NCBI RefSeq assembly: GCF_036077095.1
Contig: NZ_CP107960.1
Coordinates: 6,014,001 to 6,078,000, forward strand
DNA: 64,000 nucleotides
Origin: Streptomyces sp. NBC_00376
GTDB lineage: Bacteria > Actinomycetota > Actinomycetes > Streptomycetales > Streptomycetaceae
Direction of reading: 5' to 3'
Shown here piece after piece: positions 1-64,000 of the stretch. Numbering within the stretch: the first letter of the stretch is position 1; every line of letters starts with the position of its first letter. The translations under genes and the position numbers were made by a program. The notes below the pieces were generated by a model. The model had not been told where the DNA came from. It saw only the letters and a list, made by a program, of their open reading frames with translations, and made no database searches.

Positions 1-870
1 ATGGGTCCGATCGAGGCGATCGACCTTTCCTTCAACCAGCCCGAGCGCTACCAGGAACTCGTCACCGACGCCCACCCGGCGATCGCCGCGTTCGGTGGCA
101 TGTTCCTGCTGATGATCTTCCTCGACTTCATTTTCGAGGACCGTGACATCCAGTGGCTGCGCTGGATCGAGCGTCCGCTCGCCAAGCTCGGCAAGGTCGA
201 CATGCTGTCGGTCTGCATCGCGCTGATCGTGCTGCTGGTCGCCTCCATGACCGTCGCGACCAACGCGCACCAGCACGGCGGCGGTCACGCGGACAAGGCG
301 GAGACGGTCCTGCTCGCCGGTATCGCCGGTCTGATCACGTACCTCATCGTCGGCGGTCTCTCCGGCTTCTTCGAGAACAAGCTGGAGGAGGAGGAAGAGC
401 GCGAGCACGAGGCCGAGGAAGAGGCCAAGCGGAGCGGCAAGAAGGTCTCCTCCGTCGTGCTCGCCGGCAAGGCCGCGTTCTTCATGTTCCTCTACCTGGA
501 AGTGCTCGACGCGTCCTTCTCGTTCGACGGTGTCATCGGCGCCTTCGCCGTCACCAACGAGATCGTGCTGATGGCCCTCGGCCTCGGTATCGGCGCCATG
601 TACGTCCGTTCGCTCACGGTCTACCTGGTCCGTCAGGGCACGCTCGACGACTACGTCTACCTGGAGCACGGCGCCCACTACGCCATCGGCGCGCTGGCCG
701 TGCTCCTGCTCGTCACCATCCAGTACCAGATCAACGAGCTCATCACCGGCCTGACCGGCGTCGTGCTGATCGCCTGGTCCTTCTGGTCCTCGGTCCGGCG
801 CAACAAGGCGCTGGAGGCCGAAGGCGGCGACGGCGAGGGTTCCAAGGCGGAAGTCCCGTCCGGGGTGTGA
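1..870 (+). CDS. DUF475/TerC-like integral membrane protein, 5' end cut off
   Basis: C-terminal ~289 residues of a polytopic membrane protein of the DUF475 (TerC-like) family. Hydrophobic segments lie near residues 28-42, 70-85, 102-120, 158-180, 187-205 and 226-262, with a charged Glu/Arg-rich cytoplasmic-type linker around 126-150. The reading frame is open to the window edge. As I recall, family members are longer at the N-terminus, so the Met at base 1 is probably internal. The two TerD-superfamily genes that follow fit the known association of DUF475/TerC proteins with Ter stress loci. The transported substrate, if any, is not visible. Confidence 0.8.
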   Translation: MGPIEAIDLSFNQPERYQELVTDAHPAIAAFGGMFLLMIFLDFIFEDRDIQWLRWIERPLAKLGKVDMLSVCIALIVLLVASMTVATNAHQHGGGHADKAETVLLAGIAGLITYLIVGGLSGFFENKLEEEEEREHEAEEEAKRSGKKVSSVVLAGKAAFFMFLYLEVLDASFSFDGVIGAFAVTNEIVLMALGLGIGAMYVRSLTVYLVRQGTLDDYVYLEHGAHYAIGALAVLLLVTIQYQINELITGLTGVVLIAWSFWSSVRRNKALEAEGGDGEGSKAEVPSGV

Positions 871-1041
871 CCCGGTAGGGATTGAGGAACGCTCTCAAGC
901 GGGGCGGTCCGTGAGGCAACGGTTCTCCGGAGACATCCGGACCCGGCCCCACGGCCGCCCCGCAGTGATGTGGTCCCGCCCTGGGCGCGGGACGGCCGTG
1001 GGACCGGGGCACTTTTCTACCGAGATGCATGGGGGTTGGGG

Positions 1042-1776
1042 ATGGCGTTCTGGGACGGCCTGTGGCCGCGGCGGGAGGCACAGTTCGAGTCGGGGAGCGC
1101 GGCGACCAGCTCCATCGTGCTGTCCCGGCGGCACGCCACGGTCTCGCTCACCAAACAGGGGGCGCTGACCGGCAATCTGCGGGTCAACCTCTCCTGGCAG
1201 ATGCGTACGTCGGACATCATGGGCCGGTCACGGCAGAGCGGCCGACTGCTGCGGCCGATGAAGCTCTTCCAGCCCGATGTGGTCCAGGCGCACACCCAGG
1301 GCATGGTCAACGTCGACCTGGACCTGGGCTGCATGTACGAGCTGAAGGACGGCACCAAGGGTGTGGTCCAGCCGCTGGGCAACCTCATGGGCGATCTGAA
1401 CGGGCCGCCGTACATCCGGCTCAGCGGGGACGACCGCTTCGGGGCGCCGTCGGGCGAGACCGTCTACGTCAATCTCGACCAGCGCGACCAGATCAAACGG
1501 CTGCTGTTCTTCGTCTACATCTACGACCAGACGCCGGCCTTCGACCGTACGCACGCCAAGGTGACGCTCTACCCGGGCAACGGCCCGCGGATCGAGATCG
1601 AGCTCGACGAGCACGCCCCCGAAGCCCGCTCCTGCGCCGTGTTCACGATGGAGAACATAAAGGACGAGCTGATCGTGCGGCGCGAGGTGAGGTTCGTCTA
1701 CGGATTCCAGTCGGAGCTGGACCGGCTGTACGGCTTCGGCATGCAGTGGGGACGCGGCTACAAGTCCCGGACCTGA
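1042..1776 (+). CDS. TerD-superfamily protein, TerA-like (tellurium-resistance/stress family)
   Basis: 244-residue protein of the Ter (calcium-binding beta-sandwich) superfamily. It has the family's alternating strands and an acidic turn (VNVDLDLGCMYELKDG near residues 90-105) followed by GPPYIRLSGDDR. This arrangement resembles TerA-type paralogues more than the canonical TerD at 1851-2711. I start it at ATG 1042 because GGGGTTGGGG lies just upstream; an upstream in-frame Met at 970 would add a low-complexity leader with no ribosome site. Role inferred from family: part of a membrane-associated Ter stress complex. Biochemistry is unknown here. Confidence 0.75.
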   Translation: MAFWDGLWPRREAQFESGSAATSSIVLSRRHATVSLTKQGALTGNLRVNLSWQMRTSDIMGRSRQSGRLLRPMKLFQPDVVQAHTQGMVNVDLDLGCMYELKDGTKGVVQPLGNLMGDLNGPPYIRLSGDDRFGAPSGETVYVNLDQRDQIKRLLFFVYIYDQTPAFDRTHAKVTLYPGNGPRIEIELDEHAPEARSCAVFTMENIKDELIVRREVRFVYGFQSELDRLYGFGMQWGRGYKSRT

Positions 1777-1850
1777 GCGGACCGGCCCCGGCTTCCGCCT
1801 CCCCCTTTCTCCTTCTCCTCCTGTTTCTCTTCCCCTGTTTCGCTTCCGCC

Positions 1851-2711
1851 TCAGGACCGTACGAACTGCGGTCCCTGCGGGGGCAGCACGAAATTCGGGT
1901 CCGGGGCGGGTGCCGCGGCTGCGGCCGGCTGCGGATAGCCGTGGGCCGGCCGGGCGGCGGCGGGCTGCGGGTACCCGTACGCGGGCTGGGCCGCCGCGGG
2001 CTGCGGATAGCCGTACGCGGGCTGCTGGTGCTGGACCGTGGCCTGTGCGTCGGGGTCGGGCACCGCCGGAGGGAACTGCGGCGCGGGCGGGAACCCGGGC
2101 GCTGTCAGCGGCGCGGGAGAGGGGGCCGCCGCGTGCGACGGTCCGGGCGACGGAGCCGGTTCGGCCGCCGTCTCGTCGACCGAGATGCCGAAGGCGGTCG
2201 CCAGACCGACCAGACCGGTCGGATAGCCCTGCCCCACGGCCCGGAATTTCCAGCCATCGCCGCGCCGGTAGAGCTCGCCGCAGATGATCGCCGTCTCCTC
2301 GCCGGTCTCCGGCCGCACGTCGAAGACCGCGAGCGGCTCCCCGCCGGCCGACGCCGAGTCGTACAGCAGGATGCGCAGATCGCTCACCTGAGCGAATGCG
2401 GCGCCGTCGGAGGACGCGGCGACGACCACCTGCTCGACCGAGGCGTCCAGCCCGCCCAGATCGGCCTCGATGGTGTCCGTGAGTCCCTCGGGGAGGCTGC
2501 GCTTCGGCAGCCGTCGTACCAGGCCGGAGGGGTGGCGGGGCTGGTTGTAGAAGACGAAGTCCTCGTCCGAGCGCACGCGGCCACCGGCTCCGAGCAGCAG
2601 GGCCGAGGCGTCCACATCGGGAACTCCGGTGCCCGGGGTCCAGCACAGCACGGCCCGTACGGCCATGGCGTCCAGAGGGACGTTCGAACCTTTCACCATC
2701 GCGTGCGTCAT
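1851..2711 (-). CDS. TerD-domain protein with Tyr/Pro-rich repeat tail
   Basis: 286 residues. Residues 1-180 form a canonical TerD domain: start [18 protein letters not shown], then [17 protein letters not shown] with acidic residues suited to calcium binding, and [19 protein letters not shown]. The tail is low complexity with repeats of the type YGYPQPAA and ends GPQFVRS. Start chosen at 2711 because AGG lies about 9 bases upstream; longer in-frame starts reach into a non-conserved region. Convergent with the 1042 gene. The tail could serve as a docking or phase-separating segment, which is inference. Belongs to the same Ter locus as the divergent operon at 2932. Confidence 0.88.
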
Positions 2712-2931
2712 GCCCGTCATCCTGCCTGCTGGCTGCCCGCGCGGACAACGTGGGGGCCGTACCCGATGTCTCCGGGGTGTGCCGGAAGCACATGGCCCGA
2801 GGCGCTCCGAACCGTCGGGAAATGGACGAGTTACCCGGAATTCATGCACGTGGGGAACTGTTGACACCCGTCCGTACGTACTATTACCGGCCACGCGTTT
2901 TCCGGCCGGTCGTTCAGTTCGGGGGAGTTAC

Positions 2932-4095
2932 ATGCGTCATTTCGGGCATATTGCGCCCGCTGCGAGGAAGGGTCTGTTCTTCCAGGAGCCGTGCGAGTTC
3001 GGTCCGGATTCGTCGGCCCGCGTGCTGTCGGCCGCCCTGGGCGCGACCCTGTACAGCCCTGCCACCCGTCCCAGGCTTGCTGACGACGTCGTCAAGCAGG
3101 CCGGGCGCGGTGTCGTATCGATGGTGCTGTGCCTGGAGGATTCGATCGACGACTCCGAGGTCGCCGGGGCCGAGGAGAACCTGGTCAGACAGTTCGCCGA
3201 TCTCGATGCGAGCAGCGTCGAGGTGCCGCTGCTCTTCATCCGGGTCCGCGAGCCGGGCCAGATAGGTGACCTGGTGCACCGCCTCGGTGACACCGTCCGC
3301 ATGTTGTCTGGTTTTGTACTTCCAAAGTTCAATGAAGAGCGTGGCGTGCCTTTCATGGAGGCGCTTGCCAACGCGGAAAAGGCATGCGGGCGGCGCCTGT
3401 TCGCGATGCCCGTTCTCGAATCGCCCGAGCTGCTGCATCTGGAGACCCGGGGCGAAACTCTCCAGGGAATTGCCCGCACCGTCGACAAATACCGCGACCG
3501 GGTGCTCGCGCTGCGGCTCGGCGTCACCGACTTCTGCTCGGCGTACGGACTGCGCAGGGCGCCCGACATGACGGCGTACGACGTCCAGATCGTCGGCGCC
3601 GTCATCGCCGACGTGGTCAATGTGCTGGGCCGGGCGGACGGCACCGGCTTCACGATCACCGGGCCGGTGTGGGAGTACTTCCGGCTCCAGGAGCGCATGT
3701 TCAAGCCCCAGCTGCGCCGCAGCCCCTTCCTGGAGGGCCGGGCCGAGGAACTGCGCACGGCGCTGATCGAGCACGACCTGGACGGCCTGCTGCGCGAGAT
3801 CGAGCTCGACCGGGCCAACGGTCTGCTCGGCAAGACCTGCATCCACCCCTCGCACGTCGCGCCCGTGCACGCGCTGTCCGTGGTCAGCCACGAGGAGTAC
3901 AGCGACGCGAAGGACATCCTGCGGCCGGAGCGCGGCGGCGGTGGCGTGATGCGCTCCGCGTACACGAACAAGATGAACGAGGTGAAGCCGCACCGGGCCT
4001 GGGCCGAGCGGACCCTGCTGCGGGCCGAGGTCTTCGGCGTGGCCAGGCAGGACGTCGGCTTCGTGGAACTGCTGGCCGCGGGCCTCGCGGAGTGA
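2932..4095 (+). CDS. HpcH/HpaI aldolase / citrate-lyase-beta-like protein of Ter operon
   Basis: 387 residues, TIM-barrel CitE-like fold. Visible landmarks: LCLEDSIDD (metal/acid binding), LFIRVREP, GFVLPKFN, FAMPVLESPE (catalytic Glu region), LRLGVTDFCSAYGL and GKTCIHPSHV near the C-terminus. GGGGGAG at 2921 supports the ATG at 2932. The stop overlaps the GTG of the next gene, so the two are translationally coupled. This combination (citrate-lyase-like barrel, PRTase_2/TRSP/StiP protein, HAD phosphatase) is the predicted nucleotide-like metabolite module described for Ter systems. The actual substrate is unknown. Confidence 0.85.
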   Translation: MRHFGHIAPAARKGLFFQEPCEFGPDSSARVLSAALGATLYSPATRPRLADDVVKQAGRGVVSMVLCLEDSIDDSEVAGAEENLVRQFADLDASSVEVPLLFIRVREPGQIGDLVHRLGDTVRMLSGFVLPKFNEERGVPFMEALANAEKACGRRLFAMPVLESPELLHLETRGETLQGIARTVDKYRDRVLALRLGVTDFCSAYGLRRAPDMTAYDVQIVGAVIADVVNVLGRADGTGFTITGPVWEYFRLQERMFKPQLRRSPFLEGRAEELRTALIEHDLDGLLREIELDRANGLLGKTCIHPSHVAPVHALSVVSHEEYSDAKDILRPERGGGGVMRSAYTNKMNEVKPHRAWAERTLLRAEVFGVARQDVGFVELLAAGLAE

Positions 4096-6677
4096 GCGGG
4101 CATCCGGCGAGGACGGCGAAAGAGCCGGCAAGGACGGCAAGGACGACCAAGGAGAAGGAGACGGCGGACGTGGTGTGGTCGGGCAGCTGGGTGGCGGAGC
4201 GACTGGGCGTCGAGCTCGTCGGCGACGGGAGGCCCGACGGCGACGGAGAGCTGAAGGACCTGCTGGGCCTCGCCCTGCGCCGCAACCCCAAGCGGGCCCA
4301 CCTCCTCGTGTCGAACGTGCTCGGCAAGCACGTGCCGCAGAAGCCCTCCGTGGTCTACGGCACCGGATTCGAGCTCGGCCGACGGGTGCGCGAACTCCTC
4401 GGTGACGCCGAGGCGCGCCGGGCCGTCGTGCTCGGTTACGCGGAGACGGCCACCGGCCTCGGCCACGCGGTCGCCGACGGGCTGGGCGTGGCACCGTACC
4501 TCCACTCGACCCGCCGCCCCGTCGAGGGCGTGGCAAGGGCGGGCGGCTTCGAGGAGTCCCACTCGCACGCCACCTCGCACCTGCTGCTCCCGGAGGACCC
4601 GGCACTACTGGCCGGCGACCGCGGCCCGGCGGGCGTGGACACGGAGACGGACGCGCCGCTGGTGCTGGTGGACGACGAGTTCTCCACGGGCAACACCGTG
4701 CTCAACACCATCCGCGCACTGCACGAGCGGTATCCGCGGAGCCGTTACGTCATCGTCGCCCTGGTGGACATGAGGTCGCCGGCCGACCGGGGACGGCTTG
4801 CCGGGTTCGCCGCGGAGATCGGCGCCCGCGTCGACCTGGTGGCGCGCGGCTCGGGCACGGTCACCCTCCCGGAGGGCGTGCTGGCGAAGGGCCAGGCACT
4901 GGTCGCCGCGCACGAGTCCGAGCCTGAGGGTGCCACGGCGCACGGAGCGGCCGGTTCCGCAGGTCCCGCCGCCCCCGGCTCCAGGCCCTGCACCCGGGTG
5001 GATCTCCGGTGGCCCGCCGGTGTGCCCGACGGCGGACGGCACGGCTTCACCCCCGCCCACCGGGCCGTCCTGGAACCCGCCCTGCCCGCCATGGCCGCCC
5101 GCATAGCCGGAGCCCTGGGCGACGCCCGCCGCGTACTGGTCCTCGGCTTCGAGGAGCTGATGTACGCCCCCCTCCGGCTGGGCACGGCCCTGGAGGACCA
5201 CACCGACGCCGAGGTGCGCTACTCCACCACCACGCGTTCCCCCGTCCTCGCCGTGGACGACCCGGGCTACGCGATACGGACCCGGCTGGTCTTCCCGGCC
5301 CACGACAACCCGGCCGACGGGCCCGGCGACCGGTACGCGTACAACGTCGCGGGCGCCGGATTCGACGCCGTGGTGCTCGCCGTCGACTCCGCCGCCGACA
5401 CCCCCGAACTGCACGCCCCCGACGGCCTGCTGGCGCAGCTCGCCGCGCACACCGACCACGTCCTGCTCGCGGTCGTCCCCTCGTACGTCCCGTCGCACCC
5501 CCACCCGCACGCCCCCGAACGGCAGGAACCCCCCGTGCTGCCCGAGCCCCTCCGCGGCCCCGCCTTCTCCTCCTACGCGCCCGACGAGGTCGGCTGGCTG
5601 CTCCAGGACCTCTCGGACACCGAGCTGGAGGCGCCCACCGAGGAACGCGAGGAGGCGATACAGAGCGGCGGCGCCCACTACGCCGAGTCGCTGCCCGTCG
5701 AGTACCAGCCGTCCGCCGAGTACCAGAAGCTGTTCAAGGCGGCGCTGGAGCTGTCGGCCGCCCGCGTCGCCCGCGCCGTCGGCACCGTCACCGAGACGGT
5801 CCTCGCCGAGCGCGGCCCCCGCCCGGTCCTGGTCTCGCTCGCCAGGGCCGGCACGCCCGTCGGCGTACTGATGCGCCGCTGGGCCCGGCACCGGCACGGC
5901 ATCGACCTGCCGCACTACGCCGTCTCCATCGTGCGGGGCCGCGGCATCGACGCCAACGCCCTGCGCTGGCTGGCCGCCCACCACGACCCGGCGGACGTCG
6001 TCTTCGTCGACGGCTGGACCGGCAAGGGCGCGATCACCCGCGAACTGTCCGCGGCGCTCGACGGGTTCGACGGGTTCGACCCGGAGATCGCGGTACTGGC
6101 CGACCCGGGAGGCTGCGTCCGTACCTACGGCACCCGCGAGGACTTCCTCATCCCGTCCGCCTGCCTCAACTCCACCGTCTCCGGGCTGATCTCGCGGACC
6201 GTCCTGCGCGCCGACCTGGTCGGCCCCGAGGACTTCCACGGTGCGAAGTTCTACCGGGAGCTCGCGGACACCGATGTGTCCGGCCACTTCCTCGACACCG
6301 TCGCCGCGCACTTCGACGAGGTCGTCGACGCCGTGGACGCCGAGGCCAAGGAGCTGCTCGCGGCCGATCGCGCGCCCACCTGGGAGGGCTGGGCCGCCGT
6401 GGAGCGCATCAGCGAGGAGTACGGCATCCACGACGTGAACCTCGTCAAGCCGGGCGTCGGCGAGACGACCCGCGTACTGCTGCGCCGCGTCCCGTGGAAG
6501 ATCCTCGCCGACCGGGGGGCGGGCGCGGACCTCGACCACATCCGTCTGCTGGCCGAGCAGCGGGGCGTACCGGTGGAGGAGGTCGACGGACTCCCGTACA
6601 GCTGCGTCGGTCTGATCCACCCGAAGTACACCAGGGGCGCGACCGGCGCTGACGGCAAGGCGGTGGAGTCCAAGTGA
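4092..6677 (+). CDS. Fused PRTase_2 - TRSP - StiP - PELOTA protein (Ter-associated)
   Basis: 861 residues joining four Ter-associated domains. The N-terminal ~250 residues are a phosphoribosyltransferase with the PRPP-binding motif LVLVDDEFSTGNT. A TRSP domain follows (LGFEELMYAP, then STTTRSPV). Next is a StiP-type region from about residue 490 (FSSYAPDEVGWLL, LVSLARAGTPVG, VDGWTGKGAI). At the C-terminus is a PELOTA-like RNA-binding domain (WKILADRGAGADLDHIR ... SCVGLIHPKYT). GTG 4092 overlaps the previous stop; GTG 4170 with a strong GGAGAAGGAG site is a credible shorter start that drops a low-complexity leader. Likely makes a phosphoribosylated metabolite in Ter stress response (inferred from family proposals). 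Confidence 0.87.
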   Translation: MSGHPARTAKEPARTARTTKEKETADVVWSGSWVAERLGVELVGDGRPDGDGELKDLLGLALRRNPKRAHLLVSNVLGKHVPQKPSVVYGTGFELGRRVRELLGDAEARRAVVLGYAETATGLGHAVADGLGVAPYLHSTRRPVEGVARAGGFEESHSHATSHLLLPEDPALLAGDRGPAGVDTETDAPLVLVDDEFSTGNTVLNTIRALHERYPRSRYVIVALVDMRSPADRGRLAGFAAEIGARVDLVARGSGTVTLPEGVLAKGQALVAAHESEPEGATAHGAAGSAGPAAPGSRPCTRVDLRWPAGVPDGGRHGFTPAHRAVLEPALPAMAARIAGALGDARRVLVLGFEELMYAPLRLGTALEDHTDAEVRYSTTTRSPVLAVDDPGYAIRTRLVFPAHDNPADGPGDRYAYNVAGAGFDAVVLAVDSAADTPELHAPDGLLAQLAAHTDHVLLAVVPSYVPSHPHPHAPERQEPPVLPEPLRGPAFSSYAPDEVGWLLQDLSDTELEAPTEEREEAIQSGGAHYAESLPVEYQPSAEYQKLFKAALELSAARVARAVGTVTETVLAERGPRPVLVSLARAGTPVGVLMRRWARHRHGIDLPHYAVSIVRGRGIDANALRWLAAHHDPADVVFVDGWTGKGAITRELSAALDGFDGFDPEIAVLADPGGCVRTYGTREDFLIPSACLNSTVSGLISRTVLRADLVGPEDFHGAKFYRELADTDVSGHFLDTVAAHFDEVVDAVDAEAKELLAADRAPTWEGWAAVERISEEYGIHDVNLVKPGVGETTRVLLRRVPWKILADRGAGADLDHIRLLAEQRGVPVEEVDGLPYSCVGLIHPKYTRGATGADGKAVESK

Positions 6678-7540
6678 CCACCCCCGCGTCCCGGCCCCCG
6701 GCGACGGCCGATGCCGGCGCCCCCGTCACGCTCGTCGCCAGCGACCTCGACCGCACCCTGATCTACTCCACGGCAGCGCTCCAGCTCGCCATGCCGGACG
6801 CCGCGGCCCCCCAGCTGCTCTGCGTGGAGGTGTACGACCACAAGCCGCTCTCCTACCTGACGGAGACGGCCGCGGCACTGCTGGACGAACTGGCCCGCAC
6901 CACGGTCTTCGTCCCGACCACCACCCGCACCCGCGAGCAGTACGGACGCATCCATCTGCCCGGTCCCGCACCCCGGTTCGCGATCTGCGCCAACGGCGGA
7001 CACCTGCTCGTCGACGGCGAGTCCGACCCCGACTGGCAGCGGCAGGTGGCCCGCAGGCTCGCCGAGGAATCCGCGCCCCTCGCCGAGGTCCGCGCCCACC
7101 TCCTGGCCGCAGCCGACCCCGCCTGGCTGCTCAAGGAACGGGTCGCCGAGGACCTCTTCGCCTACCTCGTGGTGGAACGCCCGCTACTGCCCGAGGACTG
7201 GGTCAAGGAACTGGGGGAGTGGGCGCTGACGCGCGGCTGGACGGTCTCCCTCCAGGGCCGCAAGATCTACGCCGTTCCGGGCCCGCTCACCAAGAGCGCC
7301 GCCATGAACGAGGTGGCCCGGCGCACCGGCGCCACGCTCACCCTCGCCGCCGGCGACAGCCTCCTGGACGCCGATCTGCTCCTCGCCGCCGACCGCGCCT
7401 GGCGCCCGGCCCATGGCGAACTGGCCGACACCGGCTGGAGCGCCCCGCACGCCGAGGTGACGGCCGAGCGAGGGGTGGCGGCGGGCGAGGAGATCCTCCG
7501 GCACTTCCTCCGGGCCGCCGGCGAGGCAAGATCGTCCTGA
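6674..7540 (+). CDS. HAD-superfamily hydrolase, Ter operon
   Basis: 288 residues. Catalytic motif I is SDLDRT at residues 23-28 (nucleophile Asp24, acid/base Asp26). The motif III region GPLTKSAAM supplies the Lys, and AAGDSLLDADLL is a motif IV-like Asp cluster, as in Cof-type HAD phosphatases. GTG start overlaps the stop of the PRTase fusion (GTGA), making it the third gene of the coupled operon. Expected to dephosphorylate a small metabolite, probably a product of the upstream PRTase; this assignment rests on operon context. Confidence 0.85.
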   Translation: MTTPASRPPATADAGAPVTLVASDLDRTLIYSTAALQLAMPDAAAPQLLCVEVYDHKPLSYLTETAAALLDELARTTVFVPTTTRTREQYGRIHLPGPAPRFAICANGGHLLVDGESDPDWQRQVARRLAEESAPLAEVRAHLLAAADPAWLLKERVAEDLFAYLVVERPLLPEDWVKELGEWALTRGWTVSLQGRKIYAVPGPLTKSAAMNEVARRTGATLTLAAGDSLLDADLLLAADRAWRPAHGELADTGWSAPHAEVTAERGVAAGEEILRHFLRAAGEARSS

Positions 7541-7587
7541 CGCCGGGCGGCGAGGCCGCCGGCCGATCGACGGACGAGGAGCGCAGG

Positions 7588-8247
7588 ATGACCAAGGGCA
7601 ACGAAACCAAAATCACGGACGAGCTGTACGCGTACATGCTGGCGCACAACCCACCGCTCGACCCGGTGCAGCGCGAGCTCGTCGAGACCACGTACGCACG
7701 CCTGCCCGAGCACGCCGGCATGCAGTCGGCCGAGGAACAGGGACCGCTGCTCGCCTTCCTCGTCCGGCTGACCGGGGCCCGGCACATCGTGGAGGTCGGG
7801 ACGTTCACCGGGTTCTCCGCGCTGTCGATGGCGCAGGCCCTGCCCGCCGACGGACGGCTGATCGCCTGCGACATCTCGGAGGAGTGGACCGCCTACGGCC
7901 GGGAGGCCTGGGAGAAGGCGGGCGTCGCGGACCGGATCGAGCTCCGTATCGCCCCCGCGCTCGACACCCTGCGGGCGATGCCGGCCGAGCCGCACATCGA
8001 CCTCGCCTACCTGGACGCGGACAAGGGCAACTACATCCCGTACTGGGAGGAGCTGGTGCCCCGGATGCGGCAGGGCGGCCTGATCGTCACGGACAACGTG
8101 CTCTTCCACGGCGCGGTGACCGCCCCGGACGCGACCGGCGCGGCGGCGGCGATCAAGGAGTTCAACGAGCACGTGGCCGCCGATCAGCGGATGGACAGCG
8201 TGCTGCTGACCGTGTCCGACGGCCTGACCCTCTCCCGCAGGCGTTAG
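7588..8247 (+). CDS. SAM-dependent O-methyltransferase (class similar to caffeoyl-CoA OMT)
   Basis: 219 residues. SAM-binding motif I is VEVGTFTGFSALSMA; the acidic metal/substrate loop IDLAYLDADKGNY and the strand GGLIVTDNVLFHG are hallmarks of the bivalent-cation-dependent OMT family used on catechols and many secondary metabolites. AGGA at 7577-7580 lies 7 bases upstream of ATG 7588. It follows the Ter operon by 47 bases, so co-transcription is possible though a functional link is not obvious. Substrate not predictable. Confidence 0.88.
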   Translation: MTKGNETKITDELYAYMLAHNPPLDPVQRELVETTYARLPEHAGMQSAEEQGPLLAFLVRLTGARHIVEVGTFTGFSALSMAQALPADGRLIACDISEEWTAYGREAWEKAGVADRIELRIAPALDTLRAMPAEPHIDLAYLDADKGNYIPYWEELVPRMRQGGLIVTDNVLFHGAVTAPDATGAAAAIKEFNEHVAADQRMDSVLLTVSDGLTLSRRR

Positions 8248-8274
8248 GAGCCCGCCCGGCGCATCCCGCCGCGC

Positions 8275-8505
8275 TCAGCCGCAGCAGCCCCCACCGCAGC
8301 ACCCGCCACCGCCGCCCCCGCCACCGGCCGACGGGGCGGCGGGAGCGGACTTGGCGGACGACCCGCCGACGGCCACGGTGGAGAGCAGCTTCACGGTGTC
8401 GGCGTGCCCGGCGGGGCAGGAGGCCGGGTCGGAGGACTGGGCCATCGGGCGGCTGAGTTCGAACGTGTCTCCGCAGGAGCGGCAGCGGAATTCGTAACGA
8501 GGCAT
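8275..8505 (-). CDS. FmdB-family zinc-ribbon protein
   Basis: 76 residues. MPRYEFRCRSCGDTF with C8-x2-C11, then a second Cys in SCPAGH, gives the FmdB/CxxC_CxxC_SSSS regulatory zinc-ribbon pattern. The C-terminus is a glycine run ending in CCGGGCCG, a common tail in Streptomyces members. Function in Streptomyces is unproven; the name derives from a formamidase-operon regulator. Confidence 0.85.
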   Translation of the reverse strand: MPRYEFRCRSCGDTFELSRPMAQSSDPASCPAGHADTVKLLSTVAVGGSSAKSAPAAPSAGGGGGGGGCCGGGCCG

Positions 8506-8557
8506 GGCCCCAGGCTAACCGCGACCGCGGGCTCAGGGGCAGCTCAGGGGGCAAGAC

Positions 8558-9148
8558 TCAGGGGTCACGCCGGACGACCGGCATCGGCGGCGTGGTCGCC
8601 CTCCGGCTCAGCCGCATTTCCCGCGCGGCCTCCTCGGGGTGGCGTGCCCGCCAGTACGGGTTGTCGTGCGGAAGACCGCCGCTGACCCGCCCGTACATCC
8701 CGAAGACCATCAGCATCAGGCCGACCACAAAGCTGAACAGCACGTTCTGCATGTGGAAGGCGAGGAAGTTGTAGTCGGTCTCCAGCAGCGCGAGATTGAC
8801 GAAGCCGCTGAGGATGAAGGCGATGCCCAGAATCATGTTGAGCGTCGAGGCGAAGTTGCCGCCGATCACCATCCCGATGAACAGGAGCAGGCCGACGCAG
8901 ATGGACAGGACGCTCAGCGCGCCGTTGGTGTTGAGGCCCGCGACGGTGGCTCCGCCGGTGTTGAAGAAACCGATCTTGTCGATCAGCCCCAGGACACCGA
9001 AGGCGAGCAGCACCAGCCCCATCAGCCCCGCTCCGACCCGATAGACGCGGCTGAGCCGGTGATCGACCGGCAGATGCTTGTCCAGCCGGGTGGCCTTGCG
9101 GCGGCGAGAGGCCCGTCGCCCAGTGGTATGCAGCACGTGGGTGGCCAT
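8558..9148 (-). CDS. DUF4383 four-helix membrane protein
   Basis: 196 residues. A basic N-terminus (ASRRRKATRLDKHL) precedes four hydrophobic segments (about residues 38-58, 78-100, 105-125 and 135-155), and the protein ends in a soluble tail. The pattern VYRVGAGLMGLVLLAFGVLG and NxALxE fits DUF4383. The start MATHVL at 9148 is preceded by an AAGGAGACGA-type ribosome site on the minus strand. Role unknown. Confidence 0.8.
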   Translation of the reverse strand: MATHVLHTTGRRASRRRKATRLDKHLPVDHRLSRVYRVGAGLMGLVLLAFGVLGLIDKIGFFNTGGATVAGLNTNGALSVLSICVGLLLFIGMVIGGNFASTLNMILGIAFILSGFVNLALLETDYNFLAFHMQNVLFSFVVGLMLMVFGMYGRVSGGLPHDNPYWRARHPEEAAREMRLSRRATTPPMPVVRRDP

Positions 9149-9223
9149 GTCGGTCGTCTCCTTCGGGCGTACTACCAGGATCCGCCCAAGGCGTTGCCAC
9201 CGCACACCAGAGCCCCATGGCGA

Positions 9224-9358
9224 GCGCGGCCGGCACGGCTCGGCCGCCTGCACCCCGCAGGCCGCACCGCACAGCCGGCACCGCTCGACCAGCACCGCGC
9301 GGCCGGCACGGTTCGGCCGCCTGCACCCCGCAGGCCGCATGCGCAGCCGGCACCGCTC
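9224..9358. repeat. Two ~62-bp direct repeats, 73 bp apart
   Basis: Copies at 9224-9286 and 9297-9358 are nearly identical (differences around 9239/9312 and 9267/9340). Each contains the small hairpin GCCTGC-ACCCC-GCAGGC. The second copy runs into the stop codon of the minus-strand gene ending at 9357. A local tandem duplication is the simplest origin; a terminator role is possible from the hairpins. Confidence 0.75.
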
Positions 9359-10724
9359 AGGCGCCCGCCCCGCGCTCCTCACGGATCTCGGAGACCACCC
9401 GCGCGGCCGTCCGCCGCACCGCGTCGGTCTCGGTCAGGAAGTGCCAGTAGTCGGGGTGACGCCCGTCGAGCCCGGCGACGGCGCGGTCCAGCCGGGCCAC
9501 GGCATCGTCCAGCGGTCGGGCATGGCGCGGATCGGGCGTGCTCCGGCCGTCCATGGCCAGGCGCTGCGCGTCGCGGACCGCGAACCGGGTCCGCTGGATC
9601 TCCTGCTGCGGATCCTTGGCCACGCCGTCCAGCTGGTGCAGCCGGTCACCGGCCGCGGACACCGCCTCGTCCGTCGCGTTCAGCAAGGCGCGGACCGTGC
9701 TCAGCCGGGACGTCGCATCGGCCCACCGCTGCTCGTCCCGCGCCTGGGCGGCCTCCTTCAGCTTCTCCTCGGCCTGCCGCACATTGACGGCCGCCTGCTC
9801 GGGAACGGGCTGGAGGTCCTGCCAGCACGCCGCCGAGAACCGCCGCCGCAACTCGCTCAGCACCGGCTCCACCGACCCCGCCCGGGTCGTCAACGCCTGG
9901 GCGCGCGTACGCAACGACACCAGCCGGTGGTCGATCTCGGCGGCCCGCTCGGGCAGCTTGGCCGCCTCGGCCCGTACCGCCTCCGCATCGCGCAGCACCC
10001 GATCGGCACGCTGCAGGGTCTCCGCGACGCCGTGCCGGCCGGCGCCCTGGTTGAGCTTGGTCAGCTCGGGGGCGAGAGCCGCCAGCCGGGCGGCGAGATC
10101 ATCCGCCCGCAGCCCGGACGCGCGCACCGTGTCGAGAGCGTTGCTCGCACCCAGCAGAGCCTGCCGGGCCCGCTCCACGGCGGGCGCGAGCCGCGCGAGC
10201 TGCGTCTCCGCACTGCCCAGCAGCGGACCGAGCCCCTGCGCGAACCGGTCCAGCTCGGCCTTGACCCGTACCAGCTCGTCCTTGGCCGTGGTCAGCTCGG
10301 CCCGCGCGCGGGAGGCGACCGAGTGCTCCAGATCGTCCCGGTCCAGGTCGTGCGCGTCGACTGCCGTGATGTACGTATGGCTGACCTCGTCGATCCGCCG
10401 CCCGAGAGCGGCGAAGTCGTCCACGGCCTTGCGCGCGGCGGGCGAGCTGTCCACCGCGGTGATCGTCTCGATGGAGATCCGCAGATCGCGCTGGGCCGTG
10501 TCCAGCTCGTAGAAGGCCGAGGCGGCGGCGTCCTTCGCGGCCTGCGCCTCGGCGCGCTGACTCTCCCCGCGCCCGCCGAACCAGCGCCTCGTACCACCAC
10601 CCGCGAAGGCGGCCGGCAACGCGGCGGCGAGCAGCGGCACCGGCAACAGCATCAGCACGAAGACGTCCCTGACGGCGGAAACCCCACCCGCTCTCGCCCG
10701 CGGCTGCGCGTGTGTCGCCGTCAC
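9357..10724 (-). CDS. Membrane-anchored long coiled-coil protein, function unknown
   Basis: 455 residues from GTG 10724, which has GGAGAGG just upstream. Residues ~12-42 form a single hydrophobic anchor (VFVLMLLPVPLLAAALPAAFA). The remaining ~400 residues are Ala/Glu/Arg-rich heptads interrupted by short breaks, predicted as a long coiled coil. No catalytic motif was seen. Similar anchored coiled-coil proteins are common in Streptomyces but uncharacterised; a scaffold or envelope role is a guess. Confidence 0.7.
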   Translation of the reverse strand: MTATHAQPRARAGGVSAVRDVFVLMLLPVPLLAAALPAAFAGGGTRRWFGGRGESQRAEAQAAKDAAASAFYELDTAQRDLRISIETITAVDSSPAARKAVDDFAALGRRIDEVSHTYITAVDAHDLDRDDLEHSVASRARAELTTAKDELVRVKAELDRFAQGLGPLLGSAETQLARLAPAVERARQALLGASNALDTVRASGLRADDLAARLAALAPELTKLNQGAGRHGVAETLQRADRVLRDAEAVRAEAAKLPERAAEIDHRLVSLRTRAQALTTRAGSVEPVLSELRRRFSAACWQDLQPVPEQAAVNVRQAEEKLKEAAQARDEQRWADATSRLSTVRALLNATDEAVSAAGDRLHQLDGVAKDPQQEIQRTRFAVRDAQRLAMDGRSTPDPRHARPLDDAVARLDRAVAGLDGRHPDYWHFLTETDAVRRTAARVVSEIREERGAGA

Positions 10725-10795
10725 ATCCCTCTCCCGTGCCGTTTCGCCCTGCCCGGTACATTCTCCCACCAGGTAAGGACGAACACACGGGCCGG

Positions 10796-11560
10796 TTAGT
10801 TCACGCTTCGGACGGTGACTTCGCCGTTGTCGCTCCGGGCCTTCACCACATGACCGCTGCCCTTGCCGCGCGGCACGTCCACCGAGGTGCGCCCGTTGTC
10901 GGCGGCGGCGTCCACCGCGTACTTCACGGAGCCGCCCGGAAGGCCGATGGTGATCGCCCCGTTGTCGCTCACGGTGTCCACGAGATCCGGCACGGCGGTG
11001 AACCCCAGCCGGATGCTGCCGTTGTCCGACCGCGCCGACACGGACCCGGCCGAGATCCCCTCGGCGACGATGGCACCGTTGTCGCTGGCCAGCCTGAGCG
11101 GCCCGGTGGAGTCCCGGACGGTCACCTTGCCGTTGTCGGCGGTGAGCGTGAGCGGCGTACGGAACCCGGAGGCGACGATCTTCCCGTCGTTCCCCTCCAC
11201 GACCACCGCCACCCCGCGCGGCACCTTCACCTGATGCTCCACAGCACAGTCACTGATCAGCGCATCGCACTTCACCCCGAGCGTGAGGGTGCCGTGCTGC
11301 ATCTCCCACCGGGGCTCGGGCCCGTCCCCGAACATCACCCAACCGTCGACCCGCCGGGTCACCTCGACCTTCTGCACATCGGCCGGCACGAGCTCCAGCG
11401 AGGACTGCCCGGAGCGGATGGTCAGCGTCTTCCCGCTCAACGCGAACGACTTGTGCTCGGCAGGCGCGTCGCTGACATCCGTACTGCCACAACCGGAAAG
11501 AACAAGAGCCATGAGCACGGCGCCACCGGACGCGATGAGAGTGCGGGTACGGACTGCCAC
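10796..11560 (-). CDS. DUF4097-type beta-repeat lipoprotein
   Basis: 254 residues. The signal peptide MAVRTRTLIASGGAVLMALV ends in lipobox LSGC, predicting a lipid-anchored surface protein. The mature part is built of repeated SDNG/ADNG strand turns (LTADNGKVTV, LASDNGAIVA, ARSDNGSIRL, VSDNGAITIG, AADNGRTSVD, ARSDNGEVTV), the signature of DUF4097 beta-solenoid proteins. Start is GTG 11560 with GGGGG about 10 bases upstream. Sits immediately left of the tRNA/prophage junction. Function unknown. Confidence 0.85.
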   Translation of the reverse strand: MAVRTRTLIASGGAVLMALVLSGCGSTDVSDAPAEHKSFALSGKTLTIRSGQSSLELVPADVQKVEVTRRVDGWVMFGDGPEPRWEMQHGTLTLGVKCDALISDCAVEHQVKVPRGVAVVVEGNDGKIVASGFRTPLTLTADNGKVTVRDSTGPLRLASDNGAIVAEGISAGSVSARSDNGSIRLGFTAVPDLVDTVSDNGAITIGLPGGSVKYAVDAAADNGRTSVDVPRGKGSGHVVKARSDNGEVTVRSVN

Positions 11561-11770
11561 GATGATCTTTCCCCCAGGTCGTACGGCGGACGCTCCGATT
11601 CTGCGACCCTCACCGTACGTACGCCCCCGCCCCCACCAGAATCCGGACGGCCACCGTACGGGGGTGGGGATAACCCCCGCCCTCGCACGTCGAGGGGCTT
11701 CCTGTTCGCTGCTGCCGGGAATCGTTTGTGACCACGGGCCGTAGTCCATGTACGCTGTTGCCTCATCCAC

Positions 11771-11845
11771 GGGTGCGTAGCTCAGGGGTAGAGCGCTGCT
11801 CTTACAAAGCAGATGTCGGCGGTTCGAAACCGTCCGCGCCCACCA
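11771..11845 (+). tRNA. tRNA-Val (anticodon UAC), intact, at attL
   Basis: The 75-base cloverleaf includes an encoded CCA. Acceptor arms GGGTGCG and CGCGCCC pair with one G-T wobble. The anticodon stem CTGCT/AGCAG encloses loop CTTACAA with anticodon TAC. The T-arm contains GGTTCGAAACC. The 3' part from 11800 is shared with attR, so after integration the 3' part of the functional gene is contributed by the phage. The phage also supplies the terminator at 11856. Confidence 0.95.
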
Positions 11846-11846
11846 G
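11800..11846. other. attL core (47 bp, 3' half of tRNA-Val)
   Basis: Begins TCTTACAAAGCAG in the anticodon arm and ends CGCCCACCAG just past the CCA. It is identical to 51775-51821. The base preceding it differs between the ends (C at attL, T at attR), which fixes the left limit. Confidence 0.93.
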
Positions 11847-11855
11847 CCAGAAAAG

Positions 11856-11890
11856 AAACCCCAGGTCAGGGCTCACCTGACCTGGGGTTT
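11856..11890 (+). terminator. Phage-borne terminator for the reconstituted tRNA
   Basis: Perfect 15-bp stem (AAACCCCAGGTCAGG / CCTGACCTGGGGTTT) with a 5-base loop, followed by TTTCTTC. It lies on the phage side of attL and replaces the chromosomal terminator that was displaced to 51825-51858. Confidence 0.85.
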
Positions 11891-11952
11891 CTTCATGCCT
11901 ACGTTCTGACCCCGTGCTGAGTACGTAATGCCAACACACCCAGTACGGGGTG

Positions 11953-11973
11953 CCGTCCCCTAAATCTCTCCTA
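11953..11973. repeat. 21-bp direct repeat, left copy (candidate integrase arm site)
   Basis: The sequence CCGTCCCCTAAATCTCTCC plus TA recurs exactly at 51703-51723. The copies sit 107 bp inside attL and 52 bp inside attR. Repeats flanking the core within both prophage ends are what arm-type integrase or excisionase sites look like; binding is untested. Confidence 0.55.
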
Positions 11974-12022
11974 CGGAACGACCAGGAACCCGCAGGTCAG
12001 ACCGCGGATTCCCCGCACAACG

Positions 12023-12055
12023 AAGCGGCCCGCCCCTAATTGGGGCGGGCCGCTT
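12023..12055. terminator. Strong hairpin after repressor gene
   Basis: Perfect 14-bp stem AAGCGGCCCGCCCC / GGGGCGGGCCGCTT with a 5-base loop TAATT. Located 14 bases beyond the stop of the minus-strand repressor at 12069, so most likely its terminator. Confidence 0.8.
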
Positions 12056-12068
12056 CTTCGCGTCCGAA

Positions 12069-12581
12069 CTACGCGACCGACTCCGGCGGCTCGTCAGTGT
12101 CAACGCGCACCTCAATCTCGTGCAGTTGCGGCTGCGCCCGCCGCCACGCTTCCAGAGCGGCCTGGATCTCCTCGGGCGACCCGCCCTCCTTGCCGCGGGC
12201 GACGACAACGGCCTGCCCGCCACCGGGCAGCCGGATCACCATCGTGTCCAGCAGCGGGCCGGACGCCAGCTCTTCGGCCACGCGGAGGGGGAGACCGTCA
12301 GGGACAGGGGCGCCTGGCTCGGAGGTGGCTGATTCCGAGTCAGCCGTGCGGGTCGGCTCGCCGCCGGCCAGCACCTGCTCCACGCTGTCGTCAGTCCAGC
12401 CGACGAGGCGGGCATAGGCCCGGTGTGTCGGAGTGACCCTGCCGAAAGCCTTGCCGCGCTCGATGTTCTGCACGGTGGCACGCGAGACGTCGAGGGCGCG
12501 CTGCACATCGTCCTGCGTCAGTCGCGGCTCGTGTGTGGCGCGTGCGGCCTTGAATGCCTCGCCTAGGCGTACCCAGTCCAT
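12069..12581 (-). CDS. XRE-family HTH regulator, candidate prophage repressor
   Basis: 170 residues. Residues ~8-55 form an XRE helix-turn-helix (TQDDVQRALDVSRATVQNIERGKAFGRV). The C-terminal half is acidic and lacks an obvious LexA/S24 Ser-Lys protease, so RecA-triggered self-cleavage is not indicated. It is the only leftward gene of the left arm and opposes the early operon across a 215-bp control region with repeated GTAGGC motifs. This is the position of a cI-like lysogeny repressor; that function is inferred from position. Confidence 0.8.
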   Translation of the reverse strand: MDWVRLGEAFKAARATHEPRLTQDDVQRALDVSRATVQNIERGKAFGRVTPTHRAYARLVGWTDDSVEQVLAGGEPTRTADSESATSEPGAPVPDGLPLRVAEELASGPLLDTMVIRLPGGGQAVVVARGKEGGSPEEIQAALEAWRRAQPQLHEIEVRVDTDEPPESVA

Positions 12582-12796
12582 GAGTCCTCATCATGCCCCA
12601 TCGGTAGGCCCACCGATAGCTCAGCTTTGAGTCTTTGACCTGCATATAGGTAGGCATATGCCGCTCACTCCGGCGCACAAATTGGTTCATCTGTGCGCCC
12701 CACTTGCTACCTGGTGCCTACATCAGTGTTAGTGCGGGCTCAAAAAGTAGGCATGGAGGGTTGCATGGGTATGCCCAAGGGCCTACTGTTTGAGCT
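12582..12796. promoter_or_regulatory. Divergent control region of lysogeny switch
   Basis: Five copies of the hexamer GTAGGC or its complement lie at 12604, 12650, 12716 (reverse), 12747 and 12781 (reverse). A perfect 8-bp inverted repeat GGCGCACA/TGTGCGCC with a 12-base spacer lies at 12672-12699. A rightward sigma-70-like promoter is visible as TTGCTA (12704) - 17 bases - TGTTAG (12727), with one hexamer inside the spacer and one just past the start site. These are plausible operators for the two flanking HTH proteins; none is tested. Confidence 0.55.
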
Positions 12797-13249
12797 GTGA
12801 GACCGCACGGACCCGCATTCAAAGCCCTCCGCAAGGCTCAAGGTTTGAGCCTTCGCGGGCTACAGGACGCCACTGGACTCGATCGCCGCTACCTCTCGCG
12901 CCTGGAGAGAGCGGAGGTCGGCGCCATCGCGGCGGAGCGGGCCGATGCGCTCGCCGGCGCCCTCGGGGTGCCGACCGAAGCCATCGCTGATGAAGGAGAT
13001 CCCACCGTGACCGCCGAGGCCATCGAGGCGCCCGTCGTCGACCTCGACGACGAGCTCAAGCGCTACACCCCCGAGCAGATCGCAGAGCTGGGCTGGCTCC
13101 CCTGGTCCGCTCGCAAGATCAAGGAACTGGCGTACGCCCGCGAGATCTACGCGCACCGCGACGGTGGCCGAATCACGCTCACCCGCGAGGACGTCCGACG
13201 CACGTCGGTCCTCGGCGCGATCGAGCCGTTTCAGGGCCCCGCCGCCTGA
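12797..13249 (+). CDS. XRE HTH fused to excisionase/MerR-like winged helix
   Basis: 150 residues from GTG 12797. The N-terminal XRE domain (residues ~5-60: FKALRKAQGLSLRGLQDATG, LDRRYLSRLERAEVG) is followed by a linker and a second DNA-binding unit. The latter is YTPEQIAELGWLPWSARKIK ... HRDGGRITLTREDVRR, which reads like an excisionase-type MerR-like helix plus wing. As the first rightward gene opposite the repressor it is placed as a Cro-like protein. The second domain suggests it may also act as recombination directionality factor, since no separate Xis is seen. Confidence 0.75.
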   Translation: MRPHGPAFKALRKAQGLSLRGLQDATGLDRRYLSRLERAEVGAIAAERADALAGALGVPTEAIADEGDPTVTAEAIEAPVVDLDDELKRYTPEQIAELGWLPWSARKIKELAYAREIYAHRDGGRITLTREDVRRTSVLGAIEPFQGPAA

Positions 13250-13338
13250 CCCATCACGTACAGCGGGGCCGCACAGACCATGCCCGGTCCGGCGACCCCT
13301 CGGCACACCTCAACACACATCAGAAAGAAGAGGTCACC

Positions 13339-13707
13339 GTGAGCACACAGATTACCGCCCCGACCGCCCCGGACATGGGCGTGCAGCAGCGCATCTCGTA
13401 CATGACGGCGCTGTCGCTGGCGGAGATGATTATCAGCGAGTCGACCGTCATGCCGGCCAGCTTTGTCATCGAGGTGGTGGAGCACAGGCCGACCAAGCCG
13501 GCGATTCGGTTCTACTTCCACCAGGACCCGGCCGCCGTGCGGGAGTTCGCGGACGAGCGGTGGATGGACGTCACGGCCGAGACCCGCGACGACGGGTCGG
13601 TGTACACCGAGGCTCGCGGCGGTCTGTGCCGTGGAGTGCTGGTGACGGCGTGGACGCTGATGCCCGCCGAGGCGATCGTGGCTGTTGCCGACGAGGTGGC
13701 CGCATGA
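13339..13707 (+). CDS. Hypothetical early phage protein
   Basis: 122 residues from GTG 13339, preceded by AGAAAGAAGAGG. No recognised motif; mixed alpha/beta composition with a central acidic/aromatic segment (IRFYFHQDP, EFADERWMDV). Its stop overlaps the next ATG (ATGA), the first of a long run of such overlaps that marks the early operon. Confidence 0.7.
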   Translation: MSTQITAPTAPDMGVQQRISYMTALSLAEMIISESTVMPASFVIEVVEHRPTKPAIRFYFHQDPAAVREFADERWMDVTAETRDDGSVYTEARGGLCRGVLVTAWTLMPAEAIVAVADEVAA

Positions 13708-14903
13708 ACGCCCCGATGACGCCCGCCCGTCTGGCGGAGATCCTGGCCCGTGCCGAGGCTGCGACGCCGGGTCCGTGGTGCACGGACTCGTGGGAGATCT
13801 ACCAGGGCGCCGAGTACGAGGCGGGCGCCGAGTGGATTGGCGAGACGTGCCGGGGTGTGGCTGGTGCGGCCGACCTGGAGCAGGACCGGGCCACCGCGTC
13901 GTTCGTCGCCAGCGCCCGTACGGACGTGCCGGATCTGGTCGCGGTGGTACGGCTGCTGACGGCCGAGCGTGACGGGCTGCGGGCCCAGGTCACTGGGTTG
14001 GAGCGGTCCGCCGTGCTGGCTGAGGAGGACTATCAGCGGATCGTCCGTGGCGCCTGCCTGGTCGAGAGCCAGCTGCGGGCCCGGATCGCTGAGCTGGAGG
14101 CCCTGCAACTGGGCTCCGTCGACGGCCGCATGTCCGCGACGTGCGACAACCCAGAGCACCCGACATGGCTGCGAGCGGCAGACGACACACGGAGTTGCCC
14201 GTGGTGCGTGGTCGCCGAGCTGGAAGCGGCGCAGGCCGCCGCCATCGCCGACCGGGACGCGCAGATCATCGCCTGGCTTGGGAAGAAGTCCCGCGAGTAC
14301 CGCAGCACTGGCAGCAGACAGCACGCGTTGCAGGCGGACGCGATCGACGTGATGGCGTCGAAGATCTCGCGCGGCGCGGTCCGGCCGGCACCTTCCGCCG
14401 CTCCGGCCGAGGATCAGCACGGCCCCGTCTCCTTCGCCGAGTTGGCGGTCGGCCATCGCGTCCGGTTCGTCACCGCCGACAACGGATTCGGCGGCATGGG
14501 CGAGGTCTGGCGCACCGGCACGATCACCCGGATCACCACAAAGACGATCGCCGTCGACTGCGACGAGAACCTGCTCGGCGACACGGCCGTTCTGCGCGAC
14601 GCCGAGTGGAGCGCGCGAGCCGTACACCGTGCCCCGGCCGAGGACCCGCACGACTCCCCGCTGCACCACGAGTACGAGACCGGCCGCGACCTGCCGTCGA
14701 TGACGGCCGACGAGTGGAACGAGCGGTACCCGGTCGGTACCCCGGTCCTCGCGTACCCCGGCACCCGTGACGACGAGCCCTTGGACACCGTGACCCGCAC
14801 CCCGGCGTGGACGCTTGGCCACGGTGCGGCGGTCGTGTCCGTCGAGGGCGAGGCCGGCGGGATCCACCTGACGCACGTCGACCCGATGGGCGGTGGCCTG
14901 TGA
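13704..14903 (+). CDS. Hypothetical phage protein with Cys motifs, 399 residues
   Basis: N-terminal part resembles the repetitive LAEILARAEAATPGPWC ... RTDVPDLVAVVRLLTAERDGLRAQV family of actinophage ead/Ea22-like proteins: helical with coiled coil. It has a CDNPEH / CPWCVVAELEA cysteine pair near residues 150-175. The C-terminal 150 residues contain a small beta domain (HRVRFVTADNGFGG ... ITRITTKTIAVDCDENLLG). Coupled by ATGA to the previous gene and GTGA to the next. Function unknown; a modular accessory protein. Confidence 0.7.
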   Translation: MNAPMTPARLAEILARAEAATPGPWCTDSWEIYQGAEYEAGAEWIGETCRGVAGAADLEQDRATASFVASARTDVPDLVAVVRLLTAERDGLRAQVTGLERSAVLAEEDYQRIVRGACLVESQLRARIAELEALQLGSVDGRMSATCDNPEHPTWLRAADDTRSCPWCVVAELEAAQAAAIADRDAQIIAWLGKKSREYRSTGSRQHALQADAIDVMASKISRGAVRPAPSAAPAEDQHGPVSFAELAVGHRVRFVTADNGFGGMGEVWRTGTITRITTKTIAVDCDENLLGDTAVLRDAEWSARAVHRAPAEDPHDSPLHHEYETGRDLPSMTADEWNERYPVGTPVLAYPGTRDDEPLDTVTRTPAWTLGHGAAVVSVEGEAGGIHLTHVDPMGGGL

Positions 14904-15139
14904 GCGCCTCCGACCGTCTCACCCTGCTCCGCCGCGCGATCCGCGACCGCGGCACCGCCCCGTGGACGACGCGCATGGTGCAGCAGCTGTACCGGGCCCG
15001 CGGGTACGACGCCCCGCTGCGGAAGACCGCCCGCGACGACCTCGCGACCCTGCACCGCCAGGGCCTCCTCATTCTCGACGACACCGACCCCGGCCGCCGG
15101 GTGTTCCGCCTCAACCACGCCCACGGAGACGCCCGATGA
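14900..15139 (+). CDS. Small winged-helix-like protein
   Basis: 79 residues from GTG 14900, overlapping the previous stop. The sequence RLTLLRRAIRDRGTAPWTTR ... ARDDLATLHRQGLLILDD is consistent with a compact winged helix (three helices then a hairpin, GRRVFRLN). Probably a DNA-binding regulator of the early region; not recognised more closely. Confidence 0.65.
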   Translation: MSASDRLTLLRRAIRDRGTAPWTTRMVQQLYRARGYDAPLRKTARDDLATLHRQGLLILDDTDPGRRVFRLNHAHGDAR

Positions 15140-15705
15140 AGTGCGAAGATCAGCTGTACAACGACGGCGAGACGTACTCCTCCCGTGACTGCCAGCTCCA
15201 GCTGGGTCACGCGGGACACCACGAGTACTTCGGGCAGAAGTACCCCCGCCCCGTGCCGGCCGAGCCGGACGCCGACGTCGCCGACCTGATCGAGCGGGCC
15301 GCCCGCAAGCATGGTGCGTGGGACCTGGGCGAGATGCAGTGGCCGATCATCGTCGAGGTCACCAGCGTCTACGTCATCAAGGCGCCCGGTGCGACCGAGG
15401 ACGACGCACTGGAGTACTGGGCTGACAGTGGCGAGTACCCCGACCTGGACGGTGAGCAGGCGATCGACGGCGGGTCCGAGATCCGTCGAGTCGACCGGTG
15501 GCAGCGCGGGAGCCTGACCGGTGCCCCGATCGGACCGGAGATCGCTTGCCCTGGCTGCGGCAAGTTGGCCATGCGCCGCGAGTGGTATCACGACCCGTTC
15601 CGGAAGTGCCACGGTCCGATCGAGTGGCGCGAGAACACCAATGCGAGGGCGCTCCAGTGGCGCTACCGCCGCGAGTTCAAGGCCACCCCTGCGAGCGCGG
15701 CATGA
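15136..15705 (+). CDS. Hypothetical protein with C-terminal zinc-ribbon
   Basis: 189 residues. An N-terminal Cys/His set (MKCEDQL, DCQLQLGHAGHH) and a C-terminal CPGCGKLAMRREWYHDPFRKC suggest two metal-binding knuckles around a central beta segment (PIIVEVTSVYVIKAPGATED). ATGA-coupled on both sides. Function unknown. Confidence 0.65.
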   Translation: MKCEDQLYNDGETYSSRDCQLQLGHAGHHEYFGQKYPRPVPAEPDADVADLIERAARKHGAWDLGEMQWPIIVEVTSVYVIKAPGATEDDALEYWADSGEYPDLDGEQAIDGGSEIRRVDRWQRGSLTGAPIGPEIACPGCGKLAMRREWYHDPFRKCHGPIEWRENTNARALQWRYRREFKATPASAA

Positions 15706-15905
15706 GCGACCGCCCGAGCACGTTCGCCGGAACCTGGTCCCGCGCTCAGCAGGACGGCATCGGCCAGTCCCGCCGCGAGGTGCAGGACCGAGCCAGCTAC
15801 GACCACGACCCCGCCGCCGGGTGCTCCTTCCTCCTCATCCTCGCCCTGCCCCTCGCCGGGCTGCTGCTCGCCGCCCTCCTCCACACCACCGGAGTCACTG
15901 CATGA
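15702..15905 (+). CDS. Small single-pass membrane protein
   Basis: 67 residues. A polar N-terminal half is followed by one transmembrane helix (CSFLLILALPLAGLLLAALL, residues ~41-60) and a short tail. It lies inside the recombination operon, coupled by ATGA overlaps. No homologue recognised. Confidence 0.6.
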   Translation: MSDRPSTFAGTWSRAQQDGIGQSRREVQDRASYDHDPAAGCSFLLILALPLAGLLLAALLHTTGVTA

Positions 15906-16834
15906 CCACCACCGCGCCGGCCGGGGCTTCGGCCCCGGCCGCCGGGCCCACCGTCCTCGGATGGTTCGAGCCCGGCACCGACGAATGGCACGCCGCCCGC
16001 GCGGCCGGCATCGGCGGCTCCGAGATCGCCGCCGTCATGGGCATCAGCCCGTACGAGTCCCGGTTCTCCCTCTGGCACCGGAAGCAGGGGCTCATCGCCC
16101 CTGTCGAAGAGTCCGAGGAAATGTACTGGGGGAAGGTCCACGAGCCCGCGATCTGCGACCGGTTCGCCGACCTTCACCCCGACTGGGCCGTGTGCGAATC
16201 GGGCACATACGCCGCGGTCGAGCGCCCGTGGCAGATCGCCAACCCGGACCGGGTCCTTCACCCCATGAACAAGCCCGAGGAGTGGATCCCGCCGGCCGTG
16301 CTGGAGGCGAAGACCGCCCGCGACGACCACGGGTGGGGCAAGCCCGGCACCGACGACATCCCCGTCCACTACCGGGCTCAGTGCCTCTGGTACATGGACG
16401 TCCTCGGCGCCCGCACCTGTCACGTTGCGGTGCTGATCGCCGGGTCCGAATTCCGCGAGTACGTCGTCGAGTACGACGAGACCGACGCGCTCGCGATGCG
16501 TACCGCCGGGGCCGAGTTCATGCGGACCCTCGCGGCCGGTGAGCGGCCCGACATTGACGGCCACTCAGCCACGTTCCAGACCATCAAGGCCCTGCCCGAC
16601 GGCCAGGACGACATCGACATCGAGGTGTCGACCGCCCGCCGCGATCGGTACTTCGCCGCCCTCGACGCCGCCACGCAGGCCGAGGAGGAGAAGCGGGCCG
16701 CGGCCGGCCTCCTCCTCGACGAGATCGGGACGGGCCGCCGGGCCGTGTGCGAACGCCGCACGGTCGCAACCCGCACGGTCCGCGCCGGCCGTACCTACTC
16801 CCTTCAGCCCGCCTGGAACCGGAGCACCTCATGA
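15902..16834 (+). CDS. YqaJ-type viral recombinase (alkaline exonuclease)
   Basis: 310 residues. YqaJ/lambda-Exo-like nuclease: WHAARAAGIGGSEIAAVMGI is the family's N-terminal signature. The PD-(D/E)XK core is visible as VLEAKTARDDHGWG (E-x-K) after ANPDRVL, followed by Gln in YRAQCLWYMDV. It digests one DNA strand from ends to provide single strands for the RecT partner encoded directly downstream (ATGA overlap). Strong call from motif order and neighbour. Confidence 0.92.
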   Translation: MTTTAPAGASAPAAGPTVLGWFEPGTDEWHAARAAGIGGSEIAAVMGISPYESRFSLWHRKQGLIAPVEESEEMYWGKVHEPAICDRFADLHPDWAVCESGTYAAVERPWQIANPDRVLHPMNKPEEWIPPAVLEAKTARDDHGWGKPGTDDIPVHYRAQCLWYMDVLGARTCHVAVLIAGSEFREYVVEYDETDALAMRTAGAEFMRTLAAGERPDIDGHSATFQTIKALPDGQDDIDIEVSTARRDRYFAALDAATQAEEEKRAAAGLLLDEIGTGRRAVCERRTVATRTVRAGRTYSLQPAWNRSTS

Positions 16835-17625
16835 CCGAGACCATCGCCAACGCCATCGCCGTCCGCAACAACGGGCCCGAGGCTCTCGTTCGCCAGCACC
16901 GCGACGACCTCACCCTCGTCCTGCCCACCCACGTCAAGGGCGAGACCTGGATGCGCCTCGCCACCGGCGCTCTCCGCCGGGACGAGAACCTCCGCCGGAC
17001 CGCCACCCGCAACCCCGGCTCTCTCATGAACGCCCTGCTGGAATGCGCCCGCCTCGGCCACGAACCCGGCACCGAGTCCTTCTACCTGGTGCCTTTCGGT
17101 AACGAGGTCCAGGGCATCGAGGGCTACCGCGGCATCGTCGAGCGCATCTACCGCGCAGGTGCGGTGAAAGCAGTGAAGGCAGAAGTTGTCTACGCCAACG
17201 ACCACTTCGAGTACAGCCCCGACATGGACCGCCCCGTACACCGGCCGGACTACTTCGGCGACCGCGGCCCCATCATCGGCGCCTACGCCTACGGGGTGTT
17301 CGCCGACGGCTCCACCTCCAAAGTCATCGTGATCAACCGGGCGTACATCGACAAGGTCAAGAAGGAGTCCCGAGGCTCGGACCGTGCTTCGTCCCCGTGG
17401 GTGAAGTGGGAGGAGTCGATGGTTCTCAAGACGGTTGCTCGCCGCCTGGAGCCGTGGGTGCCGACGGCGGTGGAGTGGCGGACCGAAGTGCCCTCGGACC
17501 AGCCGTGGCCCGCGCTTCCTGTCGGGGACGGCCCGACGGCAATCGCCCCGGGTACGCCCGCCGGGGACGACGACGAGGACGAGGCGATCGAGGCCGAGTT
17601 CGTGGACGAGGAGGTGGCGCAGTGA
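16831..17625 (+). CDS. recT: RecT-family single-strand annealing protein
   Basis: 264 residues. RecT signature LMNALLECARLGHEPGTE with FYLVPFGNEVQGIEGYRGIVE, and the C-terminal SPWVKWEESMVLKTVARRLEPW. An acidic tail (DDDEDEAIEAEFVDEE) is typical and probably a protein-binding site. Together with the YqaJ nuclease it forms a two-component recombination system, likely used for end repair or circularisation of phage DNA. Confidence 0.93.
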   Translation: MTETIANAIAVRNNGPEALVRQHRDDLTLVLPTHVKGETWMRLATGALRRDENLRRTATRNPGSLMNALLECARLGHEPGTESFYLVPFGNEVQGIEGYRGIVERIYRAGAVKAVKAEVVYANDHFEYSPDMDRPVHRPDYFGDRGPIIGAYAYGVFADGSTSKVIVINRAYIDKVKKESRGSDRASSPWVKWEESMVLKTVARRLEPWVPTAVEWRTEVPSDQPWPALPVGDGPTAIAPGTPAGDDDEDEAIEAEFVDEEVAQ

Positions 17626-17819
17626 CGTTCCTCCGTCGCCTCTTCCGCCGCCCGGCGTCGGCCCCGGCCCCGGCCACGTTCAGCCCGACCGGTGTGCTCG
17701 ACGGCGCCCGGTGGCTGGTCTGCGACACCACCACCTGCGCCCACCTCACCACCCGCCACACCCCGCACGGCACCGCCTACCAGTGCACCCGCTGCGGCAC
17801 CACCAAGGGGGACCAGTGA
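17622..17819 (+). CDS. Small CxxxxC...CxxC zinc-ribbon protein
   Basis: 65 residues from GTG 17622. A basic start (MTFLRRLFRRPAS) precedes CDTTTCAHLTTRH ... YQCTRCGTTKG, giving a likely single zinc ribbon. Coupled by GTGA overlaps at both ends. Unrecognised beyond that. Confidence 0.65.
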   Translation: MTFLRRLFRRPASAPAPATFSPTGVLDGARWLVCDTTTCAHLTTRHTPHGTAYQCTRCGTTKGDQ

Positions 17820-18187
17820 AGTACGAGTGGATGGACAGCGCCGCGTGCGCCCAGACCGACCCTGACCTGTGGTTCCCCGAAGGGTCCGGCCAGCACGCCC
17901 GTACAGCGCTCCGTATCTGCTCCGGCTGCTCCGTCCGTACCGAGTGCGGCAAGTTTGCACAGGATGTGGAGGACGCCTCGGAAGGACGTCGGCACGGGGC
18001 GTGGGCCGGGCTGTCCGCCCGCCAGCGCCACCGCCAGGCCGCGTTGAATGCCGCCCGTGACCGCACGATCATCGCCCTCACTGAGCAGGGCCTCACCGCG
18101 GCTGAGATCGGCACGCGGCTCGGCGTCACCGGCCGCACCGTCGTCCGCGTCCGCGCCGACCACCGGCAGCAGCAGGAGGCAGCGTGA
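17816..18187 (+). CDS. WhiB-like Fe-S regulator with C-terminal HTH
   Basis: 123 residues. Four cluster cysteines are present in WhiB spacing: C11, then C35-x2-C38-x5-C44 (ICSGCSVRTEC). RRHGAWAGLSARQR replaces the usual G[VI]WGG turn, with Trp conserved but one Gly changed to Ala. The C-terminal ~55 residues add a clear helix-turn-helix (ALTEQGLTAAEIGTRLGVTG), not found in ordinary chromosomal Wbl proteins. Likely a redox-sensitive sigma-factor or DNA-binding partner that redirects host transcription (inferred from mycobacteriophage WhiB proteins). Confidence 0.85.
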   Translation: MKYEWMDSAACAQTDPDLWFPEGSGQHARTALRICSGCSVRTECGKFAQDVEDASEGRRHGAWAGLSARQRHRQAALNAARDRTIIALTEQGLTAAEIGTRLGVTGRTVVRVRADHRQQQEAA

Positions 18188-18624
18188 TGAAGATCCCCAA
18201 CGCGATCGCCGACCGGCTCCGGAGCGGCTGCTCCAACAACACCATCACCCGTGAGTTCGGCGTATCGAAGCGATTCGTTGCCGCAGCCCGGCGCGACCTG
18301 GGCGTACCCGCGTACGGGCCTGGCCGGCCGACCACCAGCACTCCGCAGGGACTGTTCCAGGACCGGACCGAGCAGGTCCGCGGCGGCCACCTCCAGTGGA
18401 CCGGCACGGTCACGAACGCCGAGGTGCCGTCCGTTTCCTGGCTGGGACGCAACCTGTCCGCCTACCGCATCGCGTTCGTCATGCGGCACAACCGGGCCCC
18501 GGTCGGCCCTGTCCGGCCCGGTTGCGGCCGCCCCCGCTGCGTCGCCCCCGACCACGTCGAGGACCAGGCCATGCGCGACCAACTGCGGGCACAAATGGCA
18601 GGGATCTTCGGAGGTGCAGCATGA
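18184..18624 (+). CDS. HTH plus HNH-like treble-clef protein
   Basis: 146 residues (GTG 18184, or ATG 18187 next to it). The N-terminal helix-turn-helix (RLRSGCSNNTITREFGVSKRF) is followed by a zinc/HNH-like C-terminus, RPGCGRPRCVAPDHVED, resembling the HNH_3-type motif found in many actinophage proteins. Could be a homing-type nuclease or a nuclease-derived regulator; an activity call is not possible. Confidence 0.65.
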   Translation: MMKIPNAIADRLRSGCSNNTITREFGVSKRFVAAARRDLGVPAYGPGRPTTSTPQGLFQDRTEQVRGGHLQWTGTVTNAEVPSVSWLGRNLSAYRIAFVMRHNRAPVGPVRPGCGRPRCVAPDHVEDQAMRDQLRAQMAGIFGGAA

Positions 18625-19043
18625 ACTACGCACCCAACACCCTGCCTTGGCCGGAAGCATGGGCCGACCACGCCGCCTGCCGCGGGCACGCCGATGTCTT
18701 CCTGCCGCCCCGCACCGAGACCGACGCGGCCCCGGGCCTGGCCCGACAGATCTGCGAATCCTGCCCGGTCCGGCGCGCATGCCTCGTCACGGCAATGGAG
18801 GAGGAAGGCAGCGCCGACCAGTACCGCCGCGCCGGAGTCCGCGGGGGACTCACCCCGGTCGAACGCGCGCACCTCGCCCGCCGGATGCGGAAGAAGGCAG
18901 CCGAGGAGGCCGGGCCCGCGTGCGGAACAACGAAGGCGTACTACCGGCACCTCCAGGCTGGCGAACCCGTCGATGACGCGTGCCAGGCCGCATCCGACGC
19001 CTACGAGCAGCAGCTCGCCGCCTCCCAGAATGGAAAGCGCTGA
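18621..19043 (+). CDS. Second WhiB-like Fe-S protein
   Basis: 140 residues. Cysteines C20, C45, C48 and C54 (CxxCxxxxxC: ICESCPVRRAC) match WhiB. AGVRGGLTPVERAHLARRMR supplies the canonical G[VI]xGG turn and basic tail, here extended by ~40 residues with CGTTKAYYRHLQAGEPVDDAC. Two WhiB-like genes only 430 bp apart in one early operon is unusual. It probably binds the primary sigma factor region 4 as known Wbl proteins do (inference). Confidence 0.87.
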   Translation: MNYAPNTLPWPEAWADHAACRGHADVFLPPRTETDAAPGLARQICESCPVRRACLVTAMEEEGSADQYRRAGVRGGLTPVERAHLARRMRKKAAEEAGPACGTTKAYYRHLQAGEPVDDACQAASDAYEQQLAASQNGKR

Positions 19044-19507
19044 TGACGCACGAGATCCCCACGGTTCCGCAGGACGACCCGTCCGAGACGATCATGGCGG
19101 CGCTCGCGCACGGCATGACCGGCCACCCCGAAAAGGCCGCCCCCTTGTTCGAGCCGTTCGTCAAGGGCGGGCCGACCACCACGGTCGGGCTCTGCGCGGC
19201 ACTCGCTGAAATGTCCGCGTTCGGCCCCCGCAAGGCCCTGTCCAAAGGCGACACATTCGGGCTCCTCGTCCTCGACGCCCACACCGGGCAGCGCGGCGAC
19301 ATCAACAGCCTGCCGCCCGGCATCCGGTTCGCCGCCCAGTTCAGCACCGCATGGGGCAACGGCGAGCAGGACACCGCATATGCCCTGTTCCGTGCCCTGG
19401 TCGAACCGGCCGATGAGCAGGCGGCGGAAGCGCTGGCGGACGGCATCCGGGCTCTGTTCGACATGGCCGTGGTGTCGCTCAACGAGATGACCGGCCGCAC
19501 CGCGTGA
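19043..19507 (+). CDS. Hypothetical early phage protein
   Basis: 154 residues; ATG overlaps the previous TGA by one base (TGATG). Mostly helical, with TIMAALAHGMTGHPEKAAPL and an acidic helix EQAAEALADGIRALFDMAVV. No recognised motif. It directly precedes the replication initiator. Confidence 0.65.
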   Translation: MTHEIPTVPQDDPSETIMAALAHGMTGHPEKAAPLFEPFVKGGPTTTVGLCAALAEMSAFGPRKALSKGDTFGLLVLDAHTGQRGDINSLPPGIRFAAQFSTAWGNGEQDTAYALFRALVEPADEQAAEALADGIRALFDMAVVSLNEMTGRTA

Positions 19508-19578
19508 CCCCCGGCCCGGGGCCGCCGCGCCCCGGGCCACCACCCGCACCACAGCAACCCGTACGGAAGAGAGCAACC

Positions 19579-20445
19579 GTGGGAATCCGCCTGATCGTTG
19601 AGGTGCTCGCCAGCGCACCCGAGGCCCTGACGCACCGGGAGAAGCTCCTCCTTGTCGTCCTGGCCGAAGACGCCAACGACGACACGCGGACCACGTGGAA
19701 CAGCGTCGAGCGCCCCGAGGTACTGCGCGGCGCGAAGCTCAGCCGCTCGCAGCTGTACGCCGTGCTGAAGTCGCTCGCCGCCAAGGGGGCACTGGAGAAG
19801 CTGGCGGCCGGCCAGAAGAACGGGACCGCGAAGTACAAGATCCCGTTGTTCGCCGTGCCTCAGTGTCCCAAAATCCCTGACACTGACACGCGGTCTCAGC
19901 GTCCCAATTCTCCTGACACTGAAGCCTCTCAGCATCCCGGAATTCCGGACACTGACGAGGACACTCAGCGTCCCGGAAATGCGGACACTGAAACGGCTCA
20001 GTGTCAGGAAATCCGGGACGTCAGTGTCCCGGAATCCGGGACCCCTACCCCTCTTTACCCCTCCTCTACTACCCCCTCAGCTAGCAAGCAGGAGGAGCCG
20101 GCCGACGACCGGCTCGGCTACGGCATTCCCGAAGCCGCCCTGCCTCTCGTCGAAGGCATCACCGCAGCAGGGATCAACGTCCGCTGGCCCTTCAAGGGCG
20201 ACCAGTGGTTCCCCGTGCTCGCCCTCATCACGAAGAGCGGCATTCCCGCTCTCGTCGACTACGCAGCCCGAGCAGCGGGCCGCACCAACGTCGACTCCGC
20301 GAAGTACTTCATGCGCGGCTGGAGCGAGTTGCCCCCGCTGCCCCGTCCGGGCACCGCTCGCCCGCCGCTTCGCGCCGTGTCCGGCGACACCTGGCGGCCC
20401 TACACCAACCCCGTCGACGTGAGCGCGTACGAGAACGGATTCTGA
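19579..20445 (+). CDS. Replication initiator-like HTH protein with internal iteron-encoded linker
   Basis: 288 residues from GTG 19579 (GGAAGAGAG upstream; an upstream overlapping GTG at 19504 adds a Pro-rich leader). Residues ~10-80 form a winged helix (LTHREKLLLVVLAEDANDDT, LSRSQLYAVLKSLAAKGALEKL) as in phage DNA-replication initiators. Residues ~95-165 are a disordered Pro/Asp/Thr repeat encoded by a DNA array of palindromic iterons. The C-terminal ~100 residues resemble a DnaD/lambda-O-like partner domain. The following ATPase gene completes an O/P-like pair. The role is an inference from architecture. Confidence 0.72.
   Translation: MGIRLIVEVLASAPEALTHREKLLLVVLAEDANDDTRTTWNSVERPEVLRGAKLSRSQLYAVLKSLAAKGALEKLAAGQKNGTAKYKIPLFAVPQCPKIPDTDTRSQRPNSPDTEASQHPGIPDTDEDTQRPGNADTETAQCQEIRDVSVPESGTPTPLYPSSTTPSASKQEEPADDRLGYGIPEAALPLVEGITAAGINVRWPFKGDQWFPVLALITKSGIPALVDYAARAAGRTNVDSAKYFMRGWSELPPLPRPGTARPPLRAVSGDTWRPYTNPVDVSAYENGF
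19861..20045. repeat. Palindromic iteron array, candidate prophage replication origin
   Basis: Six degenerate units start at 19861, 19897, 19930, 19966, 19999 and 20022. The first four are spaced 36, 33 and 36 bp, close to whole helical turns. Half-site consensus is roughly TCAGYGTCCCGGA with its complement; the unit at 20022 holds a perfect 17-bp palindrome GTCCCGGA-A-TCCGGGAC. An AT-richer/polypyrimidine stretch (CTACCCCTCTTTACCCCTC) follows. Iterons inside the initiator gene are the layout of lambda ori in gene O. Confidence 0.7.
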
Positions 20446-20447
20446 CC

Positions 20448-21173
20448 ATGAGCGAACCGACCACCGGCTTCACTGGCAACCCCAACGCCACCCTCGGCCG
20501 CATCCTCGCCGGCCTCCACGAACGCCACCCGCACCTGGCTCCCGGCCCAGTCGACGACGCCCCCACCCCGGATGAGCCAGGACACCCCGAATACCATCGC
20601 CGCCGCCGCGCCGAATGGAACCTGGGCCGCTGGGAGGTTGCAACTCCGCCGCGGTACCGGCGTGCCGACGCCACCCACCCCGCCGTTCAGCAATGGGCCG
20701 ACGCCGTCGCAGCCGCCCCCGACACAGCCGGTTCACTTCTTCTCACCGGCACGACTGGCACCGGCAAAACCCACCAGGCGTACGGGGCGTTCCGACGCAT
20801 CGCTGCGGCCGGCAGTACCCATCCGTACGAAATCCGTGCACTCACCGCCGCCGACATGAACGGGCTCCTCCGCGTCAACGGCAGCCCGCGAGGCGTCGAG
20901 GAAGAACTCCGCCGCCTCTGCCGGATCCCGCTGCTGCTCCTCGATGACCTCGGCAGCGCGAAGGCAACGGAGTGGACGGAGGAAACCACCTACCGGCTCA
21001 TCAACGAGCGCTACAACACGTGCAAACCGACGCTCTACACCAGCAACCTTCCCGCGAAGGCGGACGACGGCCGCGACCTCACCGCCGCACTCGGTGACCG
21101 CATCGTGTCCCGACTGTCCGAGGACACCGCAGTTGTCGCCATGACCGGCCCCGACCGCCGGAGGGCCGCGTGA
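20448..21173 (+). CDS. DnaC/IstB-like AAA+ ATPase, probable helicase loader
   Basis: 241 residues. Walker A is GTTGTGKT at 101-108, Walker B is LLLLDDLGS, the sensor-1-like segment is TLYTSNLP, and an Arg-finger-like RIVSRLSEDT follows. The order matches DnaC/lambda-P-functional ATPases that load the host replicative helicase. Located 2 bases after the initiator stop, and coupled by GTGA to the small gene after it. Confidence 0.88.
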   Translation: MSEPTTGFTGNPNATLGRILAGLHERHPHLAPGPVDDAPTPDEPGHPEYHRRRRAEWNLGRWEVATPPRYRRADATHPAVQQWADAVAAAPDTAGSLLLTGTTGTGKTHQAYGAFRRIAAAGSTHPYEIRALTAADMNGLLRVNGSPRGVEEELRRLCRIPLLLLDDLGSAKATEWTEETTYRLINERYNTCKPTLYTSNLPAKADDGRDLTAALGDRIVSRLSEDTAVVAMTGPDRRRAA

Positions 21174-21340
21174 TTCCGATCCCGCCGGCCGCAGTCGCCG
21201 TGATGACCGCCGCCACCGACGACTACCGCACCACCGTCCCAGCCGAGCAGCAGACGCCCGAGGGACTCGTCGACCGGATCGGCGAGTACCTCCTCAGCTC
21301 CGGCTACGAGATCCGCCCCGACCTTGACGAGGCGCCGTGA
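21170..21340 (+). CDS. 56-residue hypothetical protein
   Basis: GTG 21170 overlaps the ATPase stop (GTGA) and its own TGA overlaps the next GTG at 21337, so it fills the operon exactly. The sequence begins VIPIPPAAVAVMTAATDDYR and ends EIRPDLDEAP, with a predicted helix TPEGLVDRIGEYLLSSGYE. Function unknown. Confidence 0.7.
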   Translation: MIPIPPAAVAVMTAATDDYRTTVPAEQQTPEGLVDRIGEYLLSSGYEIRPDLDEAP

Positions 21341-21534
21341 CCCCGTCGTGCCGCGTCTGCGGCCGTCTCCTCCGCTCCGAGCGATGGGCAGCCCGAGGCA
21401 TCGGACCCATCTGCGCCAAGGCCGCAGGCGAGCGCCCAGCACCCCGCATCCCCACCCCACACCCCGACCACCACGTCGACGGACAGACCGAACTCCCGCT
21501 CGTCCACCACCAAGCCACCCTCTGGAGCCTGTGA
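21337..21534 (+). CDS. Small zinc-finger protein
   Basis: 65 residues. CRVCGRLLRSERWAARGIGPICA is the short Cys-rich motif (CxxC ... GxGxxC) of small actinobacterial DUF6011-like proteins; the rest is Pro/His rich. Tightly coupled within the operon. Confidence 0.68.
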   Translation: MTPSCRVCGRLLRSERWAARGIGPICAKAAGERPAPRIPTPHPDHHVDGQTELPLVHHQATLWSL

Positions 21535-22064
21535 TGACCGACCTCACCGAAGCCCAGCGAGAGGAGCGCCGTACCCGTGCCCGCGACACCATCGAGCGCG
21601 GTCTGCGCGACGCTGCCGACGTCTGGCACCAGACCCCGCCCCGTCTCGACTGGGCAGCCGACGCGGCACTCGATGCCCTCGGTGACCTCGCCGCTGAGAT
21701 CCTCGTCGACGGCACGATGATGCGATCCCTCACCATCAAGGACGGCGTCGCCACCCTCGAACTCGCCGAGGCCACCGAGATGGTTCGCATCTTCGCCGCC
21801 GGAATGCGCGGCTGCCTTGACGGCCACGACGCCTCGAACTACGTCGAGATGGAAATGACCGACGGGGAAACCGGCCAGGGGTACACCGTCACTGTGCAGC
21901 GTCGGAAGTGCCCCACTCCCCACCAGTTCCGCCAGCAGGCCGAAGCCCGCGCCGAGCAGCTGGCCGTCGAGTTGGAGGAGACCCGCGCCGCCCTCGCGGT
22001 GGCCCGGCAGATCCTCGGCACCACGACCGTGGACGAGCCCGCATCGGAGCGGCGTCATGGCTGA
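21534..22064 (+). CDS. Hypothetical early phage protein with coiled-coil tail
   Basis: 176 residues from ATG 21534 (in-frame GTG 21531 also possible). Helical N-terminus, central beta segment, and a C-terminal coiled coil (FRQQAEARAEQLAVELEETR). No recognised motif. The next gene begins 8 bases before its end. Confidence 0.65.
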   Translation: MTDLTEAQREERRTRARDTIERGLRDAADVWHQTPPRLDWAADAALDALGDLAAEILVDGTMMRSLTIKDGVATLELAEATEMVRIFAAGMRGCLDGHDASNYVEMEMTDGETGQGYTVTVQRRKCPTPHQFRQQAEARAEQLAVELEETRAALAVARQILGTTTVDEPASERRHG

Positions 22065-22335
22065 ACGCATTCTCCTCTGCCCCAAGTGCCGCTACCCCGC
22101 CACCGTTGTGGAAGACGTGACCGGCTACCTCGAATGGGGCTACGCAGTCATCGATGGCACCGGCATTCTCCGCCCCGCCGACCCCGAGCAGAGGCCGCCC
22201 ACCCTCATGGCTGACAACTGCAACAGCACGGGCCGCATACGAGCTTGCTGCGCGAACACCCACTGCCGCCACCAGTGGGCGCTGCGACGCCCCTTCGAGC
22301 CGACCGCCACCACCACCGAGGAGCCGGGCCGATGA
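22057..22335 (+). CDS. Small Cys-rich hypothetical protein
   Basis: 92 residues. CPKC at residues 8-11 pairs with CC...C (RACCANTHCRHQW), a probable zinc ribbon. Overlaps both neighbours (8 bp upstream, ATGA downstream). Confidence 0.65.
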   Translation: MAERILLCPKCRYPATVVEDVTGYLEWGYAVIDGTGILRPADPEQRPPTLMADNCNSTGRIRACCANTHCRHQWALRRPFEPTATTTEEPGR

Positions 22336-22865
22336 GCGACCGCGAGCAGCTGCTGCACCTCGCCGACCGGGCACGCCGCGGCGTCGCACTTCCCGCCGAA
22401 CACGACGCCCTCGCGGCCGGGATCGCCGCCATGGCCAACCGGCTGGAGGACTGGAAGCAGGCCGCAGGCGCAGGCATGACCCTCGCCGACAACCTGCGCG
22501 CCGAAGTTGCAGCCCTGGCCCCCGGAGTGCCCCTCGTCTGCTCCGACGACCGCCACAAGACCAAGGTGTTCGCCCTGGAGATCCGCGCCGCCAAAGCCGA
22601 GCGGGCCGTCGACCACCTTGCCGACCGGTACCGAGCTGCCGAAGCCCGCATCACGACGCTGGAACACGTCGCCGCGGGCAACCGGCAGCACGTCGCCGCC
22701 GTCGTGCCCGAGCTGGAGAAGGCCGAGGCCGCCCTCGCCCGCGTGCGGGCCGAGCTGCACGCCCTCGCCTCCGAGGTCCGCGGTATCGGCCCCATCGCCC
22801 TCGCGGGCCGCCGAGACGCCGTTGCCCGTATCCGTGCCGCCCTCGACGAGCAGCCCACCACCTGA
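22332..22865 (+). CDS. Coiled-coil hypothetical phage protein
   Basis: 177 residues, almost entirely helical. Two heptad blocks (RAAKAERAVDHLADRYRAAEARI and VPELEKAEAALARVRAELHAL) flank a short loop. Such proteins are common in Streptomyces phage early regions. No function known. Confidence 0.65.
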   Translation: MSDREQLLHLADRARRGVALPAEHDALAAGIAAMANRLEDWKQAAGAGMTLADNLRAEVAALAPGVPLVCSDDRHKTKVFALEIRAAKAERAVDHLADRYRAAEARITTLEHVAAGNRQHVAAVVPELEKAEAALARVRAELHALASEVRGIGPIALAGRRDAVARIRAALDEQPTT

Positions 22866-22889
22866 CCCGCCGCACCACAGGAGCCATCC

Positions 22890-23525
22890 GTGACCGCCGC
22901 GCACGACCTGCACGCCATCATCACCACCTGGCCCGAACTCGCCGACGCCCTCACCACCCAGCAAGGCGACACCTGGCCCCCCGCCGGCCGCATGACCACC
23001 CACATCCGCGACCGCGGTCTCGACGACACCCCCCAGCGCGGCGCACGCGACGGCTCCGGCACGGGGGAGTCCCCCGCCCCCTGCCGCATCGACATCCTCG
23101 ACACCATGCAGGCCGTCCACGGCCAGCTGCTCGACTGCGCCGACGTGGTGGCCGAGGTGGTGCAGGTCGCCCCGACCGGCGACGAGTTGGCCCGGCTTCG
23201 GAGCGCCCGCGACCCGCGGCGGTGGCGGTGGACCGGCCGCCGGCCCCAGGCGCAGTACGCCGCGCTCTGGCTCTACGGCCGTGTTACCGGCGCGGCTGGC
23301 CCGTTCCGGCCGCTTCCCGACCGGGCCCGGCTGCTCATCGAGGCGACCGGCCGAGATGCCCTGAGCCGCATTGAGCGAGCACTCCAGCTCACCCGGCTCA
23401 GCGCCGCAGTCGACCTCCCGTGCTCCTGCGGCGGCGAAATCCGGCTCCACGGCGGCGACGGGGCACTCCCGCACCTCATCTGCTCAGCCTGCGGCCGGTA
23501 CTACTCCGGCCAACTCGCCGCGTAG
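22890..23525 (+). CDS. Hypothetical phage protein with C-terminal zinc ribbon
   Basis: 211 residues from GTG 22890 (AGGAG upstream). The C-terminus CSCGGEIRLHGGDG ... ICSACGRYYSGQ is a clear four-Cys zinc ribbon; the centre is Arg/Trp-rich (RSARDPRRWRWTGRR) and may contact nucleic acid. Last gene before the palindrome at 23534, so probably the end of the first early operon. Confidence 0.68.
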   Translation: MTAAHDLHAIITTWPELADALTTQQGDTWPPAGRMTTHIRDRGLDDTPQRGARDGSGTGESPAPCRIDILDTMQAVHGQLLDCADVVAEVVQVAPTGDELARLRSARDPRRWRWTGRRPQAQYAALWLYGRVTGAAGPFRPLPDRARLLIEATGRDALSRIERALQLTRLSAAVDLPCSCGGEIRLHGGDGALPHLICSACGRYYSGQLAA

Positions 23526-23533
23526 CCTTGCCG

Positions 23534-23552
23534 ATCTAACCCCGGGTTAGAT
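23534..23552. promoter_or_regulatory. 19-bp perfect palindrome upstream of small HTH gene
   Basis: ATCTAACCC-C-GGGTTAGAT: 9-bp arms around one central base, ending 11 bases before the GTG at 23564. A typical dimeric operator; the adjacent HTH product is the natural candidate to bind it. Confidence 0.6.
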
Positions 23553-23563
23553 ACGGTGAGTTC

Positions 23564-23788
23564 GTGAACGCGATCCCGTGGCGGGAGCGGGTCCGAGCGG
23601 AAGACGAGCTGCTGGAACAGCTCCAACTTCTCGTGTCCGAATCCGCCAAACGAAGAGCGCTTGCCCTGCTCGACGGCGTAGCCGAACTCGGCACCGTGGC
23701 GGACGTCGCCCGGGAGCTGGGGAAGAGCTGGAACGCCATCGACAAGGCGATCAAGAAAAACGGGCCGAAAGGCTCCACAACCGAATAG
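23564..23788 (+). CDS. Small HTH DNA-binding protein
   Basis: 74 residues from GTG 23564. An N-terminal helical dimerisation-like segment (EDELLEQLQLLVSESAKRRA) precedes a helix-turn-helix VADVARELGKSWNAIDKAIKK. Preceded directly by the 19-bp palindrome, suggesting autoregulation and a local promoter for the second early operon. Confidence 0.7.
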   Translation: MNAIPWRERVRAEDELLEQLQLLVSESAKRRALALLDGVAELGTVADVARELGKSWNAIDKAIKKNGPKGSTTE

Positions 23789-23794
23789 AAGCGG

Positions 23795-23850
23795 GGTCGG
23801 GCAACAGCTCTCAGGTGCTGGAACACCTGAGGCGCGCGCGTCGCCCGACC
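23795..23850 (+). ncRNA. Nested stem-loop between operon genes
   Basis: Outer stem GGTCGGGC/GCCCGACC (23795-23802 with 23843-23850) encloses inner stem CTCAGGTG/CACCTGAG (23810-23817 with 23824-23831). Could be an attenuator, an RNA processing site or a small RNA; there is no T-run directly after the outer stem. Confidence 0.4.
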
Positions 23851-23892
23851 CCCGACCGAACACCATCCTGACTAGACCAGGAGGCATCGGCC

Positions 23893-24015
23893 ATGGCCGA
23901 TCATTCCACGCGCACCCCTGCGCGCGTCCAGCTGCACCACCCCGGCGACAGCGACCCCGACATGGACGAAGCGTTGCGCCGCGTTCGCAAGTCCGGCAAG
24001 GGCCGTACCCAGTGA
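23893..24015 (+). CDS. 40-residue hypothetical protein
   Basis: ATG 23893 preceded by ACCAGGAGG. Sequence MADHSTRTPARVQLHHPGDS then a basic helix EALRRVRKSGKGR. Its stop overlaps the next GTG (GTGA), which supports translation. Confidence 0.62.
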   Translation: MADHSTRTPARVQLHHPGDSDPDMDEALRRVRKSGKGRTQ

Positions 24016-24146
24016 GCGCCCCCACCGAGGCCGCGTTCGACGCCGAGCAGGACCTCCTCGCCGCCGCTCCGCCCGTCCGCCCCAACCAGACCCGCGGCGA
24101 GTACGCGGCGCTCCTCCGCCTCATCGCCCAGGGGGTCAGCCAGTGA
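24012..24146 (+). CDS. 44-residue hypothetical protein
   Basis: GTG 24012 to TGA 24144, overlapping both neighbours. Acidic N-terminus (APTEAAFDAEQDLLAAAPPV) and a helix EYAALLRLIAQGV. Unrecognised; the exact overlaps argue it is real. Confidence 0.6.
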   Translation: MSAPTEAAFDAEQDLLAAAPPVRPNQTRGEYAALLRLIAQGVSQ

Positions 24147-24538
24147 CCGGCTCACCCACCGTGGCGCAGCGGCGCGCTCAGGTGCGCCAGCTGGCGCAGG
24201 ATGGCGCATCGAACCGAGCCATCGCGGCGCAGCTCGGCATTTCCAAAGACACCGTGCGCCGCGACCTTGCGACCCCCGAAGCGCCGCCTCAGACCCGCGT
24301 CGAGAAGTTCGCCGCCCGGGTGGCGCAGACCGAAAGCGCCATGAGCCAGCTCAGCGCCGCAGGTCAGGCCATCGACGACGCGCGGCCCGCGTACACCCCG
24401 GTCGACGAAGAGACAGCGCGGCGCTGGTACGCGGAGCTGCGCGCCACCGCCGCGCGCCTTATGGCGCACGCCGAGGAATTCGCCGTCTACTACCCCGACG
24501 CCACCACATGCGCCACCAAGCCAGGCAGCGCGCCATGA
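24143..24538 (+). CDS. HTH DNA-binding protein
   Basis: 131 residues from GTG 24143. Residues 5-45 form a resolvase/MarR-like helix-turn-helix (QVRQLAQDGASNRAIAAQLG, ISKDTVRRDL); the rest is helical. Common in actinophages and in transfer regions of Streptomyces elements. Target unknown. Confidence 0.75.
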   Translation: MTGSPTVAQRRAQVRQLAQDGASNRAIAAQLGISKDTVRRDLATPEAPPQTRVEKFAARVAQTESAMSQLSAAGQAIDDARPAYTPVDEETARRWYAELRATAARLMAHAEEFAVYYPDATTCATKPGSAP

Positions 24539-24684
24539 CCATCCTCGGCTGGCTCTTCCCGCTCGCCACCGCGTGCTCGCTGCTCGCCCTCTGCGCCGTC
24601 GTGGCGCACGACATCCCCCGCATCACCGGGACCGTCGCACTCATCCTCACCTTCGCCGCCCTCGGGCTGGCCCTCCTCCACTGA
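24535..24684 (+). CDS. 49-residue two-helix membrane peptide
   Basis: MTILGWLFPLATACSLLALC forms one hydrophobic segment and VALILTFAALGLALLH the second, joined by a short HDIPRITG turn. ATG overlaps the previous TGA. Precedes three larger membrane-protein genes. Confidence 0.62.
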   Translation: MTILGWLFPLATACSLLALCAVVAHDIPRITGTVALILTFAALGLALLH

Positions 24685-24691
24685 GGAACCC

Positions 24692-25264
24692 ATGTCTGAT
24701 CGCCCGATCACCCCGACCCGGATCATCCCGGCCGGCACCCCGCTCCCGCCGCGAGGCCCGGAGCCCGGGGAGGTCCCGCCATGGCGCGCCGCACCGGCCC
24801 CGCCTGCGCCACCTGTGCCGCCGGCTCCGTCGCCCGCCGCACCACCGCCCCCACCGCCCGTGCAGCAGATCTTCATCCCGCAGGGCCCCTTCGAGGTCCA
24901 CGTCACCCTCCAGCCCCCGGAGCCCGAGCCGACCCGGTGGGAGCGATTTGCCGCCTGGGCCGGCCAGTTCGGCCGACCGTGGCAGGCAGCCGGTGCGCTC
25001 GTACTTGCCCTGCTTCCGATCCCCGGCGTCGGGTACAGCGTCGCCACGACGTGGGCGTCGGCAGTATCTGAGGCCCGGGGCGCAGGGGGGCAGGGCATTG
25101 GGTACGCCCTCGCCTGCACCCCGCTTGTCTGGGCCCTACTGCGCCTCTACTACTGCGGCGGCACGATCCGCCGCCTCTTCGTCTTCGCCGTGTCCGTTGT
25201 GGGGCTGACCGGCGCCATCCACCTCTACGACCCGGTGACCTGGGTCACGGGAGTCACCCGATGA
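24692..25264 (+). CDS. Pro-rich membrane protein of a three-gene membrane module
   Basis: 190 residues. The first ~75 are proline-rich and disordered, then EVHVTLQPPEPEPTRWERFA leads into three or four hydrophobic segments (residues ~98-120, 135-155, 160-180). The start is supported by AGGAACCC upstream. It overlaps the next gene (ATGA). Architecture recalls Spd-type plasmid-spread proteins of Streptomyces elements, but I see no diagnostic motif, so treat that as a loose comparison. Confidence 0.65.
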   Translation: MSDRPITPTRIIPAGTPLPPRGPEPGEVPPWRAAPAPPAPPVPPAPSPAAPPPPPPVQQIFIPQGPFEVHVTLQPPEPEPTRWERFAAWAGQFGRPWQAAGALVLALLPIPGVGYSVATTWASAVSEARGAGGQGIGYALACTPLVWALLRLYYCGGTIRRLFVFAVSVVGLTGAIHLYDPVTWVTGVTR

Positions 25265-25770
25265 ACACCGCGCAGACCGGCGTCACTCTTGCCGCATGCC
25301 TGATCGCCATCGCCATCATGGTCGTCTACCTGCGGAAATGGTGGGTCGGAGGCCGGGCGATCAAGGACTTCATCGCCATGGCCCAGGGGTTCCTCAACGG
25401 CGCCCTCACCACCATCTGCGCGGGCGGCCTCGCGGGCTGGCTCGCCGGATGCACCCGACAGGCCGCGGGGGGAGCAGGAGGCAAAGTCATCAGCAGCACG
25501 ACCGGCACCGACTCCGGCACGCCGCTGGCCACCGCGTCCCTCGGGCAACTCACCCCGGAGGGTGGGGCCGTGGTCTTCCTCCTCTTCGTGATCCTCTTCT
25601 TCTCCTACAAGGCGGCTTCGAAGGATGACAAGGGCCGCCTGCTCGGCTTCGTGGCCGCCGGAATGATCCTCTGTGCCACCGCCGGAGTCGCCGGAATGCT
25701 CGACGGACTTCCCGACCTGATCAACGGCCTCGGGCTGTCCGCCCGCAACGCGCTGGAGGGGAACGCCTGA
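25261..25770 (+). CDS. Membrane protein, second of the module
   Basis: 169 residues with transmembrane segments at ~6-25, ~45-65 (including GLAGWLAGC), ~105-118 and ~128-147. A polar Ser/Thr/Gly loop (KVISSTTGTDSGTPLATAS) lies between TM2 and TM3. Overlaps both neighbours (ATGA; the next ATG begins on its stop). Unrecognised. Confidence 0.65.
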   Translation: MNTAQTGVTLAACLIAIAIMVVYLRKWWVGGRAIKDFIAMAQGFLNGALTTICAGGLAGWLAGCTRQAAGGAGGKVISSTTGTDSGTPLATASLGQLTPEGGAVVFLLFVILFFSYKAASKDDKGRLLGFVAAGMILCATAGVAGMLDGLPDLINGLGLSARNALEGNA

Positions 25771-26375
25771 TGGAGCCCGAGCTTGAGACCACCAAGCGGA
25801 CCCGTGCCGCCCGCACCCTCACCGCCGGACAGCGCCTCCTCATCCGCAACCTCGCCGAGCACGCCGCCGCCTGGGTGCGCGCCGGCCGCCGCGACGACCT
25901 CGACGGCGTCGCCGCGATCCTTGGCTGCATCCTGCGCCTGGTCCTGCTCGGTGCTGGGGCGTACGGGGCGTGGCTCCTCGTCCGCCGCTGGCCCGCAGTC
26001 CTCTGGGCCGTCGTTCCGCTGTGGTGCTGGGCCGCCGTCCGCGCCATTCCCGATGAGGACGAGGAAGAGGGCGATGCCAAGCCCTCGCCGACTGCGCCCC
26101 GGGATGCCGTGCTGCGGCTCCTCTACGACGCCCTCGGCGACCGCCCCGCCATGCACCTCTCCGAGGTGCTTCAGCACCTCCAGGAGAAGGGCCACGGGAA
26201 GGCATGGAAGGTTTCCGATCTGCGGGCCCGCCTGGAGGCCGTCGGCATCCCCATTGAGCTGAAGCTCAAGGTAGGCAAAAAGGGGCCAACGCGAGGGGTC
26301 GTCAAGGCCAACCTCCCGCCCCTCCCCGACGCGGCCAGCCCGGAGACGTCTACCGCCCCGTCTACCGCCGCCTGA
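25770..26375 (+). CDS. Membrane-anchored winged-helix protein, third of the module
   Basis: 201 residues. A basic N-terminus (TTKRTRAARTLTAGQRLLIR) is followed by two membrane helices (~45-68 and ~72-92), an acidic linker (DEDEEEGDAK) and a C-terminal winged-helix-like domain (VLRLLYDALGDRPAMHLSEV ... KVSDLRARLEAVGIPIELKL, KVGKKGPTRGVVKANL). That fold resembles the C-terminal wHTH appended to Streptomyces FtsK/TraB-like proteins, without the ATPase. The last codons (TSTAPSTAA) lie within the TCTACCG array, so the likely DNA target adjoins the gene. Confidence 0.65.
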   Translation: MEPELETTKRTRAARTLTAGQRLLIRNLAEHAAAWVRAGRRDDLDGVAAILGCILRLVLLGAGAYGAWLLVRRWPAVLWAVVPLWCWAAVRAIPDEDEEEGDAKPSPTAPRDAVLRLLYDALGDRPAMHLSEVLQHLQEKGHGKAWKVSDLRARLEAVGIPIELKLKVGKKGPTRGVVKANLPPLPDAASPETSTAPSTAA

Positions 26376-26445
26376 CCTGCACATCTACCGCCCCATCTAC
26401 CGGCATCTACGCCCATCTACCGGCCCATCTACCGCCCGTCTACCC
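26349..26445. repeat. Eight TCTACC(G)-type iterons at ~11-bp spacing
   Basis: TCTAC[CG]-type heptamers begin at 26349, 26361, 26384, 26396, 26406, 26416, 26428 and 26439. Intervals are 12, 23, 12, 10, 10, 12 and 11 bp, so the copies lie on one face of the helix. The seven with CC share TCTACC, usually preceded by CA or CG. The array starts in the 3' end of the winged-helix gene and runs into non-coding DNA. Confidence 0.75.
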
Positions 26446-26894
26446 ACCGCCGAGATGCGGCGCCAGCGCGGCGTCTGCCCCCGTTGTCGGTCCCAGCACC
26501 TACCGTGAAGAGCGTCCCAATTCGCGCTTCATGGCTGCTGCGCTACTCGGACCCGAGGCCCCGCCCGAACATCCCCCCGGGCGGGGCCTCGCCATACCCA
26601 GGGACTACACACGCCCCACCACGGGGCGTACCGTGTCCAATCCGGCGGCGGGCGCCGGGCTCCGCACCCTGGTGCGTGTCGGTGAGCTGCGAGCCGCTGA
26701 CGCCCCGCCCGCCACCGGACCCCAACTACGGGTGTAGTTGCAATCAGTCCCCAGATCATCCATGCTGGCCCCACGTCCGGCATGCCCGGACAAACCCAGA
26801 CCCACCCCACCGTGGCGGGTCTTCGCATTCCCTTCACACCGTCAACGCCCCCGTGGCACGATCCCCTTCACCGCAGCGTCCAGGGGAGCAGCCG
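26446..26894. other. 449-bp non-coding segment rich in hairpins
   Basis: No convincing coding frame. Inverted repeats: 26555-26590 (13-bp stem), ACGCCCC/GGGGCGT at 26611-26629, CAACTAC/GTAGTTG at 26723-26740, and GACCC/GGGTC at 26799-26821. It separates the iteron array from the next operon. It may hold a terminator, the late promoter or a structured RNA. Confidence 0.55.
26555..26590 (+). terminator. Hairpin terminator of early operon
   Basis: Perfect 13-bp stem GAGGCCCCGCCCG / CGGGCGGGGCCTC with a 10-base loop. No T-run, as often in actinobacteria. Follows the last early gene by 180 bp. Confidence 0.6.
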
Positions 26895-27149
26895 ATGCCG
26901 AGCTACCGCGAAGTTCAAAGCGCCGTGCGAGTCGAGAAGTTCCGCATCTGGTTCGCCTGGCTTTCCGGCAACGTGATCACGCTGATTATCGCGGGGGCCA
27001 CTCGTAACGTCAGCATCGTCAGCACCATCACTCAGATCCTCTTCACGGCCTCCTTCTTCCTGCTCACCTTCGTGGCGATCCGAATGACCAACGCCCTCAA
27101 CCGCAAGGCGCTTGCAGCCCGGCGCGAAGTGCTCGGCGACGACCTGTAG
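26895..27149 (+). CDS. Small two-helix membrane protein
   Basis: 84 residues. ATG 26895 is preceded by AGGGGAG. Two hydrophobic helices (WFAWLSGNVITLIIAG and TITQILFTASFFLLTFVAI) are flanked by basic residues. Lies between the early region and the packaging genes. Function unknown. Confidence 0.68.
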   Translation: MPSYREVQSAVRVEKFRIWFAWLSGNVITLIIAGATRNVSIVSTITQILFTASFFLLTFVAIRMTNALNRKALAARREVLGDDL

Positions 27150-27164
27150 CAGGAGGTGGCGCCC

Positions 27165-27440
27165 GTGGTCCGCAACCCCCGCAACGGGCGCCCCTACCGC
27201 CGACTCGTCGCCGCTGTGAAGGCCATGCGGCAACCCTGCTGGCTCTGCGGGCACGACATCCCGCCCGGCCTGGACGCCCGGCACCCGCTCAGCTTCACCC
27301 TGGACCACCTCGTACCGCTCAGCCGCGGCGGCAGCCTCCTCGACCCAGCCAACGCCCGCTCAGCACACCGGCGATGCAACTCCGCGAGAGGCAACCGCAC
27401 CGAGGCGCGGCCGAAGCAGCCCTCATCCCGAAGGTGGTGA
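27165..27440 (+). CDS. HNH endonuclease, packaging-associated
   Basis: 91 residues from GTG 27165, which stands 8 bases after AGGAGG. HNH core: CWLCGHDIP, LDHLVPLSRGGS (DH), and NARSAHRRCNSARGN (N...H..C), with two zinc-binding CxxC-type pairs. HNH proteins next to terminase genes in HK97-type phages are needed for terminase cutting, and this location fits. Confidence 0.9.
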   Translation: MVRNPRNGRPYRRLVAAVKAMRQPCWLCGHDIPPGLDARHPLSFTLDHLVPLSRGGSLLDPANARSAHRRCNSARGNRTEARPKQPSSRRW

Positions 27441-27443
27441 GCC

Positions 27444-27881
27444 GTGCTGTACGTCATCACCGGCCCGCCGGCCGCCGGGAAGTCCTCGTACATCCGGGCC
27501 CACGCCACCGCCCGGGACATCGTCATCGACCTCGACCTCATGGCCCTCGCGATGGCCGGCCCCGGCGCCGACCATCACGCGCACGGCGACGTGCTGATGA
27601 AGGTCGTGCACCGAGCCCGGTTCGCCGCACTCAACGAGGCGTACCAGCACCTCGACACCACCGACGTCTACGTCATCCACACCCAGCCCAGTGCCAGAGC
27701 CCTGGTCAAGTACAAGCGGCTCAAGGCCCGCATCATCACCGTGGACCCAGGCGAGGCCATCGTCATGCAGCGCATCGAGGCCATGCGGCAGCCAGGCATG
27801 AAGGCCGTGGCAACCCGGTGGTACCGGGCCCGGCGAGGGCAGTCACGCAGCGCGATGCCGCAGGCATCCCGGCAGTGGTGA
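27444..27881 (+). CDS. P-loop kinase/ATPase
   Basis: 145 residues. Walker A GPPAAGKSS at residues 7-15; DIVIDLDLMALAM and VYVIHTQPSARALV provide the acidic strand and lid. RARRGQSRS is a basic C-terminus. Similar small kinases (AAA_33/polynucleotide-kinase-like) sit beside HNH and terminase genes in actinophages. Substrate unknown. Confidence 0.8.
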   Translation: MLYVITGPPAAGKSSYIRAHATARDIVIDLDLMALAMAGPGADHHAHGDVLMKVVHRARFAALNEAYQHLDTTDVYVIHTQPSARALVKYKRLKARIITVDPGEAIVMQRIEAMRQPGMKAVATRWYRARRGQSRSAMPQASRQW

Positions 27882-28139
27882 CCCGACGTCACCGGCAGTG
27901 AATAGCAGCCCGTGACCGAGGCTCGGTGGCAACCGATTGAGTCCGGCCGACGACTCCGATCAAGATCGGTCGGGCGGATCGGGGCCATTCTTTGAGGTCA
28001 GGACCGGGCGACCCAAACGCCCTTGTCGCCCTGTTTTTTGCGCGACTGATTTCAAAGACGATCTTGACCCGAATCTCAACGCTGACCCCAAGATCATCGC
28101 TACTCACGGTGACGTAACGCAGGGTGATGGGGGTGGCTT
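27882..28139. other. Non-coding gap before terminase, candidate cos/packaging region
   Basis: 258 bp without a credible gene and AT-richer than its surroundings (for example CCCTGTTTTTTGCGCGACTG). Contains short direct repeats GGTGACGTAACGCAGGGTGA. In cos phages the cohesive end lies just before TerS, which is where this is; no overhang can be identified by eye. Confidence 0.35.
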
Positions 28140-28397
28140 GTGATCGCCGACGAAGTTCGTGAAGAGCTTGACAAACTGGGTGTGACCTCGGTGTCTCCTG
28201 GTCTTTCGGCAGTAGCGCTCAAGCTCGCCGCGGCCCTCGATGCGCTCGGCGCCGATGACGCTCCGACATCACAGGCGGTCGTCGCCGACAAACTGACCGC
28301 AGTCCTGACGAAGCTGCGCAACCTTGCGCCTCCTGCCGCGGAAGGGGATGCGCTCGATGACCTCGCTGCTCGACGGGCCCAGCGCCGTGGCGCCTGA
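28140..28397 (+). CDS. Terminase small subunit-like protein
   Basis: 85 residues from GTG 28140. Two helical blocks (ADEVREELDKLGVTSVSPG and LSAVALKLAAALDALGADDA) and a basic end. Size, composition and position (overlapping the start of TerL by 41 bases) are those of actinophage TerS. Sequence alone is weak. Confidence 0.7.
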   Translation: MIADEVREELDKLGVTSVSPGLSAVALKLAAALDALGADDAPTSQAVVADKLTAVLTKLRNLAPPAAEGDALDDLAARRAQRRGA

Positions 28398-29865
28398 TGC
28401 CCCGCTTCGTGGCTCGCAGATGCCGCGCATCACGACCGTGCCGTCGACTCGGCTCTCGTCCTCCGGGCAAGAGGCCGTCGAACTGGCGGCGCTTGCCGGG
28501 TTGAAGCTCGACCCGTGGCAGCAACACGTTCTCGACATGGGGCTGTCGGAGCGGGCCGACGGCTCGTGGTCGGCGTTCGAGGTCGCCGTCAACGTGCCGC
28601 GGCAGAACGGGAAGGGGGGCGTGATCGAGGCCCGCGAGTTGGCCGGGCTGTTTCTCCTCGGCGAAAAGCTCATCTTGCACTCGGCACACGAGTTCAAGAC
28701 GTCGATCGTGGCGTTCAAGCGGATTGAGCAACTCATCATGGGATGCCCTGACCTGCGGAAACGTGTCCTGCGGGTGCGGCGAACGACCGGCGAGGAAGCC
28801 GTCGAACTGGTCACTGGGCAGGTGCTCCGCTTTCTCGCCCGTTCCGGTGGGTCCGGTCGTGGTTTTACCGGGGACTGCAACGTCTTGGACGAGGCGATGA
28901 TTCTCGGCGATGACGCGATGGGCGCGCTGATGCCGACCATGTCCGCTGTGCCGAACCCGCAGATCTGGTACCTCGGTTCGGCCGGGATCGGGTCGCCGTC
29001 GGTGCAGCTCGGCCGTCTGCGGGCCCGTGCGGTGGCCGCTGTGGAGGCTGGGGAGCCTGACCCGTCGCTCGCGTACTTCGAGTGGTCTGTCGACCCGCAC
29101 AGGGCCGAATGCGCCATCGGGTGTACGGACCACGCCGACGCCGACGACCCCCGTGCGTGGGCGGTCGCGAATCCGGCGCTGGGGATCCGTATCAGCAGCG
29201 AGCACGTTCGGAACGAGCGGCTGTCCATGGGTGGCGGCGGGATCTTCGAGCGCGAGCGGCTTGGTGTCGGGGACTACCCGACGGACGGGGCCGATACGTG
29301 GCAGGTCATCGGAGAGGACGCCTGGCGGGCCCTAGCGGCTGCCGAGTCGCAGCCAGAGGGCGCGGTTGCCTTCGCGGTCGACGCGACGCCGGAGCGGTCG
29401 CACGCGGCGATCGCGGCGGCCGGGACGTGGCGCGGCGGTACACACGTGGAGGTTATCGACCACCGGCCCGGGATGGGCTGGGTCGTGGCCCGCGCGAAGG
29501 AGCTCCACGCGCGGTGGAAGCCGCGGGCGTGGGTGGTCGACGCGGGCGGCCCGGCCGGATCCCTCATCAAGGAGCTGGCCGATGAGCTCGACGTGGAGAT
29601 TGTGAGCCCGAAGGCGCGCGAGGTCGCGGCGGCGGCCGGCCAGTTCTTCGACGCGGTGGCCGATCAGTCGCTGTCACACCTGGACCAGGCGCCCCTGACG
29701 ACGGCTCTGGCGGGCGCACAGAAGCGCCCCCTGGGCGATGCGTGGGCATGGGCCCGGCGGGGCGTAGGCGTGGACATCAGCCCGCTGGTGGCTGTGACGA
29801 ACGCGAAATGGGGCCTTGGTGCCGAGGTCGAAGAGGTCGGCGAAGTTGTCGACAACGTGTGGTGA
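28357..29865 (+). CDS. Terminase large subunit
   Basis: 502 residues from ATG 28357 (GGAAGGGG 9 bases upstream). Walker-A-like VPRQNGKG at ~80-87, as in actinophage TerL; Walker B/catalytic Glu in NVLDEAMIL; coupling motif YLGSAG. The RNase-H-like nuclease domain begins AFAVDATPERSHAAI with acidic residues, and WVVDAGGPAGSL follows. Powers DNA packaging and cuts the concatemer. Confidence 0.95.
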   Translation: MTSLLDGPSAVAPDAPLRGSQMPRITTVPSTRLSSSGQEAVELAALAGLKLDPWQQHVLDMGLSERADGSWSAFEVAVNVPRQNGKGGVIEARELAGLFLLGEKLILHSAHEFKTSIVAFKRIEQLIMGCPDLRKRVLRVRRTTGEEAVELVTGQVLRFLARSGGSGRGFTGDCNVLDEAMILGDDAMGALMPTMSAVPNPQIWYLGSAGIGSPSVQLGRLRARAVAAVEAGEPDPSLAYFEWSVDPHRAECAIGCTDHADADDPRAWAVANPALGIRISSEHVRNERLSMGGGGIFERERLGVGDYPTDGADTWQVIGEDAWRALAAAESQPEGAVAFAVDATPERSHAAIAAAGTWRGGTHVEVIDHRPGMGWVVARAKELHARWKPRAWVVDAGGPAGSLIKELADELDVEIVSPKAREVAAAAGQFFDAVADQSLSHLDQAPLTTALAGAQKRPLGDAWAWARRGVGVDISPLVAVTNAKWGLGAEVEEVGEVVDNVW

Positions 29866-29878
29866 AGGGCGGTTCCCG

Positions 29879-31027
29879 ATGAGCTGGTGGTGGCCCTTCC
29901 GTCGCACGGCGGCGCGATCGATCTCGTTTCAGGACGTCTGGGGGTCTGGCGGCAACGCGCATCTGCTGACGGGTGCTGGTCAGGAGCGTGCGCTCCGCCT
30001 GGCCCCGGTGTACGCAGCGACGAGGCTGCTGTCGGACGCGGTGGCGTCGATGCCGCTGAAGTCCTACCTGGGCGAGGGCGCGGCCCGGCGGCCGATCCCC
30101 ACCCCGCAGATCTTCAAGAAGCCTGCTGCGGTGGGAGTGCGGTACGACTGGCTGCACCGGTGCATGACGTCGTTGACTCTGCGCGGCAACGCGTACGGGC
30201 TCGTCGTGGCCCACGACGCGAACGGGTGGCCGACTCAGGTGGAGTGGCTGCACCCCGACGACGTGCACGTCGCGGATAACTTCGCGCCGGTGCCTGTCTG
30301 GTACTACCAGGGGCGGCGCCTGGAACCGGGCGAGATGTTCCACATCCCGGCGTACACGCTCCCCGGTCAGATCCTGGGATTGTCGCCGGTCGCGTACTTC
30401 GCGACGACGACGGACACCGGCTTGCTCGCCGAGGAGTTCGGTCGCGACTGGTTCTCGAACGGCAGCACGCCGGCCGCTGTGCTGGAGACGGATCGGGAGA
30501 TCTCGAAGGAGACGGCGGGCATCCTGAAGGCCAGGTTCAAGGAGGCTGCGGCCGGGCGTGACGTCGTTGCTCTGGGGCTCGGCACGAAGTACCGGCCGAT
30601 CTCGGTGCCCGCGAACGAAAGCCAGTTCCTGGAGACCATCAAGGCGACCGCGAACCAGATCGCCGCAATCTACGGGGTGCCGCCCGAGAAGATCGGCGGC
30701 GAGACAGGTGGCAGTCTCACCTACGCCACCGTTGAGCAGAACAGCATCGATCTGCTGACGTGGACACTACGCCCGTGGCTGGCCCGTCTCGAAGAGGCAC
30801 TGTCGACGCTGCGGCCCCCAGCCGAGGACGTCCAGTTCAACGCGGACGCGATGCTACGCACGGACACCTTGACCCGGTACCAGACGTACCGGATCGCCCG
30901 GCAGATCGGACTGCGGAACACCGACGAGCTGCGGTACCTCGAAGACCTGGAGCCCCTGCCGAACGGGCAGGGAACTGACTACACACCGCTGGTGAACGTG
31001 CCACCCGACGGAAGCGAGAAACCGTGA
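29879..31027 (+). CDS. HK97-family portal protein
   Basis: 382 residues. Signature features: VYAATRLLSDAVASMPLKSY, RYDWLHRCMTSLTLRGNAY, GLSPVAYFATTTDTGLLAEE, NQIAAIYGVPPEKIG and TYATVEQNSIDLLTWTLRPW. ATG 29879 starts MSWWWPFRR; the stop overlaps the protease GTG. Forms the dodecameric DNA gate at one capsid vertex. Confidence 0.95.
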   Translation: MSWWWPFRRTAARSISFQDVWGSGGNAHLLTGAGQERALRLAPVYAATRLLSDAVASMPLKSYLGEGAARRPIPTPQIFKKPAAVGVRYDWLHRCMTSLTLRGNAYGLVVAHDANGWPTQVEWLHPDDVHVADNFAPVPVWYYQGRRLEPGEMFHIPAYTLPGQILGLSPVAYFATTTDTGLLAEEFGRDWFSNGSTPAAVLETDREISKETAGILKARFKEAAAGRDVVALGLGTKYRPISVPANESQFLETIKATANQIAAIYGVPPEKIGGETGGSLTYATVEQNSIDLLTWTLRPWLARLEEALSTLRPPAEDVQFNADAMLRTDTLTRYQTYRIARQIGLRNTDELRYLEDLEPLPNGQGTDYTPLVNVPPDGSEKP

Positions 31028-31701
31028 ACGAGGCAGAGCGCCGGTTCACCCGTGGCCTCGTCGAGGTCCGGGCGGCCGGAGAGACCAGGACCATCGGCGG
31101 GTACGCCGCGAAGTTCAACACCCTGTCCAGGAACCTGGGCGGGTTTGTCGAGCGAATCGACCCGGGGTTCTTCGCGAAGTCCGAGGGCGACGGGTGGCCG
31201 CGGGTGATGGCCCGCTACAACCACGACAACAACATGCTCCTCGGGACCAGCCGTTCGGGCACGCTGCGGCTGATCACGGACGGCACCGGCCTGGACTACA
31301 GCGTCGATGTGCCGGCCGCCCGCGCGGACGTGTACGAGCTGGTGCAGCGCGGCGACGTCGCCGAGTCGTCGTTCGCGTTCCGCACGTTGGCCGACGACTG
31401 GTCCATGACCGAGGACGGATTCCCCGTGCGGACGCTCCTTGCGGGGCAGCTGGTCGACGTTGCGCCGGTGAACGACCCCGCGTACCTGGACACGTCCACC
31501 GGGCTGCGGTCCCTCGCAGAGCGCGCGGGCGCCGAACTTGAAGAGGTCCGGGCCGCGGCGGCGGCCGGTGACCTGAAGCCGTTCGTGGCGCCGCAGCGCA
31601 CCATGATTGATCTTGCGCCGACTGGCGGGCAGGGCGACACCCACCCGCCGCTGGCGTTGCGGCAGCGGCGTGCCGAGCTGTATCGGCGCCGCACCTTCTG
31701 A
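31024..31701 (+). CDS. HK97 prohead protease
   Basis: 225 residues from GTG 31024 (overlap with the portal stop). The catalytic His is H67 in RYNHDNN, and Ser115/116 lies in VAESSFAF, the standard U35 serine-protease pattern; VDVAPVNDPAYLDT follows. Cleaves the capsid N-terminal scaffold domain during maturation. Confidence 0.93.
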   Translation: MNEAERRFTRGLVEVRAAGETRTIGGYAAKFNTLSRNLGGFVERIDPGFFAKSEGDGWPRVMARYNHDNNMLLGTSRSGTLRLITDGTGLDYSVDVPAARADVYELVQRGDVAESSFAFRTLADDWSMTEDGFPVRTLLAGQLVDVAPVNDPAYLDTSTGLRSLAERAGAELEEVRAAAAAGDLKPFVAPQRTMIDLAPTGGQGDTHPPLALRQRRAELYRRRTF

Positions 31702-31793
31702 GGCAGGGCGACACCCACCTCTCCACCCCACCCATTCAGGCACCCCAGCCGACCGGCTGAGGGTGTCGTCGTCATGCCCCGGGAGGGCACCCC

Positions 31794-33032
31794 ATGACTG
31801 AGTACATCAAGCGTCTCCAGGAGCGCCGCGCCAATGTGTGGGAGCAGGCCAAGGCCCTGCTCGATACGGCGGAGGGCGAGAAGCGTGAGCTGACCGCCGA
31901 GGAGGAGCAGACCTACCAGCGCCTCAACGGGGACCTGGACGCCATCGACGCGCGGGCCAAGGACATGGCCGACGCCGAGCAGCGCGCCGCCGACGCCAAC
32001 GCCGCGTTCTCCAAGCTCCTCGACAAGCCCGCGGCTCCGGAGGCCCGGACCTCGGACGATCCGTCCGAGCAGCTGCGTTCGTGGCTGACCGGCAAGTCGG
32101 GCTCCCGTGCGTTCGAGGTGCGGCCGGGCGCGGACACGCCGCGCGACATGCGGGCCCTGTCCAAGCTCACCCCTGCGGCTGGCGGGAACACCGTCCCCAT
32201 CTCGTTCTACAACCAGCTGGTTCAGCACATGATCGAGACGTCTGGTGTTCTCCAGACTGGGCCGACGGTGCTGCGGACCGCGTCCGGTGAGCAGATGCAG
32301 ATCCCGAAGACCACCGCGCACAGCGCGTCGGCGGGCATCGTGGCCGAGGCCGGCCCGCTCACGAACAACGAGCCGACGTTCGGGCAGGTCCCGCTTGACG
32401 CGTACAAGTACGGGTTCCTGCTCCAGACCTCTCACGAACTGGTCAACGACACCGGTGTCGACCTCGCCGGGTACCTGTCCATGCAGGCCGGACGCGCGCT
32501 CGGCAACGGCTTCGGCGCTCACCTGGTGACCGGCACGGGCACGAACCAGCCGAACGGCGTCCTGACCGCAGCCACCCTCGGCGTGACAGGCGCGACCACC
32601 GCGGCGGCCGGCGCCTTCACCGCGGACGAGCTGATCGACCTGTCGTACAGCGTGATCTCCCCGTACCGCAGCAGCACATCGTGCGGCTGGCTGATGCGAG
32701 ACGCCACGGTCGCAAAGGTCCGGAAGCTGAAGGACCAGCAGGGCCAGTACCTGTGGCAGCCGTCGATTCAGGTCGGCGCCCCGGACACGCTGCTGGGGAA
32801 GTCTCTGTACACGGACCCGAACATGCCCGCGGTCGCCCTGGGTGCGAAGTCGGTCCTGTTCGGCGACTTCAGCACGTACTTCGTGCGGCAGGTCGAGACG
32901 ATCCGCTTCGAGCGGTCCGACGACTTCGCGTTCAACACTGACCTGATCACGTACCGGGCGATCCTGCGCGGCGACGGTGACCAGGTCGACACCACCGGCG
33001 CGATCAAGTACTTCGCCGGCAACGCGGCCTGA
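31794..33032 (+). CDS. HK97-family major capsid protein
   Basis: 412 residues. The N-terminal ~95 residues are a coiled-coil delta/scaffold domain (ERRANVWEQAKALLDTAEGE), probably removed by the protease encoded upstream. The HK97 fold follows: NTVPISFYNQLVQHMIETSG, VAEAGPLTNNEPTF, LQTSHELVNDTGVDLAGYLS, GWLMRDATVAKVRKL and the E-loop region. The most abundant virion protein. Confidence 0.95.
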   Translation: MTEYIKRLQERRANVWEQAKALLDTAEGEKRELTAEEEQTYQRLNGDLDAIDARAKDMADAEQRAADANAAFSKLLDKPAAPEARTSDDPSEQLRSWLTGKSGSRAFEVRPGADTPRDMRALSKLTPAAGGNTVPISFYNQLVQHMIETSGVLQTGPTVLRTASGEQMQIPKTTAHSASAGIVAEAGPLTNNEPTFGQVPLDAYKYGFLLQTSHELVNDTGVDLAGYLSMQAGRALGNGFGAHLVTGTGTNQPNGVLTAATLGVTGATTAAAGAFTADELIDLSYSVISPYRSSTSCGWLMRDATVAKVRKLKDQQGQYLWQPSIQVGAPDTLLGKSLYTDPNMPAVALGAKSVLFGDFSTYFVRQVETIRFERSDDFAFNTDLITYRAILRGDGDQVDTTGAIKYFAGNAA

Positions 33033-33087
33033 CCCCGTGGGGCCGGTCATCGGCCGGCCCCACCCGCTTCTGCGAGAGGACGAATTC

Positions 33088-33321
33088 ATGCGTGTCCGTA
33101 TGAGGGTGGCTGTGTCTGGCACCCGCAACGGCCAGGACTGGCCCCCGGCGGGCGGCACCATCGACTTGCCCGAGGCCGAGGCCGAGAGCCTGCTGACGAT
33201 CGGCATCGCGACCGAGGTCGATGGGGAGCCTGCCGAGGAGAACGCGGCGGCCCCGGGCGACGAGGAGACTGCCACCCCGGCCAAGCCGTCCGGCCGCCGC
33301 GCGGCGAAGTCCGCGAGGTAG
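33088..33321 (+). CDS. Small head protein / adaptor, hypothetical
   Basis: 77 residues. A beta-rich N-terminus (RVRMRVAVSGTRNGQDWPPA) and an Ala/Glu/Lys disordered tail. Such short proteins follow the capsid gene in many Streptomyces phages. AGAGGA upstream supports the start. Confidence 0.68.
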   Translation: MRVRMRVAVSGTRNGQDWPPAGGTIDLPEAEAESLLTIGIATEVDGEPAEENAAAPGDEETATPAKPSGRRAAKSAR

Positions 33322-33330
33322 GGGGCGGGC

Positions 33331-33876
33331 GTGGCTCTGCTGACCCTGGCCGAAGCGAAAGCCCAGCTCGACATCGAGACCACCACCGACGACACGGAGT
33401 TGGAGGCGTACATCGAGGCGCTGACGGCTCCAATTGAGCGCCTAGTGGGCCCGGTGGAGACACGAGAGTTCACTGAGACCGTCGAGGGCAAGGCGGCGTC
33501 GCTGTGCCTCACCTGGATTCCGGCGGTGGCCCTGGTCTCGATCACGCCGACGGTGGGCACCGGCGGCGCACTCGATCTGTCCTCGGTGGTGCTGGACCCG
33601 GCGACCGGCATCGTCCGTCACCGGGCGGGCACGTTCGCCGGGACGCTGTGGACGGTCACGTACACGGCTGGCCGCGGCACCGTGCCGCCCACGATCAATC
33701 TCGCGGCCAGGCTGCTGCTCCAGCACCTGTGGCGTACCCAGTACGGGGCCGCCCGCGGCGGCGGCGGGGCCGACGACTACGCGGTAACCGAGCCCATTCC
33801 TGGCTTCGGGTACGCAATCCCGAACCGAGTCCTTGAACTTCTAGAGGCGTACAAGGTCCCGCCGGGGGTGGCGTGA
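33331..33876 (+). CDS. Head-tail connector (gp6-like) protein
   Basis: 181 residues from GTG 33331. LTLAEAKAQLDIETTTDDTE is the N-terminal hallmark of HK97 gp6-like connectors, with the C-terminal helix LAARLLLQHLWRTQYGAARG. Forms the ring below the portal. Stop overlaps the next start. Confidence 0.87.
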   Translation: MALLTLAEAKAQLDIETTTDDTELEAYIEALTAPIERLVGPVETREFTETVEGKAASLCLTWIPAVALVSITPTVGTGGALDLSSVVLDPATGIVRHRAGTFAGTLWTVTYTAGRGTVPPTINLAARLLLQHLWRTQYGAARGGGGADDYAVTEPIPGFGYAIPNRVLELLEAYKVPPGVA

Positions 33877-34343
33877 TGGCTACGTCCGCAGTACCTGCCG
33901 CAGTCGACGCGCTGCTCGCGATCCTGCGGGCTGCGCCTGCTCTGGCTGACGCGAGGATCGTGGACGGCCCGCCGTCTGTGAACCTCACCGAGCGGCACCG
34001 CATCTACGTGGGCTGGTCGCCCGGCGCCGATCAGGCCATCGACATTGCTCAGGACTTTGCGTCGGCCGGGGCGCGCACCCGCGACGAGAGCTTCGACATC
34101 GCCTGCTACGCCGAGACCCGGGCGGGCGACAAGGACATGGCCCTGCGCCGAACGGCGGTCTTCGAACTCCTGGCAGCCGTTGAGGTTGCGCTGCGTGCCA
34201 CCGGCGACGCACCCACCGCGCCGACCCTGTCCGGGACCGTCCAGTGGGCGCACCTGACTGCTGGCGGTCTCGTCCAGGAGCAGAGCGACGGCGGGGCCCT
34301 GGCCGGTCTGTCGTTCACCGTGACCTGCCGCGCCCGTATCTGA
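33876..34343 (+). CDS. Head-tail joining / neck protein
   Basis: 155 residues. AAVDALLAILRAAPALADAR ... HRIYVGWSPG ... FDIACYAETRAGDKDMALRR matches the type of minor structural protein that follows gp6-like connectors in actinophages (tail-completion-like). Assignment by position and general pattern. Confidence 0.7.
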   Translation: MATSAVPAAVDALLAILRAAPALADARIVDGPPSVNLTERHRIYVGWSPGADQAIDIAQDFASAGARTRDESFDIACYAETRAGDKDMALRRTAVFELLAAVEVALRATGDAPTAPTLSGTVQWAHLTAGGLVQEQSDGGALAGLSFTVTCRARI

Positions 34344-34371
34344 TCACCCCACCCACTTGAGGAGTTACGCC

Positions 34372-34590
34372 ATGGCGCGAGTGCGCTACATCGGCGCCGA
34401 GCCGGTCACCGTGCCGGAGCTCGGCAGCAAGACGATCCAGCCCGACGAGGTGGTTGAGGTGCCCGATGCCCGTTTCGAGGGCTACCTCTGCCAGCCGCAG
34501 ACGTGGGAGAGCGTGGAGGAGCCGAAGGCCGATCTGCCTACTCCGAAGAAGATGACGACCGCGGCGAAGGCCGCCTCGAAGGAGGGCTGA
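34372..34590 (+). CDS. Small structural-region protein
   Basis: 72 residues. A beta-rich start (ARVRYIGAEPVTVPELGSKT) and a Lys/Ala tail; GAGGAGTTACGCC precedes ATG 34372. It resembles the 33088 product in layout (folded N-terminus, disordered basic tail). Between neck and major tail genes. Confidence 0.65.
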   Translation: MARVRYIGAEPVTVPELGSKTIQPDEVVEVPDARFEGYLCQPQTWESVEEPKADLPTPKKMTTAAKAASKEG

Positions 34591-34591
34591 C

Positions 34592-35578
34592 ATGGCGATC
34601 GGTTCCGGGCTCGGTGCCCAGATCGGCATCGCGGCCGAGACGACCTACGGCACGTTCGCCGCGCCGACGAAGTTCATCGAGTTCACGAAGGAAGGGCTTC
34701 AGCTCAAGAAGACCACCGCGCAGTCGGCAGGGATCGCGGCGGGGCGGCTGGTGCCGCTCTCCAGCCGACGTGTGGTAACGCAGCGGCAGGCCTCGGGCTC
34801 GCTGGACATGGAGGTCACCACCAAGGGCATGGGGGTGCTGCTCCAGACCCTGATGGGGACGAGCGTCACCCCGGTCAAGCAGGCCACCAGTGATGCGTAT
34901 CTTCAGGCGCATGTCCTCGCGGACACGGCGGGCAAGAGCCTGACGATCCAGAAGGGCGTGCCGCTCACCACGGGCACGGTGACGCGGAAGAACTTCATTG
35001 GGTGCAAGATCGTCAGCGCGGAGTTCTCGTGTGAGGTCGGCGGGATGCTGACCGCGTCGTTCGAGATCGATTCGAAGGACTGCCAGGAGACGTCCGTCCT
35101 GGCGACCGCGAGCTACCCGACGATGGCCCCGTTCCACTTCGGGCAGATGGGCCTGAAGACTGGCGTGTTCGGGGCCGAGGCGGACCGGTCCGGCATCCGG
35201 AAGGTCAGCATCAAGTTCGAGCGGGGCATGGCGGTGGAGCGCTTCTACGCCGGGCAGTCCGGCACGAAGGCCGAGCCGATCAGCAACGACCAGGTCAAGG
35301 TCACCGGGTCGATCGAGATGGACTACGTCGACACGGTCCTCGATGACCTTCACACCAGCGATGCGGCCACCAGCCTCGTGTGGGCGTTCACCGGCGCCGA
35401 GATCGCCCCCACGTACAACGAGAGCATCTCGTTCAGCCTTCCCGCGATCCGGTTCGACGACGCACCGCCCGTGGTCGAGGGCTTCGACGTCATCAAGCCG
35501 ACGCTCAACTTCACGGGCCTGTACGACGGGACGAATCCGCTGTCCATCACCTACATGTCCACGGACATCACGCTGTAG
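34592..35578 (+). CDS. Major tail protein
   Basis: 328 residues. Begins AIGSGLGAQIGIAAETTYGT, a typical tail-tube opening in actinophages, then alternating beta strands (SGSLDMEVTTKGMGVLLQTL, GCKIVSAEFSCEVGGMLTAS) and a C-terminal Ig-like part. Position between neck and tail-chaperone genes confirms. Confidence 0.87.
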   Translation: MAIGSGLGAQIGIAAETTYGTFAAPTKFIEFTKEGLQLKKTTAQSAGIAAGRLVPLSSRRVVTQRQASGSLDMEVTTKGMGVLLQTLMGTSVTPVKQATSDAYLQAHVLADTAGKSLTIQKGVPLTTGTVTRKNFIGCKIVSAEFSCEVGGMLTASFEIDSKDCQETSVLATASYPTMAPFHFGQMGLKTGVFGAEADRSGIRKVSIKFERGMAVERFYAGQSGTKAEPISNDQVKVTGSIEMDYVDTVLDDLHTSDAATSLVWAFTGAEIAPTYNESISFSLPAIRFDDAPPVVEGFDVIKPTLNFTGLYDGTNPLSITYMSTDITL

Positions 35579-35592
35579 CAGGGGGTGGCCCG

Positions 35593-36102
35593 ATGGCTGT
35601 CGGCTCTGTACAGATCACTGGCACCGGCCAACTCCTCGAACTACAGCGGCGGCTGCGGGCGGCCGGCCACGAGAACATCCGGGCATCCATGCAGCGGCGG
35701 ACCCGGCGGGCTGCTGAGCCGATGCGTAACGATCTGCAATCCGCGATCCGCGGGCTACAGATCTCGTCTCCCGGACGGTCCGGGCGGGGTGGCGGCCCGT
35801 CGCCGACGACGCGACCTCTGCGAGCGACGATCGCCAGCGCCATTCGGATCAGCGTCCGGGTGTCCGGGAACCCGGGCGCCCGGGTGTGGGTCGACAAGGG
35901 GCGTCTGCCGCCGGACCTGCGCCGGATGCCGCAGGTCATCAACGAGGGCCGTATCCGGCACCCCGTGTACGGGAACCGCAGCAGGTGGGTGACGCAGACC
36001 GCCCCCCCGCTGTGGTGGGACCGAACTGTCAGAACTCACCGTTCGCGCATGGAGCGCGAGATGGCGCGCGTCCTGGACGACGTGCGCCGCCGACTCGACT
36101 AG
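35593..36102 (+). CDS. HK97 gp10-like tail-completion protein
   Basis: 169 residues, strongly basic. ELQRRLRAAGHENIRASMQR ... IASAIRISVRVSGNPGARVWVD ... HPVYGNRSRWVTQTAPPLWW ... MARVLDDVRRRL is the HK97 gp10-like pattern. In most phages this gene precedes the tail tube gene; here it follows it, a minor order change. Confidence 0.75.
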   Translation: MAVGSVQITGTGQLLELQRRLRAAGHENIRASMQRRTRRAAEPMRNDLQSAIRGLQISSPGRSGRGGGPSPTTRPLRATIASAIRISVRVSGNPGARVWVDKGRLPPDLRRMPQVINEGRIRHPVYGNRSRWVTQTAPPLWWDRTVRTHRSRMEREMARVLDDVRRRLD

Positions 36103-36110
36103 GAGCAGCA

Positions 36111-36569
36111 GTGATCGTTTCGTACACCCATGAGGATGGCACCGTCGAGGAGGTCTCGACGGACGACCTGTCCGCCGTCGAGTCCGCCGCCGTCGAGTCG
36201 GTCACCGATCTGGAGTGGGACGACGTCGAGCGCGCGCTCAAGAGCCAGCGACCGGGCGCGATGCGGGCCGTGCTGTGGGTCTTCCGCAAGCGGAGCCAGC
36301 CGACCTTGAGGTTCAGTGCGTTCGATGTCCCGGCGTGGAAGCGCCGGCTGAAGGCACGGCTGGAGCGAGAGGAGGTTCTCGACCTCGTCGAGACGCTCCG
36401 CAAGGACGACAAGGACGGCGACGAGGCCGGGTTCGAGGAGATGCTCGGGTACATGCGGACCCTTGCCCATGACCCGGCCGACGTCGACTGGGCCGTGGCC
36501 GAGACGGGCCCAAAAGCCCTGGTGCCGGTGGCCGACCTGCCGTCGGAGGGATCCGCGGCAGCATCCTGA
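36111..36569 (+). CDS. Tail assembly chaperone (short form)
   Basis: 152 residues from GTG 36111, acidic then basic (YTHEDGTVEEVSTDDLSAVE, RPGAMRAVLWVFRKRSQPTL). Directly precedes the tape measure gene. Equivalent of lambda gpG; binds the tape measure protein and prevents premature tube polymerisation. A slippery heptamer near its 3' end generates a longer form. Confidence 0.85.
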   Translation: MIVSYTHEDGTVEEVSTDDLSAVESAAVESVTDLEWDDVERALKSQRPGAMRAVLWVFRKRSQPTLRFSAFDVPAWKRRLKARLEREEVLDLVETLRKDDKDGDEAGFEEMLGYMRTLAHDPADVDWAVAETGPKALVPVADLPSEGSAAAS

Positions 36570-36709
36570 CGTACCGGTGGCTGCTCGCCCACCACCTGCA
36601 CCTCACCCCGCGGGACATTGATCAGCTGTCCCGTGAAGAGCTCACCTCCGCGATTGCGTGGGTCACCCGCTACCAGGCCGATCTGGCTCGCACCGCCGGA
36701 GGTGAGTGA
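36111..36709 (+). CDS. Tail assembly chaperone, -1 frameshift product (gpGT-like)
   Basis: Composite product: zero frame to 36515, then -1 frame to TGA 36707. The -1 extension contains LTYRWLLAHHLHLTPRDIDQ, LSREELTSAIAWVTRYQADL and ARTAGGE, the usual second-chaperone-domain style, and has no start codon of its own with a ribosome site. The extension's stop overlaps the tape measure ATG (TGATG). Confidence 0.78.
36509..36515 (+). promoter_or_regulatory. Slippery heptamer C CCA AAA for -1 frameshift
   Basis: CCCAAAA fits X XXY YYZ exactly in the zero frame (GGC CCA AAA GCC). It sits 54 bases before the zero-frame stop, leaving both P- and A-site pairing possible after slipping. Confidence 0.75.
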
Positions 36710-39700
36710 TGGCGTCCACGACGATGACGTTCACGCTGGAGGGCCGCGACCGGCTGTCCCGCGTGCTCGACAACGCGGGGAACTCGGCGGCCAAGCTGGA
36801 GGCCAAGTTGGGCCTGGCGTCGGCGGCAATCCCTGCCGCTGCAGCGCTGGCCCCGCTGGTCGCGCAGACCGGCGCCGCTGCGGTCGCGGTGGCCGCTTTC
36901 GGGGCGGCGATCATCCCGCAGGTGATGGCGCTGGGTGAGGCGTCGCAGGCGCAGAAACAGTACGAGGACGCCGTGGCCGAGGGCGGGAAGGCGTCGGATG
37001 CTGCGGTCAAGGCCGAGCTTGCGTATCAGCGGCAACTCGCGAAGATGCCGGCCGCGACACGTCAGGCGTCGGCTGCACTGTCGACGCTGAAGGACGGGGT
37101 CACGGACTGGTCTGATGCCCTGGCGAAGGACACCATGCCGGTGTTCACGAAGGGCCTGGCGGTGGCGGGCGGTCTGCTGCCGAAGCTGACGCCGATGGTG
37201 AAGGGCGCATCGGTCGAGCTGGACCGGTTCATGACCGTACTCGGCGGCGGCATCTCCATGCCCGGATTCGACGCGGCCATGGACAAGTTCAGCGCCTTCG
37301 CCACCGGGTCGCTGAAGCGGGCCAACGATGGGCTGATCCACCTGACCCGCACCCTCGGCGACGGGCAGGTTGGCAGCGGCCTCGCCCAGTTCATGGACTA
37401 CGCCCGCGATCAGGGCCCTCTCGTCGCCGAGACGTTCCGCAGCATCGCGTCGGCGGTCCTGAACATCCTGACTGCCGCTTCCGACGTGGGTGTCGGCGTG
37501 CTCCAGCTCGCCAACGCGTTCGCCAAGGTCGTGGCTGCGCTGCCGCCCGGATTCATCACCACGATGTTCCAGGCTGCTGTGGCGATCCGGGCCATCAAGC
37601 TGGCGATCAGCGGTGTGCAGTTGGCGGCTGGTGCGTTCGTGCTGGTTCGTGCTCAGATCATGGCGGCTGGCACTGCGGCGATCGGCGCGTCTGGGGCGAT
37701 GGGTACGCTGCGGGCTGCGTTCCTGGGCATGTCCCGGTCGGCCCGGGTCGCGGTCGCGTCGACCGGTATCGGGCTGCTGGTCCTCGGCCTGATCAAGTTG
37801 TCGTCGATCGGGAAGTCCGCGCCGCCGGACGTCGACCGGCTGACGACGTCGCTAGGGAATCTCGCCCGGACTGGCAAGGTGACCGGTGAGGCGGCGAAGG
37901 CTTTCGGTAAGGATCTCGGTGGACTGGCCGACTCGCTGCGCGTCCTGTCTCGGCCGTCGAACCTCGATGCCACTCAGCAGTTCCTGACGTCGCTGATCGG
38001 CATGGACTCGACGCCGGTCAAGGAAGCGAAGGAAGACCTCGAAGCCGTCGACAAGGCCCTGGCCGGTTTGGTCCAGGGCGGCAAGTCGCAGCTCGCTTCA
38101 GCTGCGTTCGACAAGCTGGCCGCAAGCATGAAGAAGAACGGCATGTCGGCGGCCGAGCTGCGCGACAAGCTCGACGGGTACAAGTCGGCCCTGGCGGACC
38201 AGGCGTTCGAGCAGCAGCTGGCTGCCGCGTCGATGGGCCTGTTCGGTGCTCAGGCACAGCAGGTTCAGGCGAAGCTGGACGCGCAGAAGGCCAGCGCGGA
38301 CGGGCTGCGGCAGAGCATCAGCGCGCTGAATGATTCGCACCGCCAGGGTCTCGGCGGCATGATCGGCTTCGAGGCTGCGATGGACGCCGCCACCAAGGCG
38401 ATCAAGGGCAACGAGAGCGCCCTGAGCATGTCGGGCGGGCAGCTCAACCTCACCAGCGAGAAGGCCCGTACCGCCGCTACCGCGCTCAACGACCTCGCGG
38501 CGAAGACCGATGAGGCGGCGGCGCAGGCCCGGCAGTCCGGGGCGTCGTGGGAGAAGGTCAACGGAATCTACGCCCGAGGCCGTGCGCGGCTGATCGAGTC
38601 GGCCGACGCGATGGGCCTCAACCGGGAGCAGGCCCGCCGGCTGGCCGACCAGATCCTGCGCACCCCAGACAAGACGGCACGCCTGAAGGGGAATCTGGAG
38701 GACCTGCAGGCCAAGCTGTCGTCCGCGAAGTCCCAGCTGGCGAAGGTGCCAGACTCGCGCAAGGCGGCGATCCGGGCGCAGATCTCGGACCTGCAGGAGA
38801 AGGTCCGGCAGGCCAAGGCCGCGCTGGCCACGGTCCAGGACAAGACCGTCAGCGTCATGGTCAACTACCGGTCCAGCCAGAACCCGTCCAGCTTCGCGAA
38901 GAGCATCGGCGGCTACGCGACGGGTGGCCGGCCGACGCCGGGCGAGTGGGCGTGGGTCGGCGAGCAGGGCCCCGAGCTGGTCCAGTTCAAGGGCGGGGAG
39001 ACCGTCTACGACCACGGCACATCGATGGGCATGACGTCGCCTCTGGCTGCTGCTGGTCAGGATGCTGGACGTGGCCTGTCCGCCGGGATGGTCGGGTCTA
39101 CGGCCGGGGTGGAGGCGTCTGCTCGGCGCATGGCGGCTGCGGTGACGGCTGGTGTGCGCGCGGAGCTGGAGATCGCGTCTCCGTCTCGGAAGATGAAGGC
39201 GCTCATGGCCGATGTCGGCAAGGGCATCATCATCGGCCTGACCGGCACCAAGGCCAAGATCAGCGCGACGGCAAAGGATCTGGTCAAGGACATCTGGAAG
39301 GCGTGGGAGGGCGTCAAGACCAGCAAGGATTCCCGGCTGGTCCAGATGGTCAACCGGGACACGGCCAAGCTCCAGAAGCTGGCCACGAAGCGGGACGCGC
39401 TCGCGCAGAAGATCGCGGGGGCGAAGAAGTACGCCGCCGAGTGGACGGCCACCGCCCGAGAGGACGCGTCCCTGTCCGGCCTCGGGATCGAGGAGGGGCA
39501 AGTCACGGCTGGCAGTATTCAGGCCGGGCTGGCGGAGAAGCTGGCGAAGATCAAGCAGTTCACCAACTACATCCAGATCCTGGGCAAGCGCGGCCTTGCG
39601 AAGTCGATGCTGAAGCAGATCTTGAACATGGGACCGGAGCAGGGATACGCCTATGCTTCAGCGCTGGCCGGGGCGTCAAACTCCACCCTGAAGCAGATCA

Positions 39701-40206
39701 ACAGCCTCCAGTACTCGATCAACTCCACGACGGACAAGCTCGGCAAGACCGGCGCCGACGTCATGTACGACAGCGGCAAACAGGCAGGGAAGGGCTTCCT
39801 CACCGGGCTGACCAGTCAGCAGAAGGCGATCGAGGACCAAATGGTCAAGATCGCGAAGGGGATGCAGAAGGCCATCAAGAAGGCCCTCGGCATCAAGTCC
39901 CCGTCGCGCGTGATGGCGGAGCTCGGCCGGTATTCCACCGAGGGTCTGGCCGTGGGGCTGACTGAGCGGATGCCGGTCCTCGACCGTGCCCTCGGTGCGG
40001 TCACTGACCGGGTCGCGTCCGCGCAGCCGGTCATCGGCCGGCCCGCGGTCGTCGGCGGCGGATCCCCGGGCGGGGTCACCACCGTCAACGTCACGTTCAC
40101 CGGGCTGGTTACCGACCCGATCGGTACCGCCAAGCAGATCCAGCAGGTCATGGCCGAGTACGCCCGGACTACCGGGCAGCCCGTAGTGCTGGGGAGGATC
40201 GCATGA
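36709..40206 (+). CDS. Tape measure protein
   Basis: 1165 residues. A long helical protein with hydrophobic stretches in the first third (AAAALAPLVAQTGAAAVAVA; SVASTGIGLLVLGLI-type segment near 350), coiled coils, and repeated ASPSRKM/KSPSRVMAEL motifs near the C-terminus (residues ~825 and ~1065). Length implies a tail of roughly 170 nm using the ~1.5 angstrom per residue rule. Its length sets tail length; it may also be ejected into the cell membrane. Confidence 0.93.
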   Translation: MASTTMTFTLEGRDRLSRVLDNAGNSAAKLEAKLGLASAAIPAAAALAPLVAQTGAAAVAVAAFGAAIIPQVMALGEASQAQKQYEDAVAEGGKASDAAVKAELAYQRQLAKMPAATRQASAALSTLKDGVTDWSDALAKDTMPVFTKGLAVAGGLLPKLTPMVKGASVELDRFMTVLGGGISMPGFDAAMDKFSAFATGSLKRANDGLIHLTRTLGDGQVGSGLAQFMDYARDQGPLVAETFRSIASAVLNILTAASDVGVGVLQLANAFAKVVAALPPGFITTMFQAAVAIRAIKLAISGVQLAAGAFVLVRAQIMAAGTAAIGASGAMGTLRAAFLGMSRSARVAVASTGIGLLVLGLIKLSSIGKSAPPDVDRLTTSLGNLARTGKVTGEAAKAFGKDLGGLADSLRVLSRPSNLDATQQFLTSLIGMDSTPVKEAKEDLEAVDKALAGLVQGGKSQLASAAFDKLAASMKKNGMSAAELRDKLDGYKSALADQAFEQQLAAASMGLFGAQAQQVQAKLDAQKASADGLRQSISALNDSHRQGLGGMIGFEAAMDAATKAIKGNESALSMSGGQLNLTSEKARTAATALNDLAAKTDEAAAQARQSGASWEKVNGIYARGRARLIESADAMGLNREQARRLADQILRTPDKTARLKGNLEDLQAKLSSAKSQLAKVPDSRKAAIRAQISDLQEKVRQAKAALATVQDKTVSVMVNYRSSQNPSSFAKSIGGYATGGRPTPGEWAWVGEQGPELVQFKGGETVYDHGTSMGMTSPLAAAGQDAGRGLSAGMVGSTAGVEASARRMAAAVTAGVRAELEIASPSRKMKALMADVGKGIIIGLTGTKAKISATAKDLVKDIWKAWEGVKTSKDSRLVQMVNRDTAKLQKLATKRDALAQKIAGAKKYAAEWTATAREDASLSGLGIEEGQVTAGSIQAGLAEKLAKIKQFTNYIQILGKRGLAKSMLKQILNMGPEQGYAYASALAGASNSTLKQINSLQYSINSTTDKLGKTGADVMYDSGKQAGKGFLTGLTSQQKAIEDQMVKIAKGMQKAIKKALGIKSPSRVMAELGRYSTEGLAVGLTERMPVLDRALGAVTDRVASAQPVIGRPAVVGGGSPGGVTTVNVTFTGLVTDPIGTAKQIQQVMAEYARTTGQPVVLGRIA

Positions 40207-42518
40207 CGCGCGTGACCGTAGAGGCCGCATTCGGTACGTCGCTGGCCCAGGCATCCGTCACAGAAGGGACCTGGACAGACATCACTCAGTACACCGATGT
40301 AATGAGTGCTGGCATCTCCATCACCCGAGGGGCGGAGAGCGAGCTGTCACAGACGCAGGCGGGCACCTGCACCCTGCGTCTGGACAACACCGATGGCCGG
40401 TTCACCCCGGGCAATTCAGGATCTCCGTACTACCCGAACGTGATCGACTCGGTGCCCATCCGGATCAACGTCGCCACCGCCGACACGAACTACGTGCGGA
40501 ACCCGAGCTTCGAGGGTGGCAGCCTGAATGCGTGGACCTGGTCGCAGGCCGAGATCGCACCGGTCGGATCCCCGGTCCAGTCCGGGACACGAGCGGTCCG
40601 CGTGACCTGGAACACCGCTGCCGCCGATGCCTACTTCACGACGACCGTGTACGGGCTGACCATTGGTGCCACGTACACGGCCAGCGTGTACGTATGGGTG
40701 GCGGCCGGAGATGTCGCAGTCCGGCTGAGTATGGGCAGCACCCTGTCGGCCGCCTCGCCAACGGCCGGGGCGTATGCCCGGTTGGTGGTGACGTTCACGG
40801 CGACCGCCTCGGTGATGCCACTGCGCGTGGTCCCGGCGTCCAGCCCTGCCGCAGGGAACAAGGTGTACGTCGATGCTGTCCAGGTCGAGGCCGGTGGTAC
40901 GGCCGGTACGTTCTCGTCGACCGGCGCGCAGCTGCACCCGCGGTTCTGGGGGCTGGTGAACCAGTGGCCCGTGCAGTGGGAGGGGCTCTATTCCACGGTC
41001 ACCGTGACCGCGACAGATGTGTTCGCGGTGCTGTCCCGGGCGGAACAGCAGATGCGGCCCATGCTCGTGCAGGAGACGTTGGTCTGGACTCCTCAGGCGT
41101 ACTGGCCTATGGACGAGCCAGCCGAGTCTGTCTCGGCGGGCGACGAGTCCGGCCGGGTCGGCCCCTTGTCCCTGGACACTGTTCAGGCCGGGTCAGGTGG
41201 TGGGACGCTGGCGTTCGCTGGTGGGGCGGCCCCGCTGGGCTTGGATGGTGCTCCGCTGTTCACTCCGGCGACGGCGTCCACCGGAAAGTACCTGCGGGGC
41301 GCAGCTGGCCCGGACTTCCGCAGCGGATCATCGACCAGCTTCCTGGCTGAGGCGTGGATCTCCACCAGCACCGCGGGACGCGCCTTCCTCGCTCTGTCGA
41401 GCACCGGAGGCGACGCCTACGTACTGCTGTCCCTCGCAGCCGGGACCGGGTACCTGACGGTGGAAACTAAGCTGCCGGACTCCTCGGCAGTGGTCACGAC
41501 CGTGGGGGCAGTGTCCCTTGCTAACGGGACCCTCCACCACGTGATCTACGACAGCGCCGTGCAAGAGGTGTACATCGACGGAGTCAGCATCGGCTCCTTC
41601 AGCGCGATACAGCAGGTGGGCGACCTGTCCCTTGTCACAGTGGGGGGTACCCATCTGGGCGGCAGCCTGTGGGCAGGGTCCGTCAGCAACGTCGCCCTGT
41701 ACACCAACCCGATCATGAATGGTGGTCTGCTGGTCAGTCACTACACGTGCGGGACCACGGGATTCGCCGGGGAGACTGCGGACGAGCGCGCTCTGCGTCT
41801 CTCCAACTACCTGGGCATCAACTACGGTGACCGCGGCTACTTCACTACGGGCATTGCGCATCAGGCGGCCCTCGGCTCCACAGGGCTGGATCACCTGCGG
41901 GAGGTCGAGGCGACTGAGGGCGGGGTCCTGACTGCGGACCGGGATTACCCCGCGATCACTCTCCGGGCCCGCAGCACCCAATACAACCCAACCGCGGCAT
42001 TCAGCCTGTCATACCCCGACCTGGAGACGGGCGACGTAACCCTGGCGTACGACACGCAGAAGGTCATGAACACGGTGCTCGTGACGCGGCCGGGGGGTGC
42101 CACGCAACGAGTCGTCCATGCCGGGTCCCGTGCCGTCCGCGGACCGATCGGCCGGACCGTCGACACGCTGGCCACCAGCGACCTCGTCACCACCGATCTG
42201 GGGAACTGGCTGCTGCAGCGGTACGCAGAGCCGAGACCGGAGCTGCGGAACGTGGCCGTGCAGGCGTTCACCATGGGCACCGCCATGTACCGGACGCTGA
42301 TGACGGCCGATGTCGGCACGGTGGCCACAGTGACCTCTCTGCCCTCACAAGCCCCGTCCGCGGCCATGACGGTCACGGTCGAGGGCTACACCGAAACGAT
42401 CCGCCACAACGACCACCAGATCTCATTTCACACGTCGTCGACCGCCACCACGTCGGTGTGGGTCCTTGACGATCCCGTGTATTCCGTGCTCGGGTCCACG
42501 ACCCGCCTCGCCTACTAG
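40203..42518 (+). CDS. Large minor tail protein with CBM- and LamG-like modules
   Basis: 771 residues. A tail-tip N-terminal domain (TDVMSAGISITRGAESELSQ, CTLRLDNTDGRFTPGNSGSP) is followed by a carbohydrate-binding-module-like beta sandwich (NYVRNPSFEGGSLNAWTWSQ, residues ~98-240), then a LamG/concanavalin-like sandwich (YWPMDEPAESVSAGDESGRV, residues ~300-510), then a tail-hub-like C-terminal part. Merges distal-tail and receptor-binding functions, so a good candidate for host surface recognition. Confidence 0.82.
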   Translation: MTRVTVEAAFGTSLAQASVTEGTWTDITQYTDVMSAGISITRGAESELSQTQAGTCTLRLDNTDGRFTPGNSGSPYYPNVIDSVPIRINVATADTNYVRNPSFEGGSLNAWTWSQAEIAPVGSPVQSGTRAVRVTWNTAAADAYFTTTVYGLTIGATYTASVYVWVAAGDVAVRLSMGSTLSAASPTAGAYARLVVTFTATASVMPLRVVPASSPAAGNKVYVDAVQVEAGGTAGTFSSTGAQLHPRFWGLVNQWPVQWEGLYSTVTVTATDVFAVLSRAEQQMRPMLVQETLVWTPQAYWPMDEPAESVSAGDESGRVGPLSLDTVQAGSGGGTLAFAGGAAPLGLDGAPLFTPATASTGKYLRGAAGPDFRSGSSTSFLAEAWISTSTAGRAFLALSSTGGDAYVLLSLAAGTGYLTVETKLPDSSAVVTTVGAVSLANGTLHHVIYDSAVQEVYIDGVSIGSFSAIQQVGDLSLVTVGGTHLGGSLWAGSVSNVALYTNPIMNGGLLVSHYTCGTTGFAGETADERALRLSNYLGINYGDRGYFTTGIAHQAALGSTGLDHLREVEATEGGVLTADRDYPAITLRARSTQYNPTAAFSLSYPDLETGDVTLAYDTQKVMNTVLVTRPGGATQRVVHAGSRAVRGPIGRTVDTLATSDLVTTDLGNWLLQRYAEPRPELRNVAVQAFTMGTAMYRTLMTADVGTVATVTSLPSQAPSAAMTVTVEGYTETIRHNDHQISFHTSSTATTSVWVLDDPVYSVLGSTTRLAY

Positions 42519-42525
42519 GAGTCGC

Positions 42526-42978
42526 ATGCCCGCCGTCATCAAGGTCGTTCGCGCCGAGGCGTTCTACCTTCCTCCGCCGACCGAACCGGTCGACCTCTGG
42601 GACGACGTACCGGCCGCTGAACGGGTCTTCCGGTGGATGGAGTACCGCATGCAGCGCCGCGTGCTCCTGCCGGACTCGGACACCGGGGACACCTACTACG
42701 CGCGCGTCAACCAGAACCGGTGGATCGCTGACTGCTCGTGCGGGTCCGCACAGGTGGTCAGCCCGACCGACCCCCGCTACGGGTGTACCGAGTGCGGCTG
42801 GGGATGGTGCGCGCTGATCTTCCCCGACGACGTCGCCGCGGTCGAGGCCGCGCTGCTGACGCAGCCGAAGCCATACCTGCGGAACTGGTGGCATGACGCC
42901 GACCCGGCCAATCCGTCACCGCCGGTCGTTCCCGACCCGCCGACCGACCCGCCGACCGAGCCCACCCCGGAGGTATAG
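42526..42978 (+). CDS. Zinc-ribbon protein in tail region
   Basis: 150 residues. CSCGSAQVVSPTDPRYGCTE with CGWGWCALIF gives a four-to-five Cys zinc ribbon in the middle; a Pro/Thr-rich tail (PPTDPPTEPTPEV) follows. It lies between tail-tip genes and could be a virion accessory protein. Not otherwise recognised. Confidence 0.7.
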   Translation: MPAVIKVVRAEAFYLPPPTEPVDLWDDVPAAERVFRWMEYRMQRRVLLPDSDTGDTYYARVNQNRWIADCSCGSAQVVSPTDPRYGCTECGWGWCALIFPDDVAAVEAALLTQPKPYLRNWWHDADPANPSPPVVPDPPTDPPTEPTPEV

Positions 42979-42980
42979 CG

Positions 42981-43481
42981 ATGACGTTCGCCCCCCGTAC
43001 CTGGGTCGTCGGTGAGGTCGTGACCGGGGCCGTCATGAACCAGGAAATCCGCGACCAGTTCAACTCGATGTTCGACACCTGGACAGGCTGGACTCCGACA
43101 TGGACGGCAGCCACCACGAACCCAGCCCTCGGCAACGGGAGCATGACCGGCCGGTACATGAAGTGGGGCCGCACCTGCATGGTGAATTTGGAGCTCACGA
43201 TGGGCTCCACTACCACCTACGGCGCCGGTGTCTGGAGTTTCTCGCTGCCGTTCACTGCCGCGTCCGCGGTGGGATCGCGTGTTGGAATGGCCCAAGCGCT
43301 CGGCGGGTCCAACAGGGCTGCTGGGCAGCTCATTGTGGCGCCGGCCGCGACCACGTTGACGTGCTTCTTCCCTGCCAGCACGAGCGTGAGTTTCCTGTCC
43401 AACAACGGGGCAACGAACCCGTTTACCTGGGCGGCCACTCATCAGCTCCGTGCCTCGTTCACCTACGAGACCGCCACCTGA
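42981..43481 (+). CDS. Minor tail / fibre-tip protein
   Basis: 166 residues. FAPRTWVVGEVVTGAVMNQE is the standard opening of short actinophage tail-tip proteins. The rest is a beta-rich jelly-roll-like domain (SMTGRYMKWGRTCMVNLELT, TYGAGVWSFSLPF). Probably a distal receptor-binding subunit. Confidence 0.78.
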   Translation: MTFAPRTWVVGEVVTGAVMNQEIRDQFNSMFDTWTGWTPTWTAATTNPALGNGSMTGRYMKWGRTCMVNLELTMGSTTTYGAGVWSFSLPFTAASAVGSRVGMAQALGGSNRAAGQLIVAPAATTLTCFFPASTSVSFLSNNGATNPFTWAATHQLRASFTYETAT

Positions 43482-43495
43482 CCCCCTGATCTTCC

Positions 43496-43521
43496 GAGCC
43501 CCGAGCCGTTGGCCGGGGCTC
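43496..43521 (+). terminator. Hairpin between tail and lysis genes
   Basis: GAGCCCCGAGCC / GGCCGGGGCTC with one bulged base and loop GTT, followed by TTCGC. Closes the structural operon. Confidence 0.6.
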
Positions 43522-43542
43522 TTCGCATGTCTGGAGCCCCCT

Positions 43543-44397
43543 ATGGCAACACCCCTGTCCGCCGCCGCTGTTCTCGCCGCTCTTCGCGCGGAGGGTGTGC
43601 GCGTCCTCGAGGTCGGCAACTGGCGCACCCACAACCGGAACTCCCGCGGGGCGTGGGGACCGCTGAACGGCAGCATCGTGCACCACACCGTCTCGTCGGG
43701 CACCGCGGCCACCGTGCGGATAGTCCGCGATGGCTACGCCGACCTGCCCGGCCCCCTCTGCCACGGAATGATCGCGAAGGACGGCCGGGTGCACATGGTC
43801 GGTTGGGGCCGCACGAACCACGCCGGCGGCGGCGACCCCAGGGTGCTGGAGCAGGTCGCCGCCGAGTCCTACGGCGCCCGCCCGACTCCGCCGGCCCGGG
43901 GCAACAGCAACGGGGTCGACGGCAACGCGCGGTTCTACGGGTGGGAGTGCGAGAACCTCGGCGATGGCAAAGACCCCTGGCCCAAGGCCCAGTACGACGC
44001 GATCGTGCGTGTACAGGCCGCTCTGTGCCGGGCGCACAAGTGGTCGGCAAAGTCCGTGATCGGCCACCTGGAGTGGAGTTCCGACAAGGTCGACCCCCGC
44101 GGTTTCGACATGGCCCAGCTCCGCGCCGATGTCGCCGAGCGCCTCAAGCACCCCGCGTCGTGGACGCCTGGCAAGACCACTCCCACCGCCCCGCCGAAGG
44201 AGGCGCCCGTGTCGAACACGGACAGCAAGGTCACCGCCCTGCACGCGAACCTGATGGGTATCGGCGAGATTGGCACCACGGCGAAGGGCACCAGCTCGGG
44301 CCGCGAGGAGCACGCTGCCGGGTACTTCCTCGCCCACATCCTCAATGAGCTCCGCACCCTCCGCGCGGACGTTGCCGCTCTCAAGAAGGAGTCCTGA
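43543..44397 (+). CDS. Endolysin: N-acetylmuramoyl-L-alanine amidase (Amidase_2)
   Basis: 284 residues. The zinc amidase fold has IVHHTVS (His47/48), YGWECEN (Glu135) and SVIGHLEWSSDKVDPRGFDM (His175 and Asp184 region). The C-terminal ~70 residues (SNTDSKVTALHANLMGIGEI ... HILNELRTLRADVAALKKES) form a helical tail rather than a known cell-wall-binding repeat. Cleaves the peptide-glycan bond of host peptidoglycan at lysis. Start ATG 43543 from domain alignment; no strong SD. Confidence 0.93.
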   Translation: MATPLSAAAVLAALRAEGVRVLEVGNWRTHNRNSRGAWGPLNGSIVHHTVSSGTAATVRIVRDGYADLPGPLCHGMIAKDGRVHMVGWGRTNHAGGGDPRVLEQVAAESYGARPTPPARGNSNGVDGNARFYGWECENLGDGKDPWPKAQYDAIVRVQAALCRAHKWSAKSVIGHLEWSSDKVDPRGFDMAQLRADVAERLKHPASWTPGKTTPTAPPKEAPVSNTDSKVTALHANLMGIGEIGTTAKGTSSGREEHAAGYFLAHILNELRTLRADVAALKKES

Positions 44398-44398
44398 C

Positions 44399-44632
44399 AT
44401 GGCCGCACCCGTCGAAGCGAAGGTGAAGGCCGCAAGCGCCGCAACGTTCCTTGTTGGCATTGCGATCGCCGTGCTGAACGCGATCGTGGCTGACAGCTCG
44501 CTGCTCGGTCCGCTGCCGTCGTGGGCGCAGGCCCCGCTCCTCGCCCTGGCCCCGGCCGCCCTCGCGTGGCTGGCCGGCTACCGGGCGAAGCACACCGTCC
44601 GCGATGTCGCCGACCCCACCCAGGGTCGCTGA
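44399..44632 (+). CDS. Holin
   Basis: 77 residues. Two hydrophobic helices (SAATFLVGIAIAVLNAIVA and QAPLLALAPAALAWLAGY) with a basic C-terminus. Overlaps the region directly after the endolysin, as holins in Streptomyces phages do. GAAGGAG is upstream. Confidence 0.85.
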   Translation: MAAPVEAKVKAASAATFLVGIAIAVLNAIVADSSLLGPLPSWAQAPLLALAPAALAWLAGYRAKHTVRDVADPTQGR

Positions 44633-44663
44633 CCTGCCCCGCTGAGTACCTCGGGAGGACTGT

Positions 44664-44930
44664 GTGGACGCTGCTCTACTCACCGCGCTGGGTGCACTAC
44701 TGACCTCACCGGTAGTAGCGGCAGCGGCCATGTACGGCCACCGGGGCGCCAACCGAGCGGCCCGGGAGGGCGGAGCATTGACCGGCTTCAACAGCTTGAC
44801 GGACCAGTTGCAGGAGGAGCGGAAAGAGATGCGTTCCGAACTGGCGACGCTGCGCGCTGATTTGTCAGCGGAGCGGGCAGAGAGCGCGCGGTTGCGCCTG
44901 CTCGTGACGCAGCTGGGAGGCGCGCCGTGA
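44664..44930 (+). CDS. Small membrane/coiled-coil lysis-cassette protein
   Basis: 88 residues from GTG 44664. N-terminal hydrophobic segment (ALLTALGALLTSPVVAAAAM) then a charged coiled coil (LTDQLQEERKEMRSELATLR, ADLSAERAESARLRLLVTQ). Resembles second-holin or spanin-like accessory proteins of actinophages. Overlaps the collagen-like gene (GTGA). Confidence 0.7.
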   Translation: MDAALLTALGALLTSPVVAAAAMYGHRGANRAAREGGALTGFNSLTDQLQEERKEMRSELATLRADLSAERAESARLRLLVTQLGGAP

Positions 44931-45586
44931 CGCGGGCAGAGCGCCTCTTCTACCGTCGCCGGGTCCTGCTCTGGATCACGGCCGGGATGCTCTTCCTCGG
45001 CGGCGCCGTCGCGGTGGCCTTCCTGAAGATCGGGCAGGCCGAAGAGCGCGCCGACCAGATGGCGGCCGAGGCGGACCGGCGCGGCGGCGCAGTGTCGACG
45101 CTCGCGACCGATGTCCGCAAGCTCCGCTCGCAGGTCAAGGCCCGCGGCGATACCCCGGCCGCCCCCGACCCCGCGCAGGCGATCGACGACCTGCCGTCAC
45201 GTGCCGAGGTGCCGGTGCAGATCCCGGGTCCGCCGGGGCCGGTCGGTGCGCGCGGCGAGCGGGGGCCAGCCGGACCTGCCGGACCATCAGCGTCTCCGGG
45301 CCCGTCTGGCGCGGCCGGTCAGGATGGCAGCGACTCCACCATCCCCGGGCCAGCCGGTCCTGCGGGCCCGCCTGGCCCTGCGGGAGCGGACGGGGCTGCG
45401 GGGAAGGACGGCGCGGCCGGGCGCGACGGCCGGGACGGTCAGACATGCCCCGCCGGCTACTCGCTCCAACCCCCACCGTCCGATCCGGATGCGCTGGTGT
45501 GCCGCCGCGACAGTGCACCGAGCAACCCTGGCTCCAGCCCGAGCCCGGCTGTCTTTGGACTGCCGGCCGACCGGCGCCGCTCATGA
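44927..45586 (+). CDS. Membrane-anchored collagen-like protein
   Basis: 219 residues from GTG 44927. One N-terminal transmembrane helix (VLLWITAGMLFLGGAVAVAF) is followed by a short coiled coil and then ~80 residues of Gly-X-Y repeats (IPGPPGPVGARGERGPAGPA; GPAGPAGPPGPAGADGAAGK) and a Cys pair (TCPAGYSLQPP ... ALVCRR). The triple-helical stalk would project outside the cell or from the virion. Its place in the lysis cassette rather than the tail genes is notable. Confidence 0.85.
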   Translation: MTRAERLFYRRRVLLWITAGMLFLGGAVAVAFLKIGQAEERADQMAAEADRRGGAVSTLATDVRKLRSQVKARGDTPAAPDPAQAIDDLPSRAEVPVQIPGPPGPVGARGERGPAGPAGPSASPGPSGAAGQDGSDSTIPGPAGPAGPPGPAGADGAAGKDGAAGRDGRDGQTCPAGYSLQPPPSDPDALVCRRDSAPSNPGSSPSPAVFGLPADRRRS

Positions 45587-45643
45587 ACCGCCCCCTGTTC
45601 CGGCTACGGCCGGGCAGGGGGCATTTCGTGCGTTCGGGATACG

Positions 45644-45680
45644 CGAAGGCCCCATCAGCACGGGGGCGATGGGGCCTTCG
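45644..45680 (+). terminator. Terminator ending late operon
   Basis: Perfect 13-bp stem CGAAGGCCCCATC / GATGGGGCCTTCG, loop 11 bases. Confidence 0.75.
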
Positions 45681-45708
45681 AAGGTACTCACCGAGCCGAC
45701 GGCGGGTA

Positions 45709-45733
45709 CCGTTCTGGTGTCGAGTCAGAACGG
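45709..45733. promoter_or_regulatory. Inverted repeat operator before HTH-TPR gene
   Basis: CCGTTCTG - 9 bases - CAGAACGG, perfect 8-bp arms, ending 8 bases before ATG 45742. Position over the translation/transcription start suggests autorepression by the encoded HTH protein. Confidence 0.6.
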
Positions 45734-45741
45734 AGTTCAGT

Positions 45742-46926
45742 ATGCACGCTCTTCCGCATGACCACACCGGCGCACGCATCAAGCGCCTCCGATTGGAACG
45801 CCACCTCACCCAGAGGGCGCTCTCCGATCTGTCCCAAGTCCCGTACTCCACGCTCACGAAGACCGAGCAGGGCATCCTCCCCGCGTCACCGCACCTGATC
45901 GCAAATGTGGCCCGCGCCATGCGGGTCGAGGTCGCCACGGTGACCGGTCAGCCGTACGTCACCGAGCTGCGCGCCGATGAACTCGACGTGCTGATCGCCC
46001 CGATCCGTGAGGCCCTGGACGTCTTCGACCTCGGCGCCGACCCGGACATTGCCCCTCGCCCACATGCCCTGATCGTCGCCGATGCCGAGGAACACCTTGT
46101 CGCGGTCCGGGCTGGGGAGATCAAACGGGTGGCTGGGGAGCTGCCGGGCCTCATCCTGGAAGCCACCACCGCGGCGCACGCGTCCGGGGGCCGAGGCTCG
46201 TGGCAAACCCTGGCGTCGACGTACCGCACTGCCTACGACGTCACCAGCAAGCTGGGCTATGGCGACCTCGCCTCAATCGCTCTCGCCCGGATGGACTGGG
46301 CGGCGCAGCGGGCATCCGACGCGGTGGTCAGCGCGATGGGCCGCTACATGCGTGGCCTCACCTACCTGCGGGCTGGCCAGTACCGCACTGGAGACCGACT
46401 CGTCCGCGTCGGGCTGGCTGCGCTGGAGCAGGCCGACGCGGGCCGGGAGCGGGATGTTCTCACCGGGCAACTCCACCTCGGCGCCGCAGTGATGGCCGGT
46501 CGGGCACACAACGGCGACGCCGCAGCCGGTCACCTGTCGGAAGCAGACCGAATTGCTACGGCAACTGGTGACGCGTCGGAAGTGCACTGGCTCAGCTTCG
46601 GCCCGACGAACGTTGCCGTACACCGTGTGTCCGTGTTGGCCGAGCTGGACGAGTACGGTCAAGCCGCTCAAGTCGGCCGGAAGGTCAGCCTTCCGAAGGA
46701 CTGGCCGGCCAGCCGCCGGAGTCATCACTACGCCGAGCTGGCTCGCGCACAGATGTGGGACGGTTCCTTGGACGACGCGTTCAAGAACCTGTTGCGCGCG
46801 CGGAAGGCAGCGCCTCAGCAGGCCCGGTATCACCAGACGGTGCGGGAGACCTACGCAGGGCTGGAGGCAGCGAAGCGTCAGCTGCCCGATTCCTTCCTGT
46901 CCTACGGCTCTTGGCTGGGAGTCTGA
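45742..46926 (+). CDS. XRE-HTH regulator with C-terminal TPR-like domain
   Basis: 394 residues. The N-terminal XRE domain (GARIKRLRLERHLTQRALSD, LSQVPYSTLTKTEQGILPAS) is followed by ~290 residues of helical repeats: YMRGLTYLRAGQYRTGDRLV, LTGQLHLGAAVMAGRAHNGD, AELARAQMWDGSLDDAFKNL. This is the layout of RRNPP-type peptide-responsive regulators, though large families of Streptomyces HTH-TPR proteins have unknown ligands. Isolated by a terminator and its own palindromic operator, so transcribed separately from the late genes. Confidence 0.82.
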   Translation: MHALPHDHTGARIKRLRLERHLTQRALSDLSQVPYSTLTKTEQGILPASPHLIANVARAMRVEVATVTGQPYVTELRADELDVLIAPIREALDVFDLGADPDIAPRPHALIVADAEEHLVAVRAGEIKRVAGELPGLILEATTAAHASGGRGSWQTLASTYRTAYDVTSKLGYGDLASIALARMDWAAQRASDAVVSAMGRYMRGLTYLRAGQYRTGDRLVRVGLAALEQADAGRERDVLTGQLHLGAAVMAGRAHNGDAAAGHLSEADRIATATGDASEVHWLSFGPTNVAVHRVSVLAELDEYGQAAQVGRKVSLPKDWPASRRSHHYAELARAQMWDGSLDDAFKNLLRARKAAPQQARYHQTVRETYAGLEAAKRQLPDSFLSYGSWLGV

Positions 46927-46942
46927 CCTACAGTCACCCTTT

Positions 46943-46978
46943 GGCCCCGGCTATCACCATGTCGTGATAGTCGGGGCC
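46943..46978 (+). terminator. Terminator after HTH-TPR gene
   Basis: 15-bp stem GGCCCCGGCTATCAC / GTGATAGTCGGGGCC (one G-T pair), loop 6 bases, then TTGCC. Confidence 0.75.
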
Positions 46979-47027
46979 TTGCCGTGCCCCCACCATGTCA
47001 TCACCAGCCACTGACATGGAGCCGACC

Positions 47028-47243
47028 ATGCCCCCACCTGCTGCTGCGTTACCAATGCCTGATCTTCCCGATCCAGTGACACTGTCCGACACGCAGCAGC
47101 GCGGCGCGAACTGCGTCTTTTGCGCGGCGCCGCTGGCCATGGACGCAGTTCACGACTTCGGGCCGCGCCCGGTGGACGCCCATGGCACGTCGGCCCGCTG
47201 GTTTCCCCGCTGCTGCCTCCCCTGTTGGAAGGGCCACCAATGA
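47028..47243 (+). CDS. Small zinc-ribbon protein of Streptomyces XRE-linked family
   Basis: 71 residues from ATG 47028 (GGAG 6 bases upstream). DTQQRGANCVFCAAPLAMDA ... HGTSARWFPRCCLPCWKGH: C-x2-C and C-C-x2-C give a zinc site. The C-terminal block RWFPRCCxxCW is repeated in two decayed copies outside the prophage (52869-52973 and 55043-55135, minus strand), so this is a gene type common in this host. The family often sits near XRE regulators. Confidence 0.75.
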   Translation: MPPPAAALPMPDLPDPVTLSDTQQRGANCVFCAAPLAMDAVHDFGPRPVDAHGTSARWFPRCCLPCWKGHQ

Positions 47244-47389
47244 CCGCACTGGCGAAGAAACAGCCCGCACCGGACGCCGAATATCGCACGTTCCTCGGGC
47301 ACACCCTGGCCTGCGCTGCCTGCCGTGCTGGGGCCGCCTGTGTCACGGCGGTGCGGCTCGGCCGCGCCTGGCGGGAGACGCGCCGGTGA
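47240..47389 (+). CDS. 49-residue Cys-rich protein
   Basis: ATG overlaps the previous TGA. FLGHTLACAACRAGAACVTA then RLGRAWRETRR: three Cys in CxxC...C and a basic end. Part of the same small accessory operon; function unknown. Confidence 0.68.
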   Translation: MTALAKKQPAPDAEYRTFLGHTLACAACRAGAACVTAVRLGRAWRETRR

Positions 47390-47568
47390 GGGACGAGTCG
47401 TCGGACATCATCCCGTGCTACTGCTGGGACGTGGACCCGCAGACGAGTGCCCGGTGCACGCGGGAGCCTGGGCACCAGGGCGACCACTACGACCCGTACC
47501 ACCGGCCGTCGTGGGACCGCCCCGGCACGCGGTGGCCCGCCGAGCCGGATCCGAGCCCCCGCCCCTGA
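47386..47568 (+). CDS. 60-residue Cys/His-rich protein
   Basis: GTG 47386 overlaps the previous stop. CYCWDVDPQTSARCTREPGH then QGDHYDPYH: a CxC, C, and GHxGDH pattern also seen in other small phage proteins (compare GHAGHHEYF at 15136). Third gene of the operon. Confidence 0.65.
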   Translation: MRDESSDIIPCYCWDVDPQTSARCTREPGHQGDHYDPYHRPSWDRPGTRWPAEPDPSPRP

Positions 47569-47728
47569 TCTCCCGCTCGCGGCTGCTCATCGCGCCGACC
47601 AGCCGCGGGCGGGTCTCACTCCCGCTCGTCCCCGAAGCCGTCGGCGGCCCGGGGCCGAGCGGGCTCCACGTTTCCACCGCCGCATCCCGCCTAGACTGGC
47701 TCGGCCGCCACGGAAGGAATGATCACAA

Positions 47729-48214
47729 ATGCGACCCGCGCGCTTCCAAGAATTCGCCGTCGAGACCTTGCTGAAAGCTCCGGACGTGAAGGCCGCCGAG
47801 CCCTGGCAGGAGGAAGGCAGGCCGTTCGGGATCCATGTCACGTTTTCCACCGGATCGCAGTTGTGGGCAGCAATCACCGCCGCGTCCACCAGCGACAAGT
47901 ACGACCGCCCGGAGGTGCCCGTCATAGACGTGCCTCCGGCCGAGGTGCCCGTGCCAGACCTGTACGCCGACGGGAAGATCACCGCTGCGCGGGCAGAACA
48001 GTACCTGGCGGCCATGCTCACGAACGCGGGTAACGCCGAGATTGCGAAGGTGTACACCTACACATCCGGCGAGCGAGCGGCCGAGCCGAATGCCCATCCG
48101 GGGGTAGGTCTCGTGTTCCACAGCGAGTCCCGGATTTTCGTCCTGTTCCAGCACACGGCCCGTGCTGGCCAGGGCAAGGGCGGGCAGCCTTTCGACTTGC
48201 AGTCCGCTTTCTGA
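47729..48214 (+). CDS. Hypothetical accessory protein
   Basis: 161 residues; GGAAGGAA precedes ATG 47729, and TAGACT at 47691 is a plausible -10 element. Alpha/beta composition (PFGIHVTFSTGSQLWAAITA, NAHPGVGLVFHSESRIFVLF); no recognised motif. It has its own transcription unit in the accessory arm. Confidence 0.65.
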   Translation: MRPARFQEFAVETLLKAPDVKAAEPWQEEGRPFGIHVTFSTGSQLWAAITAASTSDKYDRPEVPVIDVPPAEVPVPDLYADGKITAARAEQYLAAMLTNAGNAEIAKVYTYTSGERAAEPNAHPGVGLVFHSESRIFVLFQHTARAGQGKGGQPFDLQSAF

Positions 48215-48220
48215 CTCTCC

Positions 48221-48256
48221 ACCCGGCCGGGCGGGCGGGCGCCCGGCCGGCCGGGT
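48221..48256 (+). terminator. GC-rich hairpin
   Basis: ACCCGGCC pairs with GGCCGGGT, with additional GGGC/GCCC inside. Directly follows the 47729 gene. Confidence 0.5.
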
Positions 48257-48311
48257 CGGAGTGGCAAGTGCACCACCTCTGTCAGCACCACCCCATCGAG
48301 GAGGAACTGAT

Positions 48312-48476
48312 ATGTGCAGTCACACCCCCGGACACCGATTCGACCCTGGCCTGTGTGAGGGCGGATGCCCCTCCTGCGGCGCCATCGTGGGCTCCCCGCC
48401 TGGCACTCCGACCACTCCCCACCAGCCGCAGGGCTCGCGCGAGATGTGCCCTGGCAGCGGGCAGCCCGCGCTGTAG
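48312..48476 (+). CDS. 54-residue Cys-rich protein
   Basis: ATG 48312 with GAGGAACTG upstream. CSHTPGHRFDPGLCEGGCPSCG provides a likely zinc site; Pro-rich C-terminus. Plausible but short, so moderate confidence. Confidence 0.5.
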   Translation: MCSHTPGHRFDPGLCEGGCPSCGAIVGSPPGTPTTPHQPQGSREMCPGSGQPAL

Positions 48477-48490
48477 CCAACCCGGACCAG

Positions 48491-48523
48491 CCCCGGCTGC
48501 GCCGCTTCGGCGGCCGGCCGGGG
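48491..48523. terminator. UUCG-capped hairpin between convergent genes
   Basis: CCCCGG/CCGGGG outer stem and GCCGC-TTCG-GCGGC inner stem. Lies between the stop of 48312-48476 and the stop of the minus-strand HTH gene, so likely bidirectional. Confidence 0.7.
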
Positions 48524-48760
48524 TTATCCCCCAAGCAGGTCTGCCAGCTTGGTTTCCAGGGCGCGGGCGACCCGCAGCAAGTCGCTTAGCCGGGGGTTGT
48601 TGGTGGCGTGCTCGATGCGCTGGACGGTGTCGCGGGAGATACCAGCGCGCTCCGCCAGTGCTTCTTGCGTGAGATTGCACCACATCCGCCGCTCCCGTAT
48701 CCGGTCGCCGAGGCGTCGGCGCTCGTCGAGGAGCCAGGGCGGATGATCATGGTGCGGCAC
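48524..48760 (-). CDS. Short XRE-family HTH regulator
   Basis: 78 residues, essentially one XRE domain: LGDRIRERRMWCNLTQEALA, ERAGISRDTVQRIEHATNNP, LSDLLRVARALETKLADLLG. Leftward, like the regulator upstream of it. Candidate second repressor or modulator of the accessory arm. Confidence 0.8.
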   Translation of the reverse strand: MPHHDHPPWLLDERRRLGDRIRERRMWCNLTQEALAERAGISRDTVQRIEHATNNPRLSDLLRVARALETKLADLLGG

Positions 48761-48795
48761 TCGACAAACACTTTGGCCTGCATAAGCTGATGTCA

Positions 48796-48811
48796 GCAGC
48801 TAGTCAGCTGC
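48796..48811. promoter_or_regulatory. Inverted repeat upstream of short XRE gene
   Basis: GCAGCT-AGTC-AGCTGC, followed by ATTTTTT on the plus strand. 35 bases before the minus-strand start at 48760: operator-like. Read rightward it also resembles a weak terminator. Confidence 0.45.
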
Positions 48812-48872
48812 ATTTTTTGATCTTGCACGGCGCGCTGAGCCCCCGGCAGGATCGGAGACAGGGGGTCAGGTG

Positions 48873-49823
48873 CTACGGCAGATCACGATCGCGGGACGTC
48901 GCCCACCACGCCATCACCTGATACAGCGTCCGCATCCCCAGCACCGACCGCAGCGCGGACAGCTCCGCAGTCACCGTGCGCTCACCGAGCCCAAGCCGCT
49001 TCGCCGCCTGCTGCTTGGTGTACCCGGTCTCCAGCTCGACCAGGATCTGTCGCTGCCGACCGGTCGTCACTGTGCCCGCGCCCGACCCCGCGTCGTTCCA
49101 GCGGGCGGCCCGATCCCAGAGCGCGGCAAAGACGTGCTCGGCCCAGGCGACACACCCGCGGTCAGTGACGTGCCAGCCCGCGTCAGTGTCGGCCCCGGCG
49201 ATGATGTGGTTCTCCACGAAGAGGTGCCGCCCGTCCACGATCATCATGCGCGGAAAGGTGCCGCTGAGCGTCCGCACCTGGGCCCCGGCATCGACGATCT
49301 GACGGACGTAGGCCGCAGTCTGACCGTGGCTCACTGCGGCGCTGGTGTAGAGGCTGTGCACCTCGGCCCCGGCCTCCAGCGTGTCCACGACGCGCTGCGC
49401 GCCGAGGGCGACGATGCGCGGGTCGCGGTCGGCCGGCGCCCCGGGCTGGGTGGTGAGCACGGACGTGGCCGCGGTGGCCGAGACGTCGCCAATGCGTCCG
49501 TTCATCGCGTCCCGTGTCGCCAGGTATTCGCTGGCGGGGCCGCCGTACATCCGGTGCGGGTCGTACTCCGCCGCCAGCGATTCCAGGGTGGGGATCCTGT
49601 GTATGTGGGTGACGAGGTCGCGGAGCTCTGTAAGTGCGGCGCCCATGAGGCTGTGCGTGATGGCGCGAGGGTCGTGCGCCACCCACGATCCGTCGTGCGG
49701 GCGGTGCTCGACCAGGCCCAGCGCGGCAAGGCGCTCGGTGGCGAGACACGGTTCAGGGCGCTCGCCGGCGGCTATCGCCTGGTATGCGGACACCTCGGCG
49801 GTACTCAGAGATTTACTCAACAT
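48873..49823 (-). CDS. TrmB/LuxR-type regulator divergent from secreted peptide gene
   Basis: 316 residues from ATG 49823 (GGGGG 8 bases upstream; longer start at 49838 possible). Three parts: an N-terminal winged helix (LSTAEVSAYQAIAAGERPEP, LATERLAALGLVEHRP); a central PLD-like/TrmB-sensor domain (VVDTLEAGAEVHSLYTSAAV, AQVRTLSGTFPRMMIVDGRH, LFVENHIIA); and a C-terminal LuxR-like HTH (GYTKQQAAKRLGLGERTVTA, ELSALRSVLGMRTLYQVMAW). The PLD-like part lacks HxK catalytic motifs, pointing to ligand sensing. It reads away from the peptide gene, sharing a 157-bp control region. Confidence 0.82.
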   Translation of the reverse strand: MLSKSLSTAEVSAYQAIAAGERPEPCLATERLAALGLVEHRPHDGSWVAHDPRAITHSLMGAALTELRDLVTHIHRIPTLESLAAEYDPHRMYGGPASEYLATRDAMNGRIGDVSATAATSVLTTQPGAPADRDPRIVALGAQRVVDTLEAGAEVHSLYTSAAVSHGQTAAYVRQIVDAGAQVRTLSGTFPRMMIVDGRHLFVENHIIAGADTDAGWHVTDRGCVAWAEHVFAALWDRAARWNDAGSGAGTVTTGRQRQILVELETGYTKQQAAKRLGLGERTVTAELSALRSVLGMRTLYQVMAWWATSRDRDLP

Positions 49824-49980
49824 CCGTACAACCCCCATGAGTTCGTGTTGCCGCTTCACGCATATGCCGATTCTGGCACGTCTCATCCCTTGGTTCACTT
49901 GTCAATCACGTGTAACCATTCCCTCACTGCATGTTATTCGGGCATATGTTCGAGTCACAGCCAAGTGAAGGGCACCCCCC

Positions 49981-50190
49981 ATGAGAATCCGCGTCCTGGC
50001 CGCATCTGCTGTCCTCGCGGCAGCACTGGCCACAACCACCATCCCCGCCATCGCCAACGAGCCCAGCTCTACCCCGGTCCCCGCCGCCACCGCCGACGAT
50101 CTCGGCTGGGGTGTCATCGGTCCCGGCAGCTCCCCGTCACCCACGCCCACACCCACGGATCTACCGACCGGGGATCTCGGCTGGGGCTGA
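49981..50190 (+). CDS. Secreted 69-residue peptide precursor with two DLGWG motifs
   Basis: Start ATG 49981 with GAAGGG 8 bases upstream. A Sec signal peptide (MRIRVLAASAVLAAALATTT, likely cut near AIA-NEP) is followed by a Pro/Ser/Thr-rich linker and two copies of DLGWG: ADDLGWGVIGPGS in the middle and TGDLGWG at the extreme C-terminus. The repeated C-terminal motif is what a processed signal or bioactive peptide would look like. Divergent from the TrmB/LuxR regulator. Function inferred; no characterised homologue comes to mind. Confidence 0.75.
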   Translation: MRIRVLAASAVLAAALATTTIPAIANEPSSTPVPAATADDLGWGVIGPGSSPSPTPTPTDLPTGDLGWG

Positions 50191-50231
50191 TCGCCAGCTG
50201 CACGGCACACCAACGGGGAGATGAGCAAAGA

Positions 50232-50453
50232 ATGTGCGTCCACGTACACCTCGCCACTGCCGGCCTTCCGGGCGGCGTACTCACCTGGGTAGATCGGACG
50301 GCCGTGCACACGCGGGTGTACGCAGACGCTGAGCTGGCCCGCGACGGTCAATTGACTGCCGCGGGCTGGGCCGCTGTCGACGGCGCACTCGCGGAGGTCG
50401 GCGGCGAGCGCCTGGCTACCGCCGGCCCCTGCCCGCTCCGGCTCGCAAGCTGA
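50232..50453 (+). CDS. Small hypothetical protein downstream of peptide gene
   Basis: 73 residues from ATG 50232. CVHVHLATAGLPGGVLTWVD ... VYADAELARDGQLTAAGWAA, VDGALAEVGGERLATAG. Alpha/beta, no signal peptide, no recognised motif. It begins 42 bases after the peptide stop and ends 8 bases before the integrase, so likely in the same transcript. GGGGAG lies 12-13 bases upstream, slightly far. Confidence 0.6.
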   Translation: MCVHVHLATAGLPGGVLTWVDRTAVHTRVYADAELARDGQLTAAGWAAVDGALAEVGGERLATAGPCPLRLAS

Positions 50454-50460
50454 GGCGGCC

Positions 50461-51699
50461 ATGGCGTACGCGGAGAAGGTCTACAAGGTCAAGAACGGCG
50501 TCAAGACCAAGCAGTTCACCTGGCGGGTCCGATACAGGCGGCCGGACGGGGCATGGGGCAGTGAGCCCGGGTTCCCCACCAAGCGGTTGGCCGAGGAATT
50601 TGGCGGGCAGCAGGAGGCCGCCATCCGTGCCGGCCGCTGGGCTGATCCGGCGTTGGCGCAAACCCTGTTTGGTACGTGGGCCCGGGAGTGGATGGCGGCC
50701 AAGTCGCCGCGCGGCCGTACAGTGACGACGCGGTGGGCCCGCCTGGAAGCGCACATCCTGCCGCGGTGGGAGTCCACGCCGATCCGGCAAGTCACCTGGT
50801 TCGACGCCGAGCAGTGGGCCAACGGCCTGGACTGCGACGACATTACGGCGACGCACTGCCTGACGCTCATGTCCCAGATCCTCACGGGCGCGGTCGACAA
50901 GGGCATGATCCTGGCGAACCCGCTCTTCGGCCGCCGCCGGTCTCGGACTGCCGCGGCGAAGGTGGAGCAGTCCGAACGGGAGGATGCCAAGCTCTGGGCG
51001 CCGCCCGAGGTGGTGCTTCAGGTGGCCCGGCGTGCTGGGCCGCTCGACGGCATGCACATCCTCACGGTGGCCTTCACGGGGCTCCGCTGGGGTGAAAGCC
51101 TGGCTCTCCGCCCGTCGTCGCTGAGCGCACGTGTCGAGTCCGGCTACACCTGCCCCACTCTCGTGGTCGCGGAGGAGGTGGCCGAGTACGCCAAGCGCGG
51201 GCCGGCGGGGGAGAAGTTGGGCATGGTGCTGGACCTGGAGCCAGTGAAGACGCGCGAGTCAAAGCGGCAGATCGACCTGCCGCCGTTCCTCGCCGAGCTG
51301 CTCGCGGCTCACGCAGCCAGCAGGAAGGGCGAGTTCCTGTTCACGCCGCGTGGAGGCGGCCATTGGCGGCGTGGCAACTTCGGCCGGCAGGTGATGCGGC
51401 CCTGCGCGGACGGACGGAAGGCCGTGACGAAGGTGCGCGGGCGGGCGGCGCAGCCCGCAGTCGAGCCCATCATGAAAGGGCTGACGATGCGGGCGCTCAG
51501 GCACACGCACGACACATATCAAGAGCAGATCGGCGTGAAGCCTGCGCTCGCCTTCGAGCAAGCCGGGCACCGGCGGCCGGGCATCAAAGCGGTGTATCAG
51601 CACCCGACTCCGGACATGCGGCGTGAGAGACTGGACGGGCTTCAGGAGATCTGCGAGAGCGCGATGCGCTCGCTCGGGTGGACGACGGTGTGGGAGTAG
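50461..51699 (+). CDS. int: Tyrosine integrase
   Basis: 412 residues. An N-terminal arm-binding region (KVKNGVKTKQFTWRVRYRRP) and SAM-like core-binding domain (LFGTWAREWMAAKSPRGRTV) precede the catalytic domain. Catalytic residues: Arg209 (AFTGLRWGE), Arg347-His348 (MRALRHTHDT), His370 (EQAGHRRPG), nucleophile Tyr379 (KAVYQH). The usual first His of HxxR is Arg344. Located 75 bp from attR and reading towards it, consistent with integration at tRNA-Val. Confidence 0.95.
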   Translation: MAYAEKVYKVKNGVKTKQFTWRVRYRRPDGAWGSEPGFPTKRLAEEFGGQQEAAIRAGRWADPALAQTLFGTWAREWMAAKSPRGRTVTTRWARLEAHILPRWESTPIRQVTWFDAEQWANGLDCDDITATHCLTLMSQILTGAVDKGMILANPLFGRRRSRTAAAKVEQSEREDAKLWAPPEVVLQVARRAGPLDGMHILTVAFTGLRWGESLALRPSSLSARVESGYTCPTLVVAEEVAEYAKRGPAGEKLGMVLDLEPVKTRESKRQIDLPPFLAELLAAHAASRKGEFLFTPRGGGHWRRGNFGRQVMRPCADGRKAVTKVRGRAAQPAVEPIMKGLTMRALRHTHDTYQEQIGVKPALAFEQAGHRRPGIKAVYQHPTPDMRRERLDGLQEICESAMRSLGWTTVWE

Positions 51700-51702
51700 A
51701 CC

Positions 51703-51723
51703 CCGTCCCCTAAATCTCTCCTA
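51703..51723. repeat. 21-bp direct repeat, right copy
   Basis: Exact second copy of 11953-11973, starting 4 bases after the integrase stop and ending 51 bases before attR. Candidate arm-type site. Confidence 0.55.
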
Positions 51724-51774
51724 AATGATCTTCAATCTGAAGATCGTTGCAGGTCAGGGAAAGATTAGAGCCGT

Positions 51775-51821
51775 TCTTACAAAGCAGATGTCGGCGGTTC
51801 GAAACCGTCCGCGCCCACCAG
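51775..51821. other. attR core (47 bp)
   Basis: Identical to 11800-11846. Only the 3' part of the tRNA is present; the upstream sequence is unrelated, so this is not a second functional tRNA. Confidence 0.93.
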
Positions 51822-51824
51822 TGC

Positions 51825-51858
51825 GAAGGCCCCCAACCGATCATGGTTGGGGGCCTTC
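51825..51858 (+). terminator. Original chromosomal tRNA-Val terminator
   Basis: Perfect 14-bp stem GAAGGCCCCCAACC / GGTTGGGGGCCTTC with loop GATCAT. Now separated from the tRNA by the prophage. Confidence 0.8.
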
Positions 51859-51888
51859 GACGTCTGCTTCTGACATCAATGGGTGCGG

Positions 51889-51969
51889 TCACTCGCGGTT
51901 GGGACGCTGCCGCTTCAGCATCCGGTCCAGGCGACTCACGGCCTCGCGCTGCGCGTCCTGGACGACGTG
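51889..51969 (-). pseudogene. C-terminal tail of another tyrosine integrase
   Basis: The minus strand reads THVVQDAQREAVSRLDRMLK then RQRPNRE and stop. This matches the segment after the catalytic Tyr in Streptomyces integrases (Y-T-H-V-V-x-D-A-Q-R-E-A pattern), but the Tyr is replaced by Thr and nothing upstream is homologous. The stop points towards attR. A remnant of an earlier element that used the same tRNA site is the likely explanation. Confidence 0.55.
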
Positions 51970-51974
51970 GGTCG

Positions 51975-52271
51975 TCAGCCGGCCGCCTTGGCGATGATGC
52001 GCTCCATCTCCTCTGGGCCGAAGGCCCGCAGAGTCGTGGAACGGACGTTGCCCACCCCGCCGAGCTGCAGGAGTGCTGCCGTGGCAGTTTCGTCGTCGGG
52101 CGCCTCGACGATGGCCACGAGGTCGTACGGACCGACGGTCCAGTAGATGCTCAGGAGCTTCGCCCCGAGCTTCTGTACCGCTGACCCGAAGGCCTCGGAG
52201 CGTTTTGCGGTGTCCTTGTAGTTTCGGACCCCTTGATCAGTCCAGCTCAGCAAGGTGACGTACGTCGGCAT
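51975..52271 (-). CDS. GYD-domain protein
   Basis: 98 residues. PTYVTLLSWTDQGVRNYKDT, GAKLLSIYWTVGPYDLVAIV, EAPDDETATAALLQLGGVGN VRSTTLRAF is a full-length GYD domain (ferredoxin-like, CyaY/Dabb-type oligomeric). Function of the family is unknown. Its 3' end abuts the integrase-tail remnant. Confidence 0.88.
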   Translation of the reverse strand: MPTYVTLLSWTDQGVRNYKDTAKRSEAFGSAVQKLGAKLLSIYWTVGPYDLVAIVEAPDDETATAALLQLGGVGNVRSTTLRAFGPEEMERIIAKAAG

Positions 52272-52546
52272 GTTCTTCCACCCTCACGAGGAGACACATC
52301 GTGAGGCCAAGCCTGGACAGCTGGGCTTAAACCTGCACGAAATGCGCACCCGAACGAGCAATACGAGCCACCACAGGCATCGAGGGGCAGGCTGACATCA
52401 ACGACAGCGGACACCAACGCTGGCCGCGGTTCTCTGCGGGGTAGATGCAGTCATGCAGTCGTGGCGAACATGCCTTCGGCGGGGGCTGTCAGGCTTCGGG
52501 GGCAGAGCCTGGGCTCAGCGGCACGGACGACCGGGAGGGGGAACCG

Positions 52547-52879
52547 GTGGAGCAGCAATGGCCAGAGGGGCGGCATGCTGATCCCGACGCCGCGAGGAAC
52601 CGGTACAACGCAGACGTGCGGGCATCGCGTGGTTCGCTCGGAGAGCTGTTCCGCGTGGAGTTGCCCATTGCCCACATGGGCCTGGCGATCGTGATCATCG
52701 CGAGTGTCTTCGCGGGAGTGGTCTGGGCACCCAGAACAGGCTTGATCATCGCGGGATCCTTCGCCGCACTGTTCGTCGTAGCTCTATGCGTGGCGCTGCT
52801 GGCGGGTAGCCGAGGACGGAGCGCGGTGCGTGCCGCGCACAAGTTCACGTTCGGCTGGGCCGACTGGATCACGCCGTAG
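52547..52879 (+). CDS. Two-helix membrane protein
   Basis: 110 residues from GTG 52547, preceded by GGGAGGGG. A soluble N-terminus, then MGLAIVIIASVFAGVVWAP and GLIIAGSFAALFVVALCVAL helices, ending in HKFTFGWADWITP. No family recognised. Its 3' end overlaps the decayed zinc-ribbon fragment on the other strand. Confidence 0.65.
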   Translation: MEQQWPEGRHADPDAARNRYNADVRASRGSLGELFRVELPIAHMGLAIVIIASVFAGVVWAPRTGLIIAGSFAALFVVALCVALLAGSRGRSAVRAAHKFTFGWADWITP

Positions 52880-52973
52880 GGGCAACCGTCTTCCTCCAGC
52901 ACGTGGGGCAGCAGCGCGGAAACCAGCGGGCGGCGCTCCCGTGCGCGTTCACGATGCGTGGGGCGAGGTCGTG
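52869..52973 (-). pseudogene. Decayed 3' fragment of zinc-ribbon gene, copy A
   Basis: The minus strand reads HDLAPRIVNAHGSAARWFPR then CCPTCWRKT. This is homologous to the C-terminus of the intact prophage gene at 47028 (HGTSARWFPRCCLPCWKGH). The N-terminal half with the first CxxC is missing and replaced by the truncated ABC-protein gene. 48 bp (52895-52942) are identical to copy B at 55057-55104. Confidence 0.72.
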
Positions 52974-53545
52974 GCCATGTTCGACCGCTCGACGACGGTG
53001 CCGCCGCGGGGAGCGAGGTGGTCCCGCAGGACGCGGGTCCCGGACGCTCGGTAGACGCTCGGCTGGGTCGCCACGGCGATCCGGTGCCGGCCCGCGCCGA
53101 GGAGGAAGTCCGCGTAGATCCGCCGGCCGCGGGACTGGGCCGGGGCCAGGCGCGCGACCCACTTCGTCGGCCCCTCGGTGAGCGCGTCGAGCACCGCGGA
53201 CGAGCAGAGGAAGGGGACGCCGAGGGCGTCGGCCCGTGCGACGGCGGTGCGGGCGACGACGCTGTGGTACTCGCCCACCACGGCGGCCACGTCCAGGCCG
53301 GCCAGTTCGTCCACGGCCGCCGCGGCGCGCTCCGGATCGGCTGCGGTGTCCCGGACCACCAGCTCCAGCGGCCTGCCGTCGATCCCGCCGGCGCCGTTGA
53401 CCTCGCGGACTGCCAGGTCGAGTCCTGCGAGCAGGTGTCGGCCCGCCCCGACCCAGCCGGGCGGTGTCAGCGGGACGAGGCCGCCCAGGCGGACGGGCGG
53501 CCCGTCCGTGTGTTCCGTTGCGGACGGCGACGAGGGCGTGTCCAT
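52949..53545 (-). pseudogene. Truncated ABC-type substrate-binding protein
   Basis: 198 residues from ATG 53545. The N-terminal lobe of a Leu/amide-type periplasmic binding protein is clear (RLGGLVPLTPPGWVGAGRHL, AGLDLAVREVNGAGGIDGRP, LELVVRDTAADPERAA, VVGEYHSVVARTAVA, FLCSSAVLDALTEGPTKWVA), but it stops after GGTVVE, about half the usual length. The remaining codons are antisense of the zinc-ribbon fragment. No signal peptide, typical of the FmdD/AmiC-like cytoplasmic subgroup. Probably non-functional. Confidence 0.72.
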
Positions 53546-53727
53546 CGGGCGGCGTCTCCCTTGGCGTGATGCGGTCGCGGTCCGCCCGGATCGTGCGCCG
53601 GCCGGGGCCGGCGGTTCGCGTTCGTCATGTCTCGCCGCGGCGGGCGCGCCCGGGTGATCACGCCGGTCATCGGATCCGCCGCCATCGCCCGCAGGCAACC
53701 GATTACTTGTTCGCCGGCCGGGGGCGG

Positions 53728-54894
53728 CTACCAGGTCACGGGCAGGTGCCGGGGGCTTCGGGTGAGCGAGCTCGTGCGCCATTCGACGACGTCGACCGGC
53801 ACGGTCAGCCGCAGGCCGGGGAGCCGGGCGGCCAGTCGGTGCAGGGCGAGGCGGAGTTCCGTACGGGCCAGCGAGACACCCAGGCAGTAGTGCTGTCCGC
53901 CGCCGAAGGCGAGGGTGGGGTGTTCCAGCGGGGCGAACAGGTCGGCGAAGGGGTCACCGGGGAAGGCAGCGGGGTCACGGTTGGCCGCGCCGCGGTCGAG
54001 GGTGACGAGGTCCCCGGCCCGGACGGTCACCCCTCCGATCTCCACGTCCGCGGTGGCCCGTAGCGGGTTGAAGTGTTTCGCGGGGTCGTTGAGCGGGATC
54101 AGGTGGGTCAGACGCTCGGCCAGTACGCCGGCGGCCGCTTCGTCGGAGCCCAGGCGGGCCCAGTCCTCCGGGCGTTCGTCCAGGAGGTAGAGGAGGGCGT
54201 TGCCCAGCATGGTCATGGTGGTGTCGTAGCCGGCCACCACAAGCGTGCTGACGAAGTTGACGAGTTGGGATTCGGGGATGCCGCCTTCGCGGTCGGCGGC
54301 CTGTACGAGGGTGCTGATCAGGTCCGGGCCCGGGGTGCTTCGGCGGTCGGCGATGAGACGGGTGGCGAATCCGGTGAACTCACTTGCCGCCTCGGCGGTT
54401 TCGTCCTCGGGAACGAAGGGGTCGGGGAAGGCGAGCTCGGTCCAGCGCAGCAGCCGGGTGTCGTCGATGTCGTGGACGCCCAGCAGCTTGTTCATGACCG
54501 CGATGGGCAGGGGGCGGGTGTAGTGGTCGACGAGGTCTGCGGGCGGGCCGTGTTCGGCAAGCCCGGCGACGAGCCGGTCGGTGACCTCGGCGACCATGGG
54601 CGTCACCCGGCCGACCCCGCGAGGGGTGAGGACCCCTTTGACGGTGTGGCGCAGTCGCAGGTGTCCGGCGCCGTCCTGCTTGGTCATGGCGTCGGGGGAT
54701 TCGGTGAGGGGCGACGTGGCCGTCGCGGGCAGCAGGGCCCGGATGAACCGGTCGTCGGCCAGCACCTGGCGGACGTCGTCGTAGCGGGTGAAGTGCCAGG
54801 CAGGGCTGGAGCCGGGCAGTGTTGTGTGCCGGGGCGGGCCGGGGTCGGCGAACACCAGCCGGTGCAGGGGAAGGAACTTCTCGTCGGTGGTCAT
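53728..54894 (-). CDS. Cytochrome P450 with altered ExxR motif
   Basis: 388 residues; AGGAGG 5 bases upstream of ATG 54894. Heme-binding loop FGGGQHYCLG (Cys ligand) and I-helix AGYDTTMTM with the oxygen-activating acid/Thr are intact. Where the K-helix ExxR should be, the sequence is LAERLTHLI: Glu present but Arg replaced by Thr. The rest (ATADVEIGGVTVRAGDLV, DPAAFPGDPFADLFAP) is standard bacterial class I. No ferredoxin gene is adjacent. Lies between the two decayed zinc-ribbon repeats. Confidence 0.9.
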   Translation of the reverse strand: MTTDEKFLPLHRLVFADPGPPRHTTLPGSSPAWHFTRYDDVRQVLADDRFIRALLPATATSPLTESPDAMTKQDGAGHLRLRHTVKGVLTPRGVGRVTPMVAEVTDRLVAGLAEHGPPADLVDHYTRPLPIAVMNKLLGVHDIDDTRLLRWTELAFPDPFVPEDETAEAASEFTGFATRLIADRRSTPGPDLISTLVQAADREGGIPESQLVNFVSTLVVAGYDTTMTMLGNALLYLLDERPEDWARLGSDEAAAGVLAERLTHLIPLNDPAKHFNPLRATADVEIGGVTVRAGDLVTLDRGAANRDPAAFPGDPFADLFAPLEHPTLAFGGGQHYCLGVSLARTELRLALHRLAARLPGLRLTVPVDVVEWRTSSLTRSPRHLPVTW

Positions 54895-55042
54895 GGTCCT
54901 CCTGATCCCGGGGTACGCGGACGCGTCATCATCCTGACACCACGCGAACACACGGTGTGTGGATGACCACTGTCAGTGTGTCGCCCTTGCCGGTCGGGAC
55001 CCGGTGCTCCGATGATCGGGGCGGCCTCGCTCGGCAGCGTGA

Positions 55043-55135
55043 TCAGGAGTGGTTCTTCCAGCACGTGGGGCAGCAGCGCGGAAACCAGCGGGCGGCGCTC
55101 CCGTACGCGTTCACGGTGCATGGGCCGAGGTCGTG
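55043..55135 (-). pseudogene. Decayed 3' fragment of zinc-ribbon gene, copy B
   Basis: The minus strand reads HDLGPCTVNAYGSAARWFPR then CCPTCWKNHS and stop. Same family and same truncation as copy A; 48 bp identical with it. Together the copies bracket ~2.1 kb carrying the P450 and the truncated ABC gene. Confidence 0.72.
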
Positions 55136-55185
55136 GGCGGCTGTGTTCGACAGGGGGGCGGCGCACCCCGGGCGAACCGGATGCA

Positions 55186-55557
55186 TGCCCCCCGGCGGAT
55201 GCGATCCTGCTCGCGCCCGCCACCTTCAACACGATCAACCACTGGGCGTGCGGACTGACTTCGAGCTTCGTCGTCGGCGTGGTCGCGGGAGCCATCGGGA
55301 AGCGGATTCCCACGGTGACGATGCCGAGCGTGAACGCCGCCTACGCGCAACATCCGCAGTTCCAGCGGTCTTTGGAGGCGCTGCGGGACGCCGGGGTGAA
55401 GGTGCTGTACGGGGAAGGGGATTTCGAGCCGAACCAGCCGGGCGAGCGTCGGCCGGAGGGGTTTCCCTGGCATCTCGCTCTGGACGCGGCCGGTGCCGCC
55501 CCCGCCGTACTCCGTGGGACCGAACCGCGTGGAGTCGCGAGGACGGGCGAGAAATGA
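55186..55557 (+). pseudogene. 5'-truncated flavoprotein (PPC-decarboxylase-like)
   Basis: The conserved segment PPADAILLAPATFNTINHWA, CGLTSSFVVGVVAGAIGKRI, PTVTMPSVNAAYAQHPQFQR, SLEALRDAGVKVLYGEGDFE is the C-terminal part of a flavoprotein (Dfp/LanD fold). The N-terminal half (phosphate-binding GxxxG/ITGS) is absent; upstream sequence in frame is unrelated and includes the zinc-ribbon fragment. No good start codon, so regarded as a remnant. Confidence 0.7.
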
Positions 55558-55594
55558 TCTTCCGCATCCATGACCACCGGGCCAGGATGGCCAC

Positions 55595-56011
55595 ATGGGG
55601 GATTCCAGCACGCAGACAGCGTTCCGTGTGACGTTCACCGACTACCAGCAGGACCCGAACGACAGCGACGTCCTCCGGCGGGCGGTCACCGTCCTGGCGG
55701 ACCGCATCACGTTCGAGGGGGACCAACTGGAGCTCTGGCTCACAGGAACGCTGGTCGGGGATTTCCCGCTGGACGTGATCGAGTCGATCTGTCCACAGGC
55801 GGACCCCGGCAGGAGGCGGGCGTCGCCGGACGAACTGCGCTCCCGCTACCCGCAGATGGGTCAGCCATGGGCGCAACAGGACGACGTCAGACTTCTCGCG
55901 CTCTACCAACAGGGTGAACGCGATCTCGACACCCTCGGGAAGCAGTTCGGCCGGAAGCCCAGCGCCATTCGGTCACGGCTGGCGAAACTCGGCCTGGAGA
56001 GTCTTGCCTGA
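55595..56011 (+). CDS. Conserved hypothetical Streptomyces protein
   Basis: 138 residues. An N-terminal beta/alpha half (FRVTFTDYQQDPNDSDVLRR) and a C-terminal helix-turn-helix-like stretch (QQDDVRLLALYQQGERDLDT, LGKQFGRKPSAIRSRLAKLG). The latter resembles the SANT/sigma-4-like motif used to recognise thick/thin antisense or host-length DNA, but no specific family is recognised. Confidence 0.62.
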   Translation: MGDSSTQTAFRVTFTDYQQDPNDSDVLRRAVTVLADRITFEGDQLELWLTGTLVGDFPLDVIESICPQADPGRRRASPDELRSRYPQMGQPWAQQDDVRLLALYQQGERDLDTLGKQFGRKPSAIRSRLAKLGLESLA

Positions 56012-56087
56012 GCTTCAGGAGCCGGCGGATGGCATCTCCTCCCGAGGCCGCCCTGCCGGTAGCCGCTCACCCGTGACCGGCGCGTCC

Positions 56088-56127
56088 GTGGTGCCCCGGG
56101 GAGCGTGAGCGCTTCTCAGGGCACCAC
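56088..56127 (-). terminator. Terminator after bL37
   Basis: GTGGTGCCC / GGGCACCAC 9-bp stem with a structured 22-base loop, just downstream of the minus-strand bL37 stop. Confidence 0.6.
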
Positions 56128-56138
56128 GGGGGTTCGGT

Positions 56139-56213
56139 TCAGGCGTTGGGGCGCTTGCCGTGGTTGGCGTTCTTCTTCTTGCGGGCGCGACGCTTGTTTC
56201 CTCGCTTGGCCAT
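56139..56213 (-). CDS. 50S ribosomal protein bL37
   Basis: 24 residues, MAKRGNKRRARKKKNANHGK then RPNA. This is the AURKAIP1/COX24-like small ribosomal protein bL37 of actinobacteria: almost all Lys/Arg/Asn, and of the expected length. GAGGGAGGCAGGTC lies upstream on the minus strand. So short that it is usually missed. Confidence 0.9.
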   Translation of the reverse strand: MAKRGNKRRARKKKNANHGKRPNA

Positions 56214-56260
56214 GACCTGCCTCCCTCACCTGGGGTTTCTTGGCCTCCGCCAGTTTAGGT

Positions 56261-57169
56261 TCAGCCCGTCCCGGCCGCATCAGCTGTGTCGGTGAGGGCC
56301 TCGATGAGCCAGGTGAAGGCAGGGGTCGGGTCGTTCGGGGGTGGCCAGGAGTTGATCACGGCGAGCAGTTGGAGGTAGCGCCGGCGGCGGGGGTCGTTCG
56401 CCGTTCTCAGGAAGGTCAGCAGGTCGTGGCCCGTGGCGGTGTCGGCGTATTCGTCCTTGACCGCCTTGATGATCCGGGCGGCCCGGGGTGATGCCGGGGC
56501 GATGCCCGCTCGCAGGGCCGGGGCGACGTGGGTGTGGATCGTCGCGGTGGGGTCGGGGCGGGTGAGGTCGGCCGATACGTGGGTGGCGAGGCGGCGCATG
56601 AGGGCGGCGAAGTCGGGGGTCCGGGCCAGTTCGGCCAACTCGATCCAGGCCTCGACCTGTTCGGTTTCGGGGTTCTCGGGCAGCTCCGGGGTCATCGAGC
56701 GCATGATTCCGGCGAATGCCGGTGCGGCGTCCGGGCCGCCGAACACGGTGGCGAGGAAGTCGTCGATCAGGTGACGGCGTTCGTCCTCGGAGAGCATGGT
56801 CAGTTCGTGCATGGCTTCCAGCTCCTCGGGTGTGGAACCGCGCCCGGCCGCCGCGGTCAGTACCGCGCGCCGCATCCGCAGCGTACGGATCTGCACCGTC
56901 AGCGCCTGGGCGTGCGTCGCGGCGACCTCGGAGAGGGAGAGTTCGCGGTCGGCGACCTTGCGGGTCGTGGAAAGGTCGAGCCCCAGCTCGCGCAGAGTAC
57001 GGACCAGGCGGAGGCGTGCCACGGCGCCGGGGGCGTAGAGGCGGTAGCCCGCGGGGCTGCGGGCGGCGGGGGACACGATCCCGCGGTCGGAGTAGAAGCG
57101 GACGGTCTTCACCGTCAGCCCGGTCCGCCTGGCCAGATCCCCGATCGGGAGGAGCGCGTCGCCGTTCAT
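56261..57169 (-). CDS. MerR-family transcriptional regulator
   Basis: 302 residues from ATG 57169 (GAGGG 8 bases upstream). N-terminal MerR winged helix: LPIGDLARRTGLTVKTVRFY, SDRGIVSPAARSPAGYRLYA, followed by a dimerisation coiled coil. The long C-terminal domain (~200 residues, helical, no Cys metal site) suggests a small-molecule-type MerR. Divergent from the proline-rich membrane protein at 57264. Confidence 0.88.
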   Translation of the reverse strand: MNGDALLPIGDLARRTGLTVKTVRFYSDRGIVSPAARSPAGYRLYAPGAVARLRLVRTLRELGLDLSTTRKVADRELSLSEVAATHAQALTVQIRTLRMRRAVLTAAAGRGSTPEELEAMHELTMLSEDERRHLIDDFLATVFGGPDAAPAFAGIMRSMTPELPENPETEQVEAWIELAELARTPDFAALMRRLATHVSADLTRPDPTATIHTHVAPALRAGIAPASPRAARIIKAVKDEYADTATGHDLLTFLRTANDPRRRRYLQLLAVINSWPPPNDPTPAFTWLIEALTDTADAAGTG

Positions 57170-57263
57170 GTCCGTAACCCTCGGGCCTCCCCCTGCGGGA
57201 GAGTCAAGCCCCGGCTCGCCGTAACGTGTCCTGGTCACGTCAGCACCGTCCCAGGGGGGATAC

Positions 57264-57944
57264 ATGTCGTACGGCTATCCGCCGCCCCAGCCCGGTCAGC
57301 AACCGCAGCCCGGTCAGCAGCCGCAGTCCGGTCCGCCGCCCCAGCCCGGTCAGCAGCCGCCGCCCTCGTCGCCGTACGCGCAATGGCCGCAGCCCGCGCC
57401 CGGGGCGTACGGCTATCCGCAGCCGCCCAAGAAGTCCCGTACCGGACTGGTCGTCACCTTGTCCGTGATCGGCGGGGTGGTCCTTCTGCTGGCGGCCGGT
57501 GTGCTGGTCGCCGTGACGAGCGGGGGCGGCACGTCGTCGACGGCCGGGTCGAAGCCGTCGGGGGTGGAGGGCACGAAGAGCGGGTCTCCTGCTGCGAGCG
57601 GTGCGCCCGCGCCGGATGACGCCTCCGATGCGCCCACGGAGCTGCCGGCCCTGGAGGGCACGGATGGTGAGGGCGATGTGCGGATCACCCGGTGCCAGGT
57701 GGACTCGCTGACCGAGTGGCCGGATGCGGATGTGGAGATCGTGAACCACGGCGACGTCCAGGCGTCCTACATCGTGTCCGTGGAGTTCGTGGACGGGGAC
57801 GGTACGCGCAGGGCTTCGGGGCTGGCGACGGCGACCGATCTGGCGGCGGGGCAGAAGTCGGTGCAGAAGGCCCAGGGGCTGGGGAAGGTTCCGGGCAAGA
57901 TGACGTGCAAGGTCTCGAAGGTGACGCGGCTTCCCTCGTCGTGA
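57264..57944 (+). CDS. Pro/Gln-rich single-pass membrane protein with extracellular domain
   Basis: 226 residues. N-terminal cytoplasmic repeats QPGQQPQ, one TM helix (TGLVVTLSVIGGVVLLLAAG, ~60-82), a Ser/Gly linker and an extracellular beta domain (DVRITRCQVDSLTEWPDADV, ASYIVSVEFVDGDGTRRASG) resembling FxLYD-type domains. GGGGGGATAC precedes the ATG. The stop codon lies within a 39-bp tandem repeat, so the C-terminus varies easily. Confidence 0.72.
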   Translation: MSYGYPPPQPGQQPQPGQQPQSGPPPQPGQQPPPSSPYAQWPQPAPGAYGYPQPPKKSRTGLVVTLSVIGGVVLLLAAGVLVAVTSGGGTSSTAGSKPSGVEGTKSGSPAASGAPAPDDASDAPTELPALEGTDGEGDVRITRCQVDSLTEWPDADVEIVNHGDVQASYIVSVEFVDGDGTRRASGLATATDLAAGQKSVQKAQGLGKVPGKMTCKVSKVTRLPSS

Positions 57945-58022
57945 GCGGTTTCGCTTGTCGTGACGCGACTTCCCTCGTTGTGAGCGGTTTCGCTTGTCGT
58001 GACGCGGCTTCGCTTGTCGTCG
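57921..58022. repeat. 39-bp tandem repeat spanning a stop codon
   Basis: Units at 57921-57959 and 57960-57998 differ at two bases; a partial third unit runs to about 58022. The first unit contains the TGA of the 57264 gene. Slippage would add or remove the C-terminal residues TRLPSS. Confidence 0.8.
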
Positions 58023-58152
58023 ACGGCCGTGGGCAGGTGTTTCTGTCCGGGAAGGAAGGTCACCCGGATGGGCGCGTCCGGGTGGCCGTGCGGGGAGGTG
58101 GCGCGCAGGGTCGGTTCTGTCCCGCAGTCCCGATCAGGCCCAAGGAGTTCCG

Positions 58153-58587
58153 ATGGCTCACACAGCGCCCACGCCCGGCACCGCCGGTTCCGCAGGCCAA
58201 GCGGACATCAATCCCTGGGCGGCCAGCGGTGTCATTTTCGCCGGTGTCCTGTTGCTCGTCGACGGTGTCCTCGGAGTGATCAAGGGCATCTCCGGTCTCG
58301 CCACCGACGATGTCTACGCGCGCCTCAGGAACTACACGTTCAAGTTCGACGTGTCCTCCTGGGGATGGATCCACCTCGTCCTCGGCATCGTGCTCGCCGT
58401 CGTCGGCTGGGGGATCCTCAAGGGCGCCGAATGGGCCCGTGCCACGGGTGTGGTGCTGGCCGCCATCAGCATCATCATCAACTTCGTCTGGCTTCCGTAC
58501 CAGCCGATCTGGGCGGTCGTCTCCATCGCCATCGACGTGTTCGTCATCTGGGCCCTGTGCACGGACCGTTCGAAGGCGGTCATCTGA
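58153..58587 (+). CDS. DUF7144-type four-helix membrane protein
   Basis: 144 residues. Helices at ~28-47, ~70-90, ~97-115 and ~118-135; motifs INPWAASGVIFAGVLLLVDG and WGWIHLVLGIVLAVVGWGIL match the DUF7144/SPW-like family of Streptomyces membrane proteins. AAGGAG just upstream. Function unknown. Confidence 0.8.
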   Translation: MAHTAPTPGTAGSAGQADINPWAASGVIFAGVLLLVDGVLGVIKGISGLATDDVYARLRNYTFKFDVSSWGWIHLVLGIVLAVVGWGILKGAEWARATGVVLAAISIIINFVWLPYQPIWAVVSIAIDVFVIWALCTDRSKAVI

Positions 58588-58628
58588 GGGGAGTGCCGAA
58601 GGGGTACGGAGGCCGGGAGGAGGCAGCG

Positions 58629-59993
58629 GTGGAACTCGTCGCTCTTGCCGCCGAGTCGTACGTCTACGGGTATCCGCTGGTCCGGGACCTGTCGGTGGTC
58701 GAAGGCGCCATGTACACGGGCTTCGGTCCGCTGCCGCCCACCCCCTTCAACCACTTCGCGCACGCGGACCGGCCGGTGCCCGCCGACACACCCTTCGTGT
58801 CCGTCGGCGACGACACGGTCCGGTCCGTCGCTCATCTCGACCTCTCCGGCGGGCCGGTCCTGCTCCACGTCCCCGACTCCGACGGCGGGCGCCCGGACGG
58901 CGCGTACCGTGTGCTGCAGTTCGTCGACGCGTGGACCAACAACTTCGCGTACGTCGGCCGCCGCGCCACCGCCGTCCGGGCCGGTGACTGGCTCGTCGTT
59001 CCCCCCGGCTGGGCGGGCCGTGTGCCCGACGGTGTGCTCGGGGTCATCGACGCGCCCACCTCCGTCGTCACCGTCATCGGCCGCAGCGCCTGCGATGCCG
59101 GCGGCGGCCACGGTCCGGACGACCCGGGCGGGCCCTACGACCCGGAGCGGGTCCGCGCGTTCCGGGAACAGCTGACCGTCACATACGTCGAACCCGGTAC
59201 CCATCGCACGGGGCTGCCCGCGCCCGACCCCGACGTACCGGAGGCGCTGCGGTTCTTCGAGCAGCTCAGGGTGTGGATGGCCGACTTCCCGCCGTCCGCG
59301 CCCGATCAGGCGTATCAGGACCGGTTCCAGCGGCTGGGGCTGCTGGAGGAAGGGCCCTCGCCCTACGTCCATGCCGATGCCGCCCTTGTGGGCGCACTGA
59401 CCGAGGGGCTGGCGCGGGGCAGGGCACGGGTGGAGGAGGCGAGCCGGGCCGATGCGGAGCGCGGAGGCTGGGTGATGGAGCCGCATCTCTTCGACTACAA
59501 CCTCGACCACTACGGCGTCGGGACCATCGACTCCCCCCAGTGGCGGATCGCCGACCGGGAGGCGTCCTACCGGACCAGGGCGGTGGCGGCACGGAGCGCG
59601 CTGTGGGGCGTCCACGGTTACGAGGCGGTGTACGCCCACACCCTGTGTGACGCCGGGGGCGAGCGGCTGAACGGGGCCCGCTCCTACGTGCTGCGCTTCG
59701 AGGGCCGGCCGCCGGCCGGGGCGGGCTGGTCCCTGGCCGTGTACGACATGGCCGGGTACGGCCCGGCCGGTCAGCGGATCGGCGAGAACCCGGCGGGGCG
59801 CGGCTTGGCGTATGCGGAGGACGGTTCGCTGACGGTCCGGGTCCAGAGGGAGCGGCCGGACGATCCGGTCGAGGCGGTGAACTGGCTGTCCGTGCCCGGC
59901 GGGGACTTCCGGGCCGTGCTCGGGCTCCGTGCGCCGGGGGCCGGGATCCTCGACGGTACGTACGAGTTCCCCGCCGTCGAACGGGTTCGGTGA
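58629..59993 (+). CDS. DUF1254/DUF1214 protein
   Basis: 454 residues from GTG 58629 (GGGAGGAGG 6 bases upstream). DUF1254 half: ESYVYGYPLVRDLSVVEGAM, FNHFAHADRPVPADTPFVSV, HLDLSGGPVLLHVPD, DAWTNNFAYVGRRATAV. DUF1214 half: YAHTLCDAGGERLNGARSYV, LRFEGRPPAGAGWSLAVYDM and the C-terminal NWLSVPGGDFRAVLGL. No signal peptide, unlike many relatives. Enzymatic role unknown. Confidence 0.88.
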   Translation: MELVALAAESYVYGYPLVRDLSVVEGAMYTGFGPLPPTPFNHFAHADRPVPADTPFVSVGDDTVRSVAHLDLSGGPVLLHVPDSDGGRPDGAYRVLQFVDAWTNNFAYVGRRATAVRAGDWLVVPPGWAGRVPDGVLGVIDAPTSVVTVIGRSACDAGGGHGPDDPGGPYDPERVRAFREQLTVTYVEPGTHRTGLPAPDPDVPEALRFFEQLRVWMADFPPSAPDQAYQDRFQRLGLLEEGPSPYVHADAALVGALTEGLARGRARVEEASRADAERGGWVMEPHLFDYNLDHYGVGTIDSPQWRIADREASYRTRAVAARSALWGVHGYEAVYAHTLCDAGGERLNGARSYVLRFEGRPPAGAGWSLAVYDMAGYGPAGQRIGENPAGRGLAYAEDGSLTVRVQRERPDDPVEAVNWLSVPGGDFRAVLGLRAPGAGILDGTYEFPAVERVR

Positions 59994-60070
59994 GGGGAGC
60001 CGGGGACCGGGGGCGCGGGGGAGCGAGGGCGATACGGGCGGTTGTCAGTGGTGCGGTTCACACTTGAGTC

Positions 60071-60295
60071 ATGTGCCGCAGCATCAAGACCCTTCGCCCG
60101 CCAGCCATCCCCGAAGAGGCCACCGAGGAGGAGATCCGGGCCGCCGCCCTGCAGTTCGTGCGCAAGGTGTCCGGCTTCCGAGCTCCGGCCGCGCACAACC
60201 AGGAGGTGTTCGACCGGGCCGTCGACGAGATCACCGAGGCGACCGTCAGACTGCTGGACGGGCTGGAGGTCCGGGGCGCGGTCAGGACGCCGTAG
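60071..60295 (+). CDS. DUF2277 protein
   Basis: 74 residues: MCRSIKTLRPPAIPEEATEE, EIRAAALQFVRKVSGFRAPA, AHNQEVFDRAVDEITEAT matches DUF2277 over its full length. Overlaps the convergent DedA gene by 14 bases at the 3' ends. Confidence 0.88.
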   Translation: MCRSIKTLRPPAIPEEATEEEIRAAALQFVRKVSGFRAPAAHNQEVFDRAVDEITEATVRLLDGLEVRGAVRTP

Positions 60296-60953
60296 TGGCC
60301 GTGGCGGTCGCCGATGCCGCGGCGGCCGCCTCCGCCGCCGGGCGGCGCATGAGATACGCGGCCAGGGCGCCCGCCATGAACAGGGCGAGGACCGAGACGG
60401 CCGTGCCCACCCACGTCGCACCGAGCCACTGGCCGCCGAAGTAGCCGAGGCCCACGCTGTAGACGGCCCATGCCACGCCCGCCAGGGCCGACCAGGGCAG
60501 GAATTCCTTGACCTTGCGGTGTGCGGCGCCCGCGCCCAGGGAGACCACCGAGCGGCCGGCCGGGGCGAAGCGGGCGATGATCACGAGGATGCCGCCGCCC
60601 CGGGCGAGTGCGGCGCCGAGGCGCTCCTGCGCGGAGGTGAGGCGGCGGGAGCGGGCTATGGCCCGGTCCAGTCGCTCCCCGCCGCGCCAGGCCAGCCGGT
60701 ACGCGACGAGGTCTCCGAGCACCGAGGCGGTGGCCGCGCAGAGGATCAGGGCGAGGAGCGAGGGAACCTCGGTCACCTGCTCCGAGGCGCCCGCGCCCGC
60801 GACGGTCGTCGAACCGGCGGCGGCGGCCGTGGCGGCGGTGATCACCAGGACCCCGCTGGGCAGCAGGGGCAGAAAGACGTCCAGGAGCACCGAAAGGGCG
60901 ACCACGGCGTAGATCCATGGGCTGCCGGTCAGCGCGCCCACACTCTCAAGCAC
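60282..60953 (-). CDS. DedA/SNARE-associated-family membrane protein
   Basis: 223 residues. Helices with FLPLLPSGVLVITAATAAAA, ATASVLGDLVAYRLAWRGGE, and the DedA loop ARFAPAGRSVVSLGAGAAHR then KEFLPWSALAGVAWAVYSVG, LGYFGGQWLG. DedA proteins are lipid flippase/transporters that recycle carrier lipids. Ala-rich C-terminus. Confidence 0.88.
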   Translation of the reverse strand: MLESVGALTGSPWIYAVVALSVLLDVFLPLLPSGVLVITAATAAAAGSTTVAGAGASEQVTEVPSLLALILCAATASVLGDLVAYRLAWRGGERLDRAIARSRRLTSAQERLGAALARGGGILVIIARFAPAGRSVVSLGAGAAHRKVKEFLPWSALAGVAWAVYSVGLGYFGGQWLGATWVGTAVSVLALFMAGALAAYLMRRPAAEAAAAASATATATTAS

Positions 60954-61079
60954 CTACTACTCCCCGATTCGGAACAACGCCGCGACGTCGCAGGGGAGCG
61001 GCAGGAGCGGCAGGGTCAGCTGTAGAGCGTACGCCTGGCGTTCATCCGGTGATCCACAAAATACGAGCGATGTTGGGAA

Positions 61080-61141
61080 CCTCACGTACATCCGGAAATG
61101 GGAAGCATCGGTTCCGGGTGTCCTGCCGGATGTACGTGAGG
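61080..61141. repeat. Perfect 16-bp inverted repeat, 30-bp spacer
   Basis: CCTCACGTACATCCGG at 61080-61095 and its exact complement at 61126-61141, in the 312-bp gap between DedA and DoxX genes. Half-sites of TACGTGAGG recur nearby (around 61153-61170 and 61178-61190). Confidence 0.75.
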
Positions 61142-61265
61142 TGTGGTCCGCTGTACGTAGGTGAGGGCGGTCCGCCGTACGTGCGTGAGGCGCGGCCCGC
61201 GCCGCGCCGGCTGCGGGAGAGCGGTCCGTGGGCGGCGTGCGCGGGCGGGCGCCGGAGGGTGCGGA

Positions 61266-61721
61266 TCAGACCGTTACGGGCGGTGCCTGCTCGGGTGCGC
61301 GGTCCCTGTCGTGCTCCGTGCCGCCCCGGCCGAACAGCCGGTCCAGGGCCAGTGCGCCGGGGCCGGTGAAGACCAGCAGCAGGAACGCCCAGCAGAAGAC
61401 GGCCGAGGGCTCGCCGCCGTTCTGCAGCGGGAACAGCGCCTCGGGCTGGTGGACCTTGAAGTATGCGTACGCCATGGAGCCGGAGCAGATCAGGGCGGCG
61501 ATGCGGGTGCCGAGTCCGACCGTCACGAGGGCGCCGCCGACGAGTTGGATGACCGCCGCGTACCAGCCGGGCCAGGTGCCGGCGGGTATGGAGCCGCCGT
61601 TCATGGCGCCGCCGAGGACGCCGAAGAGCGAGGCGGCGCCGTGGCAGGTGAAGAACAGGCCGATGACGATCCGGAAGAGGCCGAGTGCGTAGGGCTGAGC
61701 CTGGTTCAAGCGTGTGTGCAT
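61266..61721 (-). CDS. DoxX-family membrane protein
   Basis: 151 residues. LGLFRIVIGLFFTCHGAASL, GTWPGWYAAVIQLVGGALVT, VGLGTRIAALICSGSMAYAY, FKVHQPEALFPLQNGGEPSA is the DoxX fold with four helices. Known relatives act with redox or thiosulfate/SodA partners in mycobacteria; no partner gene is adjacent here. Confidence 0.9.
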   Translation of the reverse strand: MHTRLNQAQPYALGLFRIVIGLFFTCHGAASLFGVLGGAMNGGSIPAGTWPGWYAAVIQLVGGALVTVGLGTRIAALICSGSMAYAYFKVHQPEALFPLQNGGEPSAVFCWAFLLLVFTGPGALALDRLFGRGGTEHDRDRAPEQAPPVTV

Positions 61722-62495
61722 GGGGGGAGGGCTCCTTCGGTCTGGTGGGGACGTGAACCGATTGAGTGCGTCAGATTAGGGAAACCTCACCAATGCTTGC
61801 AAGTTCAACATTCTGTCGGCTGGCTGAAAGTCGCCCCATGGTTCTCGGTCGGGCTTCGGTTCGGCACCGCCTCCAACTGCGAACCTCTCCTTGCTGTCTT
61901 GGCCTGAACCAATGACGGCGCAACTTTCCGGCCATTCGGGGTGAGAGGAGTGGATCGGCTGCCGAGCCATGGTCCGCCGGTGGTGTACCACTGGGCCGGT
62001 GACGTCTCCGCCCGGCCGTGCCGTGCGGGCGGCCCGCCGGTCCGCCGTCCTGTCCGGCTCCGGCCGGAGCGGAAACCGGCTTCGGGGCGTCCGGTGGCGA
62101 GGTGCGCGCGGGCGGGGCAGGTCAGCTGCCGGATGCGGGTCTCGGGGCGCCGCCCGGCGCTTGGGCGGGGGTGCGCGGCACGGCTGCGCAGGTATGGGGC
62201 GTATCGCCTGACGGCGAACAGAACGTCGCCGGAGTGTTCGGAGGGGATACGGCTCCGAACACTCCGGCGACGTTCTGTGGACCAGTGGCGGCAGGGGCCG
62301 CGGCGGCGACGTGCCCCGGCGCTCTGCGGGCCGGGGCGGCAAAGGGGTTCCCGGGCGGTCGGCGGGCCGGCTCGGTGCCGTGCGCCGGCCACCGCTGCTC
62401 CTCGGGCTCCCGGGTTGCGCGGGCGCCGGCCGGGACCGTCCGTACTCGGCTGAAAACGCGCCGGGGGCGGGGGTGGGGAAGGGGTGCGCCTGCGG
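61722..62495. other. ~770-bp gap without a convincing gene
   Basis: Long open frames here (for example minus-strand frames covering 61776-62518) are Arg/Pro/Ala-rich GC-driven artefacts without ribosome sites. The DoxX promoter should lie near 61740-61830, an AT-richer stretch with TTGCAAGTTCAACATTCTG. A 25-bp perfect hairpin occupies 62219-62277. Confidence 0.6.
62219..62277. terminator. Perfect 25-bp stem-loop in long intergenic gap
   Basis: Arms 62219-62243 and 62253-62277 are exact complements (each begins CAGAACGTCGCCGGAG read inwards); loop GGGATACGG. Longer than normal terminators and far (~260 bp) from any gene end; could be a terminator, a repeat-element end, or an sRNA. Confidence 0.6.
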
Positions 62496-62528
62496 GTACG
62501 GAGCCGTGCGGTGCGCACGGCTCCGTAC
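62496..62528 (-). terminator. Terminator of secreted HNH nuclease gene
   Basis: 15-bp perfect stem GTACGGAGCCGTGCG / CGCACGGCTCCGTAC with 3-base loop, 7 bases after the minus-strand stop. Confidence 0.75.
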
Positions 62529-62534
62529 CTTCGC

Positions 62535-63179
62535 TCAGCAGTTGTTCAGGATGGACTGCAGGGCGCTCTTCTCGGCCGAGTCGACGGTCAGGTCGTAGTA
62601 GTGCTTCACGTGGACCCAGGCGCGTGCGTACGTGCACTTGTACGCGGTGCGTGAGGGCATCCAGTCGGCCGGGTCCTTGTCTCCCTTGGCCTGGTTGACG
62701 TTGTCCGTGACCGCGATGAGCTGAGGACGCGTCAGGTCATTGGCGTACGCCTGGCGTTCGGCGGTCGTCCAGCTGCTGGCGCCCGACCGCCAGGCCTCGG
62801 CGAGCGGAACCATGTGGTCGATGTCCAGATCGGAGGCGGCGGTCCAGGTGGCGCCGTCGTACTCCGAGTACCAAGTGCCGCTGACGGCGGCGCAGCTGGA
62901 GTTCTGCGTCACGTTCGTGCCGTCGCGCTCCAGGACGACCTCGCGGGTGTTGCAGGCACCCGACTGGGTGATCCAGTGCGGGAACTTGTCGCGGCTGTAG
63001 CCGCTCGACGAGCCCTCCGCGGCGACGGTCAGTTCGCCGAGGTAGGTGCGGGCGGTGGAGGCGGAGACCGGGGTGGGCATGGCTGCCTGCGCGGTGGGGG
63101 CGGTGAGCAGGCCGGTGGTTGCGGCAAAGGCGGCGGATGTGGCGAGGACGGCGATGCGACGCGCGTAGACACCAGACAT
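62535..63179 (-). CDS. Secreted HNH nuclease-family protein (DUF1524-like)
   Basis: 214 residues. Signal peptide ends near TAQA-AMP. The mature part has DLDIDHMVPLAEAWRSGASS (His/Asp catalytic core) and LIAVTDNVNQAKGDKDPADW (second part of HNH), plus paired Cys (GACNTREVV, SSCAA, KCTY, NNC) likely forming disulfides. Common extracellular Streptomyces nuclease family. Confidence 0.9.
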   Translation of the reverse strand: MSGVYARRIAVLATSAAFAATTGLLTAPTAQAAMPTPVSASTARTYLGELTVAAEGSSSGYSRDKFPHWITQSGACNTREVVLERDGTNVTQNSSCAAVSGTWYSEYDGATWTAASDLDIDHMVPLAEAWRSGASSWTTAERQAYANDLTRPQLIAVTDNVNQAKGDKDPADWMPSRTAYKCTYARAWVHVKHYYDLTVDSAEKSALQSILNNC

Positions 63180-63445
63180 GCGAACTCCCTTGATGTGGGG
63201 GGACCTTGAACGGGTGACCCGTGAAGCCCGGCCATCGTGGCCGTGCCAGGTTTCCGTGGGGTGGGCACCAGGTAACAGAGTGGCGACATGGTCACGTCAC
63301 ATCAAGAGTTCTGACGAACAGGGCTGGGGCATGGGGGCGTACGTCCGCATCTGCGCGGGCGTACGGGCTGACGCGGCGACAATTCAGTGGGGTGGGCTGC
63401 TGATTCGCGCGGCTGGTCGGGCCGGACCGGTCGTAGGGTTGCGAC

Positions 63446-64000
63446 GTGCTGCTACCGGTCAACATCACGCTCGGGGTCGTACTCGCCCTGCTGCTCGCGG
63501 CGGCGGCCACGGTCGCCGCTCTGGCCTCGCTCGGCCGGTCGCGCGAGATCCTGCTGGCCGGGCTGCGTGCCGCGGTCCAACTCGCCGCCGTCTCCCTGCT
63601 CATCGGCTGGGTGGTCCGTTCGCTGCCGCCGCTGCTCGGGTTCGTGGCGCTGATGTACGCCGTGGCGGTACGGACCGCGGGGCGCCGGATCACCCGCAAT
63701 CGCACCTGGTGGTGGGCGGCGTTGCCGATCGCGGCAGGGGTCGTTCCGGTGGTCGCCCTGTTGCTGCTCACCGGGCTCGTGCCGGTCCGGGGCATCGCGC
63801 TGATCCCGGTGACCGGCATCCTCATCGGCGGTGCGCTGACCGCGACCGTGCTCGGCGGAAGGCGGGCGCTGGACGAGCTGACGACCCGGCGCGGGGAGGT
63901 TGAGGCGGGTATGGCGCTCGGGCTGCTCGACCGTGACGCGCGGCTGGAGATCGCCCGGCCCGCGGCGTCGGACGCGTTGCTGCCGGGGCTCGATCAGACC
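63446..64000 (+). CDS. FetB/UPF0014-type ABC permease, 3' end cut by window
   Basis: 185 codons from GTG 63446 run open to the window end. Begins VLLPVNITLGVVLALLLAAA, then RSREILLAGLRAAVQLAAVS, LLGFVALMYAVAVRTAGRRI, GIALIPVTGILIGGALTATV, LGGRRALDELTTRRGEVEAG: the UPF0014/FetB signature including the cytosolic ALGLLDRDA loop. Relatives export iron with the ATPase FetA, expected beyond the window or absent. Confidence 0.88.
   Translation, partial: MLLPVNITLGVVLALLLAAAATVAALASLGRSREILLAGLRAAVQLAAVSLLIGWVVRSLPPLLGFVALMYAVAVRTAGRRITRNRTWWWAALPIAAGVVPVVALLLLTGLVPVRGIALIPVTGILIGGALTATVLGGRRALDELTTRRGEVEAGMALGLLDRDARLEIARPAASDALLPGLDQT

Follow-up and report, generated by a model that had tools for sequence, protein, structure and literature searches.

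Adjacent genes for a signal-peptide-like precursor carrying a short D-x-x-W word and for a regulator of TrmB-LuxR type were found in a Streptomyces prophage, and the same pairing, with varying words, recurs in phages and in chromosomes of the genus. The cassette is probably a peptide-signalling device, in which an exported DxxW oligopeptide is sensed by a cytosolic TrmB-LuxR receptor that feeds back on the peptide promoter and the integrase, in a logic resembling that of arbitrium. The recurrence of the pair with changing words suggests an undescribed chemical language of Streptomyces and their viruses.

The cassette lies in a prophage of about 40 kb within the window, the term used here for the whole 64-kb stretch of DNA analysed. 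The prophage looks intact, with family matches to terminase, portal, major head and tape-measure proteins. It is bounded by an exact 24-bp repeat of tRNA-Val sequence, and its ends share a 55-bp stretch that is 95% alike. The features of the prophage ends and the cassette genes are as follows.

11822-11845, (+) strand: left attachment repeat, at the 3' end of tRNA-Val(tac).
48524-48760, (-) strand: Cro/CI-type (XRE) HTH protein of 78 aa, downstream of the regulator (HTH_3, 1.8e-14; matches to phage regulator PHROGs).
48873-49823, (-) strand: regulator, 316 aa from the ATG at 49823.
49981-50190, (+) strand: exported precursor peptide (predicted), 69 aa, with DLGWG twice, the second copy C-terminal.
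50232-50453, (+) strand: 73-aa protein, starting 41 bp past the peptide gene and ending 7 bp ahead of the integrase gene.
50461-51699, (+) strand: integrase (PHROG integrase, 1.7e-33).
51797-51820, (+) strand: right attachment repeat, an exact 24-bp copy of the repeat at 11822-11845.

The order in the region 48873-50453 is thus the regulator on the minus strand, then the divergent peptide ORF and the 73-aa ORF on the plus strand, leading to the integrase in the same direction. No terminator-like site was found between 49981 and 50461, and the integrase gene is possibly co-transcribed with the peptide gene. The 73-aa protein had no match in Pfam, NCBIfam or PHROG. Further to the left within the prophage, an XRE-type HTH protein of 391 aa is encoded at 45751-46926. 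The preliminary description, of a 69-residue precursor with a Sec signal, a linker and two DLGWG motifs, one of them C-terminal, which lies head-to-head with the regulator across a 157-bp gap and beside the integrase of a temperate phage, agrees with these coordinates and with the integrase, attachment repeats and phage structural families found, export being judged by a crude rule.

The 69-aa peptide has an Arg-bearing start, a hydrophobic core, a cleavage-like site (AIA/N) and a linker rich in Pro, Ser and Thr. Here and throughout, export of small ORFs was judged by eye together with a crude hydropathy rule rather than with SignalP, and the ORFs are described as signal-peptide-like. Among the 60 signal-peptide-like ORFs of 40-139 aa in all frames of the window, only the peptide ORF ends in [DE]xxW(G). 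When the peptide was used as the tblastn query, no match was found in phages and the protein database returned only the peptide itself. Relatives were therefore found via the regulator, and loci were selected by regulator homology only, not by the peptide.

The structural model of the regulator supports a winged-helix/TrmB-like N-terminal part, a PLD-fold sensor and a C-terminal LuxR/GerE HTH. The AlphaFold2 model (pLDDT 89.6, pTM 0.54) gave fold matches to TrmBL2, TrmB, NucT (PLD fold) and GerE. The predicted protein therefore combines the winged-helix part and PLD-like sensor fold typical of the TrmB family with the C-terminal GerE HTH typical of the LuxR/GerE family, the GerE match scoring 23.3 bits, slightly below the cut-off of 23.5. 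The phospholipase D catalytic motif HxKxxxxD was present in 0/36 regulators, and the early view of a three-domain protein, with a winged helix, a PLD/TrmB-like sensor without HxK and a LuxR-like HTH, is upheld by the model and its fold matches. The modelled fold is like that of the archaeal regulators TrmB and TrmBL2, but no TrmB Pfam model matched the regulator at E<=1. No TPR family was detected in Pfam or NCBIfam at the same threshold, and DUF7436 matched the relative of the regulator in the host chromosome (L010) with 24.5 bits, below its 34.2-bit cut-off.

A tblastn search of phage records with the regulator identified a single phage, Chymera (two records), in which the regulator is 42% identical. 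Chymera is an isolated phage, and its gp30, a protein of 59 aa that is encoded divergently to the regulator and annotated as hypothetical, carries DPGWG twice, once after the signal peptide and once at the C-terminus. Further loci were obtained from IMG/VR, from GTDB contigs and from profile matches in 392 Streptomyces genomes (14 at E<=1e-85), and 19 distinct mobile-type loci were left after duplicates had been merged (the window, L017, L018, L037, L038, L070, L072, L073, L075, L076, L081, L082, L084, L085 and L087-L091). A small signal-peptide-like ORF ending in DxxW(G) was found in all 19, the final G being present in 17 and absent in L087 and L090. The C-terminal words were DLGWG, DFGWG, DPGWG, DIGWG, DVGWG, DSDWG, DPNWG and DTTW, with two or three identical copies in 14 loci and a single copy in five (L038, L072, L076, L082 and L089). 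Over 351 kb surrounding the 19 and three further loci, this C-terminal criterion returned one ORF per mobile-type locus (19/19) and one in L106, which holds the L033 regulator; it returned none in L105 or L107, nor in 44 kb of control loci.

Relatives are also widespread in Streptomyces chromosomes. Profile A1, with five candidates scored per genome, matched 384 of the 392 Streptomyces genomes at E<=1e-30, a count that includes homologues without a peptide check. We read 110 chromosomal loci, a non-random draw made up of 30 returned by the profile search and 80 hand-picked before the peptides were seen, and a divergent signal-peptide-like ORF with [DE]xxW was present in every one. The 110 precursors are all distinct and contain 1-12 copies of [DE]xxW; two or more words were found in 107, and in 98 of these every copy is identical. 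There are 18 leading words, of which EPSW, DIGW, DSGW, EPTW, DTGW, DVGW and DPGW are the commonest, and some further chromosomal loci have a single C-terminal word, for example DTVWD or DSKWD. The co-occurrence of peptide and regulator in other genomes, which had been named at the outset as a point on which the proposal would stand or fall, is therefore seen at 19/19 mobile-type and 110/110 chromosomal loci read; conservation of DLGWG was found for the motif, which is kept as a variable DxxW word, and not for DLGWG as a fixed sequence.

Since the reading of the 110 loci took the candidate ORF with the most words, a rule that favours the hypothesis, an any-ORF rule was applied equally to upstream, downstream and background sequence. 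An ORF with at least two identical words was found within 750 bp upstream at 104/110 loci, at 0/30 downstream (the 30 of the 110 loci with at least 600 bp of downstream sequence) and in 1/319 background tiles. Short motifs are frequent in six-frame translations of GC-rich DNA, and a signal-like ORF with a single [DE]xxW was indeed seen in 9/319 background tiles. However, these upstream, downstream and background counts, and the one C-terminal ORF per mobile-type locus against none in the control loci, make it extremely improbable that the motif and the pairing are products of chance.

Within a precursor the words are nearly uniform, with a word-pair identity of 0.973 compared with 0.100 (largest 0.136) when words were permuted among precursors. 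Codon differences between copies were synonymous in 665 cases and nonsynonymous in 26 (809 copy pairs, which are non-independent). The letters of the peptide are thus selectively constrained, and recent duplication alone does not account for the copies. Between precursors the words vary, and a FastTree tree of 129 receptors requires 38 or more changes of word; the word was the same in 45 of 46 receptor pairs that are more than 95% identical and in 74 of 1579 pairs at 70-75%. When receptor columns were compared with the words, leaving out columns with more than 20% gaps, the column after QPG was S in 29/29 receptors paired with E words and G in 66/68 paired with D words (97 of the 110 had a readable QPG[GS], and the association amounts to two or three independent pairs).

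The genome that hosts the prophage has a chromosomal pair of its own (L010), in which a divergent precursor of 130 aa contains DIGW eight times. It lies between dnaK-grpE-dnaJ-hspR and clpB, and an hspR homologue was found in the flank of 21/30 chromosomal loci. This context bears on the possibility that the precursor is a secreted effector, either an antimicrobial or a multi-core modified peptide, whose expression the regulator controls without sensing it. Repeated short cores within one precursor are a feature of some modified peptides, and the gene directly after the L010 precursor (L010:2936-3256) encodes a protein of 106 aa that weakly resembles the N-terminal region of Rieske oxygenases; by eye, its histidine ligands are missing and similar proteins lie 3' of the precursor in L221, L223, L224 and L227. 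We nevertheless consider an effector unlikely. No modification enzyme is annotated near the Chymera pair, and the families around the host chromosomal pair are DnaK, GrpE, DnaJ, HspR, PNPOx, ClpB, a transporter and an aminotransferase. The conserved part is also only about four letters long, and because the word has changed so many times while the copies within a precursor stayed alike, a recognised signal fits better than a toxin.

The pair extends beyond Streptomyces to another actinobacterial family. Among 246 sampled members of the class, 15 genomes from outside the genus matched at E<=1e-60. Ten loci from these (L211-L220), all from one family code, were read, and in 10/10 a short signal-peptide-like ORF is convergent to the regulator. 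The words were DTSWG, DSSWG, DTAWE and DTGW, with DxxW in nine loci and ATSWG in L217, and the nearest named proteins of L212 were from Nocardioides. The word often lies directly after the signal-peptide cleavage site in this set. A shared promoter alone would hardly account for two genes that stay together even when convergent, and this persistence counts against the effector explanation as well. Peptide signalling remains our preferred reading of the cassette, and it may extend to a D-x-x-W peptide code shared by Actinobacteria and their phages and read by TrmB-LuxR receptors, with distinct words in many Streptomyces lineages, in which the DxGWG words of temperate actinophages set lysogeny by local prophage density. 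This broader proposal is tentative, and on balance we lean slightly against it.

Not every homologue of the regulator is accompanied by a peptide. In the first relatives search, which gave 21 regulator places at E<=1e-15 in 61 genomes, no such peptide was found at five (L021, L024, L029, L032 and L034), L027 had a single internal word, and in L033 the peptide was downstream on the same strand. The weaker homologues of the regulator in the host genome (L011-L016) had no peptide in 6/6 cases. Peptides are thus a property of only part of what is a large family of regulators.

The intergenic regions of the mobile-type loci share a motif, and two regulatory features are predicted from it and from the sequence that follows.

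49860-49881, (+) strand: predicted operator, GCATATGCCGATTCTGGCACGT, the shared motif of mobile-type intergenic regions.
49890-49919, (+) strand: predicted peptide promoter, TTGGTT-17 bp-TAACCAT, fitting the pattern TTGG-17-yAACnnT.

The motif is 22 bp long, approximately GCAYRTGC-NN-ATTYY-GCAC, and had an information content of 16.0 bits in the 19 intergenic regions compared with 11.0-11.4 bits in eight letter-shuffled sets, a comparison with a small bias, as each shuffled set was given four starts and the real set 12. By eye, it was found in 13/19 regions and was not clear in the other six (L017, L075, L085, L087, L088 and L090). With a matrix derived from 12 loci other than the window, the site at 49860-49881 scored 22.5 bits, and the next best site in the 64 kb scored 12.7. 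The pattern TTGG-17-yAACnnT, which was defined after the intergenic regions had been inspected, follows the operator-like motif in 7/19 regions, compared with a mean of 0.2 and a largest value of 3 in shuffles; a standard sigma-70 scan found no promoter. The operator-like site lies directly upstream of the predicted -35, a position that is usual for an activator and may indicate one.

The preliminary description had singled out other elements in the 157-bp gap, namely TTCACTTG at 49894, its complement CAAGTGAA at 49962 and GCATATG at 49860 and 49942. All are present. The first is an unlikely operator because the closest relative, L037, carries TTCACTCA instead; most relatives lack both members of the complementary pair, and CAAGTGAA overlaps the likely ribosome-binding region. 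The GCATATG at 49860 is part of the site common to the relatives, while the copy at 49942 is not.

In the mechanism we propose, Sec would export the precursor, and extracellular cutting would free a short peptide that contains the D-x-x-W word. In this prophage the product is probably DLGWG, its C-terminus free. An oligopeptide importer would bring the peptide back into the cell, where it would bind the PLD-fold sensor of the adjacent TrmB-LuxR regulator and alter the action of the regulator at the predicted operator (49860-49881), which immediately precedes the -35 of the predicted peptide promoter. Transcription from this promoter would, in this prophage, run through the peptide gene and the 73-aa gene towards the integrase gene, so that a rise in peptide would influence both further peptide synthesis and the supply of integrase. 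This feedback would constitute a density-dependent input to lysogeny.

A reading that overlaps with this one retains peptide signalling and takes the phage copy as a passenger whose target is host behaviour rather than the lysis-lysogeny decision. It is a distinct possibility, though on the whole we find it rather doubtful. The large number of chromosomal relatives noted above is in its favour, as are the integrase of Chymera, which is convergent to the peptide gene, and three mobile-type loci (L081, L082 and L084) that adjoin gyrA, so that not all mobile-type loci are evidently phages. Against it, the peptide gene runs straight into the integrase in the window and in L038 and L076, the operator matrix has its one strong match within the 64 kb ahead of this run, and a Cro/CI-type homologue of the protein at 48524-48760 was found near the cassette in 12/19 mobile-type loci. 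A search with five integrase queries found a similar gene within 2 kb in 8/19 loci and at about 3 kb in L087 and L090. The same-direction run of peptide, 73-aa protein and integrase is found in three loci, the window, L038 and L095 (the same as L076), the last two having a homologue of the 73-aa protein at the same position. With an integrase near eight of the 19, the gene run in three and gyrA beside three, a tie to lysogeny does not hold for the cassette in general. Chymera-type phages encode a small protein, which probably has one or two membrane helices, 3' of the peptide gene (L017:5267-5533 and L018:2854-3054), in the slot occupied by the 73-aa protein in the window.

Signalling by an exported peptide and a cytosolic receptor is an established logic, but no component of the cassette was found in a known peptide-signalling family. 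Arbitrium, the AimR-AimP system of Bacillus phages in the RRNPP group, is similar in that a phage-borne short Sec-type propeptide is encoded beside a transcription regulator, the likely signal is the C-terminal five or six residues, the word varies among phages and the genes are near the integrase in several phages. In arbitrium, a small RNA, AimX, is under the control of the receptor. The cassette differs in the receptor, modelled here as TrmB/PLD with a LuxR HTH, in the signal word DxxW(G) and in its Actinomycetota hosts. Of the features of the RRNPP group, an exported propeptide adjoining the receptor gene was seen at 19/19 mobile-type and 110/110 chromosomal loci (by the crude export rule) and a TPR receptor was not, with no TPR family at E<=1 and TrmB, PLD and GerE folds in the model; the initial characterisation as arbitrium-like logic with unrelated proteins is consistent with this. 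Rap-Phr and other chromosomal RRNPP pairs likewise combine an exported propeptide with an adjacent receptor and include many diverged pairs, but there is no TPR match here and the chromosomal precursors hold up to 12 word copies. The gamma-butyrolactone signals, also of Streptomyces, are enzyme-made small molecules, whereas the peptide is gene-encoded.

To our knowledge, the receptor for peptide signals in Streptomyces is an open question, and no arbitrium-like system has been described in actinophages. The accessible part of a 2026 review (PMC13220807) names only gamma-butyrolactones for Streptomyces signalling, and the available text of PMC10075063 describes Actinomycetota signals as typically enzyme-made small molecules. 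A literature search, with coverage that leaves out preprints and most subscription journals, returned no description of the peptide/TrmB-LuxR pair and no arbitrium-like system in actinophages within the texts available to it. If the peptides are signals, they would represent a class of peptide quorum sensing whose receptor fold is distinct from the TPR fold of the RRNPP group, and the regulator would be a candidate receptor for Streptomyces peptide signals.

In eight Streptomyces (L221-L228), two to five related TrmB-LuxR receptors are in tandem near a chromosomal peptide, with one peptide gene seen in each array, single-word peptides having been sought upstream of one receptor only. Within the host genome of the prophage, the chromosomal word DIGW (L010:2547-2939) and the prophage word DLGW (49981-50190) are one residue apart, and the question of cross-talk between the two pairs therefore arises.
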